DNA of 64,000 nt from Methylotenera sp. (lineage in GTDB: Bacteria > Pseudomonadota > Gammaproteobacteria > Burkholderiales > Methylophilaceae): contig JAUYAL010000051.1 of the NCBI GenBank assembly GCA_030693535.1, forward strand, positions 17,774-81,773, written 5' to 3'. A model generated the notes under the pieces. The model worked only from the letters and a program-made list of their open reading frames with translations. It ran no database searches and had not been told where the DNA came from. How positions within the stretch are numbered: the stretch's first letter is position 1; each line of letters starts with the position of its first letter. The translations under genes were made by a program, and so were the position numbers. Shown here in pieces: positions 1 to 64,000 of this stretch.

Positions 1-240
1 AGGGATCGTAAAACGTCTAGTAGAAATCTTCAAAGAATCTAGTAAAACTTCAACTTCTTCATCGCTCAACTTGTATTGTTTTATCAATACCTCAACGAAT
101 TCTGCGTTCGGTGTTCCTTTACTTCCTGTTTCTAAACCGCACAGATAAGATTGCTCGTATCCAAGCAATTTCGCAGCGTCACTTTGACGCAAATTGCGCT
201 TTTCTCTATACGCTCGAATTATTTGAGAAAAAGGACTCAT
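1..240 (-). CDS. XRE-family helix-turn-helix regulator, C-terminus beyond window edge
   Basis: The first 80 codons of a gene that runs off the left edge of the window. It starts at an ATG (238-240) and reads MSPFSQIIRAYREKRNLRQ. The next stretch, Q-S-D-A-A-K-L-L-G-Y-E-Q-S-Y-L-C-G-L-E, has the spacing of a lambda-repressor-type (XRE/Cro) helix-turn-helix. The gene is read leftward, and the region to its right holds only remnants. The target is unknown; it could be a phage-type repressor or a TA antitoxin. The fold assignment comes from the motif; the role is not determined. Confidence 0.65.
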   Translation of the reverse strand, partial: MSPFSQIIRAYREKRNLRQSDAAKLLGYEQSYLCGLETGSKGTPNAEFVEVLIKQYKLSDEEVEVLLDSLKISTRRFTIP

Positions 241-694
241 ATCGCTTCAAAATAACAAACTATCAGTCTATCTTACATGACCTGATAAATCAATAAGCTA
301 TTGAATTTAAACGGTTTTTATAATACCTTGTTTTTTTATTTTAGAGGCGTTATGTGGAAATATAAACAAGTGTTGTTTTGTTTATAACTTATGAATTTAA
401 GTAAAAAACCAGCTCAAGAATAAACATTCTTGATGGCTCATAACAAAGGAAGCACCTTAGACTGGCTAAGATAGTGAGAACTGTGAATTACACGACGGCC
501 TGCGCCACCAAAGCATTAGCAATAGCTTGCTGCTGCTGGTTGGCTTGTTGAATGTGACTAAGGTTTAACTGCTCAACACCATGAGTCTAACCAACCTGTT
601 TAGTGACTGAAATGATAAGAAACCTTGATTAACCATTTGGAATAATTTATTCCTAATTAAAGATACCTGCGAACTAAACATCTTGTTTAGTGCA
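241..694. other. Gene-poor stretch with coding debris
   Basis: There is no intact gene here. Part of it (488-586, minus) reads as an open, Gln-rich C-terminal tail without a start. The rest (about 300-480 and 590-690) shows no ORF, clear promoter or hairpin-plus-T-tract that I can support. It looks like a degraded junction between the partial regulator and the restriction operon. Confidence 0.4.
488..586 (-). pseudogene. C-terminal fragment of an unrecognised Gln-rich protein
   Basis: An open frame of about 32 codons, bounded upstream by an in-frame TAG (587-589) and lacking any start. It ends in a Gln/Ala/Val-rich tail (Q-Q-A-N-Q-Q-Q-Q-A-I-A-N-A-L-V-A-Q-A-V-V). The composition looks coding rather than random, so I read it as a fossil. 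I cannot name the parent; a chance open frame is possible. Confidence 0.25.
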
Positions 695-823
695 CTAAAG
701 TGCATTATGATTCAGTTCTGACGGGTAAATCCTGTTACGTGCCTTAAGTGTTTCCTTCCATCGGCTGGCGATAAGCTTAGGGGCAAGAGCGTAATAGGGG
801 CCGTCTATTTTTTTGCCTGTCAT
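695..823 (-). CDS. Small ORF of 42 aa downstream of the DUF3800 gene
   Basis: The ATG is 5 nt beyond the stop of the DUF3800 gene and in another frame. It encodes a basic 42-residue peptide beginning MTGKKIDGPYYALAPKLIAS and containing R-W-K-E-T-L-K-A-R-N-R-I-Y-P. The amino-acid use looks coding. It could be a genuine last gene of the operon, or the C-terminal tail of the DUF3800 protein separated by a frameshift. An in-frame TGA just upstream in this frame means a shift would have to fall within about 20 nt. No function is recognised. Confidence 0.4.
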   Translation of the reverse strand: MTGKKIDGPYYALAPKLIASRWKETLKARNRIYPSELNHNAL

Positions 824-828
824 TTCTG

Positions 829-1482
829 TTAAGGCAAATATATTCTGTCAAATCTCACTTTATCGCAATAAGACGCAAACCAATCTGTATCTTTATGCGC
901 ATCTTTCCTAGCAATTCCCCAGCAAAACAAATCAACAGCCTGCAAACCTGCATTTTCATGTGAGGCTAAATGATCAATCGTTAACATGCAGTTTAGCGGC
1001 AGTAATGCATCTAATTGGTTTTCTACATAGTTATTGAAATCTTTAATTTCTTCGTTATTTTTACAGCGATCCACAATTAAATTCACCCATGGCAAATCAT
1101 TTGCAAAAGGTATTTTTTCAATAATAAATCTAGCTAAGTAGTTGTATAGCTTCTTTTTGCCAACTTTGGTTTGCAGATGAGGTTCAACACGAGCCTTATT
1201 GAGCGTGACGCTGTAAATATCCCAGCCATCTTCTGGCAAATGATGCGCAAAATATTCTTTAATTACCAAAGTGGTTTCTGACCCCTTCAATTCATTAACC
1301 ACACGTTTATTTTGCTTTTTATGATTCAGTTTATTCTTTAAGGTACGTTTAACTGCGGTGGCTATGCCATCTACCACTTGTTTGTGATGACACACTAAAA
1401 TAGTAATCACGAAATATTGTGAAGTTTTGGCTTTAGTAAAATCAAAGCCCAAATCACCAGATTCATCGAGGTAAATAAACAA
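829..1482 (-). CDS. DUF3800 domain protein
   Basis: A 217-residue protein starting at TTG with an AAAGG-type ribosome site about 7 nt upstream. The N-terminus F-I-Y-L-D-E-S-G-D-L-G is the diagnostic DUF3800 motif (Y/F-x-D-E-S-G). Later acidic positions (I-V-D-R-C-K, L-T-I-D-H-L-A-S-H-E) and the C-terminal A-V-D-L-F-C-W-G-I-A-R-K also fit this family, which is thought to have an RNase H-like nuclease fold. It lies 11 nt downstream of hsdM in the same direction, so it is the terminal gene of the restriction operon. DUF3800 proteins are often found beside restriction and phage-defence genes; the activity of this one is not shown. Confidence 0.8.
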   Translation of the reverse strand: MFIYLDESGDLGFDFTKAKTSQYFVITILVCHHKQVVDGIATAVKRTLKNKLNHKKQNKRVVNELKGSETTLVIKEYFAHHLPEDGWDIYSVTLNKARVEPHLQTKVGKKKLYNYLARFIIEKIPFANDLPWVNLIVDRCKNNEEIKDFNNYVENQLDALLPLNCMLTIDHLASHENAGLQAVDLFCWGIARKDAHKDTDWFASYCDKVRFDRIYLP

Positions 1483-1493
1483 TCGGTAGGCCT

Positions 1494-3410
1494 TTATTGA
1501 TTAGCACTTATCAACTTATTTAAGCTTGCCAATGCATCAGCCATAATTTTCCCTTGTGCTTCAATATTGCGGATAATTTCTAGCGGTGTTCTGATATCTA
1601 CATCTGCAACAACTGTTGGATTCACAGCTTTTAAATCAAATACTGCCGCATCAATATCAGCAGCTTTGATTTCTAGCTCTCGCGCTGATTTTTCGCGTTC
1701 TTGAATTTTGTCGCCAAGTGCATCTATTTCGGCTTCACTAGCTTTGTCTTTCTTCAAGCGTTTTAGCTTTTCTTTCAAATCCACCACAATTGCTTTTATG
1801 CTGGCTGCTTCGTCTAGCAAAGGCTGCATTTCTTCTCGTGCTTTTGCACGTCTAGCAGAAAAATCAACTGTCCAAGAGTAAGGACCATCACTTTCTGGTT
1901 TACCACGTTGTAGCAACATACGTGCATAACTGGGGAAAGGCTTGCCCACATTAGACTCATCAGCTTTCCAATCCGAGGTCAAAATAGTAGGTAATTTAGC
2001 GTCTTCAAGTATCGAACCATCGCTTGCATAGCCAAAATGTGCGAGTGTAAGTGGCGTTTTCTTGCCAACTTTTACATATGACAAATCGTAATACCAAGTT
2101 TTCTCGGTCTTTTTGCCTTTGGTAAAAAACAGCAGATTGGTTTTTACGCCAGCACCTGCGGTAGAAAACACTCCACCAGGTAAGCTAATAATCGCCCAAA
2201 GATTACACTCATCAACCAATTTTCGCTTGGTTTCTACAAACGCGCTTTCGTTGGTTCGGAATAATAATCCTTCATCCAACACCATTGCGCAGGTTCCATT
2301 TGCGGCAAGCTCACCCAAAATATCCTGTACAAACAGCACTTGGGTTGAGCCAGTTTCAAAAGCAAAGTTTTTTTGTGCATCTTTGCCTTCTTTACCACCA
2401 AAAGGCGGGTTTGTGAGTATCACATCAAATTGTTTAGGGGCTTGTTCAAATAAGCCCGCATACGTTGCTTTTCTTGTCAGCGAGTTACCATGCCATAAAT
2501 TGGGTTGGTCTATGCCATGCAACACTAAGTTAGCCAGCGCAATCGGAAACACCAGGTTTTCTTTTTCACGGCCAAAAAAAGTGTCATGTTTGAGTATGTC
2601 TATATCTGTACTGGTAACGCTTTGTCCCAACTGCCGAGCGATATGCTCATAGGCAATTGCCAAAAAGCCGCCCGTACCGCAGCAGGGGTCATACACCGTT
2701 TGTCCAAGTTGCGGATTCACTGTATGCACCATGGCGCGAACTACTTCTCGCGGCGTGAAGAATTGACCACCGTCGGAATTCTTCTCGCCCATTTTTAACA
2801 GCAGGTCTTCATAAACCTGCGATAAGGTAAAGAAATGCTGGTCATCCACATGATCAATATTGATCTGGTGCACCTTGTCCAAGATGTCGCGCAGATTCGC
2901 CTCGGAATCCACTCGTACTTTTTCCACCGCCGTCATTGTGCGCCCCATAATGCGCTGCTTACGGCTCGCCGCAGGGTTAGGTAAGCCCGTGCGTGTATCA
3001 ATATCCAAACTATGCAAGTGCGGTAGCAATTCTTTGTTAATAAATTCAAACAACTTGCCATCGCCAGCGGCGAATAACTCCTGACGCTTCCAGCCAAAAG
3101 GCTTGCCTTCAGGCGTTTTTTGGTGGTCTTGCTTGTCAGAATATGGCGCAGCCCAATCCTGCCAACGATAAGGGCTATGCAATGCTGGTGAATACTCTGC
3201 CCCCAATACCTCGGCCTCTTCACGCGCCTTGGCTTCTTGCGCATCCAAAATACGCAAAAACAGAATCCAAGTCAGCTCAGGCACATACTGCAAGGCACTA
3301 GCGCAATTGGAGCGACGCATCACATCACAAATGCTTTTCACAAAGCTAGTAAGCGACTGAGTGGAGGCAATAGCCTTAGATTTTTTTTCGGTTGTTTTTT
3401 TTCTGTCCAT
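1494..3410 (-). CDS. hsdM: Type I restriction-modification DNA methyltransferase subunit M
   Basis: HsdM transfers a methyl group from S-adenosylmethionine to adenine N6 in the bipartite site chosen by HsdS. Visible features of the 638-residue protein: an N-terminal helical domain (about 10-190), FFTPREVVRAM (217-227), the SAM-binding D-P-C-C-G-T-G-G-F-L (241-250) and the catalytic N-P-P-F (334-337). A charged, probably coiled-coil segment lies in the last 130 residues. The ATG is preceded by AAGGT and lies 2 nt from the end of hsdS. Gene order is hsdR-hsdS-hsdM-DUF3800, each overlapping or nearly touching the next, which indicates one transcript. The reading frame is intact. Confidence 0.95.
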   Translation of the reverse strand: MDRKKTTEKKSKAIASTQSLTSFVKSICDVMRRSNCASALQYVPELTWILFLRILDAQEAKAREEAEVLGAEYSPALHSPYRWQDWAAPYSDKQDHQKTPEGKPFGWKRQELFAAGDGKLFEFINKELLPHLHSLDIDTRTGLPNPAASRKQRIMGRTMTAVEKVRVDSEANLRDILDKVHQINIDHVDDQHFFTLSQVYEDLLLKMGEKNSDGGQFFTPREVVRAMVHTVNPQLGQTVYDPCCGTGGFLAIAYEHIARQLGQSVTSTDIDILKHDTFFGREKENLVFPIALANLVLHGIDQPNLWHGNSLTRKATYAGLFEQAPKQFDVILTNPPFGGKEGKDAQKNFAFETGSTQVLFVQDILGELAANGTCAMVLDEGLLFRTNESAFVETKRKLVDECNLWAIISLPGGVFSTAGAGVKTNLLFFTKGKKTEKTWYYDLSYVKVGKKTPLTLAHFGYASDGSILEDAKLPTILTSDWKADESNVGKPFPSYARMLLQRGKPESDGPYSWTVDFSARRAKAREEMQPLLDEAASIKAIVVDLKEKLKRLKKDKASEAEIDALGDKIQEREKSARELEIKAADIDAAVFDLKAVNPTVVADVDIRTPLEIIRNIEAQGKIMADALASLNKLISANQ

Positions 3411-3412
3411 GT

Positions 3413-4609
3413 CTATACCTTAAAGGCTTGCGCGAGTATTGCTTTTGGCAATTTTGATAGGTCATTTAGTTGCGACTGCATAGCGGAAACCACCATCTCC
3501 CAAGTGCTAGTCACGTCGTTCAATTTTTTCGAAAGCTCTTTCTGTACAGATATTTCAGGTAATGGTATTTCGATAGCTTCTACTTGCGATGGCGATATAT
3601 GCGGAACACCAAGGCTTTGGTCGTGCCCTGTGATTTTCGATATGAAAAGATCCGTCTGGAGATAGGCATAGAGGTAGTCAGCATCGAGCTTCTGCGGGTC
3701 AATCAGAAATCGGCCGACACGCTGTAGCAATAGTGCTGGAAGATCTTCTGCGCTAACTTGGGCGACCTTGATACCACTCGAAATAATGGGGCGGTCCAAG
3801 CTAATCAGCACGTCGCCTGAGTTCAATTCATAGCTAGGATACTTCTCTGAATCGCTCTCACTCAGAAATACGGCATCATCCCAATAAACCTTGCTTGGAA
3901 GGATGTTTGCATTGCGCAAAAGTCGCACGCCACTAGTCTTGAAGTGGTCGCTCTTAAAAGCGTATCCGGATTGCAGTTTCGCAGCGTCACCAATGGGTGA
4001 CCAATTCGGTATACTTGAAAACAATGACTCCAGAGATCGCTTTTTAAGTGCAGAAGCCTCTCGCAACTGCAATTGTGCCGCTTGTTGAGCGGTTTCCACT
4101 TCGGCAAGTTGGGCTTTCAGGCGGGCGGCGATTTGGCGTTGTTGAACTCGTTCTGGAAGCCGTAATTCCAATTCTCCTAGTTCGGAGAAGCGTAAATTCT
4201 GAATGTTTGCTCCGCGCGCCTGCTCGTCACGCCAAGAAATGTATTCCGGACCTCTCAGCCACATCGCCAAAAATTCAGGATCGATTTTGTTGGGGCGAAT
4301 GATTCCGCAAAAACCACCTACAGTTCCACACCAGTCTTGCCTGAGTGCAGCGCTTTTTCCAACAATTTGCGGGCTGCCCGATGAGAGGCAGATAGCAATG
4401 TCACCTGACTTTATGAACTGAGCTTCTGCAACGACTTCGCGCGGAACAAAAATCAGGTCGTTCTGTATATTTAGCTCGTTTTGAATATTTCCAGCACGCA
4501 ATACTGGAATATTGGTTTGAGTAGCAACGTTTTGTTGCTGACTCTTATCGAATGTCACACCACGAATGAAATCTGCAACCTCGGATAGCTTGATTGTTTG
4601 CGCACTCAT
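3413..4609 (-). CDS. hsdS: Type I restriction-modification specificity subunit S
   Basis: HsdS recognises the two halves of the target sequence and docks HsdM and HsdR. The 398-residue protein has two target-recognition modules. The first spans about 1-150, followed by a long conserved helix (E-R-V-Q-Q-R-Q-I-A-A-R-L-K-A-Q-L-A-E-V). The second (about 195-345) is followed by another helix ending near the C-terminus. The phrases S-G-D-I-A-I-C-L-S and N-S-G-D-V-L-I-S-L-D are typical of these modules. Its ATG overlaps the hsdR stop by 4 nt (ATGA), so the two are translationally coupled. The length is normal and both halves are open, so the enzyme should be functional; the recognised sequence cannot be predicted here. 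Confidence 0.93.
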   Translation of the reverse strand: MSAQTIKLSEVADFIRGVTFDKSQQQNVATQTNIPVLRAGNIQNELNIQNDLIFVPREVVAEAQFIKSGDIAICLSSGSPQIVGKSAALRQDWCGTVGGFCGIIRPNKIDPEFLAMWLRGPEYISWRDEQARGANIQNLRFSELGELELRLPERVQQRQIAARLKAQLAEVETAQQAAQLQLREASALKKRSLESLFSSIPNWSPIGDAAKLQSGYAFKSDHFKTSGVRLLRNANILPSKVYWDDAVFLSESDSEKYPSYELNSGDVLISLDRPIISSGIKVAQVSAEDLPALLLQRVGRFLIDPQKLDADYLYAYLQTDLFISKITGHDQSLGVPHISPSQVEAIEIPLPEISVQKELSKKLNDVTSTWEMVVSAMQSQLNDLSKLPKAILAQAFKV

Positions 4610-7014
4610 ACCCCAAACAACCTAGCCTTAGCCTCATGCATCACCTGTACAGGAGCACCCAATCCGCGCAAAGCGTTCAACCCGCCAGCCAGTTTAATCT
4701 CGGGTACTTCCCACAGGTTCTGGCTTTCCAGGGCATCGGTGCCACCTTGAGCGAACTGATGGCCGAGTCCCTTGAGTACGATGACAGCTTTGCCATCCAT
4801 ATCGCTAAACCAGCCATCGTTTTGGCTGATATAAAGTTCGCCACGCTCAGGTCGTTTAAGGGCGCGGGCATGGTAGCCGTATTTGCCGAAAAAGTCGTAC
4901 AAGTCAAAGTCGTTCATCTGGTCGATTTCACGAATCACTTCTGGACTAAAGTTTTCACCCAGCAGGTGGTCTATAAGTTGGCGGCGTTTTTGTGCCTCAA
5001 TCCAAAGTGCTCTAAATTCATCTAAATTGTGAGCTTCAGTCAGTACACGTTGAATCACTTCTTTGCGGTATTCATCCACTGGGATTGGCGTATCACGGCC
5101 ATCTCTGCGGCTTAAAATAAAGCGGCCTTGCGCGTTAATGATGACCGATTGGCCACCGATTTCGGCGACTGCTGGGCCATCTTCGCCGCCACCTCCGCCT
5201 GGACCCTCACCACCTCCGCCGCCACTTCCACTCCCTGGACGAGGCGGTTTGGTAATAAAGTCGGTGCCAAAGAGTTGCGTTACATCGGTGTAATCGTAAA
5301 GCCAGAACTTGAATTTTTGCGTTTCTTCGTGAATGCGCGTGCCGCGTCCGACCATCTGGTAGAACTTAATGGGCGATTGCAGGTAGCGAAAAAACACCAC
5401 GGCATTTAAGCGTTCGATGTCGACACCTGCTTCTAGCAAATCCACAGTACATGCAATAAATGCCCGCTCACCTGAGCCACGCATGGGCTCTATCATATCC
5501 GCGCCATTATTTGGCCCACCCATGCATTTAAACGCGTAGTGATCTTTTGGTGTTTGCCCTTGCTCCTTGCACCAACGCACATAAAGATTATTCAAGTGCT
5601 GAGCAACGCGGTCTGCATGAATCTCACGGGTACAGAAAACAATCACTTTCTGTTCTGGACCGCCGTTTTCGCACAATAATTTGAACAAGTCAGCGCACAT
5701 TTTTGGTGTGCGCAGCTCAATGAACAACTCGTTATCAAAATCTTTGCCTGTGTATTCGTTTTTGGTCAGGTCTTCTTCTGTTAGTGGTTTACCTGTTTTA
5801 ATGTCTTTAACGCCCGCTTTGAGGATTTCTTCTTTGGTAAAAGTAGCGTTATCTATACTGGCTTTACGTTTAACAATTTCACAAGCAGCAAGGTATCCAT
5901 CTTCTTGCGCTTGAATGAGTGTGTATTCATACACGGGTTCGCCAAAATACTTACGGTTATTGGCTGTGATTTCTTGATCTTCTGCACTTGCATGCTTGGA
6001 TTCTTCCAGTTTACGCGGGGTTGCGGTAAGCCCAATATGTATTGCATTAGGGTTGCGGCGTAATACTTCTGCCCATCGCCCCCAAGCCGATCGATGACAT
6101 TCGTCAATGATAATCACGCTAAAGGCATCCTCGCTGTAATTTTCGCTCATAAAGCTAGCAAATCCATCATCATCATCTAGGCCCAGCGTTTGATATGTGG
6201 CAATGTGTATACGTGCATTTGCTGCGGCATTTGCGCCTCTTTCTGTGCCAACTATTCTTGCGTTGTCTCCAAATGCAGCCTTAAGCTTTGAGTATGCTTG
6301 CCCGCGTAATTCATCACGGTCACATAAAAATAGGGCTGGTTTAGGAAGTTGGCCTGCCTGACTCATGCGCCATAGTAAATTGGTTGCAATAATTGTTTTA
6401 CCTGCGCCTGTTGCCAATGCTAACAATACGCGAGGCGCTTGGCCCGCTTGTTGATCAGTCAGTATTTTCTCGAACGCAGCCCGAATAGCTGCATCTTGAT
6501 AATAGCGTGTTACTGACCATGCAGGACTGTCCGCCTGAAAAAGCATTGCCACTTCTGGCCTAGACATGTCTATTCCAGTGTCTTTTGCGTAGCGTGTGCA
6601 AAGTTCAGTATGTGGTAAGAAATCGGAAAAAGGAAACGGGCCATTTTGCAGACTACTAATACAATCGAACTCACCATAGCGATGACCGTTAGTTGCGAAA
6701 ACGTATTTTACATCGAAGCGTTCACAATCTGCGTAGCCTTTGGCCTGCTGCATACCTTTTAGTGGATCTTCGCTTTCCTTCTTGGCTTCAAGCACGGCAA
6801 CAGGCAAGGCTTTGGGCATATCACCAACTTGAACACATAGAAGATAATCGGTACGGCCTGGACCCTTACGGCGGCGACCTTTGGCACCACTTGGTTCGAC
6901 TGGTGATGGGGTTAATATAGTTTCCAGCGTAATCCGATCATGGCTAACATAACCTTTTTCGCGTAACACTGGATCGATTAAATGATAACGGGTATCTGCT
7001 TCGTTCATTGACAT
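4606..7014 (-). CDS. hsdR: Type I restriction enzyme subunit R (translocating endonuclease)
   Basis: HsdR drives ATP-dependent DNA translocation and cuts DNA away from the site. I start it at the ATG at 7014, which has GGGGGA just upstream, rather than at 7056, because the longer frame would overlap a gyrB-side terminator hairpin. In this 802-residue form the PD-(D/E)xK nuclease residues are about D56, E76 and K78 (V-L-E-A-K-K). Walker A ATGAGKT is at about 201, followed by the D-E-C-H box, the G-L-T-A-T-P motif and the Q-M-V-G-R-G-T-R motif VI. An unusual run of 20-30 Gly/Pro residues joins the motor to the C-terminal part. It is the first gene of the operon. Confidence 0.93.
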   Translation of the reverse strand: MSMNEADTRYHLIDPVLREKGYVSHDRITLETILTPSPVEPSGAKGRRRKGPGRTDYLLCVQVGDMPKALPVAVLEAKKESEDPLKGMQQAKGYADCERFDVKYVFATNGHRYGEFDCISSLQNGPFPFSDFLPHTELCTRYAKDTGIDMSRPEVAMLFQADSPAWSVTRYYQDAAIRAAFEKILTDQQAGQAPRVLLALATGAGKTIIATNLLWRMSQAGQLPKPALFLCDRDELRGQAYSKLKAAFGDNARIVGTERGANAAANARIHIATYQTLGLDDDDGFASFMSENYSEDAFSVIIIDECHRSAWGRWAEVLRRNPNAIHIGLTATPRKLEESKHASAEDQEITANNRKYFGEPVYEYTLIQAQEDGYLAACEIVKRKASIDNATFTKEEILKAGVKDIKTGKPLTEEDLTKNEYTGKDFDNELFIELRTPKMCADLFKLLCENGGPEQKVIVFCTREIHADRVAQHLNNLYVRWCKEQGQTPKDHYAFKCMGGPNNGADMIEPMRGSGERAFIACTVDLLEAGVDIERLNAVVFFRYLQSPIKFYQMVGRGTRIHEETQKFKFWLYDYTDVTQLFGTDFITKPPRPGSGSGGGGGEGPGGGGGEDGPAVAEIGGQSVIINAQGRFILSRRDGRDTPIPVDEYRKEVIQRVLTEAHNLDEFRALWIEAQKRRQLIDHLLGENFSPEVIREIDQMNDFDLYDFFGKYGYHARALKRPERGELYISQNDGWFSDMDGKAVIVLKGLGHQFAQGGTDALESQNLWEVPEIKLAGGLNALRGLGAPVQVMHEAKARLFGV

Positions 7015-7029
7015 GGCTTCCCCCACTTC

Positions 7030-7052
7030 AAAAAATGAGGCTCCTAAGAGCC
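7030..7052 (-). terminator. Rho-independent terminator downstream of gyrB
   Basis: On the minus strand a GGCTC/GAGCC stem (7039-7052, 4-nt loop) is followed by a run of T (7031-7035 as A on the plus strand). It lies about 120 nt beyond the gyrB stop and just ahead of the chosen hsdR start. It would separate the replication genes from the restriction operon. Confidence 0.6.
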
Positions 7053-7174
7053 CCAATTTTATTTCTTATTTTTTAGAAAAACCTAAAATCCATGAAACCC
7101 TACCACCTCTTTAAATTCTCTCAATATCTCACTTTTTGCGAATTATCTCGACTTTAGAGAGAACCTACACAAAT
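7053..7174. promoter_or_regulatory. Presumed hsd operon promoter region
   Basis: A 122-nt AT-rich gap between gyrB and the terminator ahead of hsdR. Because the terminator lies between this gap and hsdR, the promoter may be weak, or located between the hairpin and the ATG. I cannot point to a clear -35/-10 pair. Confidence 0.25.
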
Positions 7175-9595
<2,421 letters not shown>

Positions 9596-9660
9596 TTAGT
9601 TTCTTTCGTAAGTATTTTTTGTATATATTATTGGTATAAGTATTTATTTTTTAATTTTTA

Positions 9661-9676
9661 TGTTTCACGTGAAACA
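9661..9676. promoter_or_regulatory. parS centromere site 1 (ParB-binding)
   Basis: A perfect 16-bp palindrome TGTTTCACGTGAAACA, identical to the bacterial parS consensus, in the gap between dnaN and gyrB. It should load the ParB encoded at 21.8 kb and help segregate the origin. Two more perfect copies lie at 17.2 and 17.3 kb. Confidence 0.95.
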
Positions 9677-9689
9677 TTACCGCTTAAAA

Positions 9690-10790
9690 CTATATGCGCA
9701 TCGGCATCACTACATATTTATAATTTATATTATTCGGTACTGTAATTAAACAACTGCTATTTGCGTCTGCAAAAGAAAAAGTAGCTTCTTCACTATTAGT
9801 GTTATTTAGTACATCAATTAAGTATGTCACGTTAAAACCTATATCTAAAGTATCACCTGTGTAATTTACTTCCAATTCTTCTTCTGCTTCTTCTTGATCG
9901 CTATTTGTACTAATTAATTTTAAGTTGTTATTACTCAATACCATACGGATTCCACGATATTTTTCATTTGATAAAATAGATGCGCGCTGCATTGCTAATA
10001 AGACTCCTACCCTATCTGCCGTAAATGAGTTTTGATGCCCTGTTGGAATCACACGATTGTAATCAGGAAATTTACCATCAATGACTTTAGAAATTAATTT
10101 AAAATTACTGAAGCTAAAATTAACTTGATTGCTTGCTAACTCTATTTGTACATCTTCATCACTGTCATCTAACAACTTGATTAACTCAACTACAGTTTTT
10201 CGCGGCAAAATCACATCTTGTTTTTCGAAACTTTCTTTTAATTCAGTAGAAGTAAAACTCAAACGGTGTCCATCTGTACCTACTATATTTAATTGATTAT
10301 TAGATATTTCAAATAATAAACCATTTAAATAATAACGAATATCTTGTTGAGCCATTGCAAATTCAACTTGTTTCAATAAGTCTTTCAATTGACGCTGACC
10401 TATAGTTACTGTTGTGCTAGACCCTGTAGTTTTCGTCATCACTGGATAATCAGCCGCAGGCAATGTTTGTAAATTAAAACGGCTTTTTCCTGCTTTTAAC
10501 GTAATGCGGCTATCATTTGTTAGCATATTAATTTCTGAACTATCAGGTAAAGATCGACAAATATCCAATAATTTTTTAGCTGATATCGTAGTTGAAAAAT
10601 CTCCTGATGTGGCACTATCTACAGATAATGATATTTGCATTTCTAAATCAGTTGCAGTTAGATGAATTTTGTTTTGCTTTACTTCTAATAATAAATTTGA
10701 AAGTATCGGTAACGTATGTCTTTTTTCTACAATACTGGTGACTGCAGTTAGTGGTTTTAATAATGTTTCGCGGTTGATTTGTATATTCAT
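9690..10790 (-). CDS. dnaN: DNA polymerase III beta subunit (sliding clamp)
   Basis: The ring-shaped processivity clamp that tethers polymerase III to DNA. The 366-residue length is standard for three repeated clamp domains. Family signatures visible include V-E-K-R-H-T-L-P-I-L-S-N-L-L near residue 25, Y-Y-L-N-G-L-L-F-E in domain 2 and the final V-V-M-P-M-R-I, the conserved C-terminal loop. It follows dnaA after a 237-nt DnaA-box-bearing gap, so it may have its own promoter as well as dnaA read-through. Confidence 0.97.
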   Translation of the reverse strand: MNIQINRETLLKPLTAVTSIVEKRHTLPILSNLLLEVKQNKIHLTATDLEMQISLSVDSATSGDFSTTISAKKLLDICRSLPDSSEINMLTNDSRITLKAGKSRFNLQTLPAADYPVMTKTTGSSTTVTIGQRQLKDLLKQVEFAMAQQDIRYYLNGLLFEISNNQLNIVGTDGHRLSFTSTELKESFEKQDVILPRKTVVELIKLLDDSDEDVQIELASNQVNFSFSNFKLISKVIDGKFPDYNRVIPTGHQNSFTADRVGVLLAMQRASILSNEKYRGIRMVLSNNNLKLISTNSDQEEAEEELEVNYTGDTLDIGFNVTYLIDVLNNTNSEEATFSFADANSSCLITVPNNINYKYVVMPMRI

Positions 10791-11027
10791 CTTTATAACC
10801 TAAATAATATATATATAAATAATAACAATAATAATAGTACATTTTTTTGTGGATAACTGTTTATTTATCAACAAAATCAATAATTTACATCTTATTTTTT
10901 AATCTTAATAAAAGAATATTCTGTTGTGGATAGATTGTGGAATAAAAAAGACATAATTTATATAAACAACCTTATACTATTTTTATCCACAATAAATTCA
11001 TAACATTACAGTAATACGTTTTAGGTA
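10791..11027. other. oriC: Candidate replication origin (dnaA-dnaN gap) with three DnaA boxes
   Basis: This 237-nt gap is strongly AT-rich. It holds two perfect DnaA boxes (TTATCCACA) at 10848-10856 (reverse) and 10983-10991 (forward), and a one-mismatch box at 10925-10933. The AT-rich runs between them could be the unwinding element. One further perfect box lies on the other side of dnaA at 12572. Gene orientation diverges from the dnaA/rpmH boundary, which agrees with an origin here; the exact site cannot be fixed from sequence alone. Confidence 0.6.
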
Positions 11028-12431
11028 TTAATCTCTAATCACCTGTACTAAAAAACTAATGTCTCTAGTAAAATTCGGATCATTTTGTCTCAATAAATCA
11101 ATTTCATCACAAGCATGCATTACTGTTGTATGGTGCCTACCTCCAAAAGCTTCACCAATCTCAGGGAAGCTATGATTGGTTAACTCACGTGATAAAGCCA
11201 TCGCTATTTGTCGAGGTCGTGCGAAATTACGTGTTCTTTTTTTACTATACATTTCTGCAACTTTAATTTTGTAATAATCCGCGACAGTCTTTTGAATATT
11301 TTCCATAGTAACTTGTCTGCCACGTACCGCAATTAAATCACGAAGTGCATCTTTTGCTAAATGCACATCAATAGCGTGGCCAGTAAATTTAGCCATAGCA
11401 ATAATACGATTTAAAGCACCTTCTAACTCGCGAACGCTAGAACGAATTTGTTTGGCAATAAAAAATGCTACATCTTCAGGTAAATTTAAATTTACAGCCT
11501 CAGCCTTTTTTAGCAAAATAGCAACGCGCATTTCAAGTTCAGGTGGCTCGACTGCAACAGTTAAACCCCAACTGAAGCGTGTTCTAAGTCTTTCATCTAC
11601 ATCTAAAATTTCTTTTGGGTAGGTATCACATGTAATGACTATTTGTTTCTTAGCCTCAATTAAAGAGTTAAAAGCATAAAAAAACTCTTCTTGAGTACGT
11701 GTTTTTTTAGCAAAAAATTGAATATCATCAATTAATAATAAATCTAAAGAATGATATTGACGTTTAAACTCATCAAATGCTTTATGTTCGTAAGCTTTAA
11801 CCACGTCAGTGACATAACGCTCAGCATGTAAATAACGTATTTTTGCATCAGGGTTATGTTGCTTTAATTCGTTACCGATCGCTTGTAGTAAATGCGTTTT
11901 ACCTAATCCAACACCACCGTAAATAAATAAAGGGTTATAAGCCATACCAGGATTTTGTGCTACTTGTATAGCTGCAGCACGCGCTAATTGGTTAGCGCGT
12001 CCGGTTACGTAGTTATCAAAATTAAATGAGTGATTTAAGCCTGAAATTACTTTTGAAGTATCACCATTTTTTTTGTTAATGGATTTAGGTGACGCATTAG
12101 TATGATTAATTAAGGATTCAGTAAAATTAACATGATGGTTTACATCAGTTTTAGCTGCAGGCTTTAAAATATTTTTTGTTTCAAGCCCTGAATCGTTATT
12201 GGCAATAATGAAATAAATCTGAATATTATTAAGTTGTAAGTCATGAGCAAATTGTTCAATTTTTTTAAGAAAACGTTCTTTTACCCATTGCATCACAAAG
12301 CGGTTAGGCGCAACTAAACGCACAGCATTACCTTCTATTTCCGCATACAGAGGTTTGATCCAAGTGTTGAATTGTTGTGTTGAGAGTTCTCGCTCAAAAC
12401 GACTAAGACAAGAGGGCCAGAAATTTTCCAT
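11028..12431 (-). CDS. dnaA: Chromosomal replication initiator DnaA
   Basis: DnaA binds 9-bp boxes at the origin, oligomerises with ATP and opens the duplex. The 467-residue protein shows all four domains: the N-terminal helicase-contacting domain (F-N-T-W-I-K-P-L, about 20-28), a low-complexity linker (about 95-130), and the AAA+ core with F-I-Y-G-G-V-G-L-G-K-T-H-L-L (about 168-181), L-L-I-D-D-I-Q-F and R-T-R-F-S-W-G. The C-terminal DNA-binding helix carries the signature G-G-R-H-H-T-T-V-M-H-A. It is divergent from rpmH across a 249-nt gap. Confidence 0.97.
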   Translation of the reverse strand: MENFWPSCLSRFERELSTQQFNTWIKPLYAEIEGNAVRLVAPNRFVMQWVKERFLKKIEQFAHDLQLNNIQIYFIIANNDSGLETKNILKPAAKTDVNHHVNFTESLINHTNASPKSINKKNGDTSKVISGLNHSFNFDNYVTGRANQLARAAAIQVAQNPGMAYNPLFIYGGVGLGKTHLLQAIGNELKQHNPDAKIRYLHAERYVTDVVKAYEHKAFDEFKRQYHSLDLLLIDDIQFFAKKTRTQEEFFYAFNSLIEAKKQIVITCDTYPKEILDVDERLRTRFSWGLTVAVEPPELEMRVAILLKKAEAVNLNLPEDVAFFIAKQIRSSVRELEGALNRIIAMAKFTGHAIDVHLAKDALRDLIAVRGRQVTMENIQKTVADYYKIKVAEMYSKKRTRNFARPRQIAMALSRELTNHSFPEIGEAFGGRHHTTVMHACDEIDLLRQNDPNFTRDISFLVQVIRD

Positions 12432-12571
12432 CTACAGTGATTTACCTTAACAGTAGTTAACTACATTTATATAATGGTTAGTAAGTATTTGTTTTTATTA
12501 TAATTAATAGTATAATTAGGGCAATGATTTAATACCATTTATTTCGTTCATTTTAGCTGGTTTAGCCAAAC

Positions 12572-12580
12572 TTATCCACA
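12572..12580 (+). promoter_or_regulatory. DnaA box upstream of dnaA
   Basis: A perfect TTATCCACA in the dnaA-rpmH gap. It may be part of the origin or an autoregulatory site for dnaA transcription. Confidence 0.7.
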
Positions 12581-12613
12581 GGCATTTAGTTAGTTTACAA
12601 AACTAAATAAACG

Positions 12614-12643
12614 TTGACAAAATAGGCGGTTATCGTGTCTAAT
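12614..12643 (+). promoter_or_regulatory. Promoter of rpmH-rnpA
   Basis: TTGACA (12614-12619), an 18-nt spacer and TCTAAT (12638-12643) form a strong sigma-70-type promoter about 37 nt upstream of the rpmH start. Confidence 0.6.
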
Positions 12644-12680
12644 AGCGCCCTTTATAGCATTTTGCTTGCTGGAGTATTAC

Positions 12681-12815
12681 ATGAAACGTACATATCAACC
12701 TTCTAAAACACGTCGCGCCACTACTCATGGTTTTTTAGTTCGTATGGCTACCAAAGGAGGTCGTGCAGTTATTGCACGTCGTCGCGCTAAAGGCCGTAAA
12801 CGCTTAGGCCTATAA
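12681..12815 (+). CDS. rpmH: 50S ribosomal protein L34
   Basis: A 44-residue, highly basic protein of the large ribosomal subunit, beginning [12 protein letters not shown] and ending [12 protein letters not shown], the invariant L34 pattern. The ATG follows GGAG by 7 nt. It heads the rpmH-rnpA-yidD-yidC-mnmE cluster conserved beside dnaA in many bacteria. Confidence 0.97.
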
Positions 12816-12917
12816 TTTAAAGTTCGTTTGGGCTTTATTGTTACATAGCAACATTATCAGAATAAGTTTTAGCAGTTGTATTAACGATACATGCATTTGT
12901 GATAGCTTTATATAAAA

Positions 12918-13316
12918 ATGGTGCAAACATATAAGCTTGTTAAACAAGCCAAGATGATTAAAACGGATGATTTTTCATCCGTTTTTAATTTCCGCAAACG
13001 AATATCTTCGCAATATTTAGTGATGCACTATCAACCTAATTCACTACAGCATGCGCGCTTAGGTTTAGTGATAGGGAAAAAAACAGCTAAATTAGCAGTG
13101 AGTAGAAATTATATGCGGCGAGTATTGCGTGAATTTTTTAGATTGCAGCAACATGATGTGTGCCATGTTGATTTAATAGTACGCGTACAAAAAAAGTTTA
13201 ATAAAGTAGATTTTATTCAAATTAAACAAGAATTTAATGTCTTGCTTGAAAAGCTAAATCAGCGAGTAAATTCAAATATGCAAGCAAGTAATAGTTTAAT
13301 TACACCAAATAAATGA
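12918..13316 (+). CDS. rnpA: Ribonuclease P protein component
   Basis: The protein cofactor that helps the RNase P RNA bind and cleave 5' leaders of precursor tRNAs. The 132-residue basic protein has M-I-K-T-D-D-F-S-S-V-F early, the central A-R-L-G-L-V-I-G-K-K segment and the RNR-type signature A-V-S-R-N-Y-M-R-R-V-L-R-E-F-F. ATG 12918 gives a short N-terminal extension compared with some homologues; no strong ribosome site discriminates it from GTG 12921. A hairpin followed by a T run lies inside its 5' coding region (see 12960-12986). Confidence 0.93.
   Translation: MVQTYKLVKQAKMIKTDDFSSVFNFRKRISSQYLVMHYQPNSLQHARLGLVIGKKTAKLAVSRNYMRRVLREFFRLQQHDVCHVDLIVRVQKKFNKVDFIQIKQEFNVLLEKLNQRVNSNMQASNSLITPNK
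12960..12986 (+). terminator. Terminator-like hairpin inside the rnpA coding region
   Basis: A perfect 11-bp stem (12960-12970 with 12975-12985) closed by four T and running into TTTTT. It has the form of an intrinsic terminator or attenuator but encodes the conserved T-D-D-F-S-S-V-F region. It could reduce rnpA expression relative to rpmH, as has been described for internal terminators in the E. coli rpmH-rnpA operon. Confidence 0.5.
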
Positions 13317-13335
13317 TAACGTTTAGATATATGTA

Positions 13336-13554
13336 ATGAGAATAATGGCACGGTTACTCATGTGGTTGATTAAAGTATACCAAGTATTGCTTAGCCCTTT
13401 TTTTGGACAACAGTGCCGCTTTTATCCAACTTGCTCACAATACGCATTAGATGTGATTAATAAGCATGGTGCTATTGTTGGGAGTTATTATACGGTACGT
13501 CGTTTACTGCGTTGTCACCCCTGGCATGAGGGCGGGCATGACCCAATTCCTTAA
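13336..13554 (+). CDS. yidD: Membrane protein insertion efficiency factor YidD
   Basis: A small (72-residue) membrane-associated protein that assists YidC-dependent insertion of membrane proteins. It contains the family core Y-Q-V-L-L-S-P-F-F-G-Q-Q-C-R-F-Y-P-T-C-S-Q-Y and, later, H-P-W-H-E-G-G-H-D-P. It lies between rnpA and yidC as is usual. A second in-frame ATG at 13345 is an equally possible start. Confidence 0.93.
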   Translation: MRIMARLLMWLIKVYQVLLSPFFGQQCRFYPTCSQYALDVINKHGAIVGSYYTVRRLLRCHPWHEGGHDPIP

Positions 13555-13608
13555 CACACAGAAAGAAAAGAATTTTTTCTAAAAATTTATATAAGATTAT
13601 CAAAAATC

Positions 13609-15246
13609 ATGGATACAAGACGTTTAGTTTTATTTGTTATATTTTCAATGTCAATTTTGATGTTATGGGACGCATGGCAGCGTCAAAATGCACCAGTAGA
13701 AGCTGTTCAGCAAGTCACTGCTAGCGATGGTGTCCCTGCGCCAATTACCAATGCGGCTAGTACAGCTGATGCAAATGTGGCTGTAGATGCAGATTACAAG
13801 TTACAGCATGGACAACGTATCAGCGTCACTACTGATTTGTATAAAGCTGATATCGAGACAACTGGTGGAGATTTACGTAAACTAGAGTTACTTAAGCATC
13901 GCGCTTCAGATAATGATAAAACTAACTTTGTTTTATTAGATGATGCAGGGAAACCAATGACTTATGTTGCGCAATCAGGATTGATTGGCGCAGATTTGCC
14001 TACACATAAAACGGTGTTTACCTCAGCCGCAACAACATACCAAATGCAAGAAGGTAAAAATGCCTTAGAAGTGCGTTTGAGCTGGCTTGGCAATGGTGTG
14101 GCGGTAGATAAAATTTATACGTTCCATCGTAATAAATATGCGATAGACGTGAATTATGAAATAAAAAACGGCTCAGCCACAGCAATTACACCTACCGTTT
14201 ACTACCAAATTGTGCATGACAGTGCGTCAAATCAAGGCTCAGTGTTAATGCCTACTTTCACAGGTGGTTCTTATTATACCGATAGTACTAAGTTCAAGAA
14301 AATTGCGTTTAGTGAAATGGAGGAAGAGCCGTTAAAAGTTACATCCAACGATGGCTGGGTTGGTTTATTGCAACTTTATTTTGTCAGCGCTTGGATTCCA
14401 AAAGACGGCTTAGCGCGTGAATTCTATACAGAAAAACTCAGTGATACTATGTATAGAATTGGTACTAAAAGTGCATTAAATACTATTGCACCAGGCGCCA
14501 GTTTAAGCGTTCCAGCACGTTTATTTTCTGGCCCACAAACCAAACAAGATTTGAATGAAACGGCGCCAGGTTTAGAATATACCGTTGATTACGGCTGGCT
14601 AACGATATTAGCCGCTCCCCTATTTTGGGTGCTATCAAAAATTCATGGCTTAGTGCACAACTGGGGTGTAGCAATTATTTTACTTACACTATTGATTAAA
14701 GCAGCTTTCTATCCATTATCCGCAAAAAGTTATCATTCAATGGCGCAAATGCGCGAATTGGCGCCACGTTTAGAATTAATGAAACAAAAATTTGGTGATG
14801 ATCGTCAAAAAATGCAGCAAGCAATGATGGAACTCTATAAAACAGAGAAAATCAATCCAATGAGTGGTTGCTTGCCGATTTTGCTGCAAATCCCAGTGTT
14901 TATTGCATTGTATTGGATGTTGTTAGGATCAGTTGAATTACGTCACGCACCATTCTTTGGTTGGATTCAAGATCTATCTGCGATAGATCCATATTATATT
15001 TTGCCTTTAATCATGGGTGCTTCCATGATTATTCAAACTAAGCTGAACCCTAAACCTACAGATCCAATTCAAGCCAAAGTGATGACTTGGATGCCAGTAA
15101 TTTTTAGCGTGTTCTTCTTCTTCTTTCCAGCTGGCTTGGTGTTGTATTGGGTTGTGAACAATATTATCTCAATCTGGCAACAATGGTATGTGAATAAATC
15201 TATTCATGCAGCGGCTTTGCTAAAAAAATCAGGTGGCAAGCACTAA
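13609..15246 (+). CDS. yidC: Membrane protein insertase YidC
   Basis: YidC inserts and folds inner-membrane proteins, alone or with SecYEG; the c subunit of the ATP synthase encoded nearby is a classic client of the family. The 545-residue protein has an N-terminal membrane anchor (residues 5-20), a large periplasmic domain (about 60-345) and the conserved five-helix core. That core includes [14 protein letters not shown], where the hydrophilic-groove Arg of many YidCs is replaced by Lys, and [16 protein letters not shown]. The C-terminus overlaps the mnmE start by 14 nt. Confidence 0.96.
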
Positions 15247-16594
15247 ACCTTTAAATAATGCGGTAGATACGATTGCCGCCATCGCCACAGCTAGTGGTGC
15301 TGGCGGTATTGGTGTAGTGCGTGTATCAGGCCCTGCCGCTAGTTTTATTGCGACTGATGTTCTAGGACTCTGTCCTTCTGCGCGTCATGCGGCCTATTTA
15401 GACTTTAAACAAGCCAATGGTGATTTAATTGACCGTGGCATCGCAATTTTTTACCCAAATCCTTATTCGTATACTGGTGAAGACGTGCTTGAGTTGCAGG
15501 CGCACGGCGGTACCGCATTAATGCAGATTTTGCTAGCGCGGTGTATTGAGCTTGGTGCACGCCAAGCCGAGCCTGGCGAATTTACTCGTCGTGCATACTT
15601 AAATGAGAAAATTGATTTAGCCCAAGCTGAGGCAGTTGCCGATGTGATTAATGCAGCTACGGTAGAAGCTGCAAAAAGTGCAGTGCGCTCATTATCTGGA
15701 GAATTTTCGAAATGTATTAATGCTCTATTGTTAAAGTTGATTGATTTACGCATGTTTGTTGAAGCGTGTTTAGATTTTCCTGAAGAGGAAATCGACTTTA
15801 TTACGCAAGGTCGCGTGGCAGATAAGTTAGCTGCAATTTTATTAGAGTTGAATTCTGTATTTACAAAAGCAAAACAAGGCAGCTTATTGCGCGAAGGAAT
15901 TAATGTCGTTTTGGTAGGCCAACCCAATGTTGGAAAATCTAGTTTGATGAATCAGCTAGCTGGCGAAGACATTGCAATTGTGACAGCAATTGCTGGAACA
16001 ACACGCGATACCATTAGAAATGCCATTCAAATAAATGGTGTACCTTTGCATGTAATTGATACCGCTGGTTTGCGAGAAACTGATGATGAAGTAGAAAAGT
16101 TTGGAATTGCGCGAACTTGGGCGATTGCACAAACGGCCAATATCGCATTATTATTAGTAGATGCAGCTCATGGTATCACTGAGACTGAAAAATCGATTTT
16201 AGAGCGGTTACCGCAAGAAATTCGCAAAATTTGGGTGCATAACAAAATTGATGTGGCCAATGAACCCGCTTTGGTTGCAGAAAAAGAAGGCGCAACACAT
16301 ATTTATCTTTCTGCAAAAACTGGTGCAGGTTTAGATTTATTAAAAAGCCAATTGCTCAAACTTGCGGGATATGAAAATAATTCTGAAGGTGTTTTTATGG
16401 CACGCGCAAGGCATTTGGAAGCATTAAGCCAAGTGCAAGCGCATTTGCAATTTGCCAGCGAACAAATAAATTTTGCAGAATTGGTTGCTGAAGAATTAAG
16501 AATTTCTCAAGAAGCATTAAGCAGTATTACAGGCGAATTTACGCCAGATGACTTATTAGGCGAAATATTTTCAAAATTTTGTATCGGAAAATAA
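15233..16594 (+). CDS. mnmE: tRNA modification GTPase MnmE
   Basis: With MnmG, MnmE forms the complex that installs (carboxymethyl)aminomethyl groups on the wobble uridine of several tRNAs. The 453-residue protein starts at GTG inside the end of yidC. It shows the tetrahydrofolate-binding N-domain ([12 protein letters not shown]), the G domain with [11 protein letters not shown] (P-loop), D-T-A-G-L and N-K-I-D, and the terminal C-I-G-K whose Cys is essential in the family. The partner mnmG lies at 18.2 kb. Confidence 0.96.
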
Positions 16595-16595
16595 A

Positions 16596-16695
16596 TTCGG
16601 ACTACATTTTAACTTATGCAGTTGTTGCTTATTTTTGTAGTACTTTTCGTACTGTCTACAACTAAGCGCCTTGCTTGATTAAAATGTAACCCGAA
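16596..16695. repeat. Imperfect inverted repeat after mnmE
   Basis: 17-nt arms (16596-16612 and 16679-16695) match at 15 of 17 positions. A smaller AGTAC/GTACT hairpin lies within the 66-nt loop. It sits between the converging mnmE and yegP-like genes, so it may be a bidirectional terminator or a REP-like element. No long T tract follows either arm. Confidence 0.45.
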
Positions 16696-16717
16696 CTGTG
16701 CTACAAAGTATTAAAAC

Positions 16718-17053
16718 TTAAGCTGTTTGATCGTCCACAGTCGCTTCAGGTGCATTTTTTTTAACAGATTCAATACCGTTATCACGTCCTGCTTCACTTT
16801 CGTACATCTGGCTTTGACCAATTGTTTGGTGGTTGCCTGCTTTTAATACAAAATATGGTTTTTCGGATTTTGAAACCAAGCGATCATAACGTGCATCATC
16901 AGCCGCATTCTTTTGGATTGAAGCAATACCATTTAATGCGCTCGCTTTACTTTCGTACATTTCACTTTGCATAATGATTTGGCCATTACCCGCCAACAGA
17001 TTGAAATGAAATTGACCGCTTTTTGCTGTTTTTAATTCAAATTTACCCGCCAT
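16718..17053 (-). CDS. YegP-like protein with two DUF1508 repeats
   Basis: I start this at the ATG at 17053, preceded by GAGGAG, giving 111 residues; the longer frame to 17116 lacks such a site. It contains two tandem copies of the DUF1508 module (K-F-E-L-K-T-A-K-S-G-Q-F-H-F-N-L and, about 50 residues later, P-Y-F-V-L-K-A-G-N-H-Q-T-I-G-Q-S). Each copy has a Q-S-x-M-Y-E-S turn followed by an N-G-I segment. E. coli YegP has the same two-repeat form; its function is not known. It stands alone, opposite to mnmE. Confidence 0.85.
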   Translation of the reverse strand: MAGKFELKTAKSGQFHFNLLAGNGQIIMQSEMYESKASALNGIASIQKNAADDARYDRLVSKSEKPYFVLKAGNHQTIGQSQMYESEAGRDNGIESVKKNAPEATVDDQTA

Positions 17054-17211
17054 ACAGTTCTCCTCAATTTTTGTTCGGTGAAAGCGCCGTGGTATTTGCA
17101 CAACTACGCTTGCCATACTATAGGCGTGTAATCATGTACTCGTCAATAGCCAAATATTTTGATACGCCTGTCAATTGTTAATCCTTGTAAATTTTTGCCA
17201 TTAGCTCATTA

Positions 17212-17227
17212 TGTTTCACGTGAAACA
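17212..17227. promoter_or_regulatory. parS centromere site 2 (ParB-binding)
   Basis: A perfect TGTTTCACGTGAAACA palindrome in the gap between the yegP-like gene and cytochrome c''. It lies 124 nt from parS site 3. Confidence 0.95.
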
Positions 17228-17323
17228 TGGTGATAACTTCAGCGTGTACTTTCATTCAATTATAAAAACCAATAAGCGTACGGCAAGCCATCAAGCATGA
17301 AGTGAATTTGCAATATTAAGAAG

Positions 17324-17363
17324 TTAAAAAAGCAGTGTTTCACGTGAAACACTGCTTTTTTAA
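17324..17363. terminator. 40-bp perfect palindrome enclosing parS site 3; probable terminator
   Basis: The two 20-nt halves (17324-17343 and 17344-17363) are exact reverse complements. The centre is parS (17336-17351) and each outer flank is A/T-rich, so transcripts in either direction end in a stem followed by T residues. It lies 40 nt beyond the cytochrome c'' stop, where a terminator is expected. In RNA it would form a hairpin with almost no loop. Confidence 0.6.
17336..17351. promoter_or_regulatory. parS centromere site 3 (ParB-binding)
   Basis: A perfect TGTTTCACGTGAAACA at the exact centre of a 40-bp palindrome. With sites 1 and 2 it makes three consensus parS sites within 8 kb of the origin. 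Confidence 0.95.
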
Positions 17364-17403
17364 TTGATCGGCTAAAGATAATTTAGCCAGTAAAATCCGA
17401 AAC

Positions 17404-17847
17404 CTATTTTTTAGGTGTTGGTGTTTTTTCAGTTAATACATAAGTAATGTAGTTTGCTTTTTCTGCCGCAGTACAATCATTACCAATAATTTCAACGCAA
17501 TGTTGCGTGAATTTAGCTTCAACTTTTTCAAAGTCAGCAAAGCGTTTAGCATTAACTGCTGGTGATAGTGGTTTAATTGTTTTACGTGTAAGCGCATGTT
17601 TGCCGTTGTCAGCAGGGTTTGCTGTGTGGCATGATGCACAAGCCATTTCTTTACCGCTTTTTGTTTTAACTTTATTGTTAAAAAATACTTTGCCTTCTTC
17701 TGCTGATGCACCAGCATATGCAGGGTTTGCACCTTTAGCTTGGGTGTTGTAAATCAACACTAGTTTTTCTGCATTGGAAACACTGGCCTGTGCAGAAATT
17801 GCCGTCAGGCCTAATAATGCTACTAAAAGGATATTTAATTGTTTCAT
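17404..17847 (-). CDS. Cytochrome c'' (DUF1924/SHP-type monohaem cytochrome)
   Basis: A 147-residue periplasmic electron carrier. A signal peptide (about 1-21, ending A-Q-A) is followed by S-N-A-E-K-L-V. The haem motif is C-A-S-C-H. Near the C-terminus, F-T-Q-H-C followed eight residues later by D-C reproduces the His ligand and the Cys pair that form a disulfide in Methylophilus methylotrophus cytochrome c''. In that protein one His ligand is released on reduction. Its close similarity to the methylotroph protein is the best taxonomic clue in the window. It is apparently monocistronic. Confidence 0.88.
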   Translation of the reverse strand: MKQLNILLVALLGLTAISAQASVSNAEKLVLIYNTQAKGANPAYAGASAEEGKVFFNNKVKTKSGKEMACASCHTANPADNGKHALTRKTIKPLSPAVNAKRFADFEKVEAKFTQHCVEIIGNDCTAAEKANYITYVLTEKTPTPKK

Positions 17848-18192
17848 TTAATTCTCCATCTTTATTAAAAAAAGGTTATTTTGCTCAACAATCATGCTTC
17901 ACACTGACATGATAAAGCACTTTGATTGAACTTGCATTAATTTTGCATGGATTCTTATCAAGCAGATATTATCCCACGATTATTAAGAAATTGTATCTAC
18001 GCAATATTACAACGATGCTACATGAAAATAGTTGACTTAACTCTATGAAAAAGGTGGCTTTTACATGCCTATTGCTACCCATGACCATACTAATAAAGTA
18101 AAATCTAATCTTTGTGCAATTTGCTTGGCAGTGAACTGTTAACAAAGCGGCCAAATCACTGAAAGATAAGTTTAAGTAAATGAGTTTCCCTT
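17848..18192. other. Divergent promoter region between cytochrome c'' and mnmG
   Basis: A 345-nt gap between the two divergent genes. It must hold promoters for both, but I see no consensus pair, operator palindrome or hairpin that I can defend. The short minus-strand frame in it has no coding character. Confidence 0.4.
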
Positions 18193-20106
18193 ATGAAATA
18201 CCAAGAATTTTTTGATGTCATTGTTGTGGGCGGTGGTCATGCGGGCACCGAAGCGGCGCTTGCAGCAGCTCGAATGGGGCAAAAAACTTTATTGCTTACA
18301 CATAATATTGAAACCTTAGGCCAAATGTCATGCAACCCAAGCATAGGCGGTATTGGCAAAGGGCATTTGGTTAAAGAGATTGACGCGCTAGGCGGAGCAA
18401 TGGCTGCCGCAACTGATGAAGGCGGCATTCAGTTTAGAATTTTAAATTCTAGTAAGGGTCCCGCGGTTCGCGCAACGCGCGCCCAAGCAGACCGTGTGCT
18501 TTATAAAGCAGCTATTAGACATCGTCTAGAAAATCAGCCAAATCTGTGGCTGTTTCAACAAGCAGTTGACGACATTATTTTAGAAGGCAGTTCGGAAACA
18601 ACGCGTACAACTGGCGTAGTCACTCAAATCGGTTTGCGTTTTAATGCAAAAGCCGTGGTTCTCACGGCGGGCACTTTTTTGGGTGGCTTGGTACACGTAG
18701 GTTTACAAAACTATAGCGCAGGTCGCGCGGGTGATCCACCAGCGATTTCATTAGCGGCGCGTTTGCGTGAAATCGGCTTGCCTGCTGGCAGGTTAAAAAC
18801 TGGTACGCCACCACGTATTGATGGGCGCACCATTGATTATTCTGTAATGACGATTCAACCAGGCGATGACCCTGTGCCAGTGTTCTCATTTATGGGTAAT
18901 GCGGCACAGCACCCTGCCCAACTGCCATGCTGGATTACGCACACCAATGAACGTACGCACGATATTATTCGCAGCGGCTTAGACCGCTCTCCCATGTATA
19001 CGGGTGTGATTGAAGGTGTTGGTCCCCGTTATTGCCCAAGCGTAGAAGATAAAATCCATCGCTTTGCTGACAAAGAATCGCATCAAATATTTCTAGAGCC
19101 TGAAGGCTTAACCACCAATGAAATCTATCCGAATGGTATTTCAACTAGTTTACCGTTTGATATTCAATTATCGTTGGTACGCTCAGTGCGCGGTTTAGAG
19201 AATGCGCATATTCTACGCCCAGGTTATGCTATTGAGTATGACTATTACGACCCACGCGGATTAAAAAGCTCACTAGAAACCAAAATGGTACAAGGTTTGT
19301 TCTTTGCAGGACAAATTAATGGCACGACTGGTTACGAAGAAGCGGCCGCGCAAGGTTTGCTAGCAGGTGCGAATGCTGCGCTTTATTCACAAGGCAAAGA
19401 GTCTTGGTGTCCTGCACGTGATGAAGCTTATTTGGGTGTGATGGTGGATGATTTAATTACGCGCGGAGTGACTGAACCGTATCGCATGTTTACTAGTCGT
19501 GCTGAATATCGCTTACAACTGCGTGAAGACAACGCAGATATGCGCCTGACTGAAATCGGCCGCAAATTGGGCTTGGTAGACGATGCGCGTTGGGAGGCCT
19601 TTAGCCGCAAAAAAGAGGCGGTTGAGCGCGAGCAGGAGCGATTGAAAAAGACTTTTGTGCAACCTGCCAATGTGCCGGCAGAGAAAATGGTAGAAATGTT
19701 TGGCAAACCGCTTGAGCATGAATACAGCTTGTTTGAATTATTACGTCGCCCAGAAGTAAGTTATGAAGCGGTGCTGACTTTGGGTGTAAACGGTTTGGGT
19801 GAAGTTGAGCCTGCTGTGCGCGAGCAAGTAGAAATCGCGGCTAAATATCAAGGTTATATTGACCGCCAAACAGATGAAGTCGAACGTAGTCGTGGTCAAG
19901 AAAATACAAAGTTGCCTGAGGATTTAGATTACCGTGAAATTCACGGTTTGCCGATTGAAGCGCAACAAAAATTGAATGCACAGAAACCAGAAACTATTGG
20001 TCAGGCAAGCCGTATTTCAGGTATTACGCCTGCTGCCATATCATTGTTGTTGGTTTACTTAAAACGTAAAGCACGCACTAAGCCTGCTACAGATTTAGCC
20101 GCATAG
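18193..20106 (+). CDS. mnmG: tRNA uridine 5-carboxymethylaminomethyl modification enzyme MnmG
   Basis: The FAD- and NADH-dependent partner of MnmE in wobble-uridine modification. The 637-residue protein begins with the dinucleotide-binding [18 protein letters not shown] motif and contains G-T-F-L-G-G, P-P-R-I-D, C-P-S-V-E-D-K, and G-Y-E-E-A-A-A-Q-G, where FAD contacts occur. It is the first gene of the mnmG-rsmG-parA-parB run typical of origins. Confidence 0.97.
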
Positions 20107-20115
20107 CTTGTTCGT

Positions 20116-20763
20116 ATGAACTTACAGAGTAAACTACAAAACAAGTTACAAGCAGGTTTAAATGTAATGAACTTGCAGATAGACGTAGAAAAACAAGCTA
20201 AGTTAATTTCTTATTTGTTGCTGATTGAGAAATGGAACAAGGTGCATAACTTGACAGCGATTCGTGACCCCCTAGAAATGGTGACTTTGCATTTGTTAGA
20301 TAGCCTGAGTGTGTTGCCACATGTACAAGCGCTCAAGGCTAAAAGTTTGTTAGATGTAGGCTCTGGTGCTGGCTTGCCAAGCATTCCGCTTGCGATTTGT
20401 TTGCCAGAATTGCAAGTTACAGCGATTGATTCAGTGCAGAAAAAGACCAGCTTTATGCGGCAAGTAAAAGGCGAGCTTGGGTTAAGTAATTTTTATGTGG
20501 AATCGGGTCGCGTAGAGGTTTTAAAAAATGAGCGGAAATTTGATGTCATTATTTCTCGTGCATTTTCTGAAATCGGCTTATTCATTAAGCTGACAAAACA
20601 ATTGCTTGAAGAAAATGGCGTTTGGTTAGCGATGAAAGGCTTAGCGCCTTTGCAAGAGTTTGAAAGTGCAGATTTTAAAAGTTTAAACATTAAGTTAAGT
20701 AAAATTGAAGTGTTAAAAGTAGCGGGTTTAGAGGCAGAGCGGCATTTGGTTTATTTGCGATAG
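20116..20763 (+). CDS. rsmG: 16S rRNA (guanine-527-N7) methyltransferase RsmG
   Basis: Methylates G527 of 16S rRNA with S-adenosylmethionine. The 215-residue protein has W-N-K-V-H-N-L-T-A-I-R, the SAM loop L-L-D-V-G-S-G-A-G-L-P-S-I-P-L-A and the later V-I-S-R-A-F-S, all RsmG signatures. It begins 9 nt after mnmG. The start at 20116 gives a slightly long N-terminus; the ATG at 20167 (M-N-L-Q-I-D) is an alternative. Confidence 0.95.
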   Translation: MNLQSKLQNKLQAGLNVMNLQIDVEKQAKLISYLLLIEKWNKVHNLTAIRDPLEMVTLHLLDSLSVLPHVQALKAKSLLDVGSGAGLPSIPLAICLPELQVTAIDSVQKKTSFMRQVKGELGLSNFYVESGRVEVLKNERKFDVIISRAFSEIGLFIKLTKQLLEENGVWLAMKGLAPLQEFESADFKSLNIKLSKIEVLKVAGLEAERHLVYLR

Positions 20764-20994
20764 ATTACCTAAGATTATTTAGAAAAATTATTGATGGGTA
20801 CCTCTATTTATTCAAGTTTTTACCAGTTCTTGGCACCACCACCACTGTAAACTGACTAAAGCCAGAACAGTGGTGCGATATGTCAGACCAAGCTCGAATA
20901 AAAAATTAGGATGCGGTATATGTATGATATATATAGTAATTTTTTGTAAGTAACGATGTATGACGATGAAAATTGAATAAATAGAGATGGCCTG
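20764..20994. other. rsmG-parA gap with nested inverted repeats
   Basis: This gap contains 20807-20816 pairing with 20893-20902 (9 of 10) and, inside, 20840-20848 pairing perfectly with 20867-20875 (CACCACTGT/ACAGTGGTG). The outer right arm runs into AAAAAA. It could be a structured RNA or an unusual terminator between rsmG and parA. A separate AT-rich stretch before parA may carry its promoter. Confidence 0.4.
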
Positions 20995-21810
20995 ATGAAA
21001 ATACTAGCAATTACCAATCAAAAAGGTGGAGTCGGTAAAACTACGACTTGCGTAAATTTGGCCGCCAGTTTGGCTAGCTTAGGTAAGCGCGTGTTGCTGA
21101 TAGATCTTGATCCACAAGGTAATGCCAGCACAGGCAGTGGCGTAGATAAGGCGCATCTAAAGTATAGTATTTATCATGTGCTGATAGGCGAAAAGTCGCT
21201 CAGAGAAGTGATTTTAGTCAGTGAAAAAGGCGGTTTTGATATCGCGCCATCTAATCGTGAATTGGCAGGTGCTGAAGTTGAATTGGTGAACGAACTTGCG
21301 CGTGAAAATCGCTTAAAAGTAGCTATTGCAAAATTAGTAAGTACCGAGCCAGAAGCACCTTACGATTTTGTGTTATTAGACTGCCCCCCTGCTTTAAACT
21401 TAGTGACAGTAAACGCACTCACAGCTTCTAATACAGTGATGATTCCGATGCAGTGCGAGTATTATGCATTAGAAGGATTGTCGGATTTGGTTAATACCAT
21501 CAAAAAAGTGCGAGCGCGATTGAACCCAACGCTTGAAATTGAAGGTTTGCTCCGCACTTTGTTTGATAATCGCAATATGCTTGCACAGCAAGTTTCTGCG
21601 CAGTTGATTAGCCACTTTGGTGAGAAAGTCTATAAAACAATTATACCAAGGAATATTCGTTTGGCTGAAGCGCCTAGTTATGGCGTGCCAGTGTTGAGCT
21701 ACGATAAAAGCTCAAAAGGTGCGCAGGCTTATATAGATCTGGCGCAAGAAATTACAGATAAAGAAACTGTAATTAAAGATAAACTTGGTAAAGAGAAAAA
21801 ACATGGCTAA
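20995..21810 (+). CDS. parA: Chromosome partitioning ATPase ParA (Soj)
   Basis: A deviant-Walker ATPase that positions ParB-parS complexes on the nucleoid. The 271-residue protein starts M-K-I-L-A-I-T-N-Q-K-G-G-V-G-K-T-T-T with the signature Lys in the P-loop. It continues with L-L-I-D-L-D-P-Q-G-N-A-S-T-G and D-F-V-L-L-D-C-P-P-A-L. There is no N-terminal HTH, so it is the chromosomal short type. It ends inside the start of parB. Confidence 0.97.
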   Translation: MKILAITNQKGGVGKTTTCVNLAASLASLGKRVLLIDLDPQGNASTGSGVDKAHLKYSIYHVLIGEKSLREVILVSEKGGFDIAPSNRELAGAEVELVNELARENRLKVAIAKLVSTEPEAPYDFVLLDCPPALNLVTVNALTASNTVMIPMQCEYYALEGLSDLVNTIKKVRARLNPTLEIEGLLRTLFDNRNMLAQQVSAQLISHFGEKVYKTIIPRNIRLAEAPSYGVPVLSYDKSSKGAQAYIDLAQEITDKETVIKDKLGKEKKHG

Positions 21811-22705
21811 ATTAAAGGGCTTAAATAGAGGGCTGGGTCGAGGGTTGGATTCACTATTAGCAGGTGATATGGGCACAGTGGGTGAGGCGGATTCTCTATT
21901 AATGCTCAAAGTGGAACAATTGCGTCCTGGCAAGTATCAGCCACGTAGCTATATGGACGATGCTGCTTTGCAAACATTAGCGGCTTCAATAAAGACGCAA
22001 GGTATTATGCAGCCCATTTTGGTGCGTCATATCAGCGAAGACCAAGCGGATGCTGAATATTACGAAATTATCGCAGGTGAACGCCGTTGGCGCGCTGCGC
22101 AGATTGCAGGTTTAGAAGAAGTGCCAGTATTAGTACGTGAAATAGCTGATGAAGCCGCACTCGCAATGGCGCTGATTGAAAATATCCAGCGAGAAAATTT
22201 AAATCCTCTGGAGGAGGCGCAGGGGATTAAACGCTTAATCGATGAATTTTCTATGACGCATGAAAAAGCGGCTATAGCAGTTGGTCGTTCGCGCGTTGCT
22301 GTATCCAATTTACTGCGCTTGCTAAGTTTATGTGCGCCAGTCCAAGAAATGTTGATGCATGGAAAAATAGACATGGGCCATGCGCGAACCTTAATTGGAT
22401 TGGGCGGCTCACAACAAGTGATGCTTGCTGAACAAATTGTGCAAAATAATTTATCAGTGCGTGACACCGAAAGTTTGGTTAAAAAACACAATGAACAAAT
22501 CCAAGAATCAACAAAAAAATATGCAAAAAATACAAAGCATAAAACCAGTATTAATTATGACGTTTTAAGGCTGCAGGAAGCATTAAGTGATAATTTAGGG
22601 GCTGTAGTTAGTATTAAAAGTAGTTTAAGCGGAGCGGGCACGTTAAAAATTAATTATGCTAATTTAGACCAATTGGAAGAAATTATTGCAAAGATTTCAC
22701 ATTAG
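21803..22705 (+). CDS. parB: Chromosome partitioning protein ParB
   Basis: A CTP-dependent clamp that loads at parS. I choose the ATG at 21803, overlapping parA by 8 nt, because M-A-K-L-K-G-L-N-R-G-L-G-R-G-L-D-S-L-L is the normal ParB N-terminus; the frame extends back to a TTG at 21785. Further features are L-R-P-G-K-Y-Q-P-R, the CTP-binding G-E-R-R-W-R-A-A and E-N-I-Q-R-E-N-L-N-P-L-E-E-A motifs, an HTH (about residues 145-170) and the C-terminal dimerisation domain. Three perfect parS sites lie in the window. Confidence 0.97.
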   Translation: MAKLKGLNRGLGRGLDSLLAGDMGTVGEADSLLMLKVEQLRPGKYQPRSYMDDAALQTLAASIKTQGIMQPILVRHISEDQADAEYYEIIAGERRWRAAQIAGLEEVPVLVREIADEAALAMALIENIQRENLNPLEEAQGIKRLIDEFSMTHEKAAIAVGRSRVAVSNLLRLLSLCAPVQEMLMHGKIDMGHARTLIGLGGSQQVMLAEQIVQNNLSVRDTESLVKKHNEQIQESTKKYAKNTKHKTSINYDVLRLQEALSDNLGAVVSIKSSLSGAGTLKINYANLDQLEEIIAKISH

Positions 22706-22876
22706 AAACAGGTTTAATGGCAGGTATTATGGGCTAAGTGTTTCATTTTGCTTGAACTTAGTCCTTGACTAAAAATCGGTAATAATTCAAAATCTCGGTC
22801 TTCGCTGAAAATTAAATTAAAAAAAACATAAAAACAGCGGCGTTTTTTAAGTGTAAAAATAATTGGGTTTAAGTCA

Positions 22877-23251
22877 TTGTCAGCATCCATCACATCAGAT
22901 GTTTTTAGTAAAATGCTTAAAATTCAACTAGTTGCTACATTAGCAGTTGCAATATTCGCATTATTTATTTCAGGTTTAAACGCAAGTGTTTCAGCAATAT
23001 TAGGCGGTGCAAGCGTGTTATTAGGCGCACTAGCGGCCACGGCGATTGCAAAACGAAGTGCCGGCAATGAAGATCCGACAGCCGTTTTAGTCAATCTATT
23101 AAAAGCCGAAGCAGTTAAAATTTTAGTGATTATTATTTTGTTGATAATCATTTTTAATGTGTACAAGCAATTGGTGCCATTTGCGCTGATTGCTGGATTG
23201 GCAGCAGCGGCCTTATTTTCTGGTGCAGCGCTGAGCAGATTAAAAGTTTAA
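22877..23251 (+). CDS. atpI: ATP synthase subunit I (AtpI)
   Basis: A small inner-membrane protein of 124 residues with four predicted membrane segments, leading the atp operon. In related systems AtpI aids assembly of the c ring. The best start is TTG 22877; ATG 22913 would remove 12 residues. Neither has a strong ribosome site. It lies 54 nt before atpB, as in other proteobacteria. The assignment rests on topology and position because this family is poorly conserved. Confidence 0.85.
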   Translation: MSASITSDVFSKMLKIQLVATLAVAIFALFISGLNASVSAILGGASVLLGALAATAIAKRSAGNEDPTAVLVNLLKAEAVKILVIIILLIIIFNVYKQLVPFALIAGLAAAALFSGAALSRLKV

Positions 23252-23301
23252 GCAAGTTTAAGAGTAATTTAAATAAACAATTTCGTTAGAGTAAATATTA
23301 G

Positions 23302-24174
<873 letters not shown>

Positions 24175-24244
24175 TTTTTATGGTGTTTATTTTTAATTAA
24201 GTAGTAAATTTTTTAGTGGTTTTAGTAGTAAGTTTAATTTTTGA

Positions 24245-24523
<279 letters not shown>

Positions 24524-24585
24524 TTAGCCTCAATAATTTGGCTTTAAGTTAGCGCAAATTAACGACTTAAATATTGGAGTAAGTA

Positions 24586-25056
24586 ATGAACATTAACTTT
24601 ACACTTATCGCACAAGCAATTGCATTTTCTGTGCTGATTTGGTTCACAGTAAAATTCGTTTGGCCGCCGCTATTAAATGCAATTGAAGCGCGTCAAAAAG
24701 AAATCGCTGATGGTTTGGCTGCAGCATCTGAGGGTAAAAACTCTTTAGCTGTGGCTGCAAAGCAATCAGAAGTCACTTTGAATGAAGCTAAGCAAAAAGC
24801 TAGCGAGATTATTGGTCAAGCTGAAAAGCGTGGATCACAAATCGTTGAAGAAGCTAAAGGCTCAGCCAAAACTGAAGGTGAGCGTATTTTGGCCGGTGCA
24901 AAAGCTGAAATTGAACAAGAAGTGAATCGTGCAAAAGAAGGTTTACGTTCGCAAGTGTCAGCATTAGCAATAGCTGGTGCTGAAAAAATATTGCGTAAAG
25001 AAATTGACGCAAAAGCACACAGCGAAATGTTATCTAAACTCGCTGCAGAACTTTAA
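24586..25056 (+). CDS. atpF: ATP synthase F0 subunit b
   Basis: The peripheral stalk subunit: one N-terminal membrane helix (about 5-25, ending [11 protein letters not shown]) and a long, charged alpha-helical dimerisation region. The 156-residue length is standard. It is followed 23 nt later by atpH. Confidence 0.96.
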
Positions 25057-25079
25057 GGCTAAGAGATAAAGGAAATCAT

Positions 25080-25616
25080 ATGGCTGAAATATCAACCATC
25101 GCTAGGCCTTATGCAGTTGCAGCTTTTAACCTTGGTCAAGAGCAGAAAGCACTTGCTAAGTGGTCTGAAATGTTAGGTTTTGCAGCTGCGGTAGCAAGTG
25201 ACGCACAGATGCAGGCATACATTCAAGATCCAAAGATTGTGAGCAGTGAGTTGCAAAATACATTTTTAAAGGTGTGTGGCGATAAGCTGAATGAGCAAGG
25301 TCAAAACTTGATTAAAGTGCTGGTTGAATATAACCGAATGGCTATCTTGCCAGCTATTACATCTGCTTTTGAAGAACTTAAGGCGCAAGCTGAAGGTGTA
25401 TTAGATGCGCAAATTATTGCAGCAGCTAAACCAAGTGCTGCAGAAGTAAAAGATTTGGTTAAGCGTTTAGAAGCTAAGTTTGGTAAAAAGATTGAAGCCA
25501 ATGTGACGGTAGATGCAGATCTTATTGGTGGTATCAAAATTATTGTTGGCGATACCGTGATAGACGCATCCGTCAAAGGTCAGTTGCAAAATTTAGCTTA
25601 TACGCTTGCGGCATAA
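25080..25616 (+). CDS. atpH: ATP synthase F1 subunit delta
   Basis: Links the peripheral stalk to the top of the F1 head. The 178-residue protein starts with A-R-P-Y-A-V-A-A-F and ends with a conserved D-A-S-V-K-G-Q-L-Q-N-L, both characteristic of the delta family. Position between atpF and atpA confirms it. Confidence 0.95.
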   Translation: MAEISTIARPYAVAAFNLGQEQKALAKWSEMLGFAAAVASDAQMQAYIQDPKIVSSELQNTFLKVCGDKLNEQGQNLIKVLVEYNRMAILPAITSAFEELKAQAEGVLDAQIIAAAKPSAAEVKDLVKRLEAKFGKKIEANVTVDADLIGGIKIIVGDTVIDASVKGQLQNLAYTLAA

Positions 25617-25647
25617 GTTGCAGTTATAGAAAATATTAGGAGCTACA

Positions 25648-27189
25648 ATGCAGTTATCTACATCAGAAATCAGTGAACTGATTAAAAGCAGATTAGAGAA
25701 TTTTTCTACCTCAGCTGAAGCGCGTACTCAAGGTACGGTAATTTCAGTAACCGATGGTATTGTTCGTATTCATGGTCTTTCAAACGTAATGGCTGGCGAG
25801 ATGATCGAGTTTCCAGGTAACACATTCGGTTTGGCGCTTAACTTAGAGCGTGATTCAGTGGGTGCGGTTGTTCTAGGAGACTACGAACATATTACAGAAG
25901 GCGATGTATGTAAATGTACAGGTCGTATTTTGGAAGTGCCAGTGGGTCCAGAATTGATTGGTCGCGTTGTTAATGCACTTGGTCAGCCTATCGATGGCAA
26001 AGGCCCAGTCAATGCAAAAATGACTGACAAAATTGAAAAAGTGGCACCAGGCGTTATTGCACGTAAATCAGTTTCGCAACCGGTACAAACGGGTTTGAAA
26101 TCAGTTGACTCTATGGTTCCTGTAGGTCGTGGTCAACGTGAATTGATTATTGGTGACCGTCAAACAGGTAAAACAGCAGTTGCGATTGATGCGATTATTA
26201 ATCAAAAAGGTCAAAATATGACCTGTATCTACGTTGCGATTGGACAAAAGGCATCTACAGTAGCTAACGTGGTACGTAAACTAGAAGAAAATGGTGCAAT
26301 GGCTTACACCATTGTTGTTGCTGCTACGGCATCTGACTCAGCTGCATTGCAATTCTTAGCACCGTATGCTGGTTGTACTATGGGCGAATATTTCCGTGAT
26401 CGTGGTGAAGACTCATTAATCGTATACGATGATTTGACAAAACAAGCGATTGCTTACCGTCAGATTTCACTGCTATTACGCCGTCCACCAGGCCGTGAAG
26501 CTTACCCAGGCGATGTGTTCTATATTCACTCACGTTTATTAGAGCGTGCTGCTCGTGTAAATGAAGAGTATGTAGAAAAATTCACTAACGGCGCTGTTAA
26601 AGGTAAAACTGGTTCATTAACAGCATTGCCAGTGATTGAAACTGCCGCTGGCGACGTTTCAGCATTCGTTCCAACTAACGTGATTTCAATTACTGATGGT
26701 CAAATCTTCTTAGAAACTGACTTGTTCAACGCTGGTATTCGTCCTGCGATTAACGCTGGTATTTCAGTGTCTCGCGTGGGTGGTGCGGCGCAAACTAAAG
26801 TAATCAAGAAGTTGGGTGGAGGTGTACGTCTAGCATTGGCACAGTACCGTGAATTGGCAGCATTTGCACAGTTTGCATCTGATTTGGATGAAGCTACACG
26901 TAAACAACTAGACCGCGGTCGTATGTTTACTGAGTTAATGAAACAAGCACAATATGCGCCACTAAGCGTTTCTAACATGGCAATTACTTTGTTAGCAGCA
27001 AATAAAGGCTATTTCGATGACGTACCAACCAACAAAGTATTAGCATTTGAAACTTCATTACATGGTTTTATGGCTTCTAAATACAAAGCTTTGATGGATG
27101 GCATTGAGAAGAGCAAAGATTTAGCTGGTGACAATGAAAAAGCTGTTGAAGCCGCAATTCAGGACTTCAAAGCAACTAATGCTTATTAA
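25648..27189 (+). CDS. atpA: ATP synthase F1 subunit alpha
   Basis: The non-catalytic nucleotide-binding subunit, 513 residues as in E. coli. The P-loop is [18 protein letters not shown] and [15 protein letters not shown] are further alpha signatures. GGAG lies 8 nt before the ATG. Confidence 0.98.
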
Positions 27190-27220
27190 TTGCGCTTACT
27201 AATCACTTTTAGGATTAAAA

Positions 27221-28159
27221 ATGGCTGGTAGTAAAGAGATTAGAACCAAGATCAAAAGTGTTGAAAATACACGTAAGATCACCAAAGCCATGGAAATGGT
27301 GGCTGCTTCTAAAATGCGTAAAGCGCAAGATAGGATGCGTGCATCACGTCCATATGCTGATAAAATTCGTAATGTAGCAGCGCACCTTTCTTTAGCTCAT
27401 TCAGAATATAAGCACCCATTTCTTATGAAGCGTGAAGTGGTTAAAAAAATCGGCATTATTGTTGTGAGTTCTGACAAAGGTCTTTGCGGTGGCTTAAATA
27501 CTAATGTATTGAGAATGACAATAAACCAGATGAAGAACTGGGAAGCTGAAGGCAAAGTTATCACTGTTAGTGCAATTGGCAACAAAGGCTATTCATTTAT
27601 GAATCGCGTTGGTGCAGATGTTAAATCGCATATCACAGGTTTAGGTGATGTGCCACATCTAGAAACGCTAATCGGTAATATTAAGGTGATGTTAGATGCT
27701 TATATCTCTGGTGAAATTGATCAGTTGCATATTTGCTATACACGTTTTATTAACACGATGAAGCAAGAGCCAGTGTTAGAGCAGTTGTTGCCTTTAACAA
27801 GTGAACGCTTAGGTACACATGCGGACCACGAAAAAGCAGAAGCGCTTACTACGAGTGGTGTCATTAAGAGTGCACTTCAGATTGGTGCGGCTAAAGGTCA
27901 TTGGGATTATATTTATGAGCCAGAATCAAAGCCTGTCATTGATCAGTTGATGGTGCGTTATATTGAATCATTGGTATATAACGCAGTATCAGAGAATATG
28001 GCTTCAGAGCAGTCATCACGAATGGTCGCAATGAAGTCTGCATCAGACAATGCAAAAGAAGTGATTGGTGATTTGAAATTGGTATATAACAAAGCACGTC
28101 AAGCGGCCATTACCAAAGAGATTTCAGAAATCGTCGGTGGCGCAGCAGCAGTAGCATAA
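27221..28159 (+). CDS. atpG: ATP synthase F1 subunit gamma
   Basis: The rotating central shaft. N-terminal [20 protein letters not shown] and C-terminal [10 protein letters not shown] are conserved. At 312 residues it is about 25 longer than the E. coli protein; the extra length lies in the middle of the protein (around residues 195-240), as seen in some betaproteobacteria. Confidence 0.97.
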
Positions 28160-28202
28160 ATTTTACGAATTAAATTGCAATTCAACAGATTAGCTTGAAT
28201 AG

Positions 28203-29651
<1,449 letters not shown>

Positions 29652-29702
29652 TGGTCGTTTAACTAGTCGTTAGACGTTAGTCAAAAGTTTTTAAGGAATA
29701 AC

Positions 29703-30128
29703 ATGGCAAATACAGTTCATATTGATGTTGTAAGCGCAGAGGCAAGTATATTCTCAGGGGATGCTGAGTTTGTGGTTGCACCTGCAAGTGCTGGTGAAGT
29801 GGGTATCTACCCTAACCATGCGCCAATGATTTCAACAATCAAGCCAGGCGCACTGCGTATTAAGCAAGCTAGCGTGGCTCAAGAGGTTGTAATTTATCTC
29901 TCTGGTGGATTATTAGAAGTTCAACCAGGCGTAATCACAGTGTTAGCTGATACGGCAGTTCGTGGCCATGATTTAGATGAAGCAAAGGCAATTGCCGCTA
30001 AGGAAGTAGCAGAAGAAGCGATTAAAAACAGAACTTCAGATGTTAATTATGCGGCAGCACAAGCTGAATTATCAGAGGCACTTGCTCAGATTCAAACGAT
30101 TGAGAGGCTTCGCAAGGCATCACACTAA
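29703..30128 (+). CDS. atpC: ATP synthase F1 subunit epsilon
   Basis: A regulatory subunit of the central stalk: an N-terminal beta-sandwich ([11 protein letters not shown] and [10 protein letters not shown]) and a C-terminal helical hairpin. It is 141 residues, the last gene of the atp operon, and is followed by a strong terminator. Confidence 0.96.
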
Positions 30129-30169
30129 ATTTTGCAATTAAAATGGTGTAGCATAACTAACACCAGCGA

Positions 30170-30194
30170 AAAGGCAGCTTAGGCTGCCTTTTTT
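30170..30194 (+). terminator. Rho-independent terminator of the atp operon
   Basis: An 8-bp stem AAGGCAGC/GCTGCCTT (30171-30178 and 30183-30190) with a TTAG loop, followed by TTTT. It lies 42 nt after the atpC stop and before glmU. Confidence 0.9.
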
Positions 30195-30236
30195 GTTATA
30201 CTTAAACAATGTTAAATCACTAAAAACCATAAAGTT

Positions 30237-31607
30237 ATGTGTATGCTTAATATCATTATTCTTGCTGCGGGTAAAGGTACACGCATGCACTCCAACACGC
30301 CTAAAGTGCTTCATCAAATAGGCGGGAAACCAATATTAGCGCATGTGATTGACTGTGCAAAAGCGTTGAATCCTCACAAAATAATTGTGGTGTATGGTTA
30401 TGGTGGAGAAATAGTTCGTGAAGCATTTAGTCATGAAAAAATAATATGGGTTAATCAAGCAGAGCAGCTCGGTACTGGACATGCGGTCCAACAAGCCATA
30501 CCATTTTTAGATGAAAATACAGAAACTTTAATAATGCTTGGTGATGTGCCCTTAGTTGATGTAAAGGCCTGCAAAGCATTAATTGCACAAGCGGATGACA
30601 AACTTGCAATTTTGTCATTTAACAAAACAGATCCGACAGGCTATGGTCGAATTGTTCACAATGATAAACAAAATATAGTGGCTATCGTAGAGCATAAAGA
30701 TGCAACTGAAGCGCAACTGAATATTGTAGAAGTTAATACGGGCATCATGGCGATGCCGAACGTTCACCTAACTCAATGGCTATCGCAACTGACAAATAAC
30801 AATGCTCAGGGTGAATACTATTTAACAGATATTGTGGCACTAGCTGTGAAGCAAGGTGTTGATGTTGTGTCTCAAATAACCGATGATGAGTGGTCAGTTA
30901 CTGGCATTAATTCAAAAATAGATTTAAGTGCCATTGAGCGTGTTTACCAAACACGCATTGCACAAAAGTTATTGCAGCAAGGTGTAACCTTACGAGATCC
31001 TACACGGCTAGATATTAGAGGCTCATTAAGCTGCGGAAAAGATGTAGAGATTGATATTAATTGCGTGTTTGAAGGTAATGTAATTTTAGGTAACAACGTA
31101 AATATCTCAGCAAACTGCGTGATTAAAAATTCCACTATAAAAGCAGGTGCGCAAATCGCGCCATTTACACATATAGATGACACTGTAATTGGTGAAAATA
31201 GCCGTATCGGCCCATTTGCAAGATTGCGTCCTGGCACTACTCTAGAGGCAGATACACATATTGGTAATTTTGTAGAACTTAAGAATTCTCAAGTTGATAA
31301 AGGAAGTAAAATCAATCACTTGAGTTATGTTGGTGATACTACAGTAGGAAAAAATGTAAATATAGGCGCGGGGACTATCACCTGTAATTACGATGGTGCA
31401 AATAAATTTAGAACGGTAATTGAAGATAATGTATTTATAGGCTCAGATACACAATTAGTAGCGCCCGTCACCATAGGTAAAGGGGCAACTATTGCAGCAG
31501 GATCCACAATTACAAAAGATGCACCTGCTGATCAACTCACCCTTTGCAGAGCCAAAGAACAAAAAACAGTTGCAGGCTGGAAACGACCTACTAAAAAATC
31601 AAGTTAA
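30237..31607 (+). CDS. glmU: Bifunctional GlcNAc-1-phosphate uridyltransferase / glucosamine-1-phosphate acetyltransferase
   Basis: Makes UDP-GlcNAc for peptidoglycan and lipid A. The N-terminal half carries L-A-A-G-K-G-T-R-M and the Mg-binding L-G-D-V-P-L. From about residue 255 there is a left-handed beta-helix of hexapeptide repeats ending with the acetyltransferase region N-Y-D-G-A-N-K and R-A-K-E-Q. Length 456 is standard. The true start may be the second Met (30243). It forms a unit with glmS 26 nt downstream. Confidence 0.97.
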
Positions 31608-31633
31608 TCGAATCATTAGGAAAGAATAAATTT

Positions 31634-33463
31634 ATGTGTGGCATAGTAGGAGCAGTTGCAAATAGAAATGTCGTTTCAACGCTTATAGAAGGCTTAAGCC
31701 GGCTAGAATATCGCGGTTATGACTCGGCTGGAATTGCGGTTTTAAACAATAGTGGCATTGAGCGCGTTAGAGCAGTAGGTCGCGTCGCCGCCATGACGGA
31801 TAAAGCCAATGAGTCTAAAATAAGTGGCCTAGTAGGCATCGGCCATACGCGTTGGGCAACGCACGGTGGCGTAACAGAGAGCAACGCACATCCACATGTT
31901 TCAAAAGGGGAGATTGCCGTAGTGCATAACGGCATTATTGAAAATCATGATGAACAACGTGAAAAACTAGAAAAATTAGGCTATGAGTTCACCTCACAAA
32001 CCGATACTGAAGTCATTGCACATTTAATTCACCATTATCACAAAGAATTACCAGTATTAGCAGCTACTCTAAAAGCCGTAGCTGAACTGACAGGCGCTTT
32101 CGCAATCAGTGTAATTTCTGTGAAAGAGCCTGAGCATATGATTACAGCACGCTTAGGTTGCCCGTTATTGATAGGCTTAGGCGAAGGCGAAAACTTCATT
32201 GCATCTGATGTTTCAGCGGTGTTATCTGTCACCCGCAAAGTAATTTATCTTGAAGATGGCGATGTAGCGGACATTCGTAGTGATGGCGTGACGATTTTTG
32301 GCCGTGATGGCAATACAGTTGAACGTAAAATCCACATGAGCGACGTGTCACTTGCCAGTATGGAGCTTGGCCCATACGCGCACTTCATGCAAAAGGAGAT
32401 ACATGAGCAACCAAAAGCGCTTACAGATACAATTGAAGCGCTAATTGACGACAACCAATTCTCCCCTGCTTTGTTTGGAGATAATGCCAGTGAAGTATTT
32501 AACGCAGTCAATAGCATTTTGATTCTTGCCGCTGGCACCAGTTATTACGCTGCGCTGACAGCTAAATACTGGCTAGAAAGCATTGCAAAAATACCCACTA
32601 ATGTAGAAATCGCCAGTGAATATCGCTACAGAGTTTCTGTGCCCAATCCTAAGCAATTGATAGTTACTATTTCACAATCAGGCGAAACGCTGGACACAAT
32701 GGAAGCGTTAAAACACGCCAAGTCGCTAGGCCAACATTACACACTTGCCATTTGTAATGTGCAAGAAAGCGCTATTCCACGCGCCTCTCAACTGGTTTTC
32801 TATACGCGCGCAGGGGCTGAAATTGGCGTAGCTTCAACTAAAGCCTTCACCACCCAGTTAGTCGCCCTCTTTACTTTGGCGGCTACCTTAGCCAAACAAC
32901 GCGGCTTATTGACCGAAGATGAAGAACATGCACATTTAAGCGCCTTAAGACAACTAGCAGGCAGCGTGCAACATGCCCTTAATCTAGAACCACAAATTCG
33001 TGAATGGGCGAAAAGCTTTGCCAATAAACAGCATGCACTGTTTTTAGGGCGCGGTATACACTATCCAATCGCGTTAGAAGGCGCACTTAAGCTTAAAGAG
33101 ATTTCTTATATCCATGCCGAAGCTTACCCCGCAGGCGAGCTTAAACACGGCCCGCTAGCACTGGTTGATAGCGACATGCCCGTAGTCGTGATTGCGCCAA
33201 ATGATACTTTGTTAGAAAAAGTAAAATCTAACATGCAAGAAGTAAAAGCCCGCGGTGGCGAGCTATTTGTATTTGCAGATTCCGACAGCCATTTTACTGA
33301 GTCAGAAGGCGTGCATGTCATCCGCACGCCACGTCACGTAGGCGTTCTCTCCCCTATTCTGCATACAATACCTGTGCAGATGTTGGCTTACCATGCGGCG
33401 TTGTTGAAAGGAACTGATGTGGATAAACCGAGGAATTTGGCGAAGAGTGTGACAGTGGAGTAG
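31634..33463 (+). CDS. glmS: Glutamine-fructose-6-phosphate aminotransferase
   Basis: Makes glucosamine-6-phosphate, the first step towards UDP-GlcNAc. The initiator Met is followed by the catalytic Cys2 (M-C-G-I-V-G-A). The N-terminal glutaminase domain (1-240) has R-W-A-T-H-G. Two SIS isomerase domains follow, with S-Q-S-G-E-T-L-D-T and the C-terminal [13 protein letters not shown]. No glmS ribozyme is expected outside Firmicutes and I see none. This is the last housekeeping gene before the accessory region. Confidence 0.97.
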
Positions 33464-33630
33464 TATGGGATTGTCAAATTCAATACTGACTTTAATGAAC
33501 TAACATTATGGATAATCATAACCCTTCAAAGACAATAAATACAAGGGTTGATAAAATAATCGACCAATAAATTGAATTACGGATAATTTGTACAAATCAA
33601 ATATTATTATAATAATCAATAACTTATGTG

Positions 33631-33659
33631 TTGACAAGTAAAAAAACAGAGAATATTAT
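33631..33659 (+). promoter_or_regulatory. Promoter of micropeptide/AAA+ module A
   Basis: TTGACA (33631-33636), 17-nt spacer, TATTAT (33654-33659). The micro-ORF ATG begins 7 nt after the -10 hexamer, so the transcript would start at or next to the ATG: a leaderless message. Confidence 0.65.
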
Positions 33660-33665
33660 TCTCAC

Positions 33666-33776
33666 ATGCTTACCAACAGATCTAAACCTATTAAACATAT
33701 CGCTTTATATTTAAAGCGTATCGGTTCAACTGGCCGCTCTTTAGCGTTAATGAATTTAAACAAATCCATCAACTAA
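33666..33776 (+). CDS. Leaderless 36-aa micropeptide, copy A (ALYLKRIGSTGR motif)
   Basis: A 36-residue basic peptide beginning M-L-T-N-R-S-K-P-I-K-H-I and containing ALYLKRIGSTGRS. The same motif is encoded at 41930-42064 and, with a stop in place of Leu, at 36479-36586. Between copies A and C the codons differ almost only at third positions (GCT/GCA, TTA/CTA, CGT/CGC, ATC/ATA, GGT/GGC, TCA/TCT, ACT/ACC, GGC/GGT, CGC/CGG), which points to selection on the peptide rather than on the RNA. The ATG falls at the predicted transcript start. It could be a regulatory leader peptide or a functional partner of the ATPase. I know of no named family. Confidence 0.55.
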   Translation: MLTNRSKPIKHIALYLKRIGSTGRSLALMNLNKSIN

Positions 33777-33778
33777 AA

Positions 33779-33798
33779 AGCCGTCTTTGATGACGGCT
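33779..33798 (+). promoter_or_regulatory. Hairpin between micropeptide and ATPase ribosome site
   Basis: A 7-bp stem AGCCGTC/GACGGCT with a 6-nt loop, ending at the base that precedes the AAGGAG region (33799-33804) of the ATPase gene. It has no T tract, so it is more likely to affect translation initiation than termination. A different-sequence hairpin occupies the same place in module C. Confidence 0.55.
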
Positions 33799-33810
33799 CA
33801 AGGAGCTGTC

Positions 33811-34767
33811 ATGCCACAAATAACTACACATCTCATTGCAGATGAAATCAGTATAAAAAAACGCGTCGAAGAATTAAAAAATCGTTCCGATGATATTAAA
33901 AGTCGAATTGCGCATATCCTTAAACATCTTTGGAATCCTGAACGCACTGTCATAACGGTTCCAGGAAGTGTTGATTTAACTTTACTAAGGCAAAATTTCC
34001 CGCATTTTAGTGAAGTCATCGATTTTTACGAAAACTCAATCATTACACTTGATAGATTGGGTTTACCTTTTGAGGTTCCACCTGTTTTATTACTAGGGGA
34101 TCCAGGACTGGGTAAAACATATTTTACTAGCGAATTTGCCAAATGCATCAATATCCCTTTTTACGAAATATCCTTGGCTACAACCAGCTCTACTTTCGGA
34201 CTGAGTGGTGGAAATTTGCAATGGTCCGAAGGGTCGACTGGTTTTATCGCTAATACCCTAGCAAACAGTGAAGCTGCTAATCCAATCATCTTGATTGATG
34301 AAATTGATAAAGCACCATTAGACGCTAGATATAATCCTATGAACGTTTTTTATAGTTTACTAGAAGCTCATTCAGCGAAACGTTTTAAGGATGAAGCACT
34401 AGAAATTGAGATTGATGCAAGCAAAATCATCTGGATTGCCACTGGCAACTATGCCAATCAGATTCCAGCGCCCATTCAATCTAGAATGCGGATTTTTGAA
34501 ATAACCCAGCCCAGTCCGGATTGCATGCCAACTGTTATTACAAATATCTATAGACATGTAGTGAAGCATAAAGCCTATGGAAAACTTTTAGACGAGTCTT
34601 TAAATGATTCAGTCATTGATCATTTAACAAAACTATCCCCTAGAACTGTTAAATTAGCGATTGAGGAAGCCGCATTTAAGGCAATTTGTAACCATCGTGA
34701 CTCGATTATTATTAAGGATTTACCAAAGCTTGGAAAGGAGATATATCGTGTCGGATTTATTAAATGA
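33811..34767 (+). CDS. Lon-like AAA+ ATPase without protease domain (module A)
   Basis: 318 residues from the ATG at 33811, preceded by AAGGAG at 6 nt. An N-terminal helical part (1-90) is followed by an AAA+ core: Walker A G-D-P-G-L-G-K-T (96-103), Walker B L-I-D-E-I-D (161-166), sensor-1 Asn in A-T-G-N-Y (213) and likely Arg fingers in Q-S-R-M-R (225, 227). The segment L-L-E-A-H-S-A-K-R-F-K-D-E-A-L-E and the sensor region resemble the Lon AAA+ module, but no Ser-Lys protease domain follows. A divergent paralogue is at 40915-41868. The reading frame ends inside the zinc-ribbon gene, suggesting a complex of the two products. Its substrate is unknown. Confidence 0.8.
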   Translation: MPQITTHLIADEISIKKRVEELKNRSDDIKSRIAHILKHLWNPERTVITVPGSVDLTLLRQNFPHFSEVIDFYENSIITLDRLGLPFEVPPVLLLGDPGLGKTYFTSEFAKCINIPFYEISLATTSSTFGLSGGNLQWSEGSTGFIANTLANSEAANPIILIDEIDKAPLDARYNPMNVFYSLLEAHSAKRFKDEALEIEIDASKIIWIATGNYANQIPAPIQSRMRIFEITQPSPDCMPTVITNIYRHVVKHKAYGKLLDESLNDSVIDHLTKLSPRTVKLAIEEAAFKAICNHRDSIIIKDLPKLGKEIYRVGFIK

Positions 34768-35170
34768 ATCATTGGAAGAAAGTTTTAATGCAGAAAACTA
34801 TGTAAGAACTCTTTGTGAAAATACTAAGATAATTCTAAATCTTTATGCAAATGTTCAATTTCCAATTGGCTGGAAAAAGATTGTTGCAGAATTAATCAAT
34901 ACGATTAAAAACTATCCAGTTAGCATCACTAAAATTAATGACTCCTTTACTTTGTTGGAAGTTAAATTTGAGATAGCAAAGCCTACTAAAGAAGTATGTG
35001 TTTGGCGAGCCATTGATAAAGCGCGTTCTGATTCTGCATGTACGTGCGCATTGTGTGGGGAAGAAATGCGGTCCAGACAAAAATCGAATCCTTTTGAGTT
35101 GCTTTGCGTTGAATGTAAAAAAACTGCAGGAAAACTTGGTAAAACTCAAACTTGGTTGGATAAGTATTGA
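34748..35170 (+). CDS. Zinc-ribbon partner of the AAA+ ATPase (module A)
   Basis: 140 residues starting at GTG (34748), with AAGGAG 7 nt upstream and a 20-nt overlap with the ATPase. A middle region has F-P-I-G-W-K-K-I-V-A-E-L-I. A Cys4 ribbon follows: C100-x2-C103 and C120-x2-C123. The C-terminus is G-K-T-Q-T-W-L-D-K-Y. The module-C paralogue (40554-40931) has the same GTG start, overlap, P-I-G-W and T-W-L-D ending. The conserved C-terminal motif may be the contact with the ATPase. I recognise no named family. Confidence 0.75.
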   Translation: MSDLLNESLEESFNAENYVRTLCENTKIILNLYANVQFPIGWKKIVAELINTIKNYPVSITKINDSFTLLEVKFEIAKPTKEVCVWRAIDKARSDSACTCALCGEEMRSRQKSNPFELLCVECKKTAGKLGKTQTWLDKY

Positions 35171-35286
35171 TTAATTTTATTGAGCTAATAAATGTGTGCA
35201 GTGTTCATCGTAGCGTAGTTTATTTAAATATCTAACAATCTTGAATTGTTAATTATTAATGAGCCCGTTCACACTGAAAATGTTAT

Positions 35287-36048
35287 ATGACAAATCATCT
35301 GATGCTCTCTGATCTTCATAATGAATTTACAGTATTTAAACCTGATGTTGAGGTGCGTTCTGTCGATGTTGTCATTTTAGCTGGAGATATTGATAAAGGT
35401 AGTAAAGGTATCTACTGGGCGCGTAGTCAATGGCCTGATAAAGAAATCATCTATGTAGCAGGTAATCATGAGTTTTATGGAAAAATTCGTGGTCATGTAA
35501 TGGCAGAACTTCGAATTGCAGCTAAAGAAACTGGTGTTCATTTTTTAGAGAATGAACAAATATTCATTAATGGTATTCGTTATTTAGGTTGTACCCTTTG
35601 GACTGATTTTAAACTTTTTGGTGAAAAATTTGAGTTGGCTTGTATGAGTCATGCGATTCAAGGGCTGAATGATTTCAAGGTGATTCACGAAGGGGACAAA
35701 GTTTTTAGCCCAACCGACTCCATTAAATTTTTTAATAGTTCATATAATTTCTTGCGTGAAAACCTTGTTGACTACAATTACAATGGCAAAACAATAGTGG
35801 TTACACATCACTTACCCTCCAACCAATCAATAGCATATCGGTTTAAAAAAGATATGCTTTCCGGATGTTTTGCTCCTGACCTTGATCATTTATTAGGATA
35901 TTCAGAGCTGTGGATACATGGGCATACTCACGATAGTTTTGATTACACCTTTAAAAATACACGTGTGATATGTAATCCAAGAGGATGTTTTATTAATAAC
36001 ACTATAGAAAATGCACAGTTTAAGCCTGCTCAGATTATATCTATCTGA
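35287..36048 (+). CDS. Calcineurin-like metallophosphoesterase
   Basis: A 253-residue enzyme with the complete set of metal-binding motifs: S-D-L-H (8-11), G-D-I-D, G-N-H-E-F, T-H-H-L-P and G-H-T-H. These coordinate a two-metal centre that hydrolyses phosphate mono- or diesters. It has no signal peptide and so is cytoplasmic. It lies 116 nt after the module-A zinc-ribbon gene and may belong to the same cargo; its substrate cannot be told. A nucleotide or cyclic-nucleotide phosphodiesterase is one possibility in this setting. Confidence 0.85.
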   Translation: MTNHLMLSDLHNEFTVFKPDVEVRSVDVVILAGDIDKGSKGIYWARSQWPDKEIIYVAGNHEFYGKIRGHVMAELRIAAKETGVHFLENEQIFINGIRYLGCTLWTDFKLFGEKFELACMSHAIQGLNDFKVIHEGDKVFSPTDSIKFFNSSYNFLRENLVDYNYNGKTIVVTHHLPSNQSIAYRFKKDMLSGCFAPDLDHLLGYSELWIHGHTHDSFDYTFKNTRVICNPRGCFINNTIENAQFKPAQIISI

Positions 36049-36072
36049 TGGATTATAATTAAATTTTCAAAC

Positions 36073-36333
36073 TCAAATATTTCTTGGCCCAAACATAATG
36101 ATCATCATACCCACTAACGCAAATGTTACGCCCAGCAAATCCCACGCAGTGGGCTTAATACCATCGACAAACCATAACCAAAAAATTGCTACAGAAATGT
36201 AAACCCCGCCATAAGCAGCGTAAACCCTACCAGCGGCAGCAGGATGTAATGTCAGTAGCCAAACAAATAAGCCTAATGAAAGAGCACCAGGTATTAACAA
36301 CCAAATCTTTGATTGACTAATAATAAGGATAAT
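36073..36333 (-). pseudogene. Truncated YnfA (UPF0060) small membrane protein
   Basis: The C-terminal two thirds of a YnfA-family protein are intact: [30 protein letters not shown] and D-L-L-G-V. YnfA is normally about 108 residues with four membrane helices. Here homology stops at about 36303 and the first 30 or so residues, including E-I-x-G-C-Y-L-P, are gone. The break is within 100 nt of direct repeat R2, so the gene was probably cut by the rearrangement that brought the module in. A TTG at 36300 could still start a 75-residue product. Confidence 0.7.
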
Positions 36334-36389
36334 TCATATATATTCTATTGCAGGTAAATACCTAAATCACAAGTTAGTTGACTAAAAAG

Positions 36390-36613
36390 ATTAATTAAGG
36401 ATAATCATTACAAATATTAATTATTTAATAAAGTCAATAACTTATATCCAGACAAAAATCGTTGACTATAATTGTTGTATGCTAAGCAGTAAATCAAAAC
36501 CTATCAAACAAATCGCTTAATATTTAAAGCGTATCGGCTCTACTTGCCGCTCTCCTAATTTATTGAATATAAATATTTCAATTTAATATTTTAGCCGTCA
36601 ATAAATGACGGCT
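36390..36613 (+). repeat. Direct repeat R2 (degraded module leader, copy B)
   Basis: A degraded copy of R1, 2.8 kb downstream in the same orientation. It keeps AAGGATAAT, TACAAAT, TCAATAACTTAT, a TATAAT (36467-36472), the micro-ORF codons and an 8-bp AGCCGTCA/TGACGGCT hairpin (36593-36600 with 36606-36613). No ATPase gene follows; instead there is a methyltransferase on the other strand. Confidence 0.65.
36479..36586 (+). pseudogene. Micropeptide copy B, interrupted by a stop
   Basis: Begins M-L-S-S-K-S-K-P-I-K-Q-I-A, then TAA where copy A has Leu (TTA), then continues in frame with Y-L-K-R-I-G-S-T-C-R-S. The ATG lies 7 nt after TATAAT as in copy A. The loss of its downstream ATPase and the broken frame indicate decay. 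Confidence 0.6.
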
Positions 36614-36704
36614 TGGGCCGTAAGCATTTACTCATTATAAGAATTTAAATACACTCGATACCAATTACTCACCACCGAATACTTGGTTATTCAACATATC
36701 CATT
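36614..36704. other. Short gap between R2 and the methyltransferase gene
   Basis: Contains a 15-codon minus-strand frame overlapping the methyltransferase stop. It has no independent support and I make nothing further of this stretch. Confidence 0.3.
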
Positions 36705-37376
36705 TCAGGCATATGCAATCCATCCGCGAAATGCCAAGCCCACGTAGAAAACGCTGATGTTAGAGAAGCCTGCCCTTCGCATAAGCTCTTCATCTTGTTC
36801 AGGAGTAAGGATAGGCAGTTGTTTTCCAATCGTAGCCGCAGAAGTCTTTGCCTGCTCAGGATCTACTCCAGAAGATATCGCAAATGCAGCACACCTAGAC
36901 AACCACAGATCACGTTCGGCAGGATTTTGAGGGATGCTGTAGTGCATGGCGACAAAAATTCCTCTAGGCTTCAATCGGGCATGAATTTCACACAATGTTC
37001 TATAGCGTTCAGCTTCATCAGTAAAATGAAGTGTTAAAAGACAAGACGCAGCATCGAAAGGGCCCATCGGCGCTACTTCAACATATCCCTGATGCAGTTG
37101 AATTCGAGATACCAATGGTCCAAGAGCATTCTTCGCGAGACTCAGCATTTCGGCTGAAGGATCAACACCATCAAAATGCCAACCTGAAAAAGACTCTGCG
37201 AAGAACTTAAGCTCCATTCCACCACCAGCACCAATTACTAGCACACGCCCATCTACTGGTGTGCTCTCAGCTAATAGCACGGCTGACATACGATGTATGT
37301 CACTCAAACCAGGAACACGTCTGATTGCATTTTCTGAATAGTTGGCAATAGCCTTGGAATCTGAGAAAGATGACAT
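36705..37376 (-). CDS. Class I SAM-dependent methyltransferase
   Basis: 223 residues. The SAM-binding motif I is V-L-V-I-G-A-G-G-G-M-E-L-K (about 46-58), followed by acidic D-G-V-D-P-S-A-E-M-L and a post-motif A-S-C-L-L-T-L-H-F. This is the methyltransferase_25/Tam-like small-molecule class, not a DNA or rRNA enzyme. Its substrate is unknown. The base composition is higher in GC than its neighbours, so it may have a separate origin. No partner gene is adjacent. Confidence 0.8.
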   Translation of the reverse strand: MSSFSDSKAIANYSENAIRRVPGLSDIHRMSAVLLAESTPVDGRVLVIGAGGGMELKFFAESFSGWHFDGVDPSAEMLSLAKNALGPLVSRIQLHQGYVEVAPMGPFDAASCLLTLHFTDEAERYRTLCEIHARLKPRGIFVAMHYSIPQNPAERDLWLSRCAAFAISSGVDPEQAKTSAATIGKQLPILTPEQDEELMRRAGFSNISVFYVGLAFRGWIAYA

Positions 37377-37542
37377 GCTGTGATACCTAAAAATGAAATT
37401 AATATGCGCTGAGTAAATCTAAAGGAAATAATGCTAACTATTTATGACCACTAAATTAATGGGCTAATTTAGACCAAAATGCAAACATTTAACTTTTAAA
37501 TAAAAGGGCACTGCTAGCTCATTAAGGATTTTGGCAATTTAA

Positions 37543-37776
37543 CTAACCAATTTTATGCGAATTTTTAAGGGCTACAGTCAGGTTTGGGAATTGCTTTTGA
37601 ATAATGGAAATTGCATCATTTAAGTTTTTTGCTTCAACTAACTCAGTGAAACTAATTAAATCGGGATGTAGACTTTCACCAGCGGAGTTTGTTAGCACAT
37701 TTTTACCCCAGAAATCATGGTAGTCCTTGTTTCGACCTTCTCTGATTACGACAATGCTATATATGTTTTTTGCCAA
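37543..37776 (-). CDS. Hypothetical protein, 77 aa
   Basis: Starts at TTG with AAGGA 6 nt upstream. Encodes a soluble, slightly acidic protein with the N-terminal strand I-Y-S-I-V-V-I-R-E-G-R and a C-terminal helix-strand pattern. No family is recognised. A frameshifted remnant lies directly upstream in the same direction, so the pair may once have formed an operon. Confidence 0.5.
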   Translation of the reverse strand: MAKNIYSIVVIREGRNKDYHDFWGKNVLTNSAGESLHPDLISFTELVEAKNLNDAISIIQKQFPNLTVALKNSHKIG

Positions 37777-37786
37777 ATCAAAGTCC

Positions 37787-37947
37787 TTAATAATTAGACT
37801 GACGGCAAGTTATCTGGCGGAACGGACTGGCTTGGGCAAAGTAAATTACATCGGGTGTATACATTTCTATGTAGTAAATGCCACGCTTCAAACTGTCAAC
37901 GTTGAAAGCCTCGATAAGTTTTTCAGAAGGTGGAAAATATTTCAAAC
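37787..37947 (-). pseudogene. Frameshifted small gene at an A7 tract
   Basis: A TTG start after GGGGAT reads L-K-Y-F-P-P-S-E-K and then loses frame in a run of seven A (minus strand, around 37919-37925). In the neighbouring frame a convincing coding stretch continues (E-A-F-N-V-D-S-L-K-R-G-I-Y-Y-I-E-M-Y) to a TAA at 37787, 10 nt before the next gene. It is either a real frameshift, a slippage site, or a sequencing error in the homopolymer. Confidence 0.4.
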
Positions 37948-38140
37948 TGATATCCCCATAGCTTTGCTGTTAGTACAACACATTTACTAATGAATTGCCC
38001 GCATCCTGTATAGATGTTCATTGAAAATGATGTAAAAATTGCCTCAATAGTTATTTTAAAAAGATTGCTCACAAATTTTCAATTTGCACTCTAATAGTAA
38101 TTGTAGAAACCAATGGATATCCATATCGATTAAATTACCA
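37948..38140. other. Gap upstream of the frameshifted gene
   Basis: AT-rich sequence between two minus-strand genes. No ORF, palindrome or consensus promoter is evident. Confidence 0.3.
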
Positions 38141-39088
38141 TTACCTCTGCAATGGTTCAATAAATCGTGTCCAAAAATGCTCTGCAACACCTTCATTTCC
38201 TAGTAACTGCTCTCCACGACCACTGAAGCTCATCAATGGTTTGAACCCTAAAGAGTATCCATCGTCTGCTATGCTCATGCTTTCGTTATAACTATTATGA
38301 GTAATTCCATTTAGGCTAAAATACAGCTCATGTCCCATGCGATTATTTGCAATCCAAATTCCGCACTGACATATACGTTTACCTTGAGCGTAGACAGATG
38401 CTTCAAAAGAATTTGCATCAACTCTTTTAAATTGTGTCTCAATCCCGTGATTTCGTTTTTCCAATTCTTGAAGCGAGTTTTCGAAATAGCCAGATATGTA
38501 CTCAATAGCACCTAATTGAGCCAGATCATACTCCCTGTCAGTAAATGCTTTCTTGATTCTTAAATTGCTTGAACGATTGATAGTTTTCGGTATGGATTGA
38601 GCAATTTCATTTTGCTTAGGTACTAATACTTCTGTATTTAAACTTTTACGATTTAATTTCCCAATAGAAGTTTTGATCGCTTGTACTACTTGAAGGAACC
38701 CGTCATCGTACGTGGGAAAGTGTATGATGGGTTTACCATCTGCAGTAGCTGCTAGTAACTTACCAAAAGGAAGATCATGCCAATCACAGGGTCTTAAAAT
38801 TATGGGAATTACTATAGCTTCACCATTTTCGTGTCGTTGCAAAGCCCGCTTCATTTCAATCTCGAAGCAGTAGTCAGAAGCAATAAAATCAGGACTTACT
38901 AGCAATAGCACTATGTCTGCATTTTCAAACTGATTGCTAATTTCCTTGGAAAATTCTTGTCCAGCCGCAATTCTACGATCATGCCAGGTGTCTATAAGCC
39001 CTTGTCTTTTTAGACTGGCAAGATGAATTTCAAGTCTATTGCGAAGCTCTTCATCCGCATGTGAATAGGAGAATACAAGTGTCGGCAA
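38141..39088 (-). CDS. TIR-domain protein
   Basis: 315 residues starting at TTG, with GGGGT upstream, 14 nt after the gene before it. The first 130 residues form a TIR domain: L-V-F-S-Y-S-H-A-D-E, V-L-L-L-V-S-P-D-F-I and S-D-Y-C-F-E-I-E-M-K-R-A-L. Glu78 (in E-M) is the likely NAD-cleaving residue. R-P-C-D-W-H-D-L-P-F-G-K-L follows, as in many bacterial defence TIRs. A linker leads to a C-terminal domain of about 150 residues without recognised homology, possibly a sensor. Bacterial TIRs of this kind usually deplete NAD to stop phage growth. Confidence 0.85.
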   Translation of the reverse strand: MPTLVFSYSHADEELRNRLEIHLASLKRQGLIDTWHDRRIAAGQEFSKEISNQFENADIVLLLVSPDFIASDYCFEIEMKRALQRHENGEAIVIPIILRPCDWHDLPFGKLLAATADGKPIIHFPTYDDGFLQVVQAIKTSIGKLNRKSLNTEVLVPKQNEIAQSIPKTINRSSNLRIKKAFTDREYDLAQLGAIEYISGYFENSLQELEKRNHGIETQFKRVDANSFEASVYAQGKRICQCGIWIANNRMGHELYFSLNGITHNSYNESMSIADDGYSLGFKPLMSFSGRGEQLLGNEGVAEHFWTRFIEPLQR

Positions 39089-39102
39089 CGCTTACCCCAA
39101 AT

Positions 39103-39537
39103 CTAAACCAAAGGTTTCAAGAGTGCTAAATTGATGAAATTTACAATGATCTCAGGTGCCATATGCTCAATTTCGATTCTGTCTTTGTTCTCTTCAACTT
39201 CAAAGTCAGTTATTCCTTGACCGTTGTATGTGAATGAACCTATCACGTCTTCAAGTTCTTTAAATTTGGGGGTTATGCGTAAACAATAAATTGTGCCGAG
39301 TAACGAACCATCTTCAAGTGCGGTTGCAACCATTTGGAATCTAAGCCGCATTCCAGCAAAAAAAACATCAAAGTAATTATTGCCTGTTGGGGGCTCAAAT
39401 AAGAATCCGGGTATTTTCCATTTTGAATTTATCAAAAACTGTGACCCTCGGTAAAAGCGTTCGAATCCATCAACCAACGCAGGATAACGTTTATCAAAGT
39501 GAACAGTTTTTTCGTAGGCTTGAGCCACCAACTTCAT
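39103..39537 (-). CDS. Hypothetical partner of the TIR gene, 144 aa
   Basis: A soluble protein with alternating strands, e.g. F-D-V-F-F-A-G-M-R-L-R-F-Q-M-V and G-T-I-Y-C-L-R-I, and an acidic C-terminal half. It precedes the TIR gene by 14 nt in the same direction and is likely co-transcribed. It may be the sensor or regulator of the TIR effector; that is inference from position. No family recognised. Confidence 0.6.
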   Translation of the reverse strand: MKLVAQAYEKTVHFDKRYPALVDGFERFYRGSQFLINSKWKIPGFLFEPPTGNNYFDVFFAGMRLRFQMVATALEDGSLLGTIYCLRITPKFKELEDVIGSFTYNGQGITDFEVEENKDRIEIEHMAPEIIVNFINLALLKPLV

Positions 39538-39781
39538 ACATGTTTTCTGTTTAAGAATTAATTAATTAGATTGAACGAAAGCATACAATAAACTTCAATT
39601 TGTATGGCTAATTAATTTTAATCTATTGAGTGAATCAAGGAATAACACTATTGAAATCTTTACTTGCTGAAAATGGTGGTGGCTATATCAACTAAAATTT
39701 CACCTCTTGACCAGTACGTCGTTTACGCTCAATGCGTTCAGAACATTAAGATACTTCACATAACAATAAGAAATGGTTTAA

Positions 39782-40005
39782 ATGAAATAATCTTCGAAAC
39801 TAAAAATTGAGTCATTTCCTACAGATAATCAATATTGGAAGGTGGTTTGGATAAGCAATATCGAATTAAATCCCTTTTCAAAATCAGAGTATTCAGTTTC
39901 GACATTTCTCAAAAATGTAAGTAAAGTAACACTGAACCGACTTTAAATTATCGATATAGTGACATAGAGTTACTGCCAAATGATTTAGAAGAAGTTGCTT
40001 TGTAA
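39782..40005 (+). pseudogene. Decayed plus-strand gene
   Basis: ATG-AAA-TAA followed in frame by a good coding stretch (K-L-K-I-E-S-F-P-T-D-N-Q-Y-W-K-V-V-W-I), then a stop at about 39945. The neighbouring frame continues Y-R-Y-S-D-I-E-L-L-P-N-D-L-E-E-V-A-L and ends at 40005. A GGGG ribosome site then precedes a 16-codon frame at 40017-40067 (M-F-E-W-P-L-W-E-Y). So a small gene, and the beginning of the next, have been broken by one stop and one frameshift. The family is not recognised. The rest of the 39538-40074 gap shows nothing else. Confidence 0.45.
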
Positions 40006-40074
40006 GGGGAATTTTGATGTTTGAATGGCCGCTTTGGGAATATAGCCGTGATTTATTTATAGTCTAACCGCTAT

Positions 40075-40281
40075 TTAAACTACCCCACCATAACTGATTG
40101 CGCTAAGTATTTTTTTTACCTCAATAAGTCCTGAATCTGATTCAGCCATAGATATAGGAGTTGCACCTAGAATAAGATTCTTTCTGTTTAGCCAAGCTTC
40201 GGCTTCTGCTTTTGAACCGAACGTTTCAATTGCATGTGCTCGCATTTCATTAAGACGAAGTGATGTAGATTTCGTATTCAT
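40075..40281 (-). CDS. Orphan DUF2384 (MbcA/ParS/Xre-type) antitoxin
   Basis: 68 residues from the ATG at 40281. The C-terminal part (F-G-S-K-A-E-A-E-A-W-L through L-G-A-T-P-I-S-M and S-G-L-I-E-V-K-K-I-L through Y-G) is the DUF2384 toxin-binding domain. That domain normally follows an HTH and precedes a RES-domain NADase toxin. Here the HTH is missing and there is no RES gene on either side. It is either a trimmed antitoxin or a short variant that protects against RES toxins in trans. Confidence 0.7.
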   Translation of the reverse strand: MNTKSTSLRLNEMRAHAIETFGSKAEAEAWLNRKNLILGATPISMAESDSGLIEVKKILSAISYGGVV

Positions 40282-40403
40282 ACATAACCACCCAAGGAAT
40301 ATCAAAAGTTATAAAAATTCCCGATTCAGAAACTGGTTTATGCCGCTTCTAGCCATTTTAAAATTAATTATTGACATTCAATAACGTATTTTTCCAGATA
40401 TAT

Positions 40404-40529
40404 TCAATCGGATCTGTGAGAGATCCAAGTATTTCTCATTGCCCGCCAAAGTCTAACAAATGGTGACCAAAATGATGACCATCCCCGCTTAAATCCAATC
40501 AAAAATTCTTCTTTAAATGTTTTCCACAT
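40404..40529 (-). CDS. Aromatic-rich 41-aa small protein after module C
   Basis: The ATG lies 25 nt after the module-C zinc-ribbon gene in the same direction. The peptide begins M-W-K-T-F-K-E-E-F-L-I-G-F-K-R-G-W-S-S-F and continues W-S-P-F-V-R-L-W-R. It has a strikingly high Trp/Phe and Lys/Arg content, suggesting an amphipathic, membrane- or protein-binding helix. Module A has no equivalent. The composition and position argue for a real gene; no function is recognised. Confidence 0.5.
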   Translation of the reverse strand: MWKTFKEEFLIGFKRGWSSFWSPFVRLWRAMRNTWISHRSD

Positions 40530-40553
40530 AATTGATCTACCATCATTAGATGA

Positions 40554-40931
40554 TCAGAACGAATCTAACCATGTGCCCGTACGTTCCGCTTTAGTTGTAT
40601 CTATACAGTCTCTACAGATGCCTTCACTAACATCGCCAACACCACATCCTGCGCATAGTGTTGAAGCTTTCTTATGTGCCAAATAAACGGCTCTAAAAAC
40701 TTCCCCATGATTTTGATGAGAAACTGAAATCTCAAGACGGCCTTTCTTATCAGTGATTCCCCATATAATGACATTCCGAAACTTTTTCAGCGAATGGATG
40801 AATTCCTCAATTACAGAATTCCAACCTATAGGGTAGCGAGGTATACCGATCATTTGAATATTGGGTAAATCTGCAATCAAAGCATCAAAATGAAGATTTA
40901 CTTTTTTGTGTGCTTTAGATGAATCCGACAC
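40554..40931 (-). CDS. Zinc-ribbon partner of the AAA+ ATPase (module C)
   Basis: 125 residues from GTG (40931) with AAGGAG 7 nt upstream and a 17-nt overlap with its ATPase. It has P-I-G-W-N-S-V-I-E-E-F, a ribbon with C93-x2-C96 and C106-x2-C109, and the ending R-T-G-T-W-L-D-S-F. It is the counterpart of 34748-35170 but well diverged, so the duplication is old or the copies were acquired separately. Confidence 0.75.
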   Translation of the reverse strand: MSDSSKAHKKVNLHFDALIADLPNIQMIGIPRYPIGWNSVIEEFIHSLKKFRNVIIWGITDKKGRLEISVSHQNHGEVFRAVYLAHKKASTLCAGCGVGDVSEGICRDCIDTTKAERTGTWLDSF

Positions 40932-41868
40932 GATTAGGCTCCTTTGCAGATTTAAATAAGGTAATGTCTTCGCAGATAATAAAGTTTCTATCTTCGTTGA
41001 TCGCTCTCGTTGCTGCAAATGACAATAATCTTGAAGCCTCTCTTGGAATGCATGCTACTAATTTATCCAATACTGAATCATCAAGCTGTGGATTAAGTAC
41101 AGTTTCGTAACCATTCTCAAAGAGCAGGTTCTTGTACACATTATTCAGGATCTGCAGCATATCCTCAGGATTTAACTCACCAATCTCAATCACGTGAAAT
41201 CTGGAAATGACTGGTTCTGAAATATCTTCAATATAATTGGCTGTCGCTATCCAATTAATATGACTGGCATCAAGAATGAGTTCTAAAGCCTCATCTTTAA
41301 ATTGTCTGGCAGAGTGAGATTCCAATAACGATAATAAAGGTCCTATTGGATTTTGATTGCCACTGAGATTTGTTACTTTATCCATTTCATCTAATAAAAT
41401 GATTGGATTGGCACACGTGCTATCAGCTAAGGATTTGGCGACAAACCCAACATCTGCATCTCCCCATTGTAGACTGCCTCCCGCTAAGGCAAAGTTTCCA
41501 GAAATATTATTCATGGACAATCGGAAGAATGGCAAACCTAATGACTTAGCAAGTTCGCTCACAAAATAAGTTTTACCAATGCCTGGTGGCCCGAGTAGCA
41601 GAACTGGTTTAACTACAAATGGGCGTGGTAACTTTTGAGATCGAATAATGTATGGGCGATAAATATTCAATGTGTCCGTAAAATTTGGGAATTTTGAATA
41701 AAGTGTATCAATTCTTGATGTATCGTTAACCTCAAGTAACTCACGATCGGAATCCCACAATTTTTTTAAAGTTGGTCCGACTTTAGATTTGTAATCGATT
41801 CCACGATTTTTAATTTCTTTGACACGCTTCACCACATGCTCGTGTGAAACAAGTTCTATTGATTGCAT
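40915..41868 (-). CDS. Lon-like AAA+ ATPase without protease domain (module C)
   Basis: 317 residues with GGAG before the ATG. Walker A G-P-P-G-I-G-K-T (93-100), Walker B I-L-L-D-E-M-D (157-163), sensor-1 Asn in A-T-A-N-Y (211) and Arg223 in I-S-R-F match the module-A ATPase. Shared blocks include G-G-S-L-Q-W and L-L-E-S-H-S-A-R-Q-F-K-D-E-A-L-E. It also ends at about the length of an AAA+ core with no attached domain. It is transcribed leftward, opposite to module A. Its function is unknown; a remodelling role with the zinc-ribbon protein as adaptor is inference. Confidence 0.8.
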   Translation of the reverse strand: MQSIELVSHEHVVKRVKEIKNRGIDYKSKVGPTLKKLWDSDRELLEVNDTSRIDTLYSKFPNFTDTLNIYRPYIIRSQKLPRPFVVKPVLLLGPPGIGKTYFVSELAKSLGLPFFRLSMNNISGNFALAGGSLQWGDADVGFVAKSLADSTCANPIILLDEMDKVTNLSGNQNPIGPLLSLLESHSARQFKDEALELILDASHINWIATANYIEDISEPVISRFHVIEIGELNPEDMLQILNNVYKNLLFENGYETVLNPQLDDSVLDKLVACIPREASRLLSFAATRAINEDRNFIICEDITLFKSAKEPNRVGFI

Positions 41869-41879
41869 GATGACTCCTT

Positions 41880-41894
41880 GCCATTCGAAATGGC
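41880..41894 (-). promoter_or_regulatory. Hairpin ahead of the module-C ATPase ribosome site
   Basis: GCCATT/AATGGC with a 3-nt loop, immediately followed by AAGGAG. It takes the same position as the module-A hairpin but shares no sequence with it, which suggests the structure matters. Confidence 0.5.
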
Positions 41895-41929
41895 GATGGT
41901 TGATAAGATGACTAAAGTTAATTAGTCAG

Positions 41930-42064
41930 TCACCGACCGGTAGAGCCTATGCGCTTTAAATATAGTGCGGGATGAATGGAGGGGGTTTTAAGACGTAATC
42001 GCGCTCCCTCACATGATGTAAGGAATTCCGATGCGGTATTTAATCTTAAATGAGTTATGGACAT
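41930..42064 (-). CDS. 44-aa micropeptide, copy C (ALYLKRIGSTGR motif)
   Basis: ATG at 42064, beginning M-S-I-T-H-L-R-L-N-T-A-S-E-F-L and ending I-H-P-A-L-Y-L-K-R-I-G-S-T-G-R. The N-terminal two thirds are unrelated to copy A; the last 12 residues are identical. The conserved codons differ mostly at silent positions from copy A. It lies 61 nt ahead of the module-C ATPase ATG. Confidence 0.55.
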   Translation of the reverse strand: MSITHLRLNTASEFLTSCEGARLRLKTPSIHPALYLKRIGSTGR

Positions 42065-42072
42065 ACATTTCT

Positions 42073-42101
42073 AATATACCTCACACCATCATTAAAGTCA
42101 A
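42073..42101 (-). promoter_or_regulatory. Promoter of micropeptide/AAA+ module C
   Basis: On the minus strand TTGACT (42101-42096), 17-nt spacer, TATATT (42078-42073). The ATG of the micro-ORF is 8 nt beyond the -10 hexamer, again giving a leaderless or nearly leaderless message. Upstream, TTGTACAA and an AT-rich stretch recall R1. Confidence 0.6.
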
Positions 42102-42489
42102 ATAATTGTTTATAATCAAATACTTGTACAACATAAACGATTCAGTGATTCTTTTTTATGGGAATTAATTAGACAAGTTTTCAGTGATCATTTTTAATAT
42201 AAACTGATGTAAAAAGGATACTAATGAATACATTTCATTTTATAAAAATCAATTTTACAAGATATAAAATAAAATTTTTACGATGTAAATTACATATTTC
42301 TTCAACTATTACGATGATATTTAGGTAGGAGATAGCATGAAATTTAATGAAGCTTTTGATACTTATTAATACAAGGAAATCGTTAAATTTCTTGCATTCA
42401 ATTAATTTTTGGAATTTTAGACTTTCAAAGGATACTAAATGAGTAAAAAAACTGTTCTTATGGAAGGTGTAAGTTAAAAAGGAACACTG
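42102..42489. other. AT-rich gap with short plus-strand coding remnants
   Basis: Very AT-rich. GGAG followed by ATG at 42337 opens a 10-codon frame (M-K-F-N-E-A-F-D-T-Y) stopped by TAA. A second short frame begins at 42439 (M-S-K-K-T-V-L-M-E-G-V-S). Two similar AAGGATACTAA boxes (about 42213 and 42428) precede ATGs. These look like debris of a third, plus-strand module whose tail is at 42490. The 88-codon minus-strand frame here has no coding character. Confidence 0.35.
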
Positions 42490-42522
42490 TGCAAAACTCA
42501 AGTCTGGTTGGATAAGTACTAA
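42490..42522 (+). pseudogene. C-terminal remnant of a third zinc-ribbon partner gene
   Basis: Encodes C-K-T-Q-V-W-L-D-K-Y and a stop. Module A ends G-K-T-Q-T-W-L-D-K-Y, and the nucleotide match is close across the same stretch. The remainder of the gene is lost. It shows that a third copy of the module once lay here in the plus orientation. Confidence 0.6.
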
Positions 42523-42645
42523 CTAAACCTAATGGAATTGGAGCATGGTAGGACAACATATTAATAAAATTGCGCATGTAAAAATTCATACGAATTTAAA
42601 TAGTTTGAGATATGGTATGAGAGTTAAAAAACGCTTATCAAATAT

Positions 42646-43440
42646 TTAAGAAGCAACATTTAATGGGCAATTGTCCATAGTCATGCAACAAGATTGTCCT
42701 TTGCGGTATTTCCAGAATAGCTCTATTTCCAAATCTTGCAAAAATATACTTGTAATTAATTCTTTTATTTGAATAGCATGATCACTGCATGACCGAATTG
42801 GTTTGCGTTTAACTTTTGAATTTTTTATACATAAACAGGATTGTCTTTTGTTTGCTACCATATCTAATGTCTTCCAGACTGAGCAGAGATGTTTAGATCC
42901 TAGATAAAGCCTTAAAAGTGGACCGCGAGAATCATTTAATCTCACATGCTTAACGGTCAATTGTTTTTGAATAAGTAAATCATAATATTCAGCCCCCAAT
43001 GCCCTTGCAGCATTTTCTGCGGAATTTTGAAACTTGGCAGCATTCCCATGCGCCCATTCTTTTCCAGGCCACTTTCGATTTTTTGCTGCACGAACTTGCA
43101 ATGATAGATATCGCAGTAAATGTGACCACCATTCAATCGCTGATTTCTGATCCAAAACCGTTAAATCTTGAAAACCCTGCCAGTTTATGCAAAATGTGCC
43201 ATCATTATTTATATGACGTTCCGGACAAGAGCTTGGCAATTGATTTGGCGTTGTCTCTTTTGCGTAAATTTTATTCTTTTCATCAACTAAACTTAGTAGA
43301 TATACTCTAGAACTCCCATCTGATAATTCTAGGGTTATCTCAAAACTAGCTTCAGTTGCATTGATTCTTTTTATCAGCCGTGCATTAATTTGATCTGCAG
43401 TCTCAATTAATAAAGCAAGCGCATCAATGCCAATTGTCAT
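42646..43440 (-). CDS. E2-like (ubiquitin-conjugating-fold) protein with Cys-rich tail
   Basis: 264 residues. The segment C-P-E-R-H-I-N-N-D-G-T-F-C-I-N-W (72-87) matches the E2 pattern H-P-N...G-x-C. His76-Ile-Asn78 would take the place of HPN, and Cys84 would be the catalytic Cys. Conserved W-W and W-P-x-K-E-W-A-H-G blocks follow (about 104-132). The C-terminal third has C186, C202, C204, C218, H221, C251, C252 and C258, probably a metal-binding domain. It overlaps the upstream cyclase gene by 4 nt (ATGA). E2-like proteins in CBASS attach a signalling enzyme to targets; an analogous role here is inference. No E1 gene is present. Confidence 0.6.
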   Translation of the reverse strand: MTIGIDALALLIETADQINARLIKRINATEASFEITLELSDGSSRVYLLSLVDEKNKIYAKETTPNQLPSSCPERHINNDGTFCINWQGFQDLTVLDQKSAIEWWSHLLRYLSLQVRAAKNRKWPGKEWAHGNAAKFQNSAENAARALGAEYYDLLIQKQLTVKHVRLNDSRGPLLRLYLGSKHLCSVWKTLDMVANKRQSCLCIKNSKVKRKPIRSCSDHAIQIKELITSIFLQDLEIELFWKYRKGQSCCMTMDNCPLNVAS

Positions 43441-44948
43441 AGGCAGTGAGGTCGAATACTTAATTCTGCTGCAGACGCAATTGCTGGTTTACTATTTGCA
43501 TACGCTTCATTCTTGGCTTGTTTGGCAGTTGTATCGGTTTCAGCAAGTGATTCAATAGCTTCTAGATAATCCAAATCTGCAACCATTCTTGTCGATCCAA
43601 ATAGATCCTTCACCGCTTGGCGAGCTTTATTAAAAGCCGTTTTACCAATTGCAGTTGAATCACTATCACACCTGCCTTGTTCGTCTTCTGAGATTAGTAC
43701 AGACCTACTAACTGCACATCTAACCCGAGAGCCTTTGATCCCAAGTCGTGATATCGAAATCGGACCGAAATCAAGTCCAATTTGCAAGCCTAAGTTTTCG
43801 ACATCAATGCCAGCCTTTGCCAATTCTTTTAAAGCTAAATTAAAGCTGCTGCGAAAACCACCACTGCATAAAACAGCTTCAGTTATTGTATTTTCGGTCT
43901 CAGTAGTTTGTGCAGTACCTAAGCACAAGACACCATGTAGGCAATCTCCAATAAATCGTATCTTTCTGCCTTCAAAGTCAGAAGTTAAAACATTATCTAA
44001 CTCACTACGTATCACGTGAAAAATCTTGACTACATCTTGAGTATCATCATCAATATGGTTCTGAATAAAGTTAGTGAAACCATCAATATCAGCATAAATT
44101 GATATCATGTCCTGACGCCTAGAATTACCAGGAGTCAAAAGTGAAATATCCAAAGTGGCCATTGGTGGTGTATGACCTGTAAACTCGAATAAGCCAATTG
44201 GATTGTCATCAAGATCTTTTTTCCAATCTTTGATAATCTGGTCTTTCGTGACACTTAATTTAGAATCAACTTCACACGATTCGATTTCACTGGTAGTCAG
44301 TCGTGTAATTTTAGGATTATCAACACTGTCAATACCTATTGCTTCACGTGCTTTATTGGTTAAATAAATGCCAGGATTAGAATGACCAGATGCTAATTTT
44401 GCTGCTTCGTTAGCTGGTGGACCTAGAAATAACGGTTCTCTGCCTTTTCTTCTACCGTTATTAACTACAAGTGATTTGCCGCTATCAATGCCAACACATA
44501 CTTTTGCATTAGGAATGTCATCCGTTTCATCGCCAGTTTCTTTCAAGACACTGATGATTAACTGGCCTATAGCAACAGCTTTTTTGATTCTGTCTTCTTC
44601 AGAATCATAAGGCTTAAAAATGACTGCATGTAATCGCTGATTGTGAAAATCCACTTTTAAGGCATCACATGCATCTAGGATGCGATGAGCTGCACGATAG
44701 TGCAGATTCAAAAATCTAAGTGCGCGTTTGTGAGAAGTTGTACCTTCAGACTCTGTTGAGCCGAGGATATCATCCAAATTGGCTATATCAATGTAAAGAT
44801 GTACAGAATCACTTCGATAGGCTGTGTTTGTCGGAATATTTTCTAAAGACATTCCTCGCTGGTACTCTTTGATTTCAACATTCTCAACTTCATTCAGCAA
44901 CTTTTGGATGCGTTCAGAGGCTCTTTTTTCAGACCAGGTATGTGCCAT
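43437..44948 (-). CDS. Tandem two-domain class III nucleotide cyclase
   Basis: 503 residues with two cyclase-fold domains. Domain 1 (about 48-205): the first metal Asp is D54 (Y-I-D-I-A-N); the second-metal position in D-F-H-N-Q-R lacks the usual G-D; N180 and K184 (P-A-N-E-A-A-K-L) fill the transition-state positions. Domain 2 (about 280-430): D287 (Y-A-D-I-D-G-F-T) and D335 (I-G-D) supply both metal ligands, but the N-x-A-A-R motif is absent. The two halves look complementary, as in mammalian adenylate cyclase C1/C2, predicting one active site. The product nucleotide cannot be inferred. It begins 31 nt from a CIRCE operator. Confidence 0.75.
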   Translation of the reverse strand: MAHTWSEKRASERIQKLLNEVENVEIKEYQRGMSLENIPTNTAYRSDSVHLYIDIANLDDILGSTESEGTTSHKRALRFLNLHYRAAHRILDACDALKVDFHNQRLHAVIFKPYDSEEDRIKKAVAIGQLIISVLKETGDETDDIPNAKVCVGIDSGKSLVVNNGRRKGREPLFLGPPANEAAKLASGHSNPGIYLTNKAREAIGIDSVDNPKITRLTTSEIESCEVDSKLSVTKDQIIKDWKKDLDDNPIGLFEFTGHTPPMATLDISLLTPGNSRRQDMISIYADIDGFTNFIQNHIDDDTQDVVKIFHVIRSELDNVLTSDFEGRKIRFIGDCLHGVLCLGTAQTTETENTITEAVLCSGGFRSSFNLALKELAKAGIDVENLGLQIGLDFGPISISRLGIKGSRVRCAVSRSVLISEDEQGRCDSDSTAIGKTAFNKARQAVKDLFGSTRMVADLDYLEAIESLAETDTTAKQAKNEAYANSKPAIASAAELSIRPHCL

Positions 44949-45097
44949 AATTAAAAACCTTTATAATCAAAAATGTTGATTAGCACTCTACTCGCTAGAG
45001 TGCTAAAAATCAATATTTGGAATTGAAATCTGCAGTACTGCAAATTAGCTAGGAATTTTTAACTAATAACAAAATAGATAAAACAAAGGGGTAACTA
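44949..45097. promoter_or_regulatory. Divergent promoter region of the two cyclase units
   Basis: This 149-nt region separates the tandem-cyclase/E2 pair (leftward) from the TIR/PycC pair (rightward). On the minus strand GATTATAAA (about 44960-44968) is a possible -10, which would place the -35 inside the CIRCE element. Rightward -10/-35 hexamers are less clear. A GCAGTACTGC palindrome lies near 45030. Confidence 0.5.
44980..45006. promoter_or_regulatory. CIRCE operator (HrcA-binding site)
   Basis: TTAGCACTC (44980-44988), nine bases, GAGTGCTAA (44998-45006): an exact match to the CIRCE consensus bound by the repressor HrcA, which normally controls groESL and dnaK. No chaperone gene is nearby. 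Its place in the middle of the divergent gap suggests that both cyclase units are released from HrcA repression under protein-folding stress. The site is seen in sequence; the regulation is inference. Confidence 0.85.
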
Positions 45098-46006
45098 ATG
45101 AAAGAGCGATTTGAAGAGAAAAACGGTAAGCGTATATTAATTGAAACGCTGAAACGTCAAAAAACCGTGAACGGTGACGAAGCGTTAGCATTGCTCATCT
45201 CTGAATCAATCGAAATAATAGAAGTTCCTGAGGGTACGGTACTTACTACACAAGGGGAGTCTAGCAATGATGTATATTTCATATTAATGGGAGCATTCCA
45301 AATTATTGTCAATGGCAAACATTTATATAATAGGTTTGCTGATGATTTAATTGGAGAAATGACCGCAATACAACCTACCCAATTGAGATCAGCTACAGTA
45401 ATATCTAATGAAATATCAGTTGTAGCAAAAATGACTGAAGAAAATTTCAGCGACATCGGCTCCAAATATCCAATATTTTACAAATCTATCGCTCAGATTT
45501 TGGCTAAAAGGTTGTTGCAACGTAATAGCTTGATTCCAAAGAAAAATCAAAAACCAAGAGTTTTTATCATATGCTCTGTCGAAGCATTGCCGGTGGGCAG
45601 ATTAGTTCAAGAGCTTTTAGAATATGATGGAGTCATAGTAACTTTATGGAGTGAAGGAGTATTTAGAGTTACTAACTACACGTTACATTCTTTGGAAGAA
45701 AAAGTGGAAGAATCTGACTTTGCAATTGCTATAGCTAATGGTGATGATATTGTAAATTCCAGAGATATTATATGGCCAGCAGTCAGAGATAATGTTATTT
45801 TTGAGCTCGGCTTGTTCATGGGTAGACTTGGTAGAGAGCGCGCGATTTTAATGGAACCTAAAGATGAAAAGGTAAAATTACCAAGTGATCTCTGTGGCAT
45901 TACAACGATTGGTTACAGGTATGTTCCAGGTAAAGATGAAGAATCAATAATGGGTGCAACCGTAAATAAAATTCGCAAACATATCAAAGAGCATGGGCTC
46001 AGATAA
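45098..46006 (+). CDS. Pycsar effector: cyclic-nucleotide-binding domain fused to TIR-like domain
   Basis: 302 residues. The N-terminal CRP-like domain (about 20-145) has the phosphate-binding cassette G-E-M-T-A-I followed by R-S-A-T (86-100). The C-terminal domain (about 153-300) is the TIR-like PF10137 type: R-V-F-I-I-C-S-V, W-x-E-G-V-F and the signature D-N-V-I-F-E-L-G-L-F-M-G-R-L-G-R with Glu236. This is the PycTIR architecture: on binding cCMP or cUMP made by the neighbouring cyclase it destroys NAD and stops growth. The cyclase gene follows after 2 nt. Confidence 0.85.
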   Translation: MKERFEEKNGKRILIETLKRQKTVNGDEALALLISESIEIIEVPEGTVLTTQGESSNDVYFILMGAFQIIVNGKHLYNRFADDLIGEMTAIQPTQLRSATVISNEISVVAKMTEENFSDIGSKYPIFYKSIAQILAKRLLQRNSLIPKKNQKPRVFIICSVEALPVGRLVQELLEYDGVIVTLWSEGVFRVTNYTLHSLEEKVEESDFAIAIANGDDIVNSRDIIWPAVRDNVIFELGLFMGRLGRERAILMEPKDEKVKLPSDLCGITTIGYRYVPGKDEESIMGATVNKIRKHIKEHGLR

Positions 46007-46008
46007 AC

Positions 46009-46704
46009 GTGGCTTTAAAATCCGATCTTGAATCCGACATTGGAAATGTGTTTTCTCAGTCTTGGGAAGAAACCGTTGGACGAGTAGTACCTGTTCCCAA
46101 CGATGTTGGTTTAAATAACAAGGTTGTTTATTTAGAGAATGCAGTCGTCCTTTATGCTGATTTAGATGGTTCTACAAAAATGGTAGCTGAAAACAAATGG
46201 GAATTTAGTGCTGAAATTTATAAATCATTTCTTCTTAGTGCCGCAAAAATTATAAAATCCGAAAATGGTGCAATAACTTCTTATGACGGCGATCGTATAA
46301 TGGCTATATTCATAGGTGCAGAAAAATATGATCGCGCAGTTAGATCTGCTTTGAAAATAAGATGGGTAGTTTTGAATGTGATACAACCCCGCATGCAGAA
46401 AAATTGGTCGACTGAGTTTAAAGTCAAACATACCGTAGGAATTGATGCGAGCAATCTTAGAGCTGTTCGAACAGGCGTTCGCGGTGATAACGACTTAGTT
46501 TGGGTAGGAAATGCGGCAAATTGGGCAGCGAAATTGACAACTTTACCTAATGCTTACTCAACCTATATCACACAAGCTGTCTACCAAAATCTAAGTGGAG
46601 CTTGTAAAATTAGTAACAATAAATCGATGTGGGAACTCGCAGTATGGTCACAGCAAAATAACAAGCCTATTTACAGGTCGCATTGGACTTGGAGTATTAA
46701 CTGA
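46009..46704 (+). CDS. Pycsar pyrimidine cyclase (PycC-like), single class III cyclase domain
   Basis: 231 residues starting at GTG directly after the effector. Metal Asp residues are D51 (Y-A-D-L-D-G-S-T) and D95 (Y-D-G-D-R), with the transition-state N171 and K175 in V-G-N-A-A-N-W-A-A-K-L. Unlike the tandem cyclase it has all catalytic elements in one domain, so it should act as a homodimer. Adjacency to the CNB-TIR gene identifies it as the cyclase of a Pycsar system, which answers phage infection with cCMP or cUMP. Which of the two is made cannot be told. Confidence 0.82.
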   Translation: MALKSDLESDIGNVFSQSWEETVGRVVPVPNDVGLNNKVVYLENAVVLYADLDGSTKMVAENKWEFSAEIYKSFLLSAAKIIKSENGAITSYDGDRIMAIFIGAEKYDRAVRSALKIRWVVLNVIQPRMQKNWSTEFKVKHTVGIDASNLRAVRTGVRGDNDLVWVGNAANWAAKLTTLPNAYSTYITQAVYQNLSGACKISNNKSMWELAVWSQQNNKPIYRSHWTWSIN

Positions 46705-46892
46705 TTTTTATAACTCAATTGTCGTGAGTTTTAAAATTACATTATTAGAATTCAGAAATTGTTGTAGCGTTGACAAACGATATGCATTCAATGAGTTTTT
46801 CTACTAAATCTTTTTAGGCTTATAAACTATATGATTTCGAATTTGATTTAATTAAATTAGCTGTAAAATTGGCTATGTATTCATCAAGTTTG

Positions 46893-48704
46893 TTATAAAT
46901 TTACACCGGTTGAATCAATCGTCAAATGAAATTTTGCAGGTTCAACTGCCAATAAATGATTGGAGAAGCTTTTTTCATTTTCACATCTCCACGTTGCCCA
47001 CAATTTATTTCCAAGCGGATCGGAGCTTCCAGTATCTAATTCAAAAGCCAACCAATTTCTTGCCGGCATCACATATTTGTTAAAGCCTGGAAAAATCATC
47101 ATTTCAACAACAAGCTGTATGTCAATTGTTTGAGGCTTACTTGCTGTGCTATTGAGTAAATGTAAGAATAGTTTTTCGAAAACCCCTACTAAAGATGGAT
47201 GTACAACGGCTGATGAAGTGAACTGTTGGATCTGCGCCCAATTGGTCTGAGGAGGCAAGTCTTTGCGATATGCAGTCCCCCATGCTGCAACATGGACATC
47301 TCCTGATGCAATGGATACTCTTAATTTTTTACTTTCTGCAATATTGATTAATGTTTCAAGAAGCCGTTTTCTCTCACCTTCGTGATCGTCGTGCGACCAG
47401 TGGTCTTTTAAATCATCTGCATTACTATCTAATACATTATCTTGTCCGAATACATCAAACAAACCCTCGGCAAGTGTTAATTTTGGGTGAGCGACTGGAA
47501 CGGAAGATAAAAAAATCAGATGTTGGCATTTTTTTCCTGGATATACTGGTTTACCTGGTTTAAGATTTGATAACCAAGACTGTAATGATCTCCAACTACT
47601 GGGGCCTAAAATTTGAGTCCTTGACCTTTCTGTTCTAAGATCCGCAGCTACTAGACTAATTGGGCCAATTTCAAATGCAAAAGTAAATCCTGGCTGATCC
47701 ATTAATATTGGTAATGCCAAAAGATCTTTTTGCTGATGCGCAGCCCAATCAATTAACTGAAACTGCGGATCCTTTTTTGAAATGTTGAACTGGGTGATCT
47801 TATCTAGTGTTGGTAAATCCTCAAGCACATGCTGCATTTGAAAAACCCAAAATGCTTTTCGTGCATAGTGAAAAAGTGTTTGAAATAAATTGGATTCCTG
47901 CATGTCCACACTATATGAACCCCACCCGTCAAAGATATCATGGTCATCCCACATCATAACTGTAGGGATTCTGGCCATTGCATCGGCAGCATCCTGATTC
48001 AACTCATTTGATCCCCAGTCTTTTCTAGATGGTGGCAACCATCTAGAGCTATATAGGTTGAAATAATACCTCTCTATTTTCTTCTCAAGCTTTTTATCAA
48101 CGTTAAAGATTAATTGATTATCTCTGGATAATTGCACCCAATCTTTTAGTTCTTTTATGTCTTCCCAAATAGAGTCAAAATAAATTTGATCCCCACCCAT
48201 CACTAATAAGTGAAACCGCTGGAGGTTTTTATCTTGTGTTCTCGTTTCATGCCACAACTGCTCTTTATCTAATTCGTAATTATTTTTGCGTAAGTGACGG
48301 TCATGATTGCTTAATAGATCTGCCCAAACAGAATTGGATTCTCTTACCAATTTTCTCATACCACTCGGATCTGAGAATCCGTTGCAGGAGACGTAAGCCA
48401 TGCGTGGAGCAAAATCAATACCTGGAATAGTAAAACTCCACACTTGCCCTTCACACACATTAATAGTTAGATCAACTTTTCGTTCTTGAGTATCTAATTT
48501 ACAACTCACGTCATATCGCAAGTATTGTTGATTATCATGCTCCAAAAGAATTACAGGATTTGCGCAATTACGTCCTTCTACAGATAGAACCGGTTGCTCA
48601 AAACTTTTTGGGATGCCAATTAATGCCGTCACTTTCCAATGCCCTTCTTCGCTGATTCCGCGAAATGAAAGCACTGGTCCAAGTATTAATGGTTGTTTTG
48701 GCAT
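46893..48704 (-). CDS. PhoD-like metallophosphatase
   Basis: 603 residues, no signal peptide, so cytoplasmic unlike classic secreted PhoD. The metal motifs are M-G-G-D-Q-I-Y-F-D, W-D-D-H-D-I-F-D-G-W and S-G-D-V-H-V-A-A-W-G. A beta-rich N-terminal region (about 1-110) precedes the phosphatase core. It ends a four-gene minus-strand run and converges on the Pycsar pair. A phosphodiesterase role towards nucleotides or lipids is possible; the substrate is unknown. Confidence 0.8.
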   Translation of the reverse strand: MPKQPLILGPVLSFRGISEEGHWKVTALIGIPKSFEQPVLSVEGRNCANPVILLEHDNQQYLRYDVSCKLDTQERKVDLTINVCEGQVWSFTIPGIDFAPRMAYVSCNGFSDPSGMRKLVRESNSVWADLLSNHDRHLRKNNYELDKEQLWHETRTQDKNLQRFHLLVMGGDQIYFDSIWEDIKELKDWVQLSRDNQLIFNVDKKLEKKIERYYFNLYSSRWLPPSRKDWGSNELNQDAADAMARIPTVMMWDDHDIFDGWGSYSVDMQESNLFQTLFHYARKAFWVFQMQHVLEDLPTLDKITQFNISKKDPQFQLIDWAAHQQKDLLALPILMDQPGFTFAFEIGPISLVAADLRTERSRTQILGPSSWRSLQSWLSNLKPGKPVYPGKKCQHLIFLSSVPVAHPKLTLAEGLFDVFGQDNVLDSNADDLKDHWSHDDHEGERKRLLETLINIAESKKLRVSIASGDVHVAAWGTAYRKDLPPQTNWAQIQQFTSSAVVHPSLVGVFEKLFLHLLNSTASKPQTIDIQLVVEMMIFPGFNKYVMPARNWLAFELDTGSSDPLGNKLWATWRCENEKSFSNHLLAVEPAKFHLTIDSTGVNL

Positions 48705-48781
48705 GATGCTGTTCCTGAAATTATTGTTAGAGCTAAATGGAATTTGAATGAATTATCAAAATAGAAATTAGCTATTTCTTA

Positions 48782-49066
48782 TTAAACAAATTTGTTTAAT
48801 AAAGTAAAAATGATGCCGCCAAATTCTTCTGCGTTTGCAACAATTTTGTTGATTTTCTCGTTCCGATCACCGGATTTTTTGACTATTTCCATTAGAGATG
48901 CGAGTTTCTTGATATCAGCAGGATCTGGAAAAAGTTTTTTTACTTCATCATCTGTCATTTTTGTAATGGAGGAGATTTCCTTAGCAAGCTTTTTGTCCGT
49001 CTTATCGCCAGCATCTTGTGCAATTTGATCAATGTTATTTTGAAATTTGTCCCAATCAATAGCCAT
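48782..49066 (-). CDS. Hypothetical protein, 94 aa
   Basis: A small, mostly helical, Lys/Asp-rich soluble protein with A-I-D-W-D-K-F-Q-N-N at its start and a hydrophobic C-terminal helix (G-G-I-I-F-T-L-L-N-K-F-V). AAGGA precedes the ATG. It lies 11 nt after the lipoprotein gene, so it is probably co-expressed. No family recognised. Confidence 0.65.
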   Translation of the reverse strand: MAIDWDKFQNNIDQIAQDAGDKTDKKLAKEISSITKMTDDEVKKLFPDPADIKKLASLMEIVKKSGDRNEKINKIVANAEEFGGIIFTLLNKFV

Positions 49067-49077
49067 AATAGTTTTCC

Positions 49078-49740
49078 TTAGTCTCGTAGTTTTTGGAGAA
49101 TATCATTAATTTTTTTACGGTAACTTTCAGCATCTTTTGTACGTTCTTCAATACTTCTTGCCGCTACAACTAATTCTGAAACTGCTTCACCTGTTTCACT
49201 AACGAAATTGTCCACTTCTTTATCTTTGATACCTATCATATCTAGATAACGTTTTCTATTTTCTTCAACTTTCGATGCGGACTGTAGAAATGAGGTAAGC
49301 GTATTATTAATGGCCAATGTTTGATCGTATTCTAATTTCAGTTTATTTTTAATCACTGACTCTAATTCGTCGAGTGGTTGGATGAGTTCAACACGTTTTT
49401 GATTTATTTTTTTTTGCAATTTTGGTCCGACGAAAATAATGAATTTCAACCTATCATTATCGTCTTGAGACTTAACGACCTGTTTCCAGACTTCATCTAC
49501 TCGAGGGTCTCCAAAAAACTCTTGAGCAAATACCGGCACCCATTCATCTTGTATAAACTCATCCACTCTTTTTCTTTTTTCAACAAAAAAAGCTTCGAGT
49601 AACCTTACATGAGATGCTTCAAGTGAAGATATCCTTGATCCCAACTGTGCCGAGAGTTCAGGAGCTTCCGATGGAATAGTTGCACATCCTGACAATGTAA
49701 TAAAACAAGAAATTGTTACAATAAAGATTAATTTGTGCAT
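49078..49740 (-). CDS. Predicted lipoprotein with long helical body
   Basis: 220 residues. A signal sequence ends in the lipobox L-S-G-C (Cys19). The rest is charged and alpha-helical with coiled-coil stretches (for example 145-215), and would face the periplasm. Together with the membrane protein upstream it may form an envelope complex. Family not recognised. Confidence 0.7.
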   Translation of the reverse strand: MHKLIFIVTISCFITLSGCATIPSEAPELSAQLGSRISSLEASHVRLLEAFFVEKRKRVDEFIQDEWVPVFAQEFFGDPRVDEVWKQVVKSQDDNDRLKFIIFVGPKLQKKINQKRVELIQPLDELESVIKNKLKLEYDQTLAINNTLTSFLQSASKVEENRKRYLDMIGIKDKEVDNFVSETGEAVSELVVAARSIEERTKDAESYRKKINDILQKLRD

Positions 49741-49798
49741 AAATTACTCCTGATAATTATCCGATTAAAGCATGCAATTGCATTTTTAATTAAATTAA

Positions 49799-50518
49799 TC
49801 ACATGGTTTCTAAAGTCAGATTCTCTTTTGGTAATATAAAAGCTTTACCATCCACCGCAACTGCAATATATAGATCAGAAGAAGCGATGACTCTACCTAT
49901 CATTATGACTTTTTCATTTTGAATAATCTTGGTGCATGCTGTTAAATCTTTTCTACTTTTAAGTGCACATTGTCCCGTGTCTTTTTTTATTTCGGCTAAG
50001 GCAGAGAGTTTTCCAGAATGTTGACCTATGAATAATGGTATTACCATGATGGATAGCAAGATAATAAGTAATAAGTAACTCATCACAATGAATAAAATGC
50101 CAGTAATTAAAGATATTGCTAAACTTTTATAAAATCTATTGTTAATAGTTCTCAACTTTCTATTTTGAAAGTCATTTTTATATAATATTTGATAAAAGAA
50201 GGCCGCCAAAATGACGTAAATAGCGGTGACTAGGATCGCTACCCAAGAATTTAATAATGATTGATAAGTGGTCCAAAATGTTTGGAAGACTCCAATTAAC
50301 GCATAGAAAAGATAATCTTGAGTAGAGTGTTGGAATAAATCAATGACCACACCATAAGTTCTCAAGTACTCTTCGATGTAGGCTCTACCTATAACATATA
50401 AAACCGGAACAGAAACTGTAAAGAGGGTAGTTGCCGCCACCCAATTGAAAGTTTTTTTATTGGTGAAATCTACAGCTGTATTGTCGGTATATTTATCATT
50501 TAAATTAGGAGAGTTCAA
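49799..50518 (-). CDS. Predicted inner-membrane protein, 239 aa
   Basis: Starts at TTG after TTAGGAGAG. Four hydrophobic segments (about 28-48, 65-85, 90-110, 130-160) are followed by a soluble C-terminal domain with two Cys (K-D-T-G-Q-C-A-L and L-T-A-C-T-K). First gene of the four-gene run that ends in the PhoD-like phosphatase. Family not recognised. Confidence 0.65.
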   Translation of the reverse strand: MNSPNLNDKYTDNTAVDFTNKKTFNWVAATTLFTVSVPVLYVIGRAYIEEYLRTYGVVIDLFQHSTQDYLFYALIGVFQTFWTTYQSLLNSWVAILVTAIYVILAAFFYQILYKNDFQNRKLRTINNRFYKSLAISLITGILFIVMSYLLLIILLSIMVIPLFIGQHSGKLSALAEIKKDTGQCALKSRKDLTACTKIIQNEKVIMIGRVIASSDLYIAVAVDGKAFILPKENLTLETM

Positions 50519-50825
50519 AATTTATCTTTCTTCGAATGCTTATTATCAAATAACTATTATGGGTTGAATAGTTATTGGATGAATGCTGCTAGTAATTTGA
50601 GAACAAAATGAATATACATGTAATAAAAAATAAGCATCTATAACTAAATTCATATAAACAGAATGACTGCTTGTTGCCGCTTAAGGACAAATCATTTAAA
50701 TCAAATACTAAACTCTCAAACTAACTTTCGGTTAAATTTTTAGTCTGATATTTCAAACATATCATCCAGAAAATGACACTATTGATCGCATAAAAACCTA
50801 GTTCGTCTTTCATTTCAAAAAATAT
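50519..50825. other. Gap between two minus-strand operons
   Basis: 307 nt of AT-rich sequence. It should contain the promoter of the membrane-protein operon and the end of the sialidase-fold gene transcript. I see no hairpin with a T tract and no clear promoter. Confidence 0.3.
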
Positions 50826-52184
50826 TTAATGAGTTCCTCGGCAAATTGACGCTAGAAAAACAGCGCCTTTTGTTGCATATAATGTTTGCAAAATACCGCT
50901 CATTTTCTGACTCAAGTTTTGTTTGGATAAATCAGTCCACGGAACAATCAAAGATTGAATGCCATGAGCAGATTCTCCTTTGGTCCAAACCAAAAGCATT
51001 CCTTGTTTGGTATATGCCATTTGCGGCACACCTACATCGCGTCCAGAACCAATTTCTGCAATCCTTTTCACTCTGCCCTTGGTGCCGTCAACGGTAACAG
51101 TGCGTAGCGCCAAGTTTACATCTTTACCGCCACTGTCAGCCGTCATCCAAGAGATCACTGCAGTATTGTCATCTTGCCAAATCAAACCTATCCGCCCCAG
51201 CGGATTGGCAGTATCAACTTCAATGGTTTTTGAAAAAGTGTGCCCACCATCTTTTGAAAAAGCCATCAAGACTTTTGGCTGATCACCAGCAGCGCTAAAC
51301 CAAGCCGCCGCAACTTGCATGCCGCGTGCAGATAAAGCGGGCCCATTCACAGGGCAACCATCAATTTTCCAATTCTCATGCCCTAATGTTTGATGACTAG
51401 ACCATTTTTCGTCACGCAAAACTGCTACTTGGTTATCGCGAATTTCTGTATCGGTTCGTCCACGCCACGCTGCAACAGGCCCAGCTGTTGTTACCGCAAC
51501 CGACGGCCAACAACAGGTACAAGTATTAGTGTCGAGAATCTGTTCTGCTTCCATGCTGCCATCAGCCTGAATGCGGGTATAACGCAACTGAAAATTGCCG
51601 GATTTTTCAGCATGACTTTTTTCTATATAATCGCGCCCATCCAGCCAGACAATCCCAGCATCGTTATTCGCAGTATTGCCATTCACTGGAAAAATTGCAG
51701 CAAAACCATGTTCTGCCGCAACGCCATCATGATGTGGCTTGCCAATATCGCGCCAAGTTAATCCTGCATCATTCGACAGCGCAAGCACAATATCGTAATC
51801 ATATGCTTTGCCACCCTCTTGTTTGACCAGCCTGTGAGATAACCAGAAGTCTTTACTAATGGGTGCGACTGAAGGGAAGTCGGCCCAATTCAAAAACCAG
51901 TTTGCGCCGCGTGCAACTTCGCCTTGGCTAATAACGTATCCATTTTTTAGCCGCACAAATTTAAGCGCAGTACCTTCTCCTACTGGCTCTACCCAACTCA
52001 TCAACACTTCATCATTGGGCAGCGTGACCAATCTGGGCAAGCGTGCGCCTTTGCTTGTCAGGCGGGCAATCTCAGTCACCTGTTGATATTGCTCAGCCGT
52101 ATTGCATGAAACTATGCAACTGACGACAAAAATGCATGCAATCAATCGTGTGAAATGACTTACTCCTACAAAGGCGGTTTTCAT
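50826..52184 (-). CDS. Exported BNR/sialidase-fold protein, probable lipoprotein
   Basis: 452 residues with an N-terminal signal segment ending I-V-S-C-N (lipobox). The body has recurring Asp-box-like turns (L-S-N-D-A-G-L-T-W-R, S-K-D-G-G-H-T-F-S) at spacing typical of six-bladed sialidase-like propellers. It contains C-T-C-C-W-P, an unusual Cys cluster that could bind metal. It lies 3 nt from the TonB-receptor gene, so the two are one transcript. A role in cargo binding or processing for the receptor is likelier than sialidase activity. Confidence 0.7.
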   Translation of the reverse strand: MKTAFVGVSHFTRLIACIFVVSCIVSCNTAEQYQQVTEIARLTSKGARLPRLVTLPNDEVLMSWVEPVGEGTALKFVRLKNGYVISQGEVARGANWFLNWADFPSVAPISKDFWLSHRLVKQEGGKAYDYDIVLALSNDAGLTWRDIGKPHHDGVAAEHGFAAIFPVNGNTANNDAGIVWLDGRDYIEKSHAEKSGNFQLRYTRIQADGSMEAEQILDTNTCTCCWPSVAVTTAGPVAAWRGRTDTEIRDNQVAVLRDEKWSSHQTLGHENWKIDGCPVNGPALSARGMQVAAAWFSAAGDQPKVLMAFSKDGGHTFSKTIEVDTANPLGRIGLIWQDDNTAVISWMTADSGGKDVNLALRTVTVDGTKGRVKRIAEIGSGRDVGVPQMAYTKQGMLLVWTKGESAHGIQSLIVPWTDLSKQNLSQKMSGILQTLYATKGAVFLASICRGTH

Positions 52185-52187
52185 ACT

Positions 52188-54272
52188 TTAAAAATCTAGC
52201 CTGATTGTTGCTGCAGCATTTGTCGGTGATGCGGGCAAATTACTGGATGTACTACGTAAATAATAAAATTTCTCATTAAATACATTGTTCACATTTAACT
52301 GCGCGGTGACTTTGGTTTTGTTCATCATAAATTTGTAGGCCGCATATAAGTCCACGGTGGTGTACTTTCCGTCACTATAACTATTGGCCGCGTCGCCATA
52401 GCGTTTACCATTACCAAACAAGCCGCCGCCGACTGAAAGCCCTAATCGCTGCGATCCGAATATGCTGTAATTTAGCCATGCACTATATTGATATTTGGGT
52501 GCATTGGGTAAGCTGTTGCCCATGTTACCTCTGCCATCTTTGGTAATTTCAGTATCGGTTAACGCAAGTGAGCCTATCGCACTTAACTTATCGGTAATCT
52601 TGCCTTGCACATCAATTTCCAAACCTTTACTTTGTGCCTCACCTATGGCTTCTGTGCGATTTGTATTCGGGTTTGGTGTCGCAATATTCGTTTTGGTTAA
52701 ATCAAACACCGCTACATTCGCATTAAAGCGACCATCCAAAACTTCCATTTTGACACCCGCTTCACATTGGCGCGCTTCTTCTGGTTTGTATAAAGTGTCT
52801 GCTTCATAATTAAATGTCATCCCAAATGATTCCGCACAATTCCCGTATAACGACAACCATTGTGCAGGTTGATATAACAAGCCGATACGTGGCGTGGTTT
52901 TACTATCGTTACGGCTGGAAATATCCGTTGGGCTTTCGTAAGCAAATGCTAAGTCCTGCTTTACGTTATCGCGCCGCATGCCGACATGCAGTTGCCACTG
53001 ATCATTAAATTTAATCTGATCTTGCGCATAAAAGCCGATACTTCGAACTTGGTAAGTACCAAAACCATCATAACTGCCTGTTAACAATGGATCTAAATTG
53101 ACACGCTGATTATTGAAAGTAAAAATATTAATCGTGTCTACAGCGCGATCAAACACGCCGAAGCTAAAATTAGTATTGATATATTCAGTGCCTATTAACA
53201 GCTTGTGTTTGATGGAACCCGTCTCAAAATCTCCTGTTAAGTTGCCCCAACTGGTGCGGCTTTTAATATGCTCTTCGCCGATATAAGTTCGGCGATTAAT
53301 ATCTGTGCCATTTGCAGCTACATTCCCAAAATACATCAGGTTTAAGTCTCTGTCTTGCACATTATTAAACACGCCTGCTGACAGTTTCCAGCCTGAATCA
53401 AACCGATAAGAGCCATTTAAATCACTACTAAAACTCTTGTAATCATCGTGGTCGTTTTGATTAAAACTGCGACTTCTTGGCACATCGGCAATCTTACCGT
53501 TCACGACTGGTACACCACGGTCGTACACTACCCGGTCACGTTGTGGTTCCAGACTTAAATTGATCTCGAGTTTATCGTTTGGTCTAAAAGCTAGCGCCAT
53601 TGGTACAACATAGCGATTACTATTAATTACATCTCGATAACTATCAGCCTGCTTCCAAGCGGCATCTACGCGATAGGTCAGTATACCTGCACCATCGATT
53701 GCACCAGTGGCGCTGGCTTCAGTACGATAAAAATCAAACATGCCGATGCTTTGCTGAAACGAATAGGTTGCATCTTTTTGCGGCTTCTTAGTCACTATAT
53801 TAATCAATCCACTTGGATCACTTGGCCCATACAACATTGAGGATGGGCCCTTCAGTACTTCTACGCGTTCAGCATTAACCAGATCAAATCTTAGCAGCGG
53901 TACACGTATGCCGTTGCGATAACCAGTAGTTGTTTGCTGAAAACCGCGAATAATATACTGCTCATTCACCCCACCATACGTATATTGTGTTTGCACGCCA
54001 CTTACGTTACGCACCACATCACCGACTGTTTGCGCGTTTTGATCACGTAATATGCTTTCGTCTACTACTTGAATCGAAAGTGGCGTTTCCATCAATGGAG
54101 TGTCTGTTTTCGTTGCACTGTTCGCAATGGGCACATAGTAAGAATGATCAAGTGACTTTTCAGTCACACTGATTTCATCCAAGTGAATGGTTTCGTTATG
54201 GTCTGCAAATGCGCTGTGTGAAAAGCCGATTGCCAATGCACTTAACACGCATAAATGTATAGATTTAATCAT
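52188..54272 (-). CDS. TonB-dependent outer-membrane receptor (siderophore type)
   Basis: 694 residues with a signal peptide ending in A-F-A. The plug domain has T-P-L-S-I-Q-V-V-D-E-S-I-L and I-I-R-G-F-Q-Q, as in FhuA/FpvA-type receptors. The barrel ends A-A-A-T-I-R-L-D-F with a terminal Phe. The likely cargo is a ferric siderophore or, given the DUF2946 neighbour, a copper complex. No Fur box that I can defend lies upstream. Confidence 0.9.
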   Translation of the reverse strand: MIKSIHLCVLSALAIGFSHSAFADHNETIHLDEISVTEKSLDHSYYVPIANSATKTDTPLMETPLSIQVVDESILRDQNAQTVGDVVRNVSGVQTQYTYGGVNEQYIIRGFQQTTTGYRNGIRVPLLRFDLVNAERVEVLKGPSSMLYGPSDPSGLINIVTKKPQKDATYSFQQSIGMFDFYRTEASATGAIDGAGILTYRVDAAWKQADSYRDVINSNRYVVPMALAFRPNDKLEINLSLEPQRDRVVYDRGVPVVNGKIADVPRSRSFNQNDHDDYKSFSSDLNGSYRFDSGWKLSAGVFNNVQDRDLNLMYFGNVAANGTDINRRTYIGEEHIKSRTSWGNLTGDFETGSIKHKLLIGTEYINTNFSFGVFDRAVDTINIFTFNNQRVNLDPLLTGSYDGFGTYQVRSIGFYAQDQIKFNDQWQLHVGMRRDNVKQDLAFAYESPTDISSRNDSKTTPRIGLLYQPAQWLSLYGNCAESFGMTFNYEADTLYKPEEARQCEAGVKMEVLDGRFNANVAVFDLTKTNIATPNPNTNRTEAIGEAQSKGLEIDVQGKITDKLSAIGSLALTDTEITKDGRGNMGNSLPNAPKYQYSAWLNYSIFGSQRLGLSVGGGLFGNGKRYGDAANSYSDGKYTTVDLYAAYKFMMNKTKVTAQLNVNNVFNEKFYYLRSTSSNLPASPTNAAATIRLDF

Positions 54273-54332
54273 TTAAAACTCCAAAAAATAGGGTTTATCG
54301 CAAACGGATTGCGACAAAGAAACGGGTAATTT

Positions 54333-54764
54333 TTAGAGCGTGTTAGGCGGGGCTTGCGAGGGAGGTGAAACGTAAGGACGATATAAAACAACTGGTGCAG
54401 CATATTGCGCAATTTGTTGTGCGGTTGCGGTTAATAGCGCAATGATTAGCGTATTAGTTGCTGGCAGACTGGTGCTTGCCACACCCTTTGAACAAAACGG
54501 GCAATGTTCTAAATGCATGGTCATGGTTTTTGACGATGATTTACTGACGACGAATTCAGTCGATAATTGTTTGCCTTTGGTTGTCAGCACTTGAATCACC
54601 ACTTTTTGGCCACTGCTTGTGCAAACTTCTTGCTTAAAGCTATTCGAATTATTTTGTTCAGCTAACGCATGCGAAATACTAGGTGCGACAGACGCAAAAA
54701 TGATTGCGAAAAGCGCAATATGATGAATAAAACGGAATAGTCTTTTCGACAACATGTCGCGCAT
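54333..54764 (-). CDS. DUF2946 protein
   Basis: 143 residues with an N-terminal hydrophobic export segment. The central motif M-H-L-E-H-C-P-F-C and the Pro-rich end (R-P-Y-V-S-P-P-S-Q-A-P-P) are typical of DUF2946, a family usually encoded beside TonB receptors and copper genes. The His/Cys motif could bind metal. It is the first gene of the three-gene operon, 60 nt ahead of the receptor gene. Confidence 0.78.
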   Translation of the reverse strand: MRDMLSKRLFRFIHHIALFAIIFASVAPSISHALAEQNNSNSFKQEVCTSSGQKVVIQVLTTKGKQLSTEFVVSKSSSKTMTMHLEHCPFCSKGVASTSLPATNTLIIALLTATAQQIAQYAAPVVLYRPYVSPPSQAPPNTL

Positions 54765-55516
54765 TGTACTTTTCTACCGTGTTGAACGCAACGTATCGTA
54801 ATAAATCCAAATAAAGATACACTCAAGTGATAATAAATTAATATTCGCATGACTGCTTAACGCCGTGTGATGTCCATGTTTTTTGGCCTAAAACAGACTT
54901 TAACTAAATCAATCCTAAAAAACAGATGGTTTTAACAGCGTTGAATGTAACTTTTAATAAAGTCTTTATATGCTAAAAATCTAACCTCACTCACTAAAGC
55001 TTCTTTACCACTTATTCCTGAATTCAAATTCATGCAGTAGTTAGAATTCTTTTGACTTCACCAACAAATAATTTACATATATATAATTCCAATACAAGAT
55101 AAATCGTGAGATGTTTTCTATTTTTCAATAAAATTATTCATCTCCAGTATTATTTCTTATTTTGATTAAACTACCAATTCAGCCTAAACCAAACACTTCT
55201 CGGTGTGCCTGGTGCTAATAATTTAGTAGTTAGCCATTCTGCTGAACTGTGTTCATAGCCGTAAGGCACCTTCAAGCATAAATTGAAGGCAAGAATGCTT
55301 TTATGCCCAGTCGAACCGCTGAGAAATACTCTTTATCAATAATTGCTCATTAATCCGTGTTTCATCAAACTGTTTTCTTTTTAAAACCTCTTAGCCAGCT
55401 ATACAAATCTCCCTTTTTTAGCAATAAAGTTGGACGTGGGATGTAAAATTGTTCCTTCATTACATTAGTTATTCAATTAAAGAGCAAGAGTCGCTAGTCA
55501 TCAATAGGAAGAAAAT
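54765..55516. other. 752-nt gap with one coding fossil
   Basis: Apart from the minus-strand remnant at 55171-55332 I see no gene. AT-rich sequence at 54800-54860 should include the promoter of the DUF2946 operon. AGGAAG before 55517 is the ribosome site of the PAP2 gene. Confidence 0.35.
55171..55332 (-). pseudogene. C-terminal remnant of a probable outer-membrane protein
   Basis: An open frame of 53 codons with no start. It contains K-V-P-Y-G-Y-E-H-S-S-A-E-W-L and ends G-T-P-R-S-V-W-F-R-L-N-W. A terminal aromatic residue after alternating hydrophobics is typical of outer-membrane barrels such as TonB receptors. It may be what is left of a second receptor. The coding look is clear; the family is a guess. 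Confidence 0.4.
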
Positions 55517-56197
55517 ATGAGTTATTTCTATGCTTGGTTTACATTGGCAATATCCGCGTTAATGATTTTAATCATAGGGCAATATAGCCAGATAGATTTA
55601 CTTGTTCAGGATTATTATTATGATCCGATATCTAAATCATTTCCTTGGAAAAATACGTGGTTCGCAAAAGACTTGATGCATACTTATCTGAAAAAACTCT
55701 TAATGTGTTTGGGATTTTTATTGTATACGTTTTTAATAGTGGATTTTCTCAAACCCTACAAAAAACTCAGCCAGAGATTAAGAGTGAGATTAAGGTTTGT
55801 AGCAGCCGCTTCAATACTCATCCCGCTCACGGTGAGCTTTATTAAGAAATTTTCTTCATTACATTGCCCTTGGGATATTGACCGATATAACGGTTATGCT
55901 CCTTTTCTAAGATTAATGGATTCCATTCCTAGTGGTTTGGAGTTAGGCGCTTGCTTTCCAGCAGGCCATGCAACTACTGGTCTGTGGTTAGCATCACTAT
56001 GTGTATTTTGGATGCCGAATAAGCCTAGAAAAGCTTTAGCAGTTTTTGCATTAGGATTACTTCTAGGTTTTATTATGGGATGGGTGCAGCAAATGCGTGG
56101 CGCGCATTTTCTATTTCATACATTATGGTCAATGTGGATAGCGAGTTTAATTATTCTTATTTTGTTGGAATACTTTAAATCCAACTATAGTCATTAG
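55517..56197 (+). CDS. PAP2-family membrane phosphatase (lipid A/undecaprenyl type)
   Basis: 226 residues with about six membrane helices. The three PAP2 motifs are K-K-F-S-S-L-H-C-P-W-D (variant motif 1), C-F-P-A-G-H-A-T-T-G and R-G-A-H-F-L-F-H-T-L-W-S. These hydrolyse lipid phosphates at the periplasmic face. PAP2 enzymes of this subtype often occur with phosphoethanolamine transferases; one lies at 62.3-63.9 kb, so lipid A remodelling is plausible. Confidence 0.88.
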   Translation: MSYFYAWFTLAISALMILIIGQYSQIDLLVQDYYYDPISKSFPWKNTWFAKDLMHTYLKKLLMCLGFLLYTFLIVDFLKPYKKLSQRLRVRLRFVAAASILIPLTVSFIKKFSSLHCPWDIDRYNGYAPFLRLMDSIPSGLELGACFPAGHATTGLWLASLCVFWMPNKPRKALAVFALGLLLGFIMGWVQQMRGAHFLFHTLWSMWIASLIILILLEYFKSNYSH

Positions 56198-56259
56198 TGT
56201 CTAAATAAAAAATTTAAGCATAAAGGAATTGTTGCTGAATTAGGTTCTGCTTTACTCAA

Positions 56260-57003
56260 TCAATATTTAGGTCGGGCATGAATATCCAGTTCATCGAAAT
56301 GGTGCATCACTGTCATGCCATTGAGAGGATTGGTAAGATAGGTTTTAATGATTTGAAACGATTCCTTGTCGATGTCAAGTTGTTGAAGACAGTCATTCAG
56401 ATAAGATGTGTTGGATTTCAACATATTAAATACTTTTAAGTAACATTCTGCTACTGTCATCCCGTAAATATCTTTTGTCGTTTTCAAAGGTTCCAGTGGG
56501 ATACTACCCCAGTAGTGTTGCATGATAATTAAATCAAACATATCTTTACTTAAACCAGCTTTATCCAATCCTCGATCAGCATTTGCTAAAAGTTTCTCCG
56601 CAAATAATGAGTTTTTTGATAAAGTCGGGACAGGTAATTCAGTATGTGCAGAATCTAGTTTAATACGTGATTCAAGAACTATTTCAAATTTTAATGGTTC
56701 ACCTTCTAGGTCGATTATTGCACGTATACCATCCCTGTCTGCACGAACCTCTCGCAACAATTTTGGAGATCCATTCCTGAATAACTTGTCAAGACTACCT
56801 CCAAAAACTGCTTCCCTTAATTCCTTATAGCCAGAGTTTGTCGAGCACATAAAATCTACATCGGTTGATAAACGATATTCATTTGTCAACAATGAAACGG
56901 CTGTTCCTCCGCCAAAAAAACAATCCATAGATTGCAGTGCATCTGAATCCATTTGTTCTAGAAGCTTAACAATCTTCAGATGACGCTCCCTGATGAGTTT
57001 CAT
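56260..57003 (-). CDS. AbiEii/AbiGii-type nucleotidyltransferase toxin
   Basis: 247 residues with the nucleotidyltransferase motif F-F-G-G-G-T-A-V-S-L-L followed by R-L-S-T-D-V-D-F, then L-F-A-E-K-L-L-A-N-A-D-R-G, typical of AbiEii proteins. These transfer nucleotides to cellular targets and halt growth after phage infection. The start overlaps the antitoxin stop by 4 nt. Confidence 0.85.
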   Translation of the reverse strand: MKLIRERHLKIVKLLEQMDSDALQSMDCFFGGGTAVSLLTNEYRLSTDVDFMCSTNSGYKELREAVFGGSLDKLFRNGSPKLLREVRADRDGIRAIIDLEGEPLKFEIVLESRIKLDSAHTELPVPTLSKNSLFAEKLLANADRGLDKAGLSKDMFDLIIMQHYWGSIPLEPLKTTKDIYGMTVAECYLKVFNMLKSNTSYLNDCLQQLDIDKESFQIIKTYLTNPLNGMTVMHHFDELDIHARPKY

Positions 57004-57455
57004 AGCATGACTCCGTTACCGAATTTCTTTGTGAGATTTTGAATTAACTTTAATTCACTAGGCTCAATATTTAAGTTGTCTATAAATTTTATATTCTTCT
57101 CGTATATATAAAAAGCATCTCGTTCTTTTAACTTCTTTTCACGGCGATCCCATAGCATCATTTTGAGTTGAGGATATTTAGACGCATCAATAGTAATGTT
57201 TCTTACACGTTTTTTTTCAGGAGCTATCGATGTAGCATTTTGATGATGCTTACCAATCTCTAGATCTAGTATTGCCATAATTTTAACAATGATATAAAGG
57301 CCGACATTTTTCCCTGATTCCAGGTCTAAAACATTTTGCCTATTAATTTGCGCCTGTTGAGCTAAATCTTCCTGAGTCAGACCAGCAGCGATTCTGTTAT
57401 TTTTAAACAGATTTGCAACTTGGATGGTTTGATTAATGTTGTTCATACCATACAT
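57000..57455 (-). CDS. HTH antitoxin paired with the AbiEii-type toxin
   Basis: 151 residues. Residues 10-75 form an XRE-type HTH (N-N-R-I-A-A-G-L-T-Q-E-D-L-A-Q-Q-A-Q-I-N-R). The rest is a basic, probably toxin-binding domain. Unlike typical AbiEi (a winged-helix protein) this is a Cro/CI-like regulator, a variant pairing seen with several AbiEii-like toxins. An internal Met at 57446 is an alternative start. Confidence 0.8.
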   Translation of the reverse strand: MYGMNNINQTIQVANLFKNNRIAAGLTQEDLAQQAQINRQNVLDLESGKNVGLYIIVKIMAILDLEIGKHHQNATSIAPEKKRVRNITIDASKYPQLKMMLWDRREKKLKERDAFYIYEKNIKFIDNLNIEPSELKLIQNLTKKFGNGVML

Positions 57456-58036
57456 TATTCATTGATTAAAGATATTTATCAAGTATAAAGTAACTTATAT
57501 CATACTTTAATTGGGTGTCCAGGGTTATTTGATTCTTTGTTTAAGCAGTTGATGCACTACTCTAAAACACTGGGAGACAATATGAACCTTAAAAAGGGTT
57601 TTATAAGAGTTATAGTTACATCAGGTGTAGTTGGAGCGACGGTTGTTGTCGCCAATGTTTTAAATCATAGGATCGCGGTGGAATTTTATAACGGTCATAT
57701 CATGATGTAGTAGGCACCAAGGTGCACCATCGCATGGTGGCGAAGCTTATAGTGCAGGTTGTCACAATGGTTCAGTTCCATATCTCTGCCATTGATTACA
57801 TAGTTAGAACTTGAAGTATATGTGGATCACCTAAGCTTTCATTGAATGAAGCTTAAATTAAATGTTGTTTAACTCGGTTACTAATCGATTCAGCTGATTT
57901 TTTCCTTACTTGCCGCAGCAGCAGTCATACGCAAACATTAGTTGAGTTATTGGGTGAATTGATTTACGTCAGAGTTGTTCCAGCACTAATCTGGAGAGAA
58001 AAATATGCATAGTGAATAATTGGTTTATGCAGACGT
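57456..58036. other. 581-nt gap with a broken small exported gene
   Basis: Contains the pseudogene at 57582-57795 and AT-rich sequence otherwise. No terminator with T tract is visible between the antitoxin (promoter side) and the P-type ATPase end. Confidence 0.35.
57582..57795 (+). pseudogene. Frameshifted small exported His/Cys-rich protein
   Basis: GGGAG precedes an ATG with a 42-codon frame (M-N-L-K-K-G-F-I-R-V, then a hydrophobic helix) that ends in TAG at 57710. In another frame the sequence continues H-Q-G-A-P-S-H-G-G-E-A-Y-S-A-G-C-H-N-G-S and ends P-Y-L-C-H at 57795. That tail recalls the G-C-H-x-x...Y-H-C-H end of small secreted YHYH-type proteins. A single frameshift would join the signal anchor to the tail. 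Confidence 0.45.
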
Positions 58037-60451
58037 TTAAGTTCGTTTTAATAAGCGTAAACCATTGAAAACCACAATCAGACTAGCTCCCATATCCGCG
58101 AATACAGCCATCCATAACGTCGCAACCCCCATAAGAGCCAGTATCAAAAACACCACTTTAATACTTAAAGCTATAAAGATGTTTTGTTTCAAAATCCTAG
58201 CGGTTTTGATACTTAATTGGATGAATTGTGGAATTTTACGTAAGTCGTCATCCATTAATGCAACATCTGCAGTTTCTAAAGCGGTATCAGTTCCAGCCGC
58301 ACCCATTGCAAAACCAATGCTAGACTTGGCAAGTGCAGGAGCGTCGTTAATACCGTCTCCAACCATTCCAACAGTTCCGAACTTGGCTAATTCTTCATTT
58401 ACGATGGACAATTTGTCCTCAGGCAATAAATTACCTCTAGCGTCATCAATGCCTATGCTTTTTGAGATGGCATTAGCAGTTAGCTCATTATCACCAGTCA
58501 ACATTAATGTGCGTATGCCCAATGCATGTAATTCAGCAATGGCTTCTCGACTAGTTTCACGAACCGTATCTGCAACCGCAATCACAGCAAGCGGAGAGGA
58601 TTCATTGCAAATGACAATTGCTGTTTTACCTTCATTCTCTAACCGATTCAACACAGTTTCGGTTTCAGTATTACAAATATTTAATTCTTCTACTAATCGA
58701 TGGTTTCCTAAATAGAACCATTGATTATTGATACGACCTTTAACACCGCGTCCTGTGATAGCTTCGAAGTCATTCACCTCGATTAGTAAAGGGTTATCTG
58801 GTAACGATTTCCAATGATTGGTTACAGCTGAAGAAACAGGATGATCAGAACGGTCGGCGAGAGAAGCTGCATAAGCCATGGCATCATTTTGCTGTCCCCT
58901 TAATACAACGATATCCGTTACAGCTGGTTTACCTTGGGTGATTGTTCCTGTTTTATCCAATGCTAATGATTTAAGTTTACGACCTGATTCTAGATAAATT
59001 CCACCCTTGATGAGGATCCCGGCTTTGGCAGCTGCTGCGAGACCACTCACAACTGTAACAGGCGTTGAGACGACAAGCGCACATGGGCAAGCAATCACTA
59101 GTAATACAAGCGCCTTATAAATCCATGGCATCCATGCGTATCCAAGCAAAAGTGGCGGTACTATTGCAACTCCCAAAGCGACAATGAACACGATAGGGGT
59201 ATATATTTTAGCAAAGCTATCCACAAAACGTTGTGTTGGTGCGCGACTGCCTTGAGCATCTTCAACTGCACGTATAATGCGCGACATTGTTGAATCTGTT
59301 TGCACAGCGGTAATACGGTATTCAAAAGAGCCAGTTTCATTGATAGTGCCAGCAAAGACCTTGTCACCAGTAGATTTAGCGACTGGCATGCTTTCACCAG
59401 TTATTGGCGCCTGATTCACTGCAGACTGTCCTTTAGTCAATTCACCATCTAATGGAATGCGCTCGCCGGGCGCTACACGCGCAATCATGCCAATGCTAAT
59501 TGTTGTAGCTTCCAAATCTTTCCATGAACCATCATCCTGTAAAATGTTTGCCTTATCAGGCGTCATTTCCATCAATCCACGGATAGCGTTGCGGGCACGA
59601 TCCAAAGACAATGCTTCTATCATCTCAGCAAGTGTAAACAGCACCATGACCATCGCCGCTTCTGGCCATTGCCCAATTAATACAGCTCCAGTCACTGCAA
59701 TCGTCATCAAAGCATTGATATTCAAATTAAAGTTTTTGAGTGCAATCCAGCCCTTTTTGTAGGTACCTGTACCGCTAATTGCAATTGCAAATAGTGCGAG
59801 CACTATTACTGGCCATGCTTTTTCAGAGCCACCATTCCATACAATCAATTCAGCTAGGATGGCTGCAATACCGCCAAGCCCTAGCAACCACCATTTTTTT
59901 TGTGAATTTGGCTGAGGGTTGAGATTTGATTGCTCTCTTACTGCTGTAGCTATCACTGGAATGGCGTGCATATCGATGTCAATCAATGCTTGTTTGATGG
60001 CATCCGAATTATCTAAGGTATGTGTCACCGTCAGCTTGCGTTGCATCAAATTGAAATCTAAATCTGAAATGCCAGCCATTGGGGAAAACTTGTTTCGAAT
60101 TAACGCTTCTTCGGTTGGACAGTCCATATTATCAATGATAAAAGTGGCCTTTGATGTACCTGATTTAGGTATAAAAGGATTTTCAACGATAGGCTTCATA
60201 TCAAGTGCCGTCACTGCAGCAATAATTGGTTCTGGGTCTTGCAAATCATGTCTTACAGTCAATTTTCGTTGTATAAGATTGAAATCAAGACTTTCAACAC
60301 CTTTCATGTTTTCAAGCTTTTGACGTATCAAGGATTCTTCTGTTGGACAGTCCATTTTTTCAATACGAAGTATTAGTGTCTCAGAAGAGATATTTTTGAT
60401 CGATTCCGCTTTTGCACTTTCAGCGTTAATATCATTACGTTCTTTGCTCAT
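58037..60451 (-). CDS. Heavy-metal P1B-type ATPase (Zn/Cd/Pb exporter, ZntA/CadA-like)
   Basis: 804 residues. Two N-terminal HMA repeats each carry M-D-C-P-T-E-E in place of the usual C-x-x-C. The membrane core has the transport motif C-P-C-A-L-V, the phosphorylation site D-K-T-G-T-I-T and the hinge G-D-G-I-N-D-A-P-A-L. The D-C-P-T-E-E repeats are typical of betaproteobacterial zinc/cadmium/lead ATPases. It exports metal from the cytosol. A ZIP transporter gene precedes it. Confidence 0.92.
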   Translation of the reverse strand: MSKERNDINAESAKAESIKNISSETLILRIEKMDCPTEESLIRQKLENMKGVESLDFNLIQRKLTVRHDLQDPEPIIAAVTALDMKPIVENPFIPKSGTSKATFIIDNMDCPTEEALIRNKFSPMAGISDLDFNLMQRKLTVTHTLDNSDAIKQALIDIDMHAIPVIATAVREQSNLNPQPNSQKKWWLLGLGGIAAILAELIVWNGGSEKAWPVIVLALFAIAISGTGTYKKGWIALKNFNLNINALMTIAVTGAVLIGQWPEAAMVMVLFTLAEMIEALSLDRARNAIRGLMEMTPDKANILQDDGSWKDLEATTISIGMIARVAPGERIPLDGELTKGQSAVNQAPITGESMPVAKSTGDKVFAGTINETGSFEYRITAVQTDSTMSRIIRAVEDAQGSRAPTQRFVDSFAKIYTPIVFIVALGVAIVPPLLLGYAWMPWIYKALVLLVIACPCALVVSTPVTVVSGLAAAAKAGILIKGGIYLESGRKLKSLALDKTGTITQGKPAVTDIVVLRGQQNDAMAYAASLADRSDHPVSSAVTNHWKSLPDNPLLIEVNDFEAITGRGVKGRINNQWFYLGNHRLVEELNICNTETETVLNRLENEGKTAIVICNESSPLAVIAVADTVRETSREAIAELHALGIRTLMLTGDNELTANAISKSIGIDDARGNLLPEDKLSIVNEELAKFGTVGMVGDGINDAPALAKSSIGFAMGAAGTDTALETADVALMDDDLRKIPQFIQLSIKTARILKQNIFIALSIKVVFLILALMGVATLWMAVFADMGASLIVVFNGLRLLKRT

Positions 60452-60475
60452 GAAGTTTCACCTTTTATTAATTAT

Positions 60476-61198
60476 TCAGATAAGCATTTCTATTGTTAAA
60501 AGCAAAATAAATCCTACAAAAAACATGGCTGTCTGTGTGTTCGTTTCTGGCACCTCATGTGCTTCCACCAACAGCTCTTCAGTGACAAGGTAAAGTAATG
60601 CCGCTAAACCAAAGGCAAGTACTGCGTCAAGCAACATATCTGAGGCACCAGCAAGCAATGTAACCCCTGCCCAAGCGCCAGCGATTAGAGTAAGAGCAAA
60701 GCCCAAGGTAATGAACAAGATACGTTTACGACTCGCACCAGAACTTTTTAGTGCAGCACTTCCAGACAAGCCTAAAAATAAAACTTCCAGCGTTAATGCA
60801 ATCGTTAACAGCAGCCCTTGTTTCTGTCCAGCGGCAAAACCCAATCCAATAAGCAAACCATCTAATGTTATATCTAAACCTAGTATCATAATCAGGCTAG
60901 TAGGTTGCTGGGATTGGATCAAACCTTTCTGTCCGAAATTTTCGGCAAAATGTTTAATCATTAACATGACGACGACACCTAGCGCGAAACCAAGTAAAGT
61001 CACCCATGGCATCTTGCGGTGCAAGAGATCGGGCAACAACTCAGTTGAAAGCGCGCAGAACAACACACCTGCTGCAAAATGTTGCACTGTACTAATGAGT
61101 CTGGGTTGCATCGTGCGCCAAAGCGCAATGAGACCACCTAACAGTACGGCGGCCGCAGGATACAGAGCAAAAAAGATTACATCTTGACCAGTTTGCAT
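60476..61198 (-). CDS. ZIP-family metal transporter
   Basis: I start at the ATG at 61198 (240 residues), with GGA nearby, rather than at TTG 61219. About eight membrane helices. H-F-A-A-G-V-L-F-C-A-L-S-T-E-L-L and D-I-T-L-D-G-L-L-I-G carry the polar residues that bind metal in ZIP proteins. It lies 24 nt upstream of the P-type ATPase, so the two are probably co-transcribed for zinc or related metal homeostasis. Confidence 0.82.
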   Translation of the reverse strand: MQTGQDVIFFALYPAAAVLLGGLIALWRTMQPRLISTVQHFAAGVLFCALSTELLPDLLHRKMPWVTLLGFALGVVVMLMIKHFAENFGQKGLIQSQQPTSLIMILGLDITLDGLLIGLGFAAGQKQGLLLTIALTLEVLFLGLSGSAALKSSGASRKRILFITLGFALTLIAGAWAGVTLLAGASDMLLDAVLAFGLAALLYLVTEELLVEAHEVPETNTQTAMFFVGFILLLTIEMLI

Positions 61199-61258
61199 AA
61201 TTGATCCATTTTTGTGCAATTTGCGAACAGGAGTACTTGCTGTTCGAATAAACGCCTG

Positions 61259-62251
61259 TTAGAAAAGTATTGCATAGGATGCATTAAAACCTTTTAGGGC
61301 TTCGGGCTGACCGCCACTCCCACCTGTAAATTCAAATTTTAATAACTGCGTTGGTTTTACTCGCAAGGTTGCACCTACAAGCCAGCGTTCAAATGAACCT
61401 TCATATGGTCGATTGAGTGTTTCCAACCTTGTAATCCAATACCAATTAGCTTTGATAGGAACTGCAGTCTGAATATATGCACCACTTCCACCGTCCTTGC
61501 CTTTTGAAGTGATGCGTTGGAATATTTCTCCACTTACCTCAGTTTCATTCAAACGGGTAATAAAATCTAATCCCAACATACGATAGCTGGTGTCTGAGAA
61601 AGCATTTAAAGAGTCGCGCTCACGAAATGACAGTAGTGAAATACCCACTTCTGAATTGCTTTTAAAACTGAATCTAGTCCCTTTGACATGTTCAAATTTT
61701 AGTTCGTTATTATCCTGCTCTTGATCCTCTAGTAGTTCAGTAAAGAACTTGTATTCAAAAGCCACGTCATTTAAAAGAAAGGCACCATGTAATGTAATTC
61801 CATTGGTAGCCATTGGGAATAATCGAGTGGTAGCCAATGGCCTCGAATTTGTCCAAACTAATGGAGGTGCTCGTAGCAAATTCCAGCGACTATTAGGAGT
61901 TAGAAATCGGCCAATCCTGAAATTGAGTTTTTCAGATAGGTTGTAATCAAAATAAAGTCTTTCTAAGTCAAATTTACTTTCCTTGCGGCTGTAGCGTTCG
62001 CTATCATTCCACGCTAATGGCCTTTCAATTTCCAGCTCACTAAAAAAGCTTAATCGATCAAGATTATTCCAGGAGATTAACAAACTTAATTCATTGATTG
62101 CTGCTTCAGCCTCTGCGTCTCGAGGTAATGTAATAGCAGCGCTAGAAAAGCCGCCAATCTTAAACTGTTCAAGCAATGTATTGTTATCTGCAGCATCTGA
62201 GTGCTGACAAAACATTAAGAATATCCCAGTAATGATGTAAACGCTTTTCAT
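61259..62251 (-). CDS. Predicted outer-membrane porin-like protein
   Basis: 330 residues with a signal peptide ending in D-A-A-D. The mature part is a series of amphipathic strands ending in A-S-Y-A-I-L-F, a terminal Phe as expected for a beta-barrel. R-I-G-R-F-L-T-P-N-S-R-W resembles the strand-turn of phosphate-selective or OprO-like porins. It lies between the metal transporter and eptA genes in the same direction, so it may admit or release a metal-related solute. Confidence 0.65.
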   Translation of the reverse strand: MKSVYIITGIFLMFCQHSDAADNNTLLEQFKIGGFSSAAITLPRDAEAEAAINELSLLISWNNLDRLSFFSELEIERPLAWNDSERYSRKESKFDLERLYFDYNLSEKLNFRIGRFLTPNSRWNLLRAPPLVWTNSRPLATTRLFPMATNGITLHGAFLLNDVAFEYKFFTELLEDQEQDNNELKFEHVKGTRFSFKSNSEVGISLLSFRERDSLNAFSDTSYRMLGLDFITRLNETEVSGEIFQRITSKGKDGGSGAYIQTAVPIKANWYWITRLETLNRPYEGSFERWLVGATLRVKPTQLLKFEFTGGSGGQPEALKGFNASYAILF

Positions 62252-62254
62252 CTA

Positions 62255-63865
62255 TTATTGTGTATTTTTTAATTTCAAATTCTTATTCTTATCAAACCAT
62301 TTTTGTTTGCTGTCGCATGTTTTACTGCTATGAATATCATTAGCGATGAGCAATGTACAAAATAAATCATCCTGACTTAATGGATGATCTTGCCAGGGCT
62401 CAATATCATCAACGTGGTAATCAAAGTATTTCCCAGTCCATAAAATGACCGGAATGTGTGTTTGTGCTTTTGGCGCAATCACATACGGGGCAGCATGAAG
62501 ATAAATCCCTTGTTCCCCTAAAGACTCCCCATGGTCTGCTACATAAAGCATGGCGGTTGAGTATTTCTCATCATATTGCTTGAGGAATTTGATCACATTT
62601 GCTAGAAAATAATCTGTGTATAGAATGGCATTGTCATAAGCATTATTAACTTCCTGCTTAGTGCAATCGCCTAACTCACCAGTCATACACATTGGCTGAA
62701 ATCGCCGGAAATTTTCAGGGTAACGTCTGTAATATTCTGGACCATGATTACCCATCTGATGCAAAACGATTAAAATGTCTTTGCCTTCGTGCGATTTTAT
62801 ATATTGATCTAATCCACTTAACATCCCTATATCCCTACATTCCGTATCGCATACAGGATTCAAGGTTGGACTCTTAAAGTTCTGATAAGGAATTCTTGTA
62901 GCTACGCCTTTTGAGTCTGAATTGTTATCCCGCCATAGCACTTGTACGCCATACTCCGCCAGTACATCCAATACATTTTCTTGTTGAAAGGCCTGGCTTT
63001 CATCGTAATTAGAACGTCCTAAATTTGAAAACATGCACGGCAAAGATACTTTGGTTGCGGTTCCACAAGATGAGACATTCTTGAAACTCACCACATCCAG
63101 TTTTTTAAGCTGAGGGTTTGTTTCTCTGGAATAACCATTTAGTGAGAATCGGTCGGCTCTTGCTGTTTCTCCAACAACCATAATAATTAATTTTTTATTA
63201 CCTAAATGGAATAATTTTTTTGCATCTTCAGCTGTGTGCTTTACAACATAAACAGTTTTGCGTTTAAATTGAGATTGGCCATATGAGATGAGTGAGTAAG
63301 TGAATCCTAAAGGATTAGCATACAGACGCGTAATTCTGTGCTCACGAACAAAACTGGCAAAGTCTGCCGTGAAAGGCAATATAGAAGCGATACATAATGC
63401 TATCAAAAGAGCGCCAAGCCAGAGTCTCACTTTTAACCCTTGTATGAAATTACTGGCCTTAGGTGCGAATTTAAAAACGATGATTGAAGGAATAATCCCT
63501 AATAAAATTATGCGAATTACTAGCTTGGCGCTAATCAGTCCAGCGAGCTCATCTGGGTTAGTTTCAATCATATTAGCAATCATGTCTCGATCAATTACCA
63601 CGCCATACTGATCCATGTAGTAGCCTGCAATTGCAGAAGAGACCAAAAAGGTTGCGAGAACCCATTTACTGAATTTGCCAAAACAAGTCCAGATTAAAAA
63701 AAGCATGGTCGAAAAAGAAAAAAATCCCATGAGTGCTATTACGAAAGGCCACTTTTCAACCCAGGGATAAATTTCAGTCAATCGATTTAATAAAGTAAAG
63801 TTTCCCGTGACTATAATAAATAACGAGACAATTAAAATAAGACGTATATTTGCAGTGAGGAACAT
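62255..63865 (-). CDS. Lipid A phosphoethanolamine transferase (EptA-like)
   Basis: 536 residues from ATG 63865; a TTG at 63877 would add four residues. Five N-terminal membrane helices (1-200) precede a periplasmic alkaline-phosphatase-fold domain with V-V-G-E-T-A-R-A-D-R-F-S-L-N-G-Y-S-R-E-T-N-P (Thr nucleophile in this E-T-A-R motif), several disulfide Cys and V-A-D-H-G-E-S-L-G-E. It adds phosphoethanolamine to lipid A, lowering surface negative charge and polymyxin binding. It ends 4 nt before the porin-like gene. Confidence 0.92.
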   Translation of the reverse strand: MFLTANIRLILIVSLFIIVTGNFTLLNRLTEIYPWVEKWPFVIALMGFFSFSTMLFLIWTCFGKFSKWVLATFLVSSAIAGYYMDQYGVVIDRDMIANMIETNPDELAGLISAKLVIRIILLGIIPSIIVFKFAPKASNFIQGLKVRLWLGALLIALCIASILPFTADFASFVREHRITRLYANPLGFTYSLISYGQSQFKRKTVYVVKHTAEDAKKLFHLGNKKLIIMVVGETARADRFSLNGYSRETNPQLKKLDVVSFKNVSSCGTATKVSLPCMFSNLGRSNYDESQAFQQENVLDVLAEYGVQVLWRDNNSDSKGVATRIPYQNFKSPTLNPVCDTECRDIGMLSGLDQYIKSHEGKDILIVLHQMGNHGPEYYRRYPENFRRFQPMCMTGELGDCTKQEVNNAYDNAILYTDYFLANVIKFLKQYDEKYSTAMLYVADHGESLGEQGIYLHAAPYVIAPKAQTHIPVILWTGKYFDYHVDDIEPWQDHPLSQDDLFCTLLIANDIHSSKTCDSKQKWFDKNKNLKLKNTQ

Positions 63866-63880
63866 GTTGATAAACAATTT

Positions 63881-64000
63881 TCAGAGTGAATGTGGAGTTA
63901 GTAGATTGTTATCTATGCCCTCACACAGGCAGTGGATAACAATAGAATGTACTTCTTGAATTAATGCAGTACGGGGATTCGCTACATTGATCAAAATATC
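63881..64000 (-). CDS. C-terminal part of a gene beyond the right edge
   Basis: An open frame of 39 codons reading off the right end of the window and stopping at 63881, 16 nt before the eptA start. It has N-V-A-N-P-R-T-A-L-I-Q-E-V-H and ends N-L-L-T-P-H-S-L. Its codon content looks coding. Too little is visible to name it; a gene co-transcribed with eptA, such as a kinase or regulator, is possible. Confidence 0.35.
   Translation of the reverse strand, partial: DILINVANPRTALIQEVHSIVIHCLCEGIDNNLLTPHSL

Follow-up and report, generated by a model that had tools for sequence, protein, structure and literature searches.

CIRCE operators at divergent Pycsar and CBASS promoters suggest that the folding-stress repressor HrcA may control cyclic-nucleotide immunity in Betaproteobacteria

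Some phages depend on GroEL, and the CIRCE operator normally switches on protein-folding helpers during stress; a paper on the HrcA/CIRCE regulon reportedly covers Betaproteobacteria. As described in the sections of PMC8533110 consulted here, the model in which misfolded protein titrates GroE was first proposed for Bacillus subtilis, and in Campylobacter jejuni the binding of HrcA is enhanced by GroE and abolished by heat. Control of immune operons by stress repressors is also established: according to the sections of PMC13373217 consulted, CapW/BrxR, CapH+CapP and CapK+CapS are transcriptional repressors that gate CBASS, Pycsar, BREX and similar systems until stress, all of them being encoded adjacent to their targets and answering DNA damage, and that paper makes no use of the word "heat". 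In the corresponding portion of PMC5282649, the site of a restriction-modification controller overlaps CIRCE at clpB, with no immune operon under HrcA. Among open-licence PMC papers we found none that links HrcA or CIRCE to CBASS, Pycsar or phage defence and none on CIRCE, HrcA and betaproteobacteria together, a result that does not by itself establish absence from print. As far as this literature shows, the placement of CBASS and Pycsar operons under HrcA would be a new variation on a known principle.

The window, i.e. the whole 64-kb stretch of DNA analysed here, contains gyrB, dnaA, atpA and glmS, and among named proteins its YidC is closest to those of Methylotenera (87% identity, with unnamed ones reaching 95%); it is therefore assigned to the chromosome of a Methylophilaceae bacterium. 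Two divergent gene pairs in its defence island encode a Pycsar-like system. On the minus strand, a tandem Pycsar-type cyclase (PycC) of 503 aa (43437..44948; PADLOC PDLC00762, 717.7 bits; Guanylate_cyc at residues 279-406) is followed by a prokaryotic E2 protein of 264 aa (42646..43440; Pfam E2-ntca PF20298 and E2-Crich PF20272; PDLC00868, 256.8 bits), the gene of which overlaps the stop of the cyclase gene. On the plus strand, a PycTIR effector of 302 aa with cyclic-nucleotide-binding and TIR domains (45098..46006; Pfam CAP12-PCTIR_TIR PF10137 and cNMP_binding PF00027; PDLC00731 and PDLC02371) is followed by a single-domain PycC of 231 aa (46009..46704; PADLOC PDLC00766, 317.8 bits; no Pfam match). 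The locus thus has the two hallmarks of Pycsar, namely PycC-type cyclases, for which the product is predicted, and a cyclic-nucleotide-binding effector, and it shares the cyclases and the TIR effector with the described systems by both PADLOC and Pfam. It differs from them in being split into two divergent units that share a CIRCE-containing promoter region, the tandem cyclase and the E2 gene forming one of these units.

Neither an HTH nor a WYL match was found among the nine proteins encoded at 38141-48704, a scan of products of at least 140 aa that a small regulator could escape. CapW/BrxR, CapH+CapP and CapK+CapS are dedicated neighbours of the operons that they repress, whereas the window carries the predicted operator of a host-wide folding-stress repressor, with no regulator gene among the flanking proteins scanned. 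Elsewhere in the island, two look-alike pairs of an AAA ATPase and a small protein lie in opposite orientation at 33787-35170 (plus strand) and 40554-41868 (minus strand) and have weak DolB/TRIP13-like matches. The 315-aa TIR protein encoded at 38141-39088 (minus strand) is a full-length match to Thoeris ThsB (410.7 bits), and its neighbour at 39103-39537 had no match.

The start codons of the tandem cyclase and PycTIR are separated by a 149-nt gap (44949..45097), in which the motif scan identified the CIRCE inverted repeat TTAGCACTC-N9-GAGTGCTAA at 44980..45006 with 0 mismatches in its 9-bp arms around the N9 spacer. Pairing of the arms extends two bases inward, to 11 bp (TTAGCACTCTA-CTCGC-TAGAGTGCTAA). 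The site is the only match in the 64-kb window at up to 3 mismatches, and no match at this threshold occurred in any of 100 dinucleotide shuffles of the window. The initial annotation had described an exact CIRCE located between a tandem-cyclase/E2 pair and a PycTIR/cyclase pair; the exactness is confirmed by the scan and the location by the gene coordinates and the Pfam and PADLOC matches. The distances to the start codons, 31 nt for the tandem cyclase and 91 nt for PycTIR, are those of a canonical promoter or leader operator, the comparable distance to groES being 48-85 nt in the loci read. The promoter scan revealed no good sigma-70 promoter beside the site: the 149-nt gap contains no sigma-70-like pair above the scan threshold, and the sole listed pair falls inside PycTIR (shuffle mean 1.3). 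A perfect TATAAT is found on the plus strand at 44962-44967, 12 nt before the CIRCE, with a -35 element that matches at 2 of 6 positions. Between the CIRCE and PycTIR, a 12-bp palindrome, TGCAGTACTGCA, at 45031-45042 represents a possible second operator.

The regulator and its known targets were assessed in 187 genomes of the host family other than that of the window, sampled around the related genome G117, the YidC of which is 66% identical to that of the window. HrcA was found above the Pfam cut-off in 177 of these 187 genomes, and CIRCE sites at up to 1 mismatch in 183, most of which have exactly two; a reversed-pattern control gave no match in the 187 genomes at the same threshold. Among 46 family sites read, 24 have groE and 19 have rpoH within 1 kb, and one further site lies in a copy of the groES leader at a contig end. 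The canonical CIRCE targets in the genomes read are rpoH and groE, to which grpE is added in some genomes. The lack of an HrcA gene, which had been named at the outset as an observation that would speak against regulation by HrcA, is the exception at the level of the family. The window resembles the described HrcA/CIRCE heat-shock regulon in the same exact 9-N9-9 operator and its promoter position, in a family where HrcA is widespread, and differs from it in the target, which is immune signalling instead of chaperones and sigma-32.

The reading that we favour, with a probability of about 0.7, is that host HrcA has been repeatedly recruited in Betaproteobacteria to keep cyclic-nucleotide immune operons repressed until folding stress occurs, where binding, repression and release are inferred from sequence. 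It is favoured because the site in the window is exact and unique, HrcA and CIRCE occur across the family, the same site is present in a diverged Pycsar locus, and CIRCE is found upstream of several CBASS operons. According to this model, host HrcA would bind the predicted operator at 44980-45006 and repress one or both divergent units (tandem cyclase-E2 and PycTIR-PycC). Repression would be lifted when GroEL is occupied by misfolded or phage proteins, or when HrcA is inactivated by heat, and the immune genes would then be expressed together with groESL and rpoH. Such operons would have come under HrcA repeatedly, the window locus being one instance.

The diverged Pycsar locus, L021, originates from a betaproteobacterial metagenome-assembled genome, G001, and is the only one of 87 PycTIR loci scanned (79 from genome contigs and 8 from viral contigs) with a promoter CIRCE at up to 5 mismatches. 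Its CIRCE is exact and has the same position, with a divergent tandem cyclase-E2 pair on one side and PycTIR on the other. The proteins of the two loci are 48% and 55% identical, and their promoter stretches have no BLAST match to each other at E 1e-3; when the two gaps are compared in ungapped 27-nt alignments, the CIRCE itself scores highest (20/27), and the best alignment elsewhere has 18 identities. On the cyclase side of L021, a TTGACT-17-TATAGT box stops 2 nt short of the CIRCE. Taken alone this box is weak, since shuffles yield a mean of 0.7 such pairs; if it is the promoter, HrcA bound there would cover the start point. G001 encodes HrcA and contains three perfect CIRCE sites, at rpoH, at groES and at the Pycsar locus.

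The link between HrcA-CIRCE and cyclic-nucleotide immunity that the initial annotation had proposed gains from the presence of HrcA in the family and from the recurrence of the site in L021 and at CBASS operons (in G574, G355, G695, G703 and G746), but as a general feature of Pycsar loci it does not stand. CIRCE is missing from 12 of the 13 divergent tandem-cyclase/PycTIR loci (in four of the 13 the gap is about 1 kb or longer) and from 19 of the 20 betaproteobacterial PycTIR loci, some of which end early at contig ends. The other PycTIR loci of the 87-locus scan, from Xanthomonadaceae, Comamonadaceae, alphaproteobacteria and others, likewise have no promoter CIRCE at up to 5 mismatches. The plasmid stretches read for five matches (L204 and L375-L378, of which two share a plasmid) have no CIRCE at up to 4 mismatches, and the tandem cyclase was not found in phage records.

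These absences bear on the possibility that the CIRCE in the window is an unused relic, left when the locus landed behind, or captured, a fragment of a chaperone promoter. The tandem cyclase was found at E 1e-60 in none of the 187 family genomes, a search made without a known-positive genome, and for this reason the Pycsar locus of the window was probably acquired horizontally. Both this pattern and the absence of CIRCE from nearly all divergent relatives would fit a relic. However, in the loci compared, the resemblance of the sites in the window, L021, G574 and G355 to groES or rpoH leaders is confined to the CIRCE and a few adjacent bases, and the site is exact and recurs upstream of unrelated operons; we therefore consider a relic unlikely.

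Recurrence was evaluated at up to 1 mismatch in 762 different genomes of the order, counted by handle and drawn from three samples (187, 399 and 200 genomes). CIRCE was detected in 183/187 genomes of the host family, 333/399 of the order and 199/200 of the family of G355, and three sites were present in 21 of the 762 genomes. We read 152 sites, comprising all 63 sites of the 21 three-site genomes and 89 sites from one- and two-site genomes, most of which lay outside this reading, so that the count of extra sites is a lower bound. Sites were assigned to groE or rpoH by a tblastn match within 1 kb to reference copies named GroES, GroEL or RpoH by Pfam and NCBIfam, and three grpE genes were recognized by Pfam GrpE. 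A batch of 78 sites gave 39 groE, 37 rpoH and 2 other; a batch of 46 gave 24 groE, 19 rpoH and 3 other; and a batch of 24 sites from eight genomes gave 9 groE, 8 rpoH, 3 grpE and 4 other. The remaining sites read were three from G001 (rpoH, groES and Pycsar) and one, the last, from G574 (rpoH).

Nine of the 63 sites in three-site genomes fall outside groE, rpoH and grpE, after exclusion of the third site of G552, which was rejected as an overlapping contig end with the groES leader. Six of these nine precede CBASS or Pycsar operons, of several types in all; among the perfect ones the proportion is four in six. The extra sites of G001, G574, G355, G695, G229 and G664 are perfect, and those of G703, G746 and G454 have one mismatch. 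The reversed-pattern control had one match in each of two genomes, from the 399-genome and 200-genome samples, which means that some of the one-mismatch sites may be chance occurrences. That the repeat in the window is itself accidental, or belongs to another regulator with the same inverted repeat, could appeal to these control matches, but it is very improbable given the empty shuffles, the six perfect sites among nine where chance sites would seldom be perfect, and the near-universal occurrence of HrcA in the family.

Two other interpretations of the surveyed sites were rejected. A Tn7-like tniQ gene under CIRCE in G001 proved to be divergent from an ordinary groES operator on a contig that starts within groES; the two TniQ/TnsD genes found there directly divergent from groES (L254:1-3394) suggest a Tn7-like element by the groES promoter. 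The idea that CIRCE is an att site duplicated on integration is unsupported: the extra site of G574 adjoins core-like genes 24 kb from the rpoH site, and in other genomes the CIRCE sites are on separate contigs or far apart.

The CBASS operons with a CIRCE upstream, in G574, G355, G695, G703 and G746, all combine cyclase, E2 or E1-E2, and effector genes. In G574, a perfect CIRCE lies 79 nt before genes for a DncV-like cyclase, an E2 protein and a SAVED-2TM effector, and in G355 a perfect CIRCE lies 78 nt before genes for a cyclase, E1-E2, JAB and SAVED-HNH; both spacings are within the range observed for groES. In G695, the perfect site precedes the listed start of a cyclase gene by 400 nt, and genes for E2 and a 4TM effector follow that gene. 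One-mismatch sites are found 281 nt before the listed first-gene start in G703 (cyclase, E2, second cyclase and 4TM effector) and 493 nt before that in G746 (SAVED-HNH, exonuclease, cyclase and E1-E2). The one-mismatch CIRCE of G454 overlaps the 5' end of a listed ORF with weak defence-type matches (RTasMBL, LmuA), downstream of which are genes for an E2A-ThiF protein and for a product with a match to the PADLOC candidate PDC-M48B. The perfect sites of G229 and G664 are each 203 nt upstream of a gene, for a KilA-N protein with a partial BstA match near a contig end and for a GhoS-like protein, respectively; at neither is there a clear cyclic-nucleotide gene. All eight loci formed by the window and G001, G574, G355, G695, G703, G746 and G454 include an E2 or E1-E2 gene, which may only mirror the commonness of such CBASS types.

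The cyclases of the CBASS loci with CIRCE belong to four PADLOC groups; that of G574 is 25-27% identical to those of G695 and G703 and has no reported match to that of G355, with 49% identity between the G695 and G703 enzymes. Such divergence argues against the spread of a single operon. G703 and G746 share a leader that is ~90% identical around the CIRCE, so that there are fewer than six independent cases, and they have different CBASS cargo with a phage-type integrase beside each. Searches with two of the CBASS cyclases as single proteins found no viral relatives.

In G695 and G703, and in G746 as judged from sequence, the CIRCE is separated from the CBASS genes by a short unit that combines a CATATAAT box with a strong hairpin resembling a terminator (fold z of -3.5 and -5.3 for G695 and G703, the two that were folded). 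Direct control by CIRCE is less obvious in these three loci because of the distances of 281-493 nt and the intervening hairpin, and it may be indirect. The unit, of ~100 nt, is divergent and possibly non-coding, with its hairpin facing the CIRCE (L371:5786-6185, L363:2759-3039 and L359:3066-3558); it has no Rfam match in L371 or L363 and could be a small RNA associated with CBASS of this type. At 1.6 kb beyond the CIRCE of the G695 CBASS locus, an array of 17 tRNA matches begins (L371:7825-10164). KfrA-N proteins accompany CIRCE-bearing CBASS or Pycsar cargo in L379 and L255 (family search) and in L363 (by eye), and their occurrence in L363, L359/L379 and L255, with integrases in the two CBASS cases, points to a family of integrative elements, some of which share a CIRCE leader.

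The collected loci suggest that immunity of this kind may be under the control of protein-folding stress, and the purpose of such control can be read in more than one way. HrcA may repress the locus merely as part of a general thermal or growth-state gating of a toxic TIR/cyclase pair, without induction by phage, a proposal that has the same HrcA core as our favoured reading and overlaps with it. Gating of a costly system takes fewer steps, agrees with the response of HrcA to heat and chaperonin availability in C. jejuni described in the consulted sections of PMC8533110, and fits the sequence equally well, the two being inseparable on this ground; yet it leaves the concentration of extra sites on cyclic-nucleotide systems unexplained, and we place it somewhat short of even odds. 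A bolder extension, which we hold only tentatively and find rather doubtful, is that HrcA-GroEL serves as a guard: use of the chaperonin by a phage would strip HrcA from CIRCE and simultaneously switch on groESL, rpoH, Pycsar and E2-bearing CBASS, and mobile elements would carry CIRCE leaders that plug immune cargo into the folding-stress sensor of the host.

If HrcA has indeed been recruited to these operons, a host-wide folding-stress repressor would represent a second kind of trigger beside the dedicated local repressors that sense DNA damage, and immunity would be tied to temperature and chaperonin load. Removal of hrcA, heat or a GroEL-dependent phage should then raise the immune transcripts. 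Recruitment of this kind would further account for the way in which immune cargo gained by horizontal transfer could be wired into a new host without a regulator of its own.

Exact CIRCE sites were also observed in 104 stretches of viral contigs (L095-L198). Of six viral CIRCE neighbours checked, that in L133 had no family and five are chaperones, namely GroES (L099), GroEL (L166, 331 nt off) and Hsp20 (L104, L117 and L168); viral genomes, too, seem to plug into the HrcA regulon of the host.
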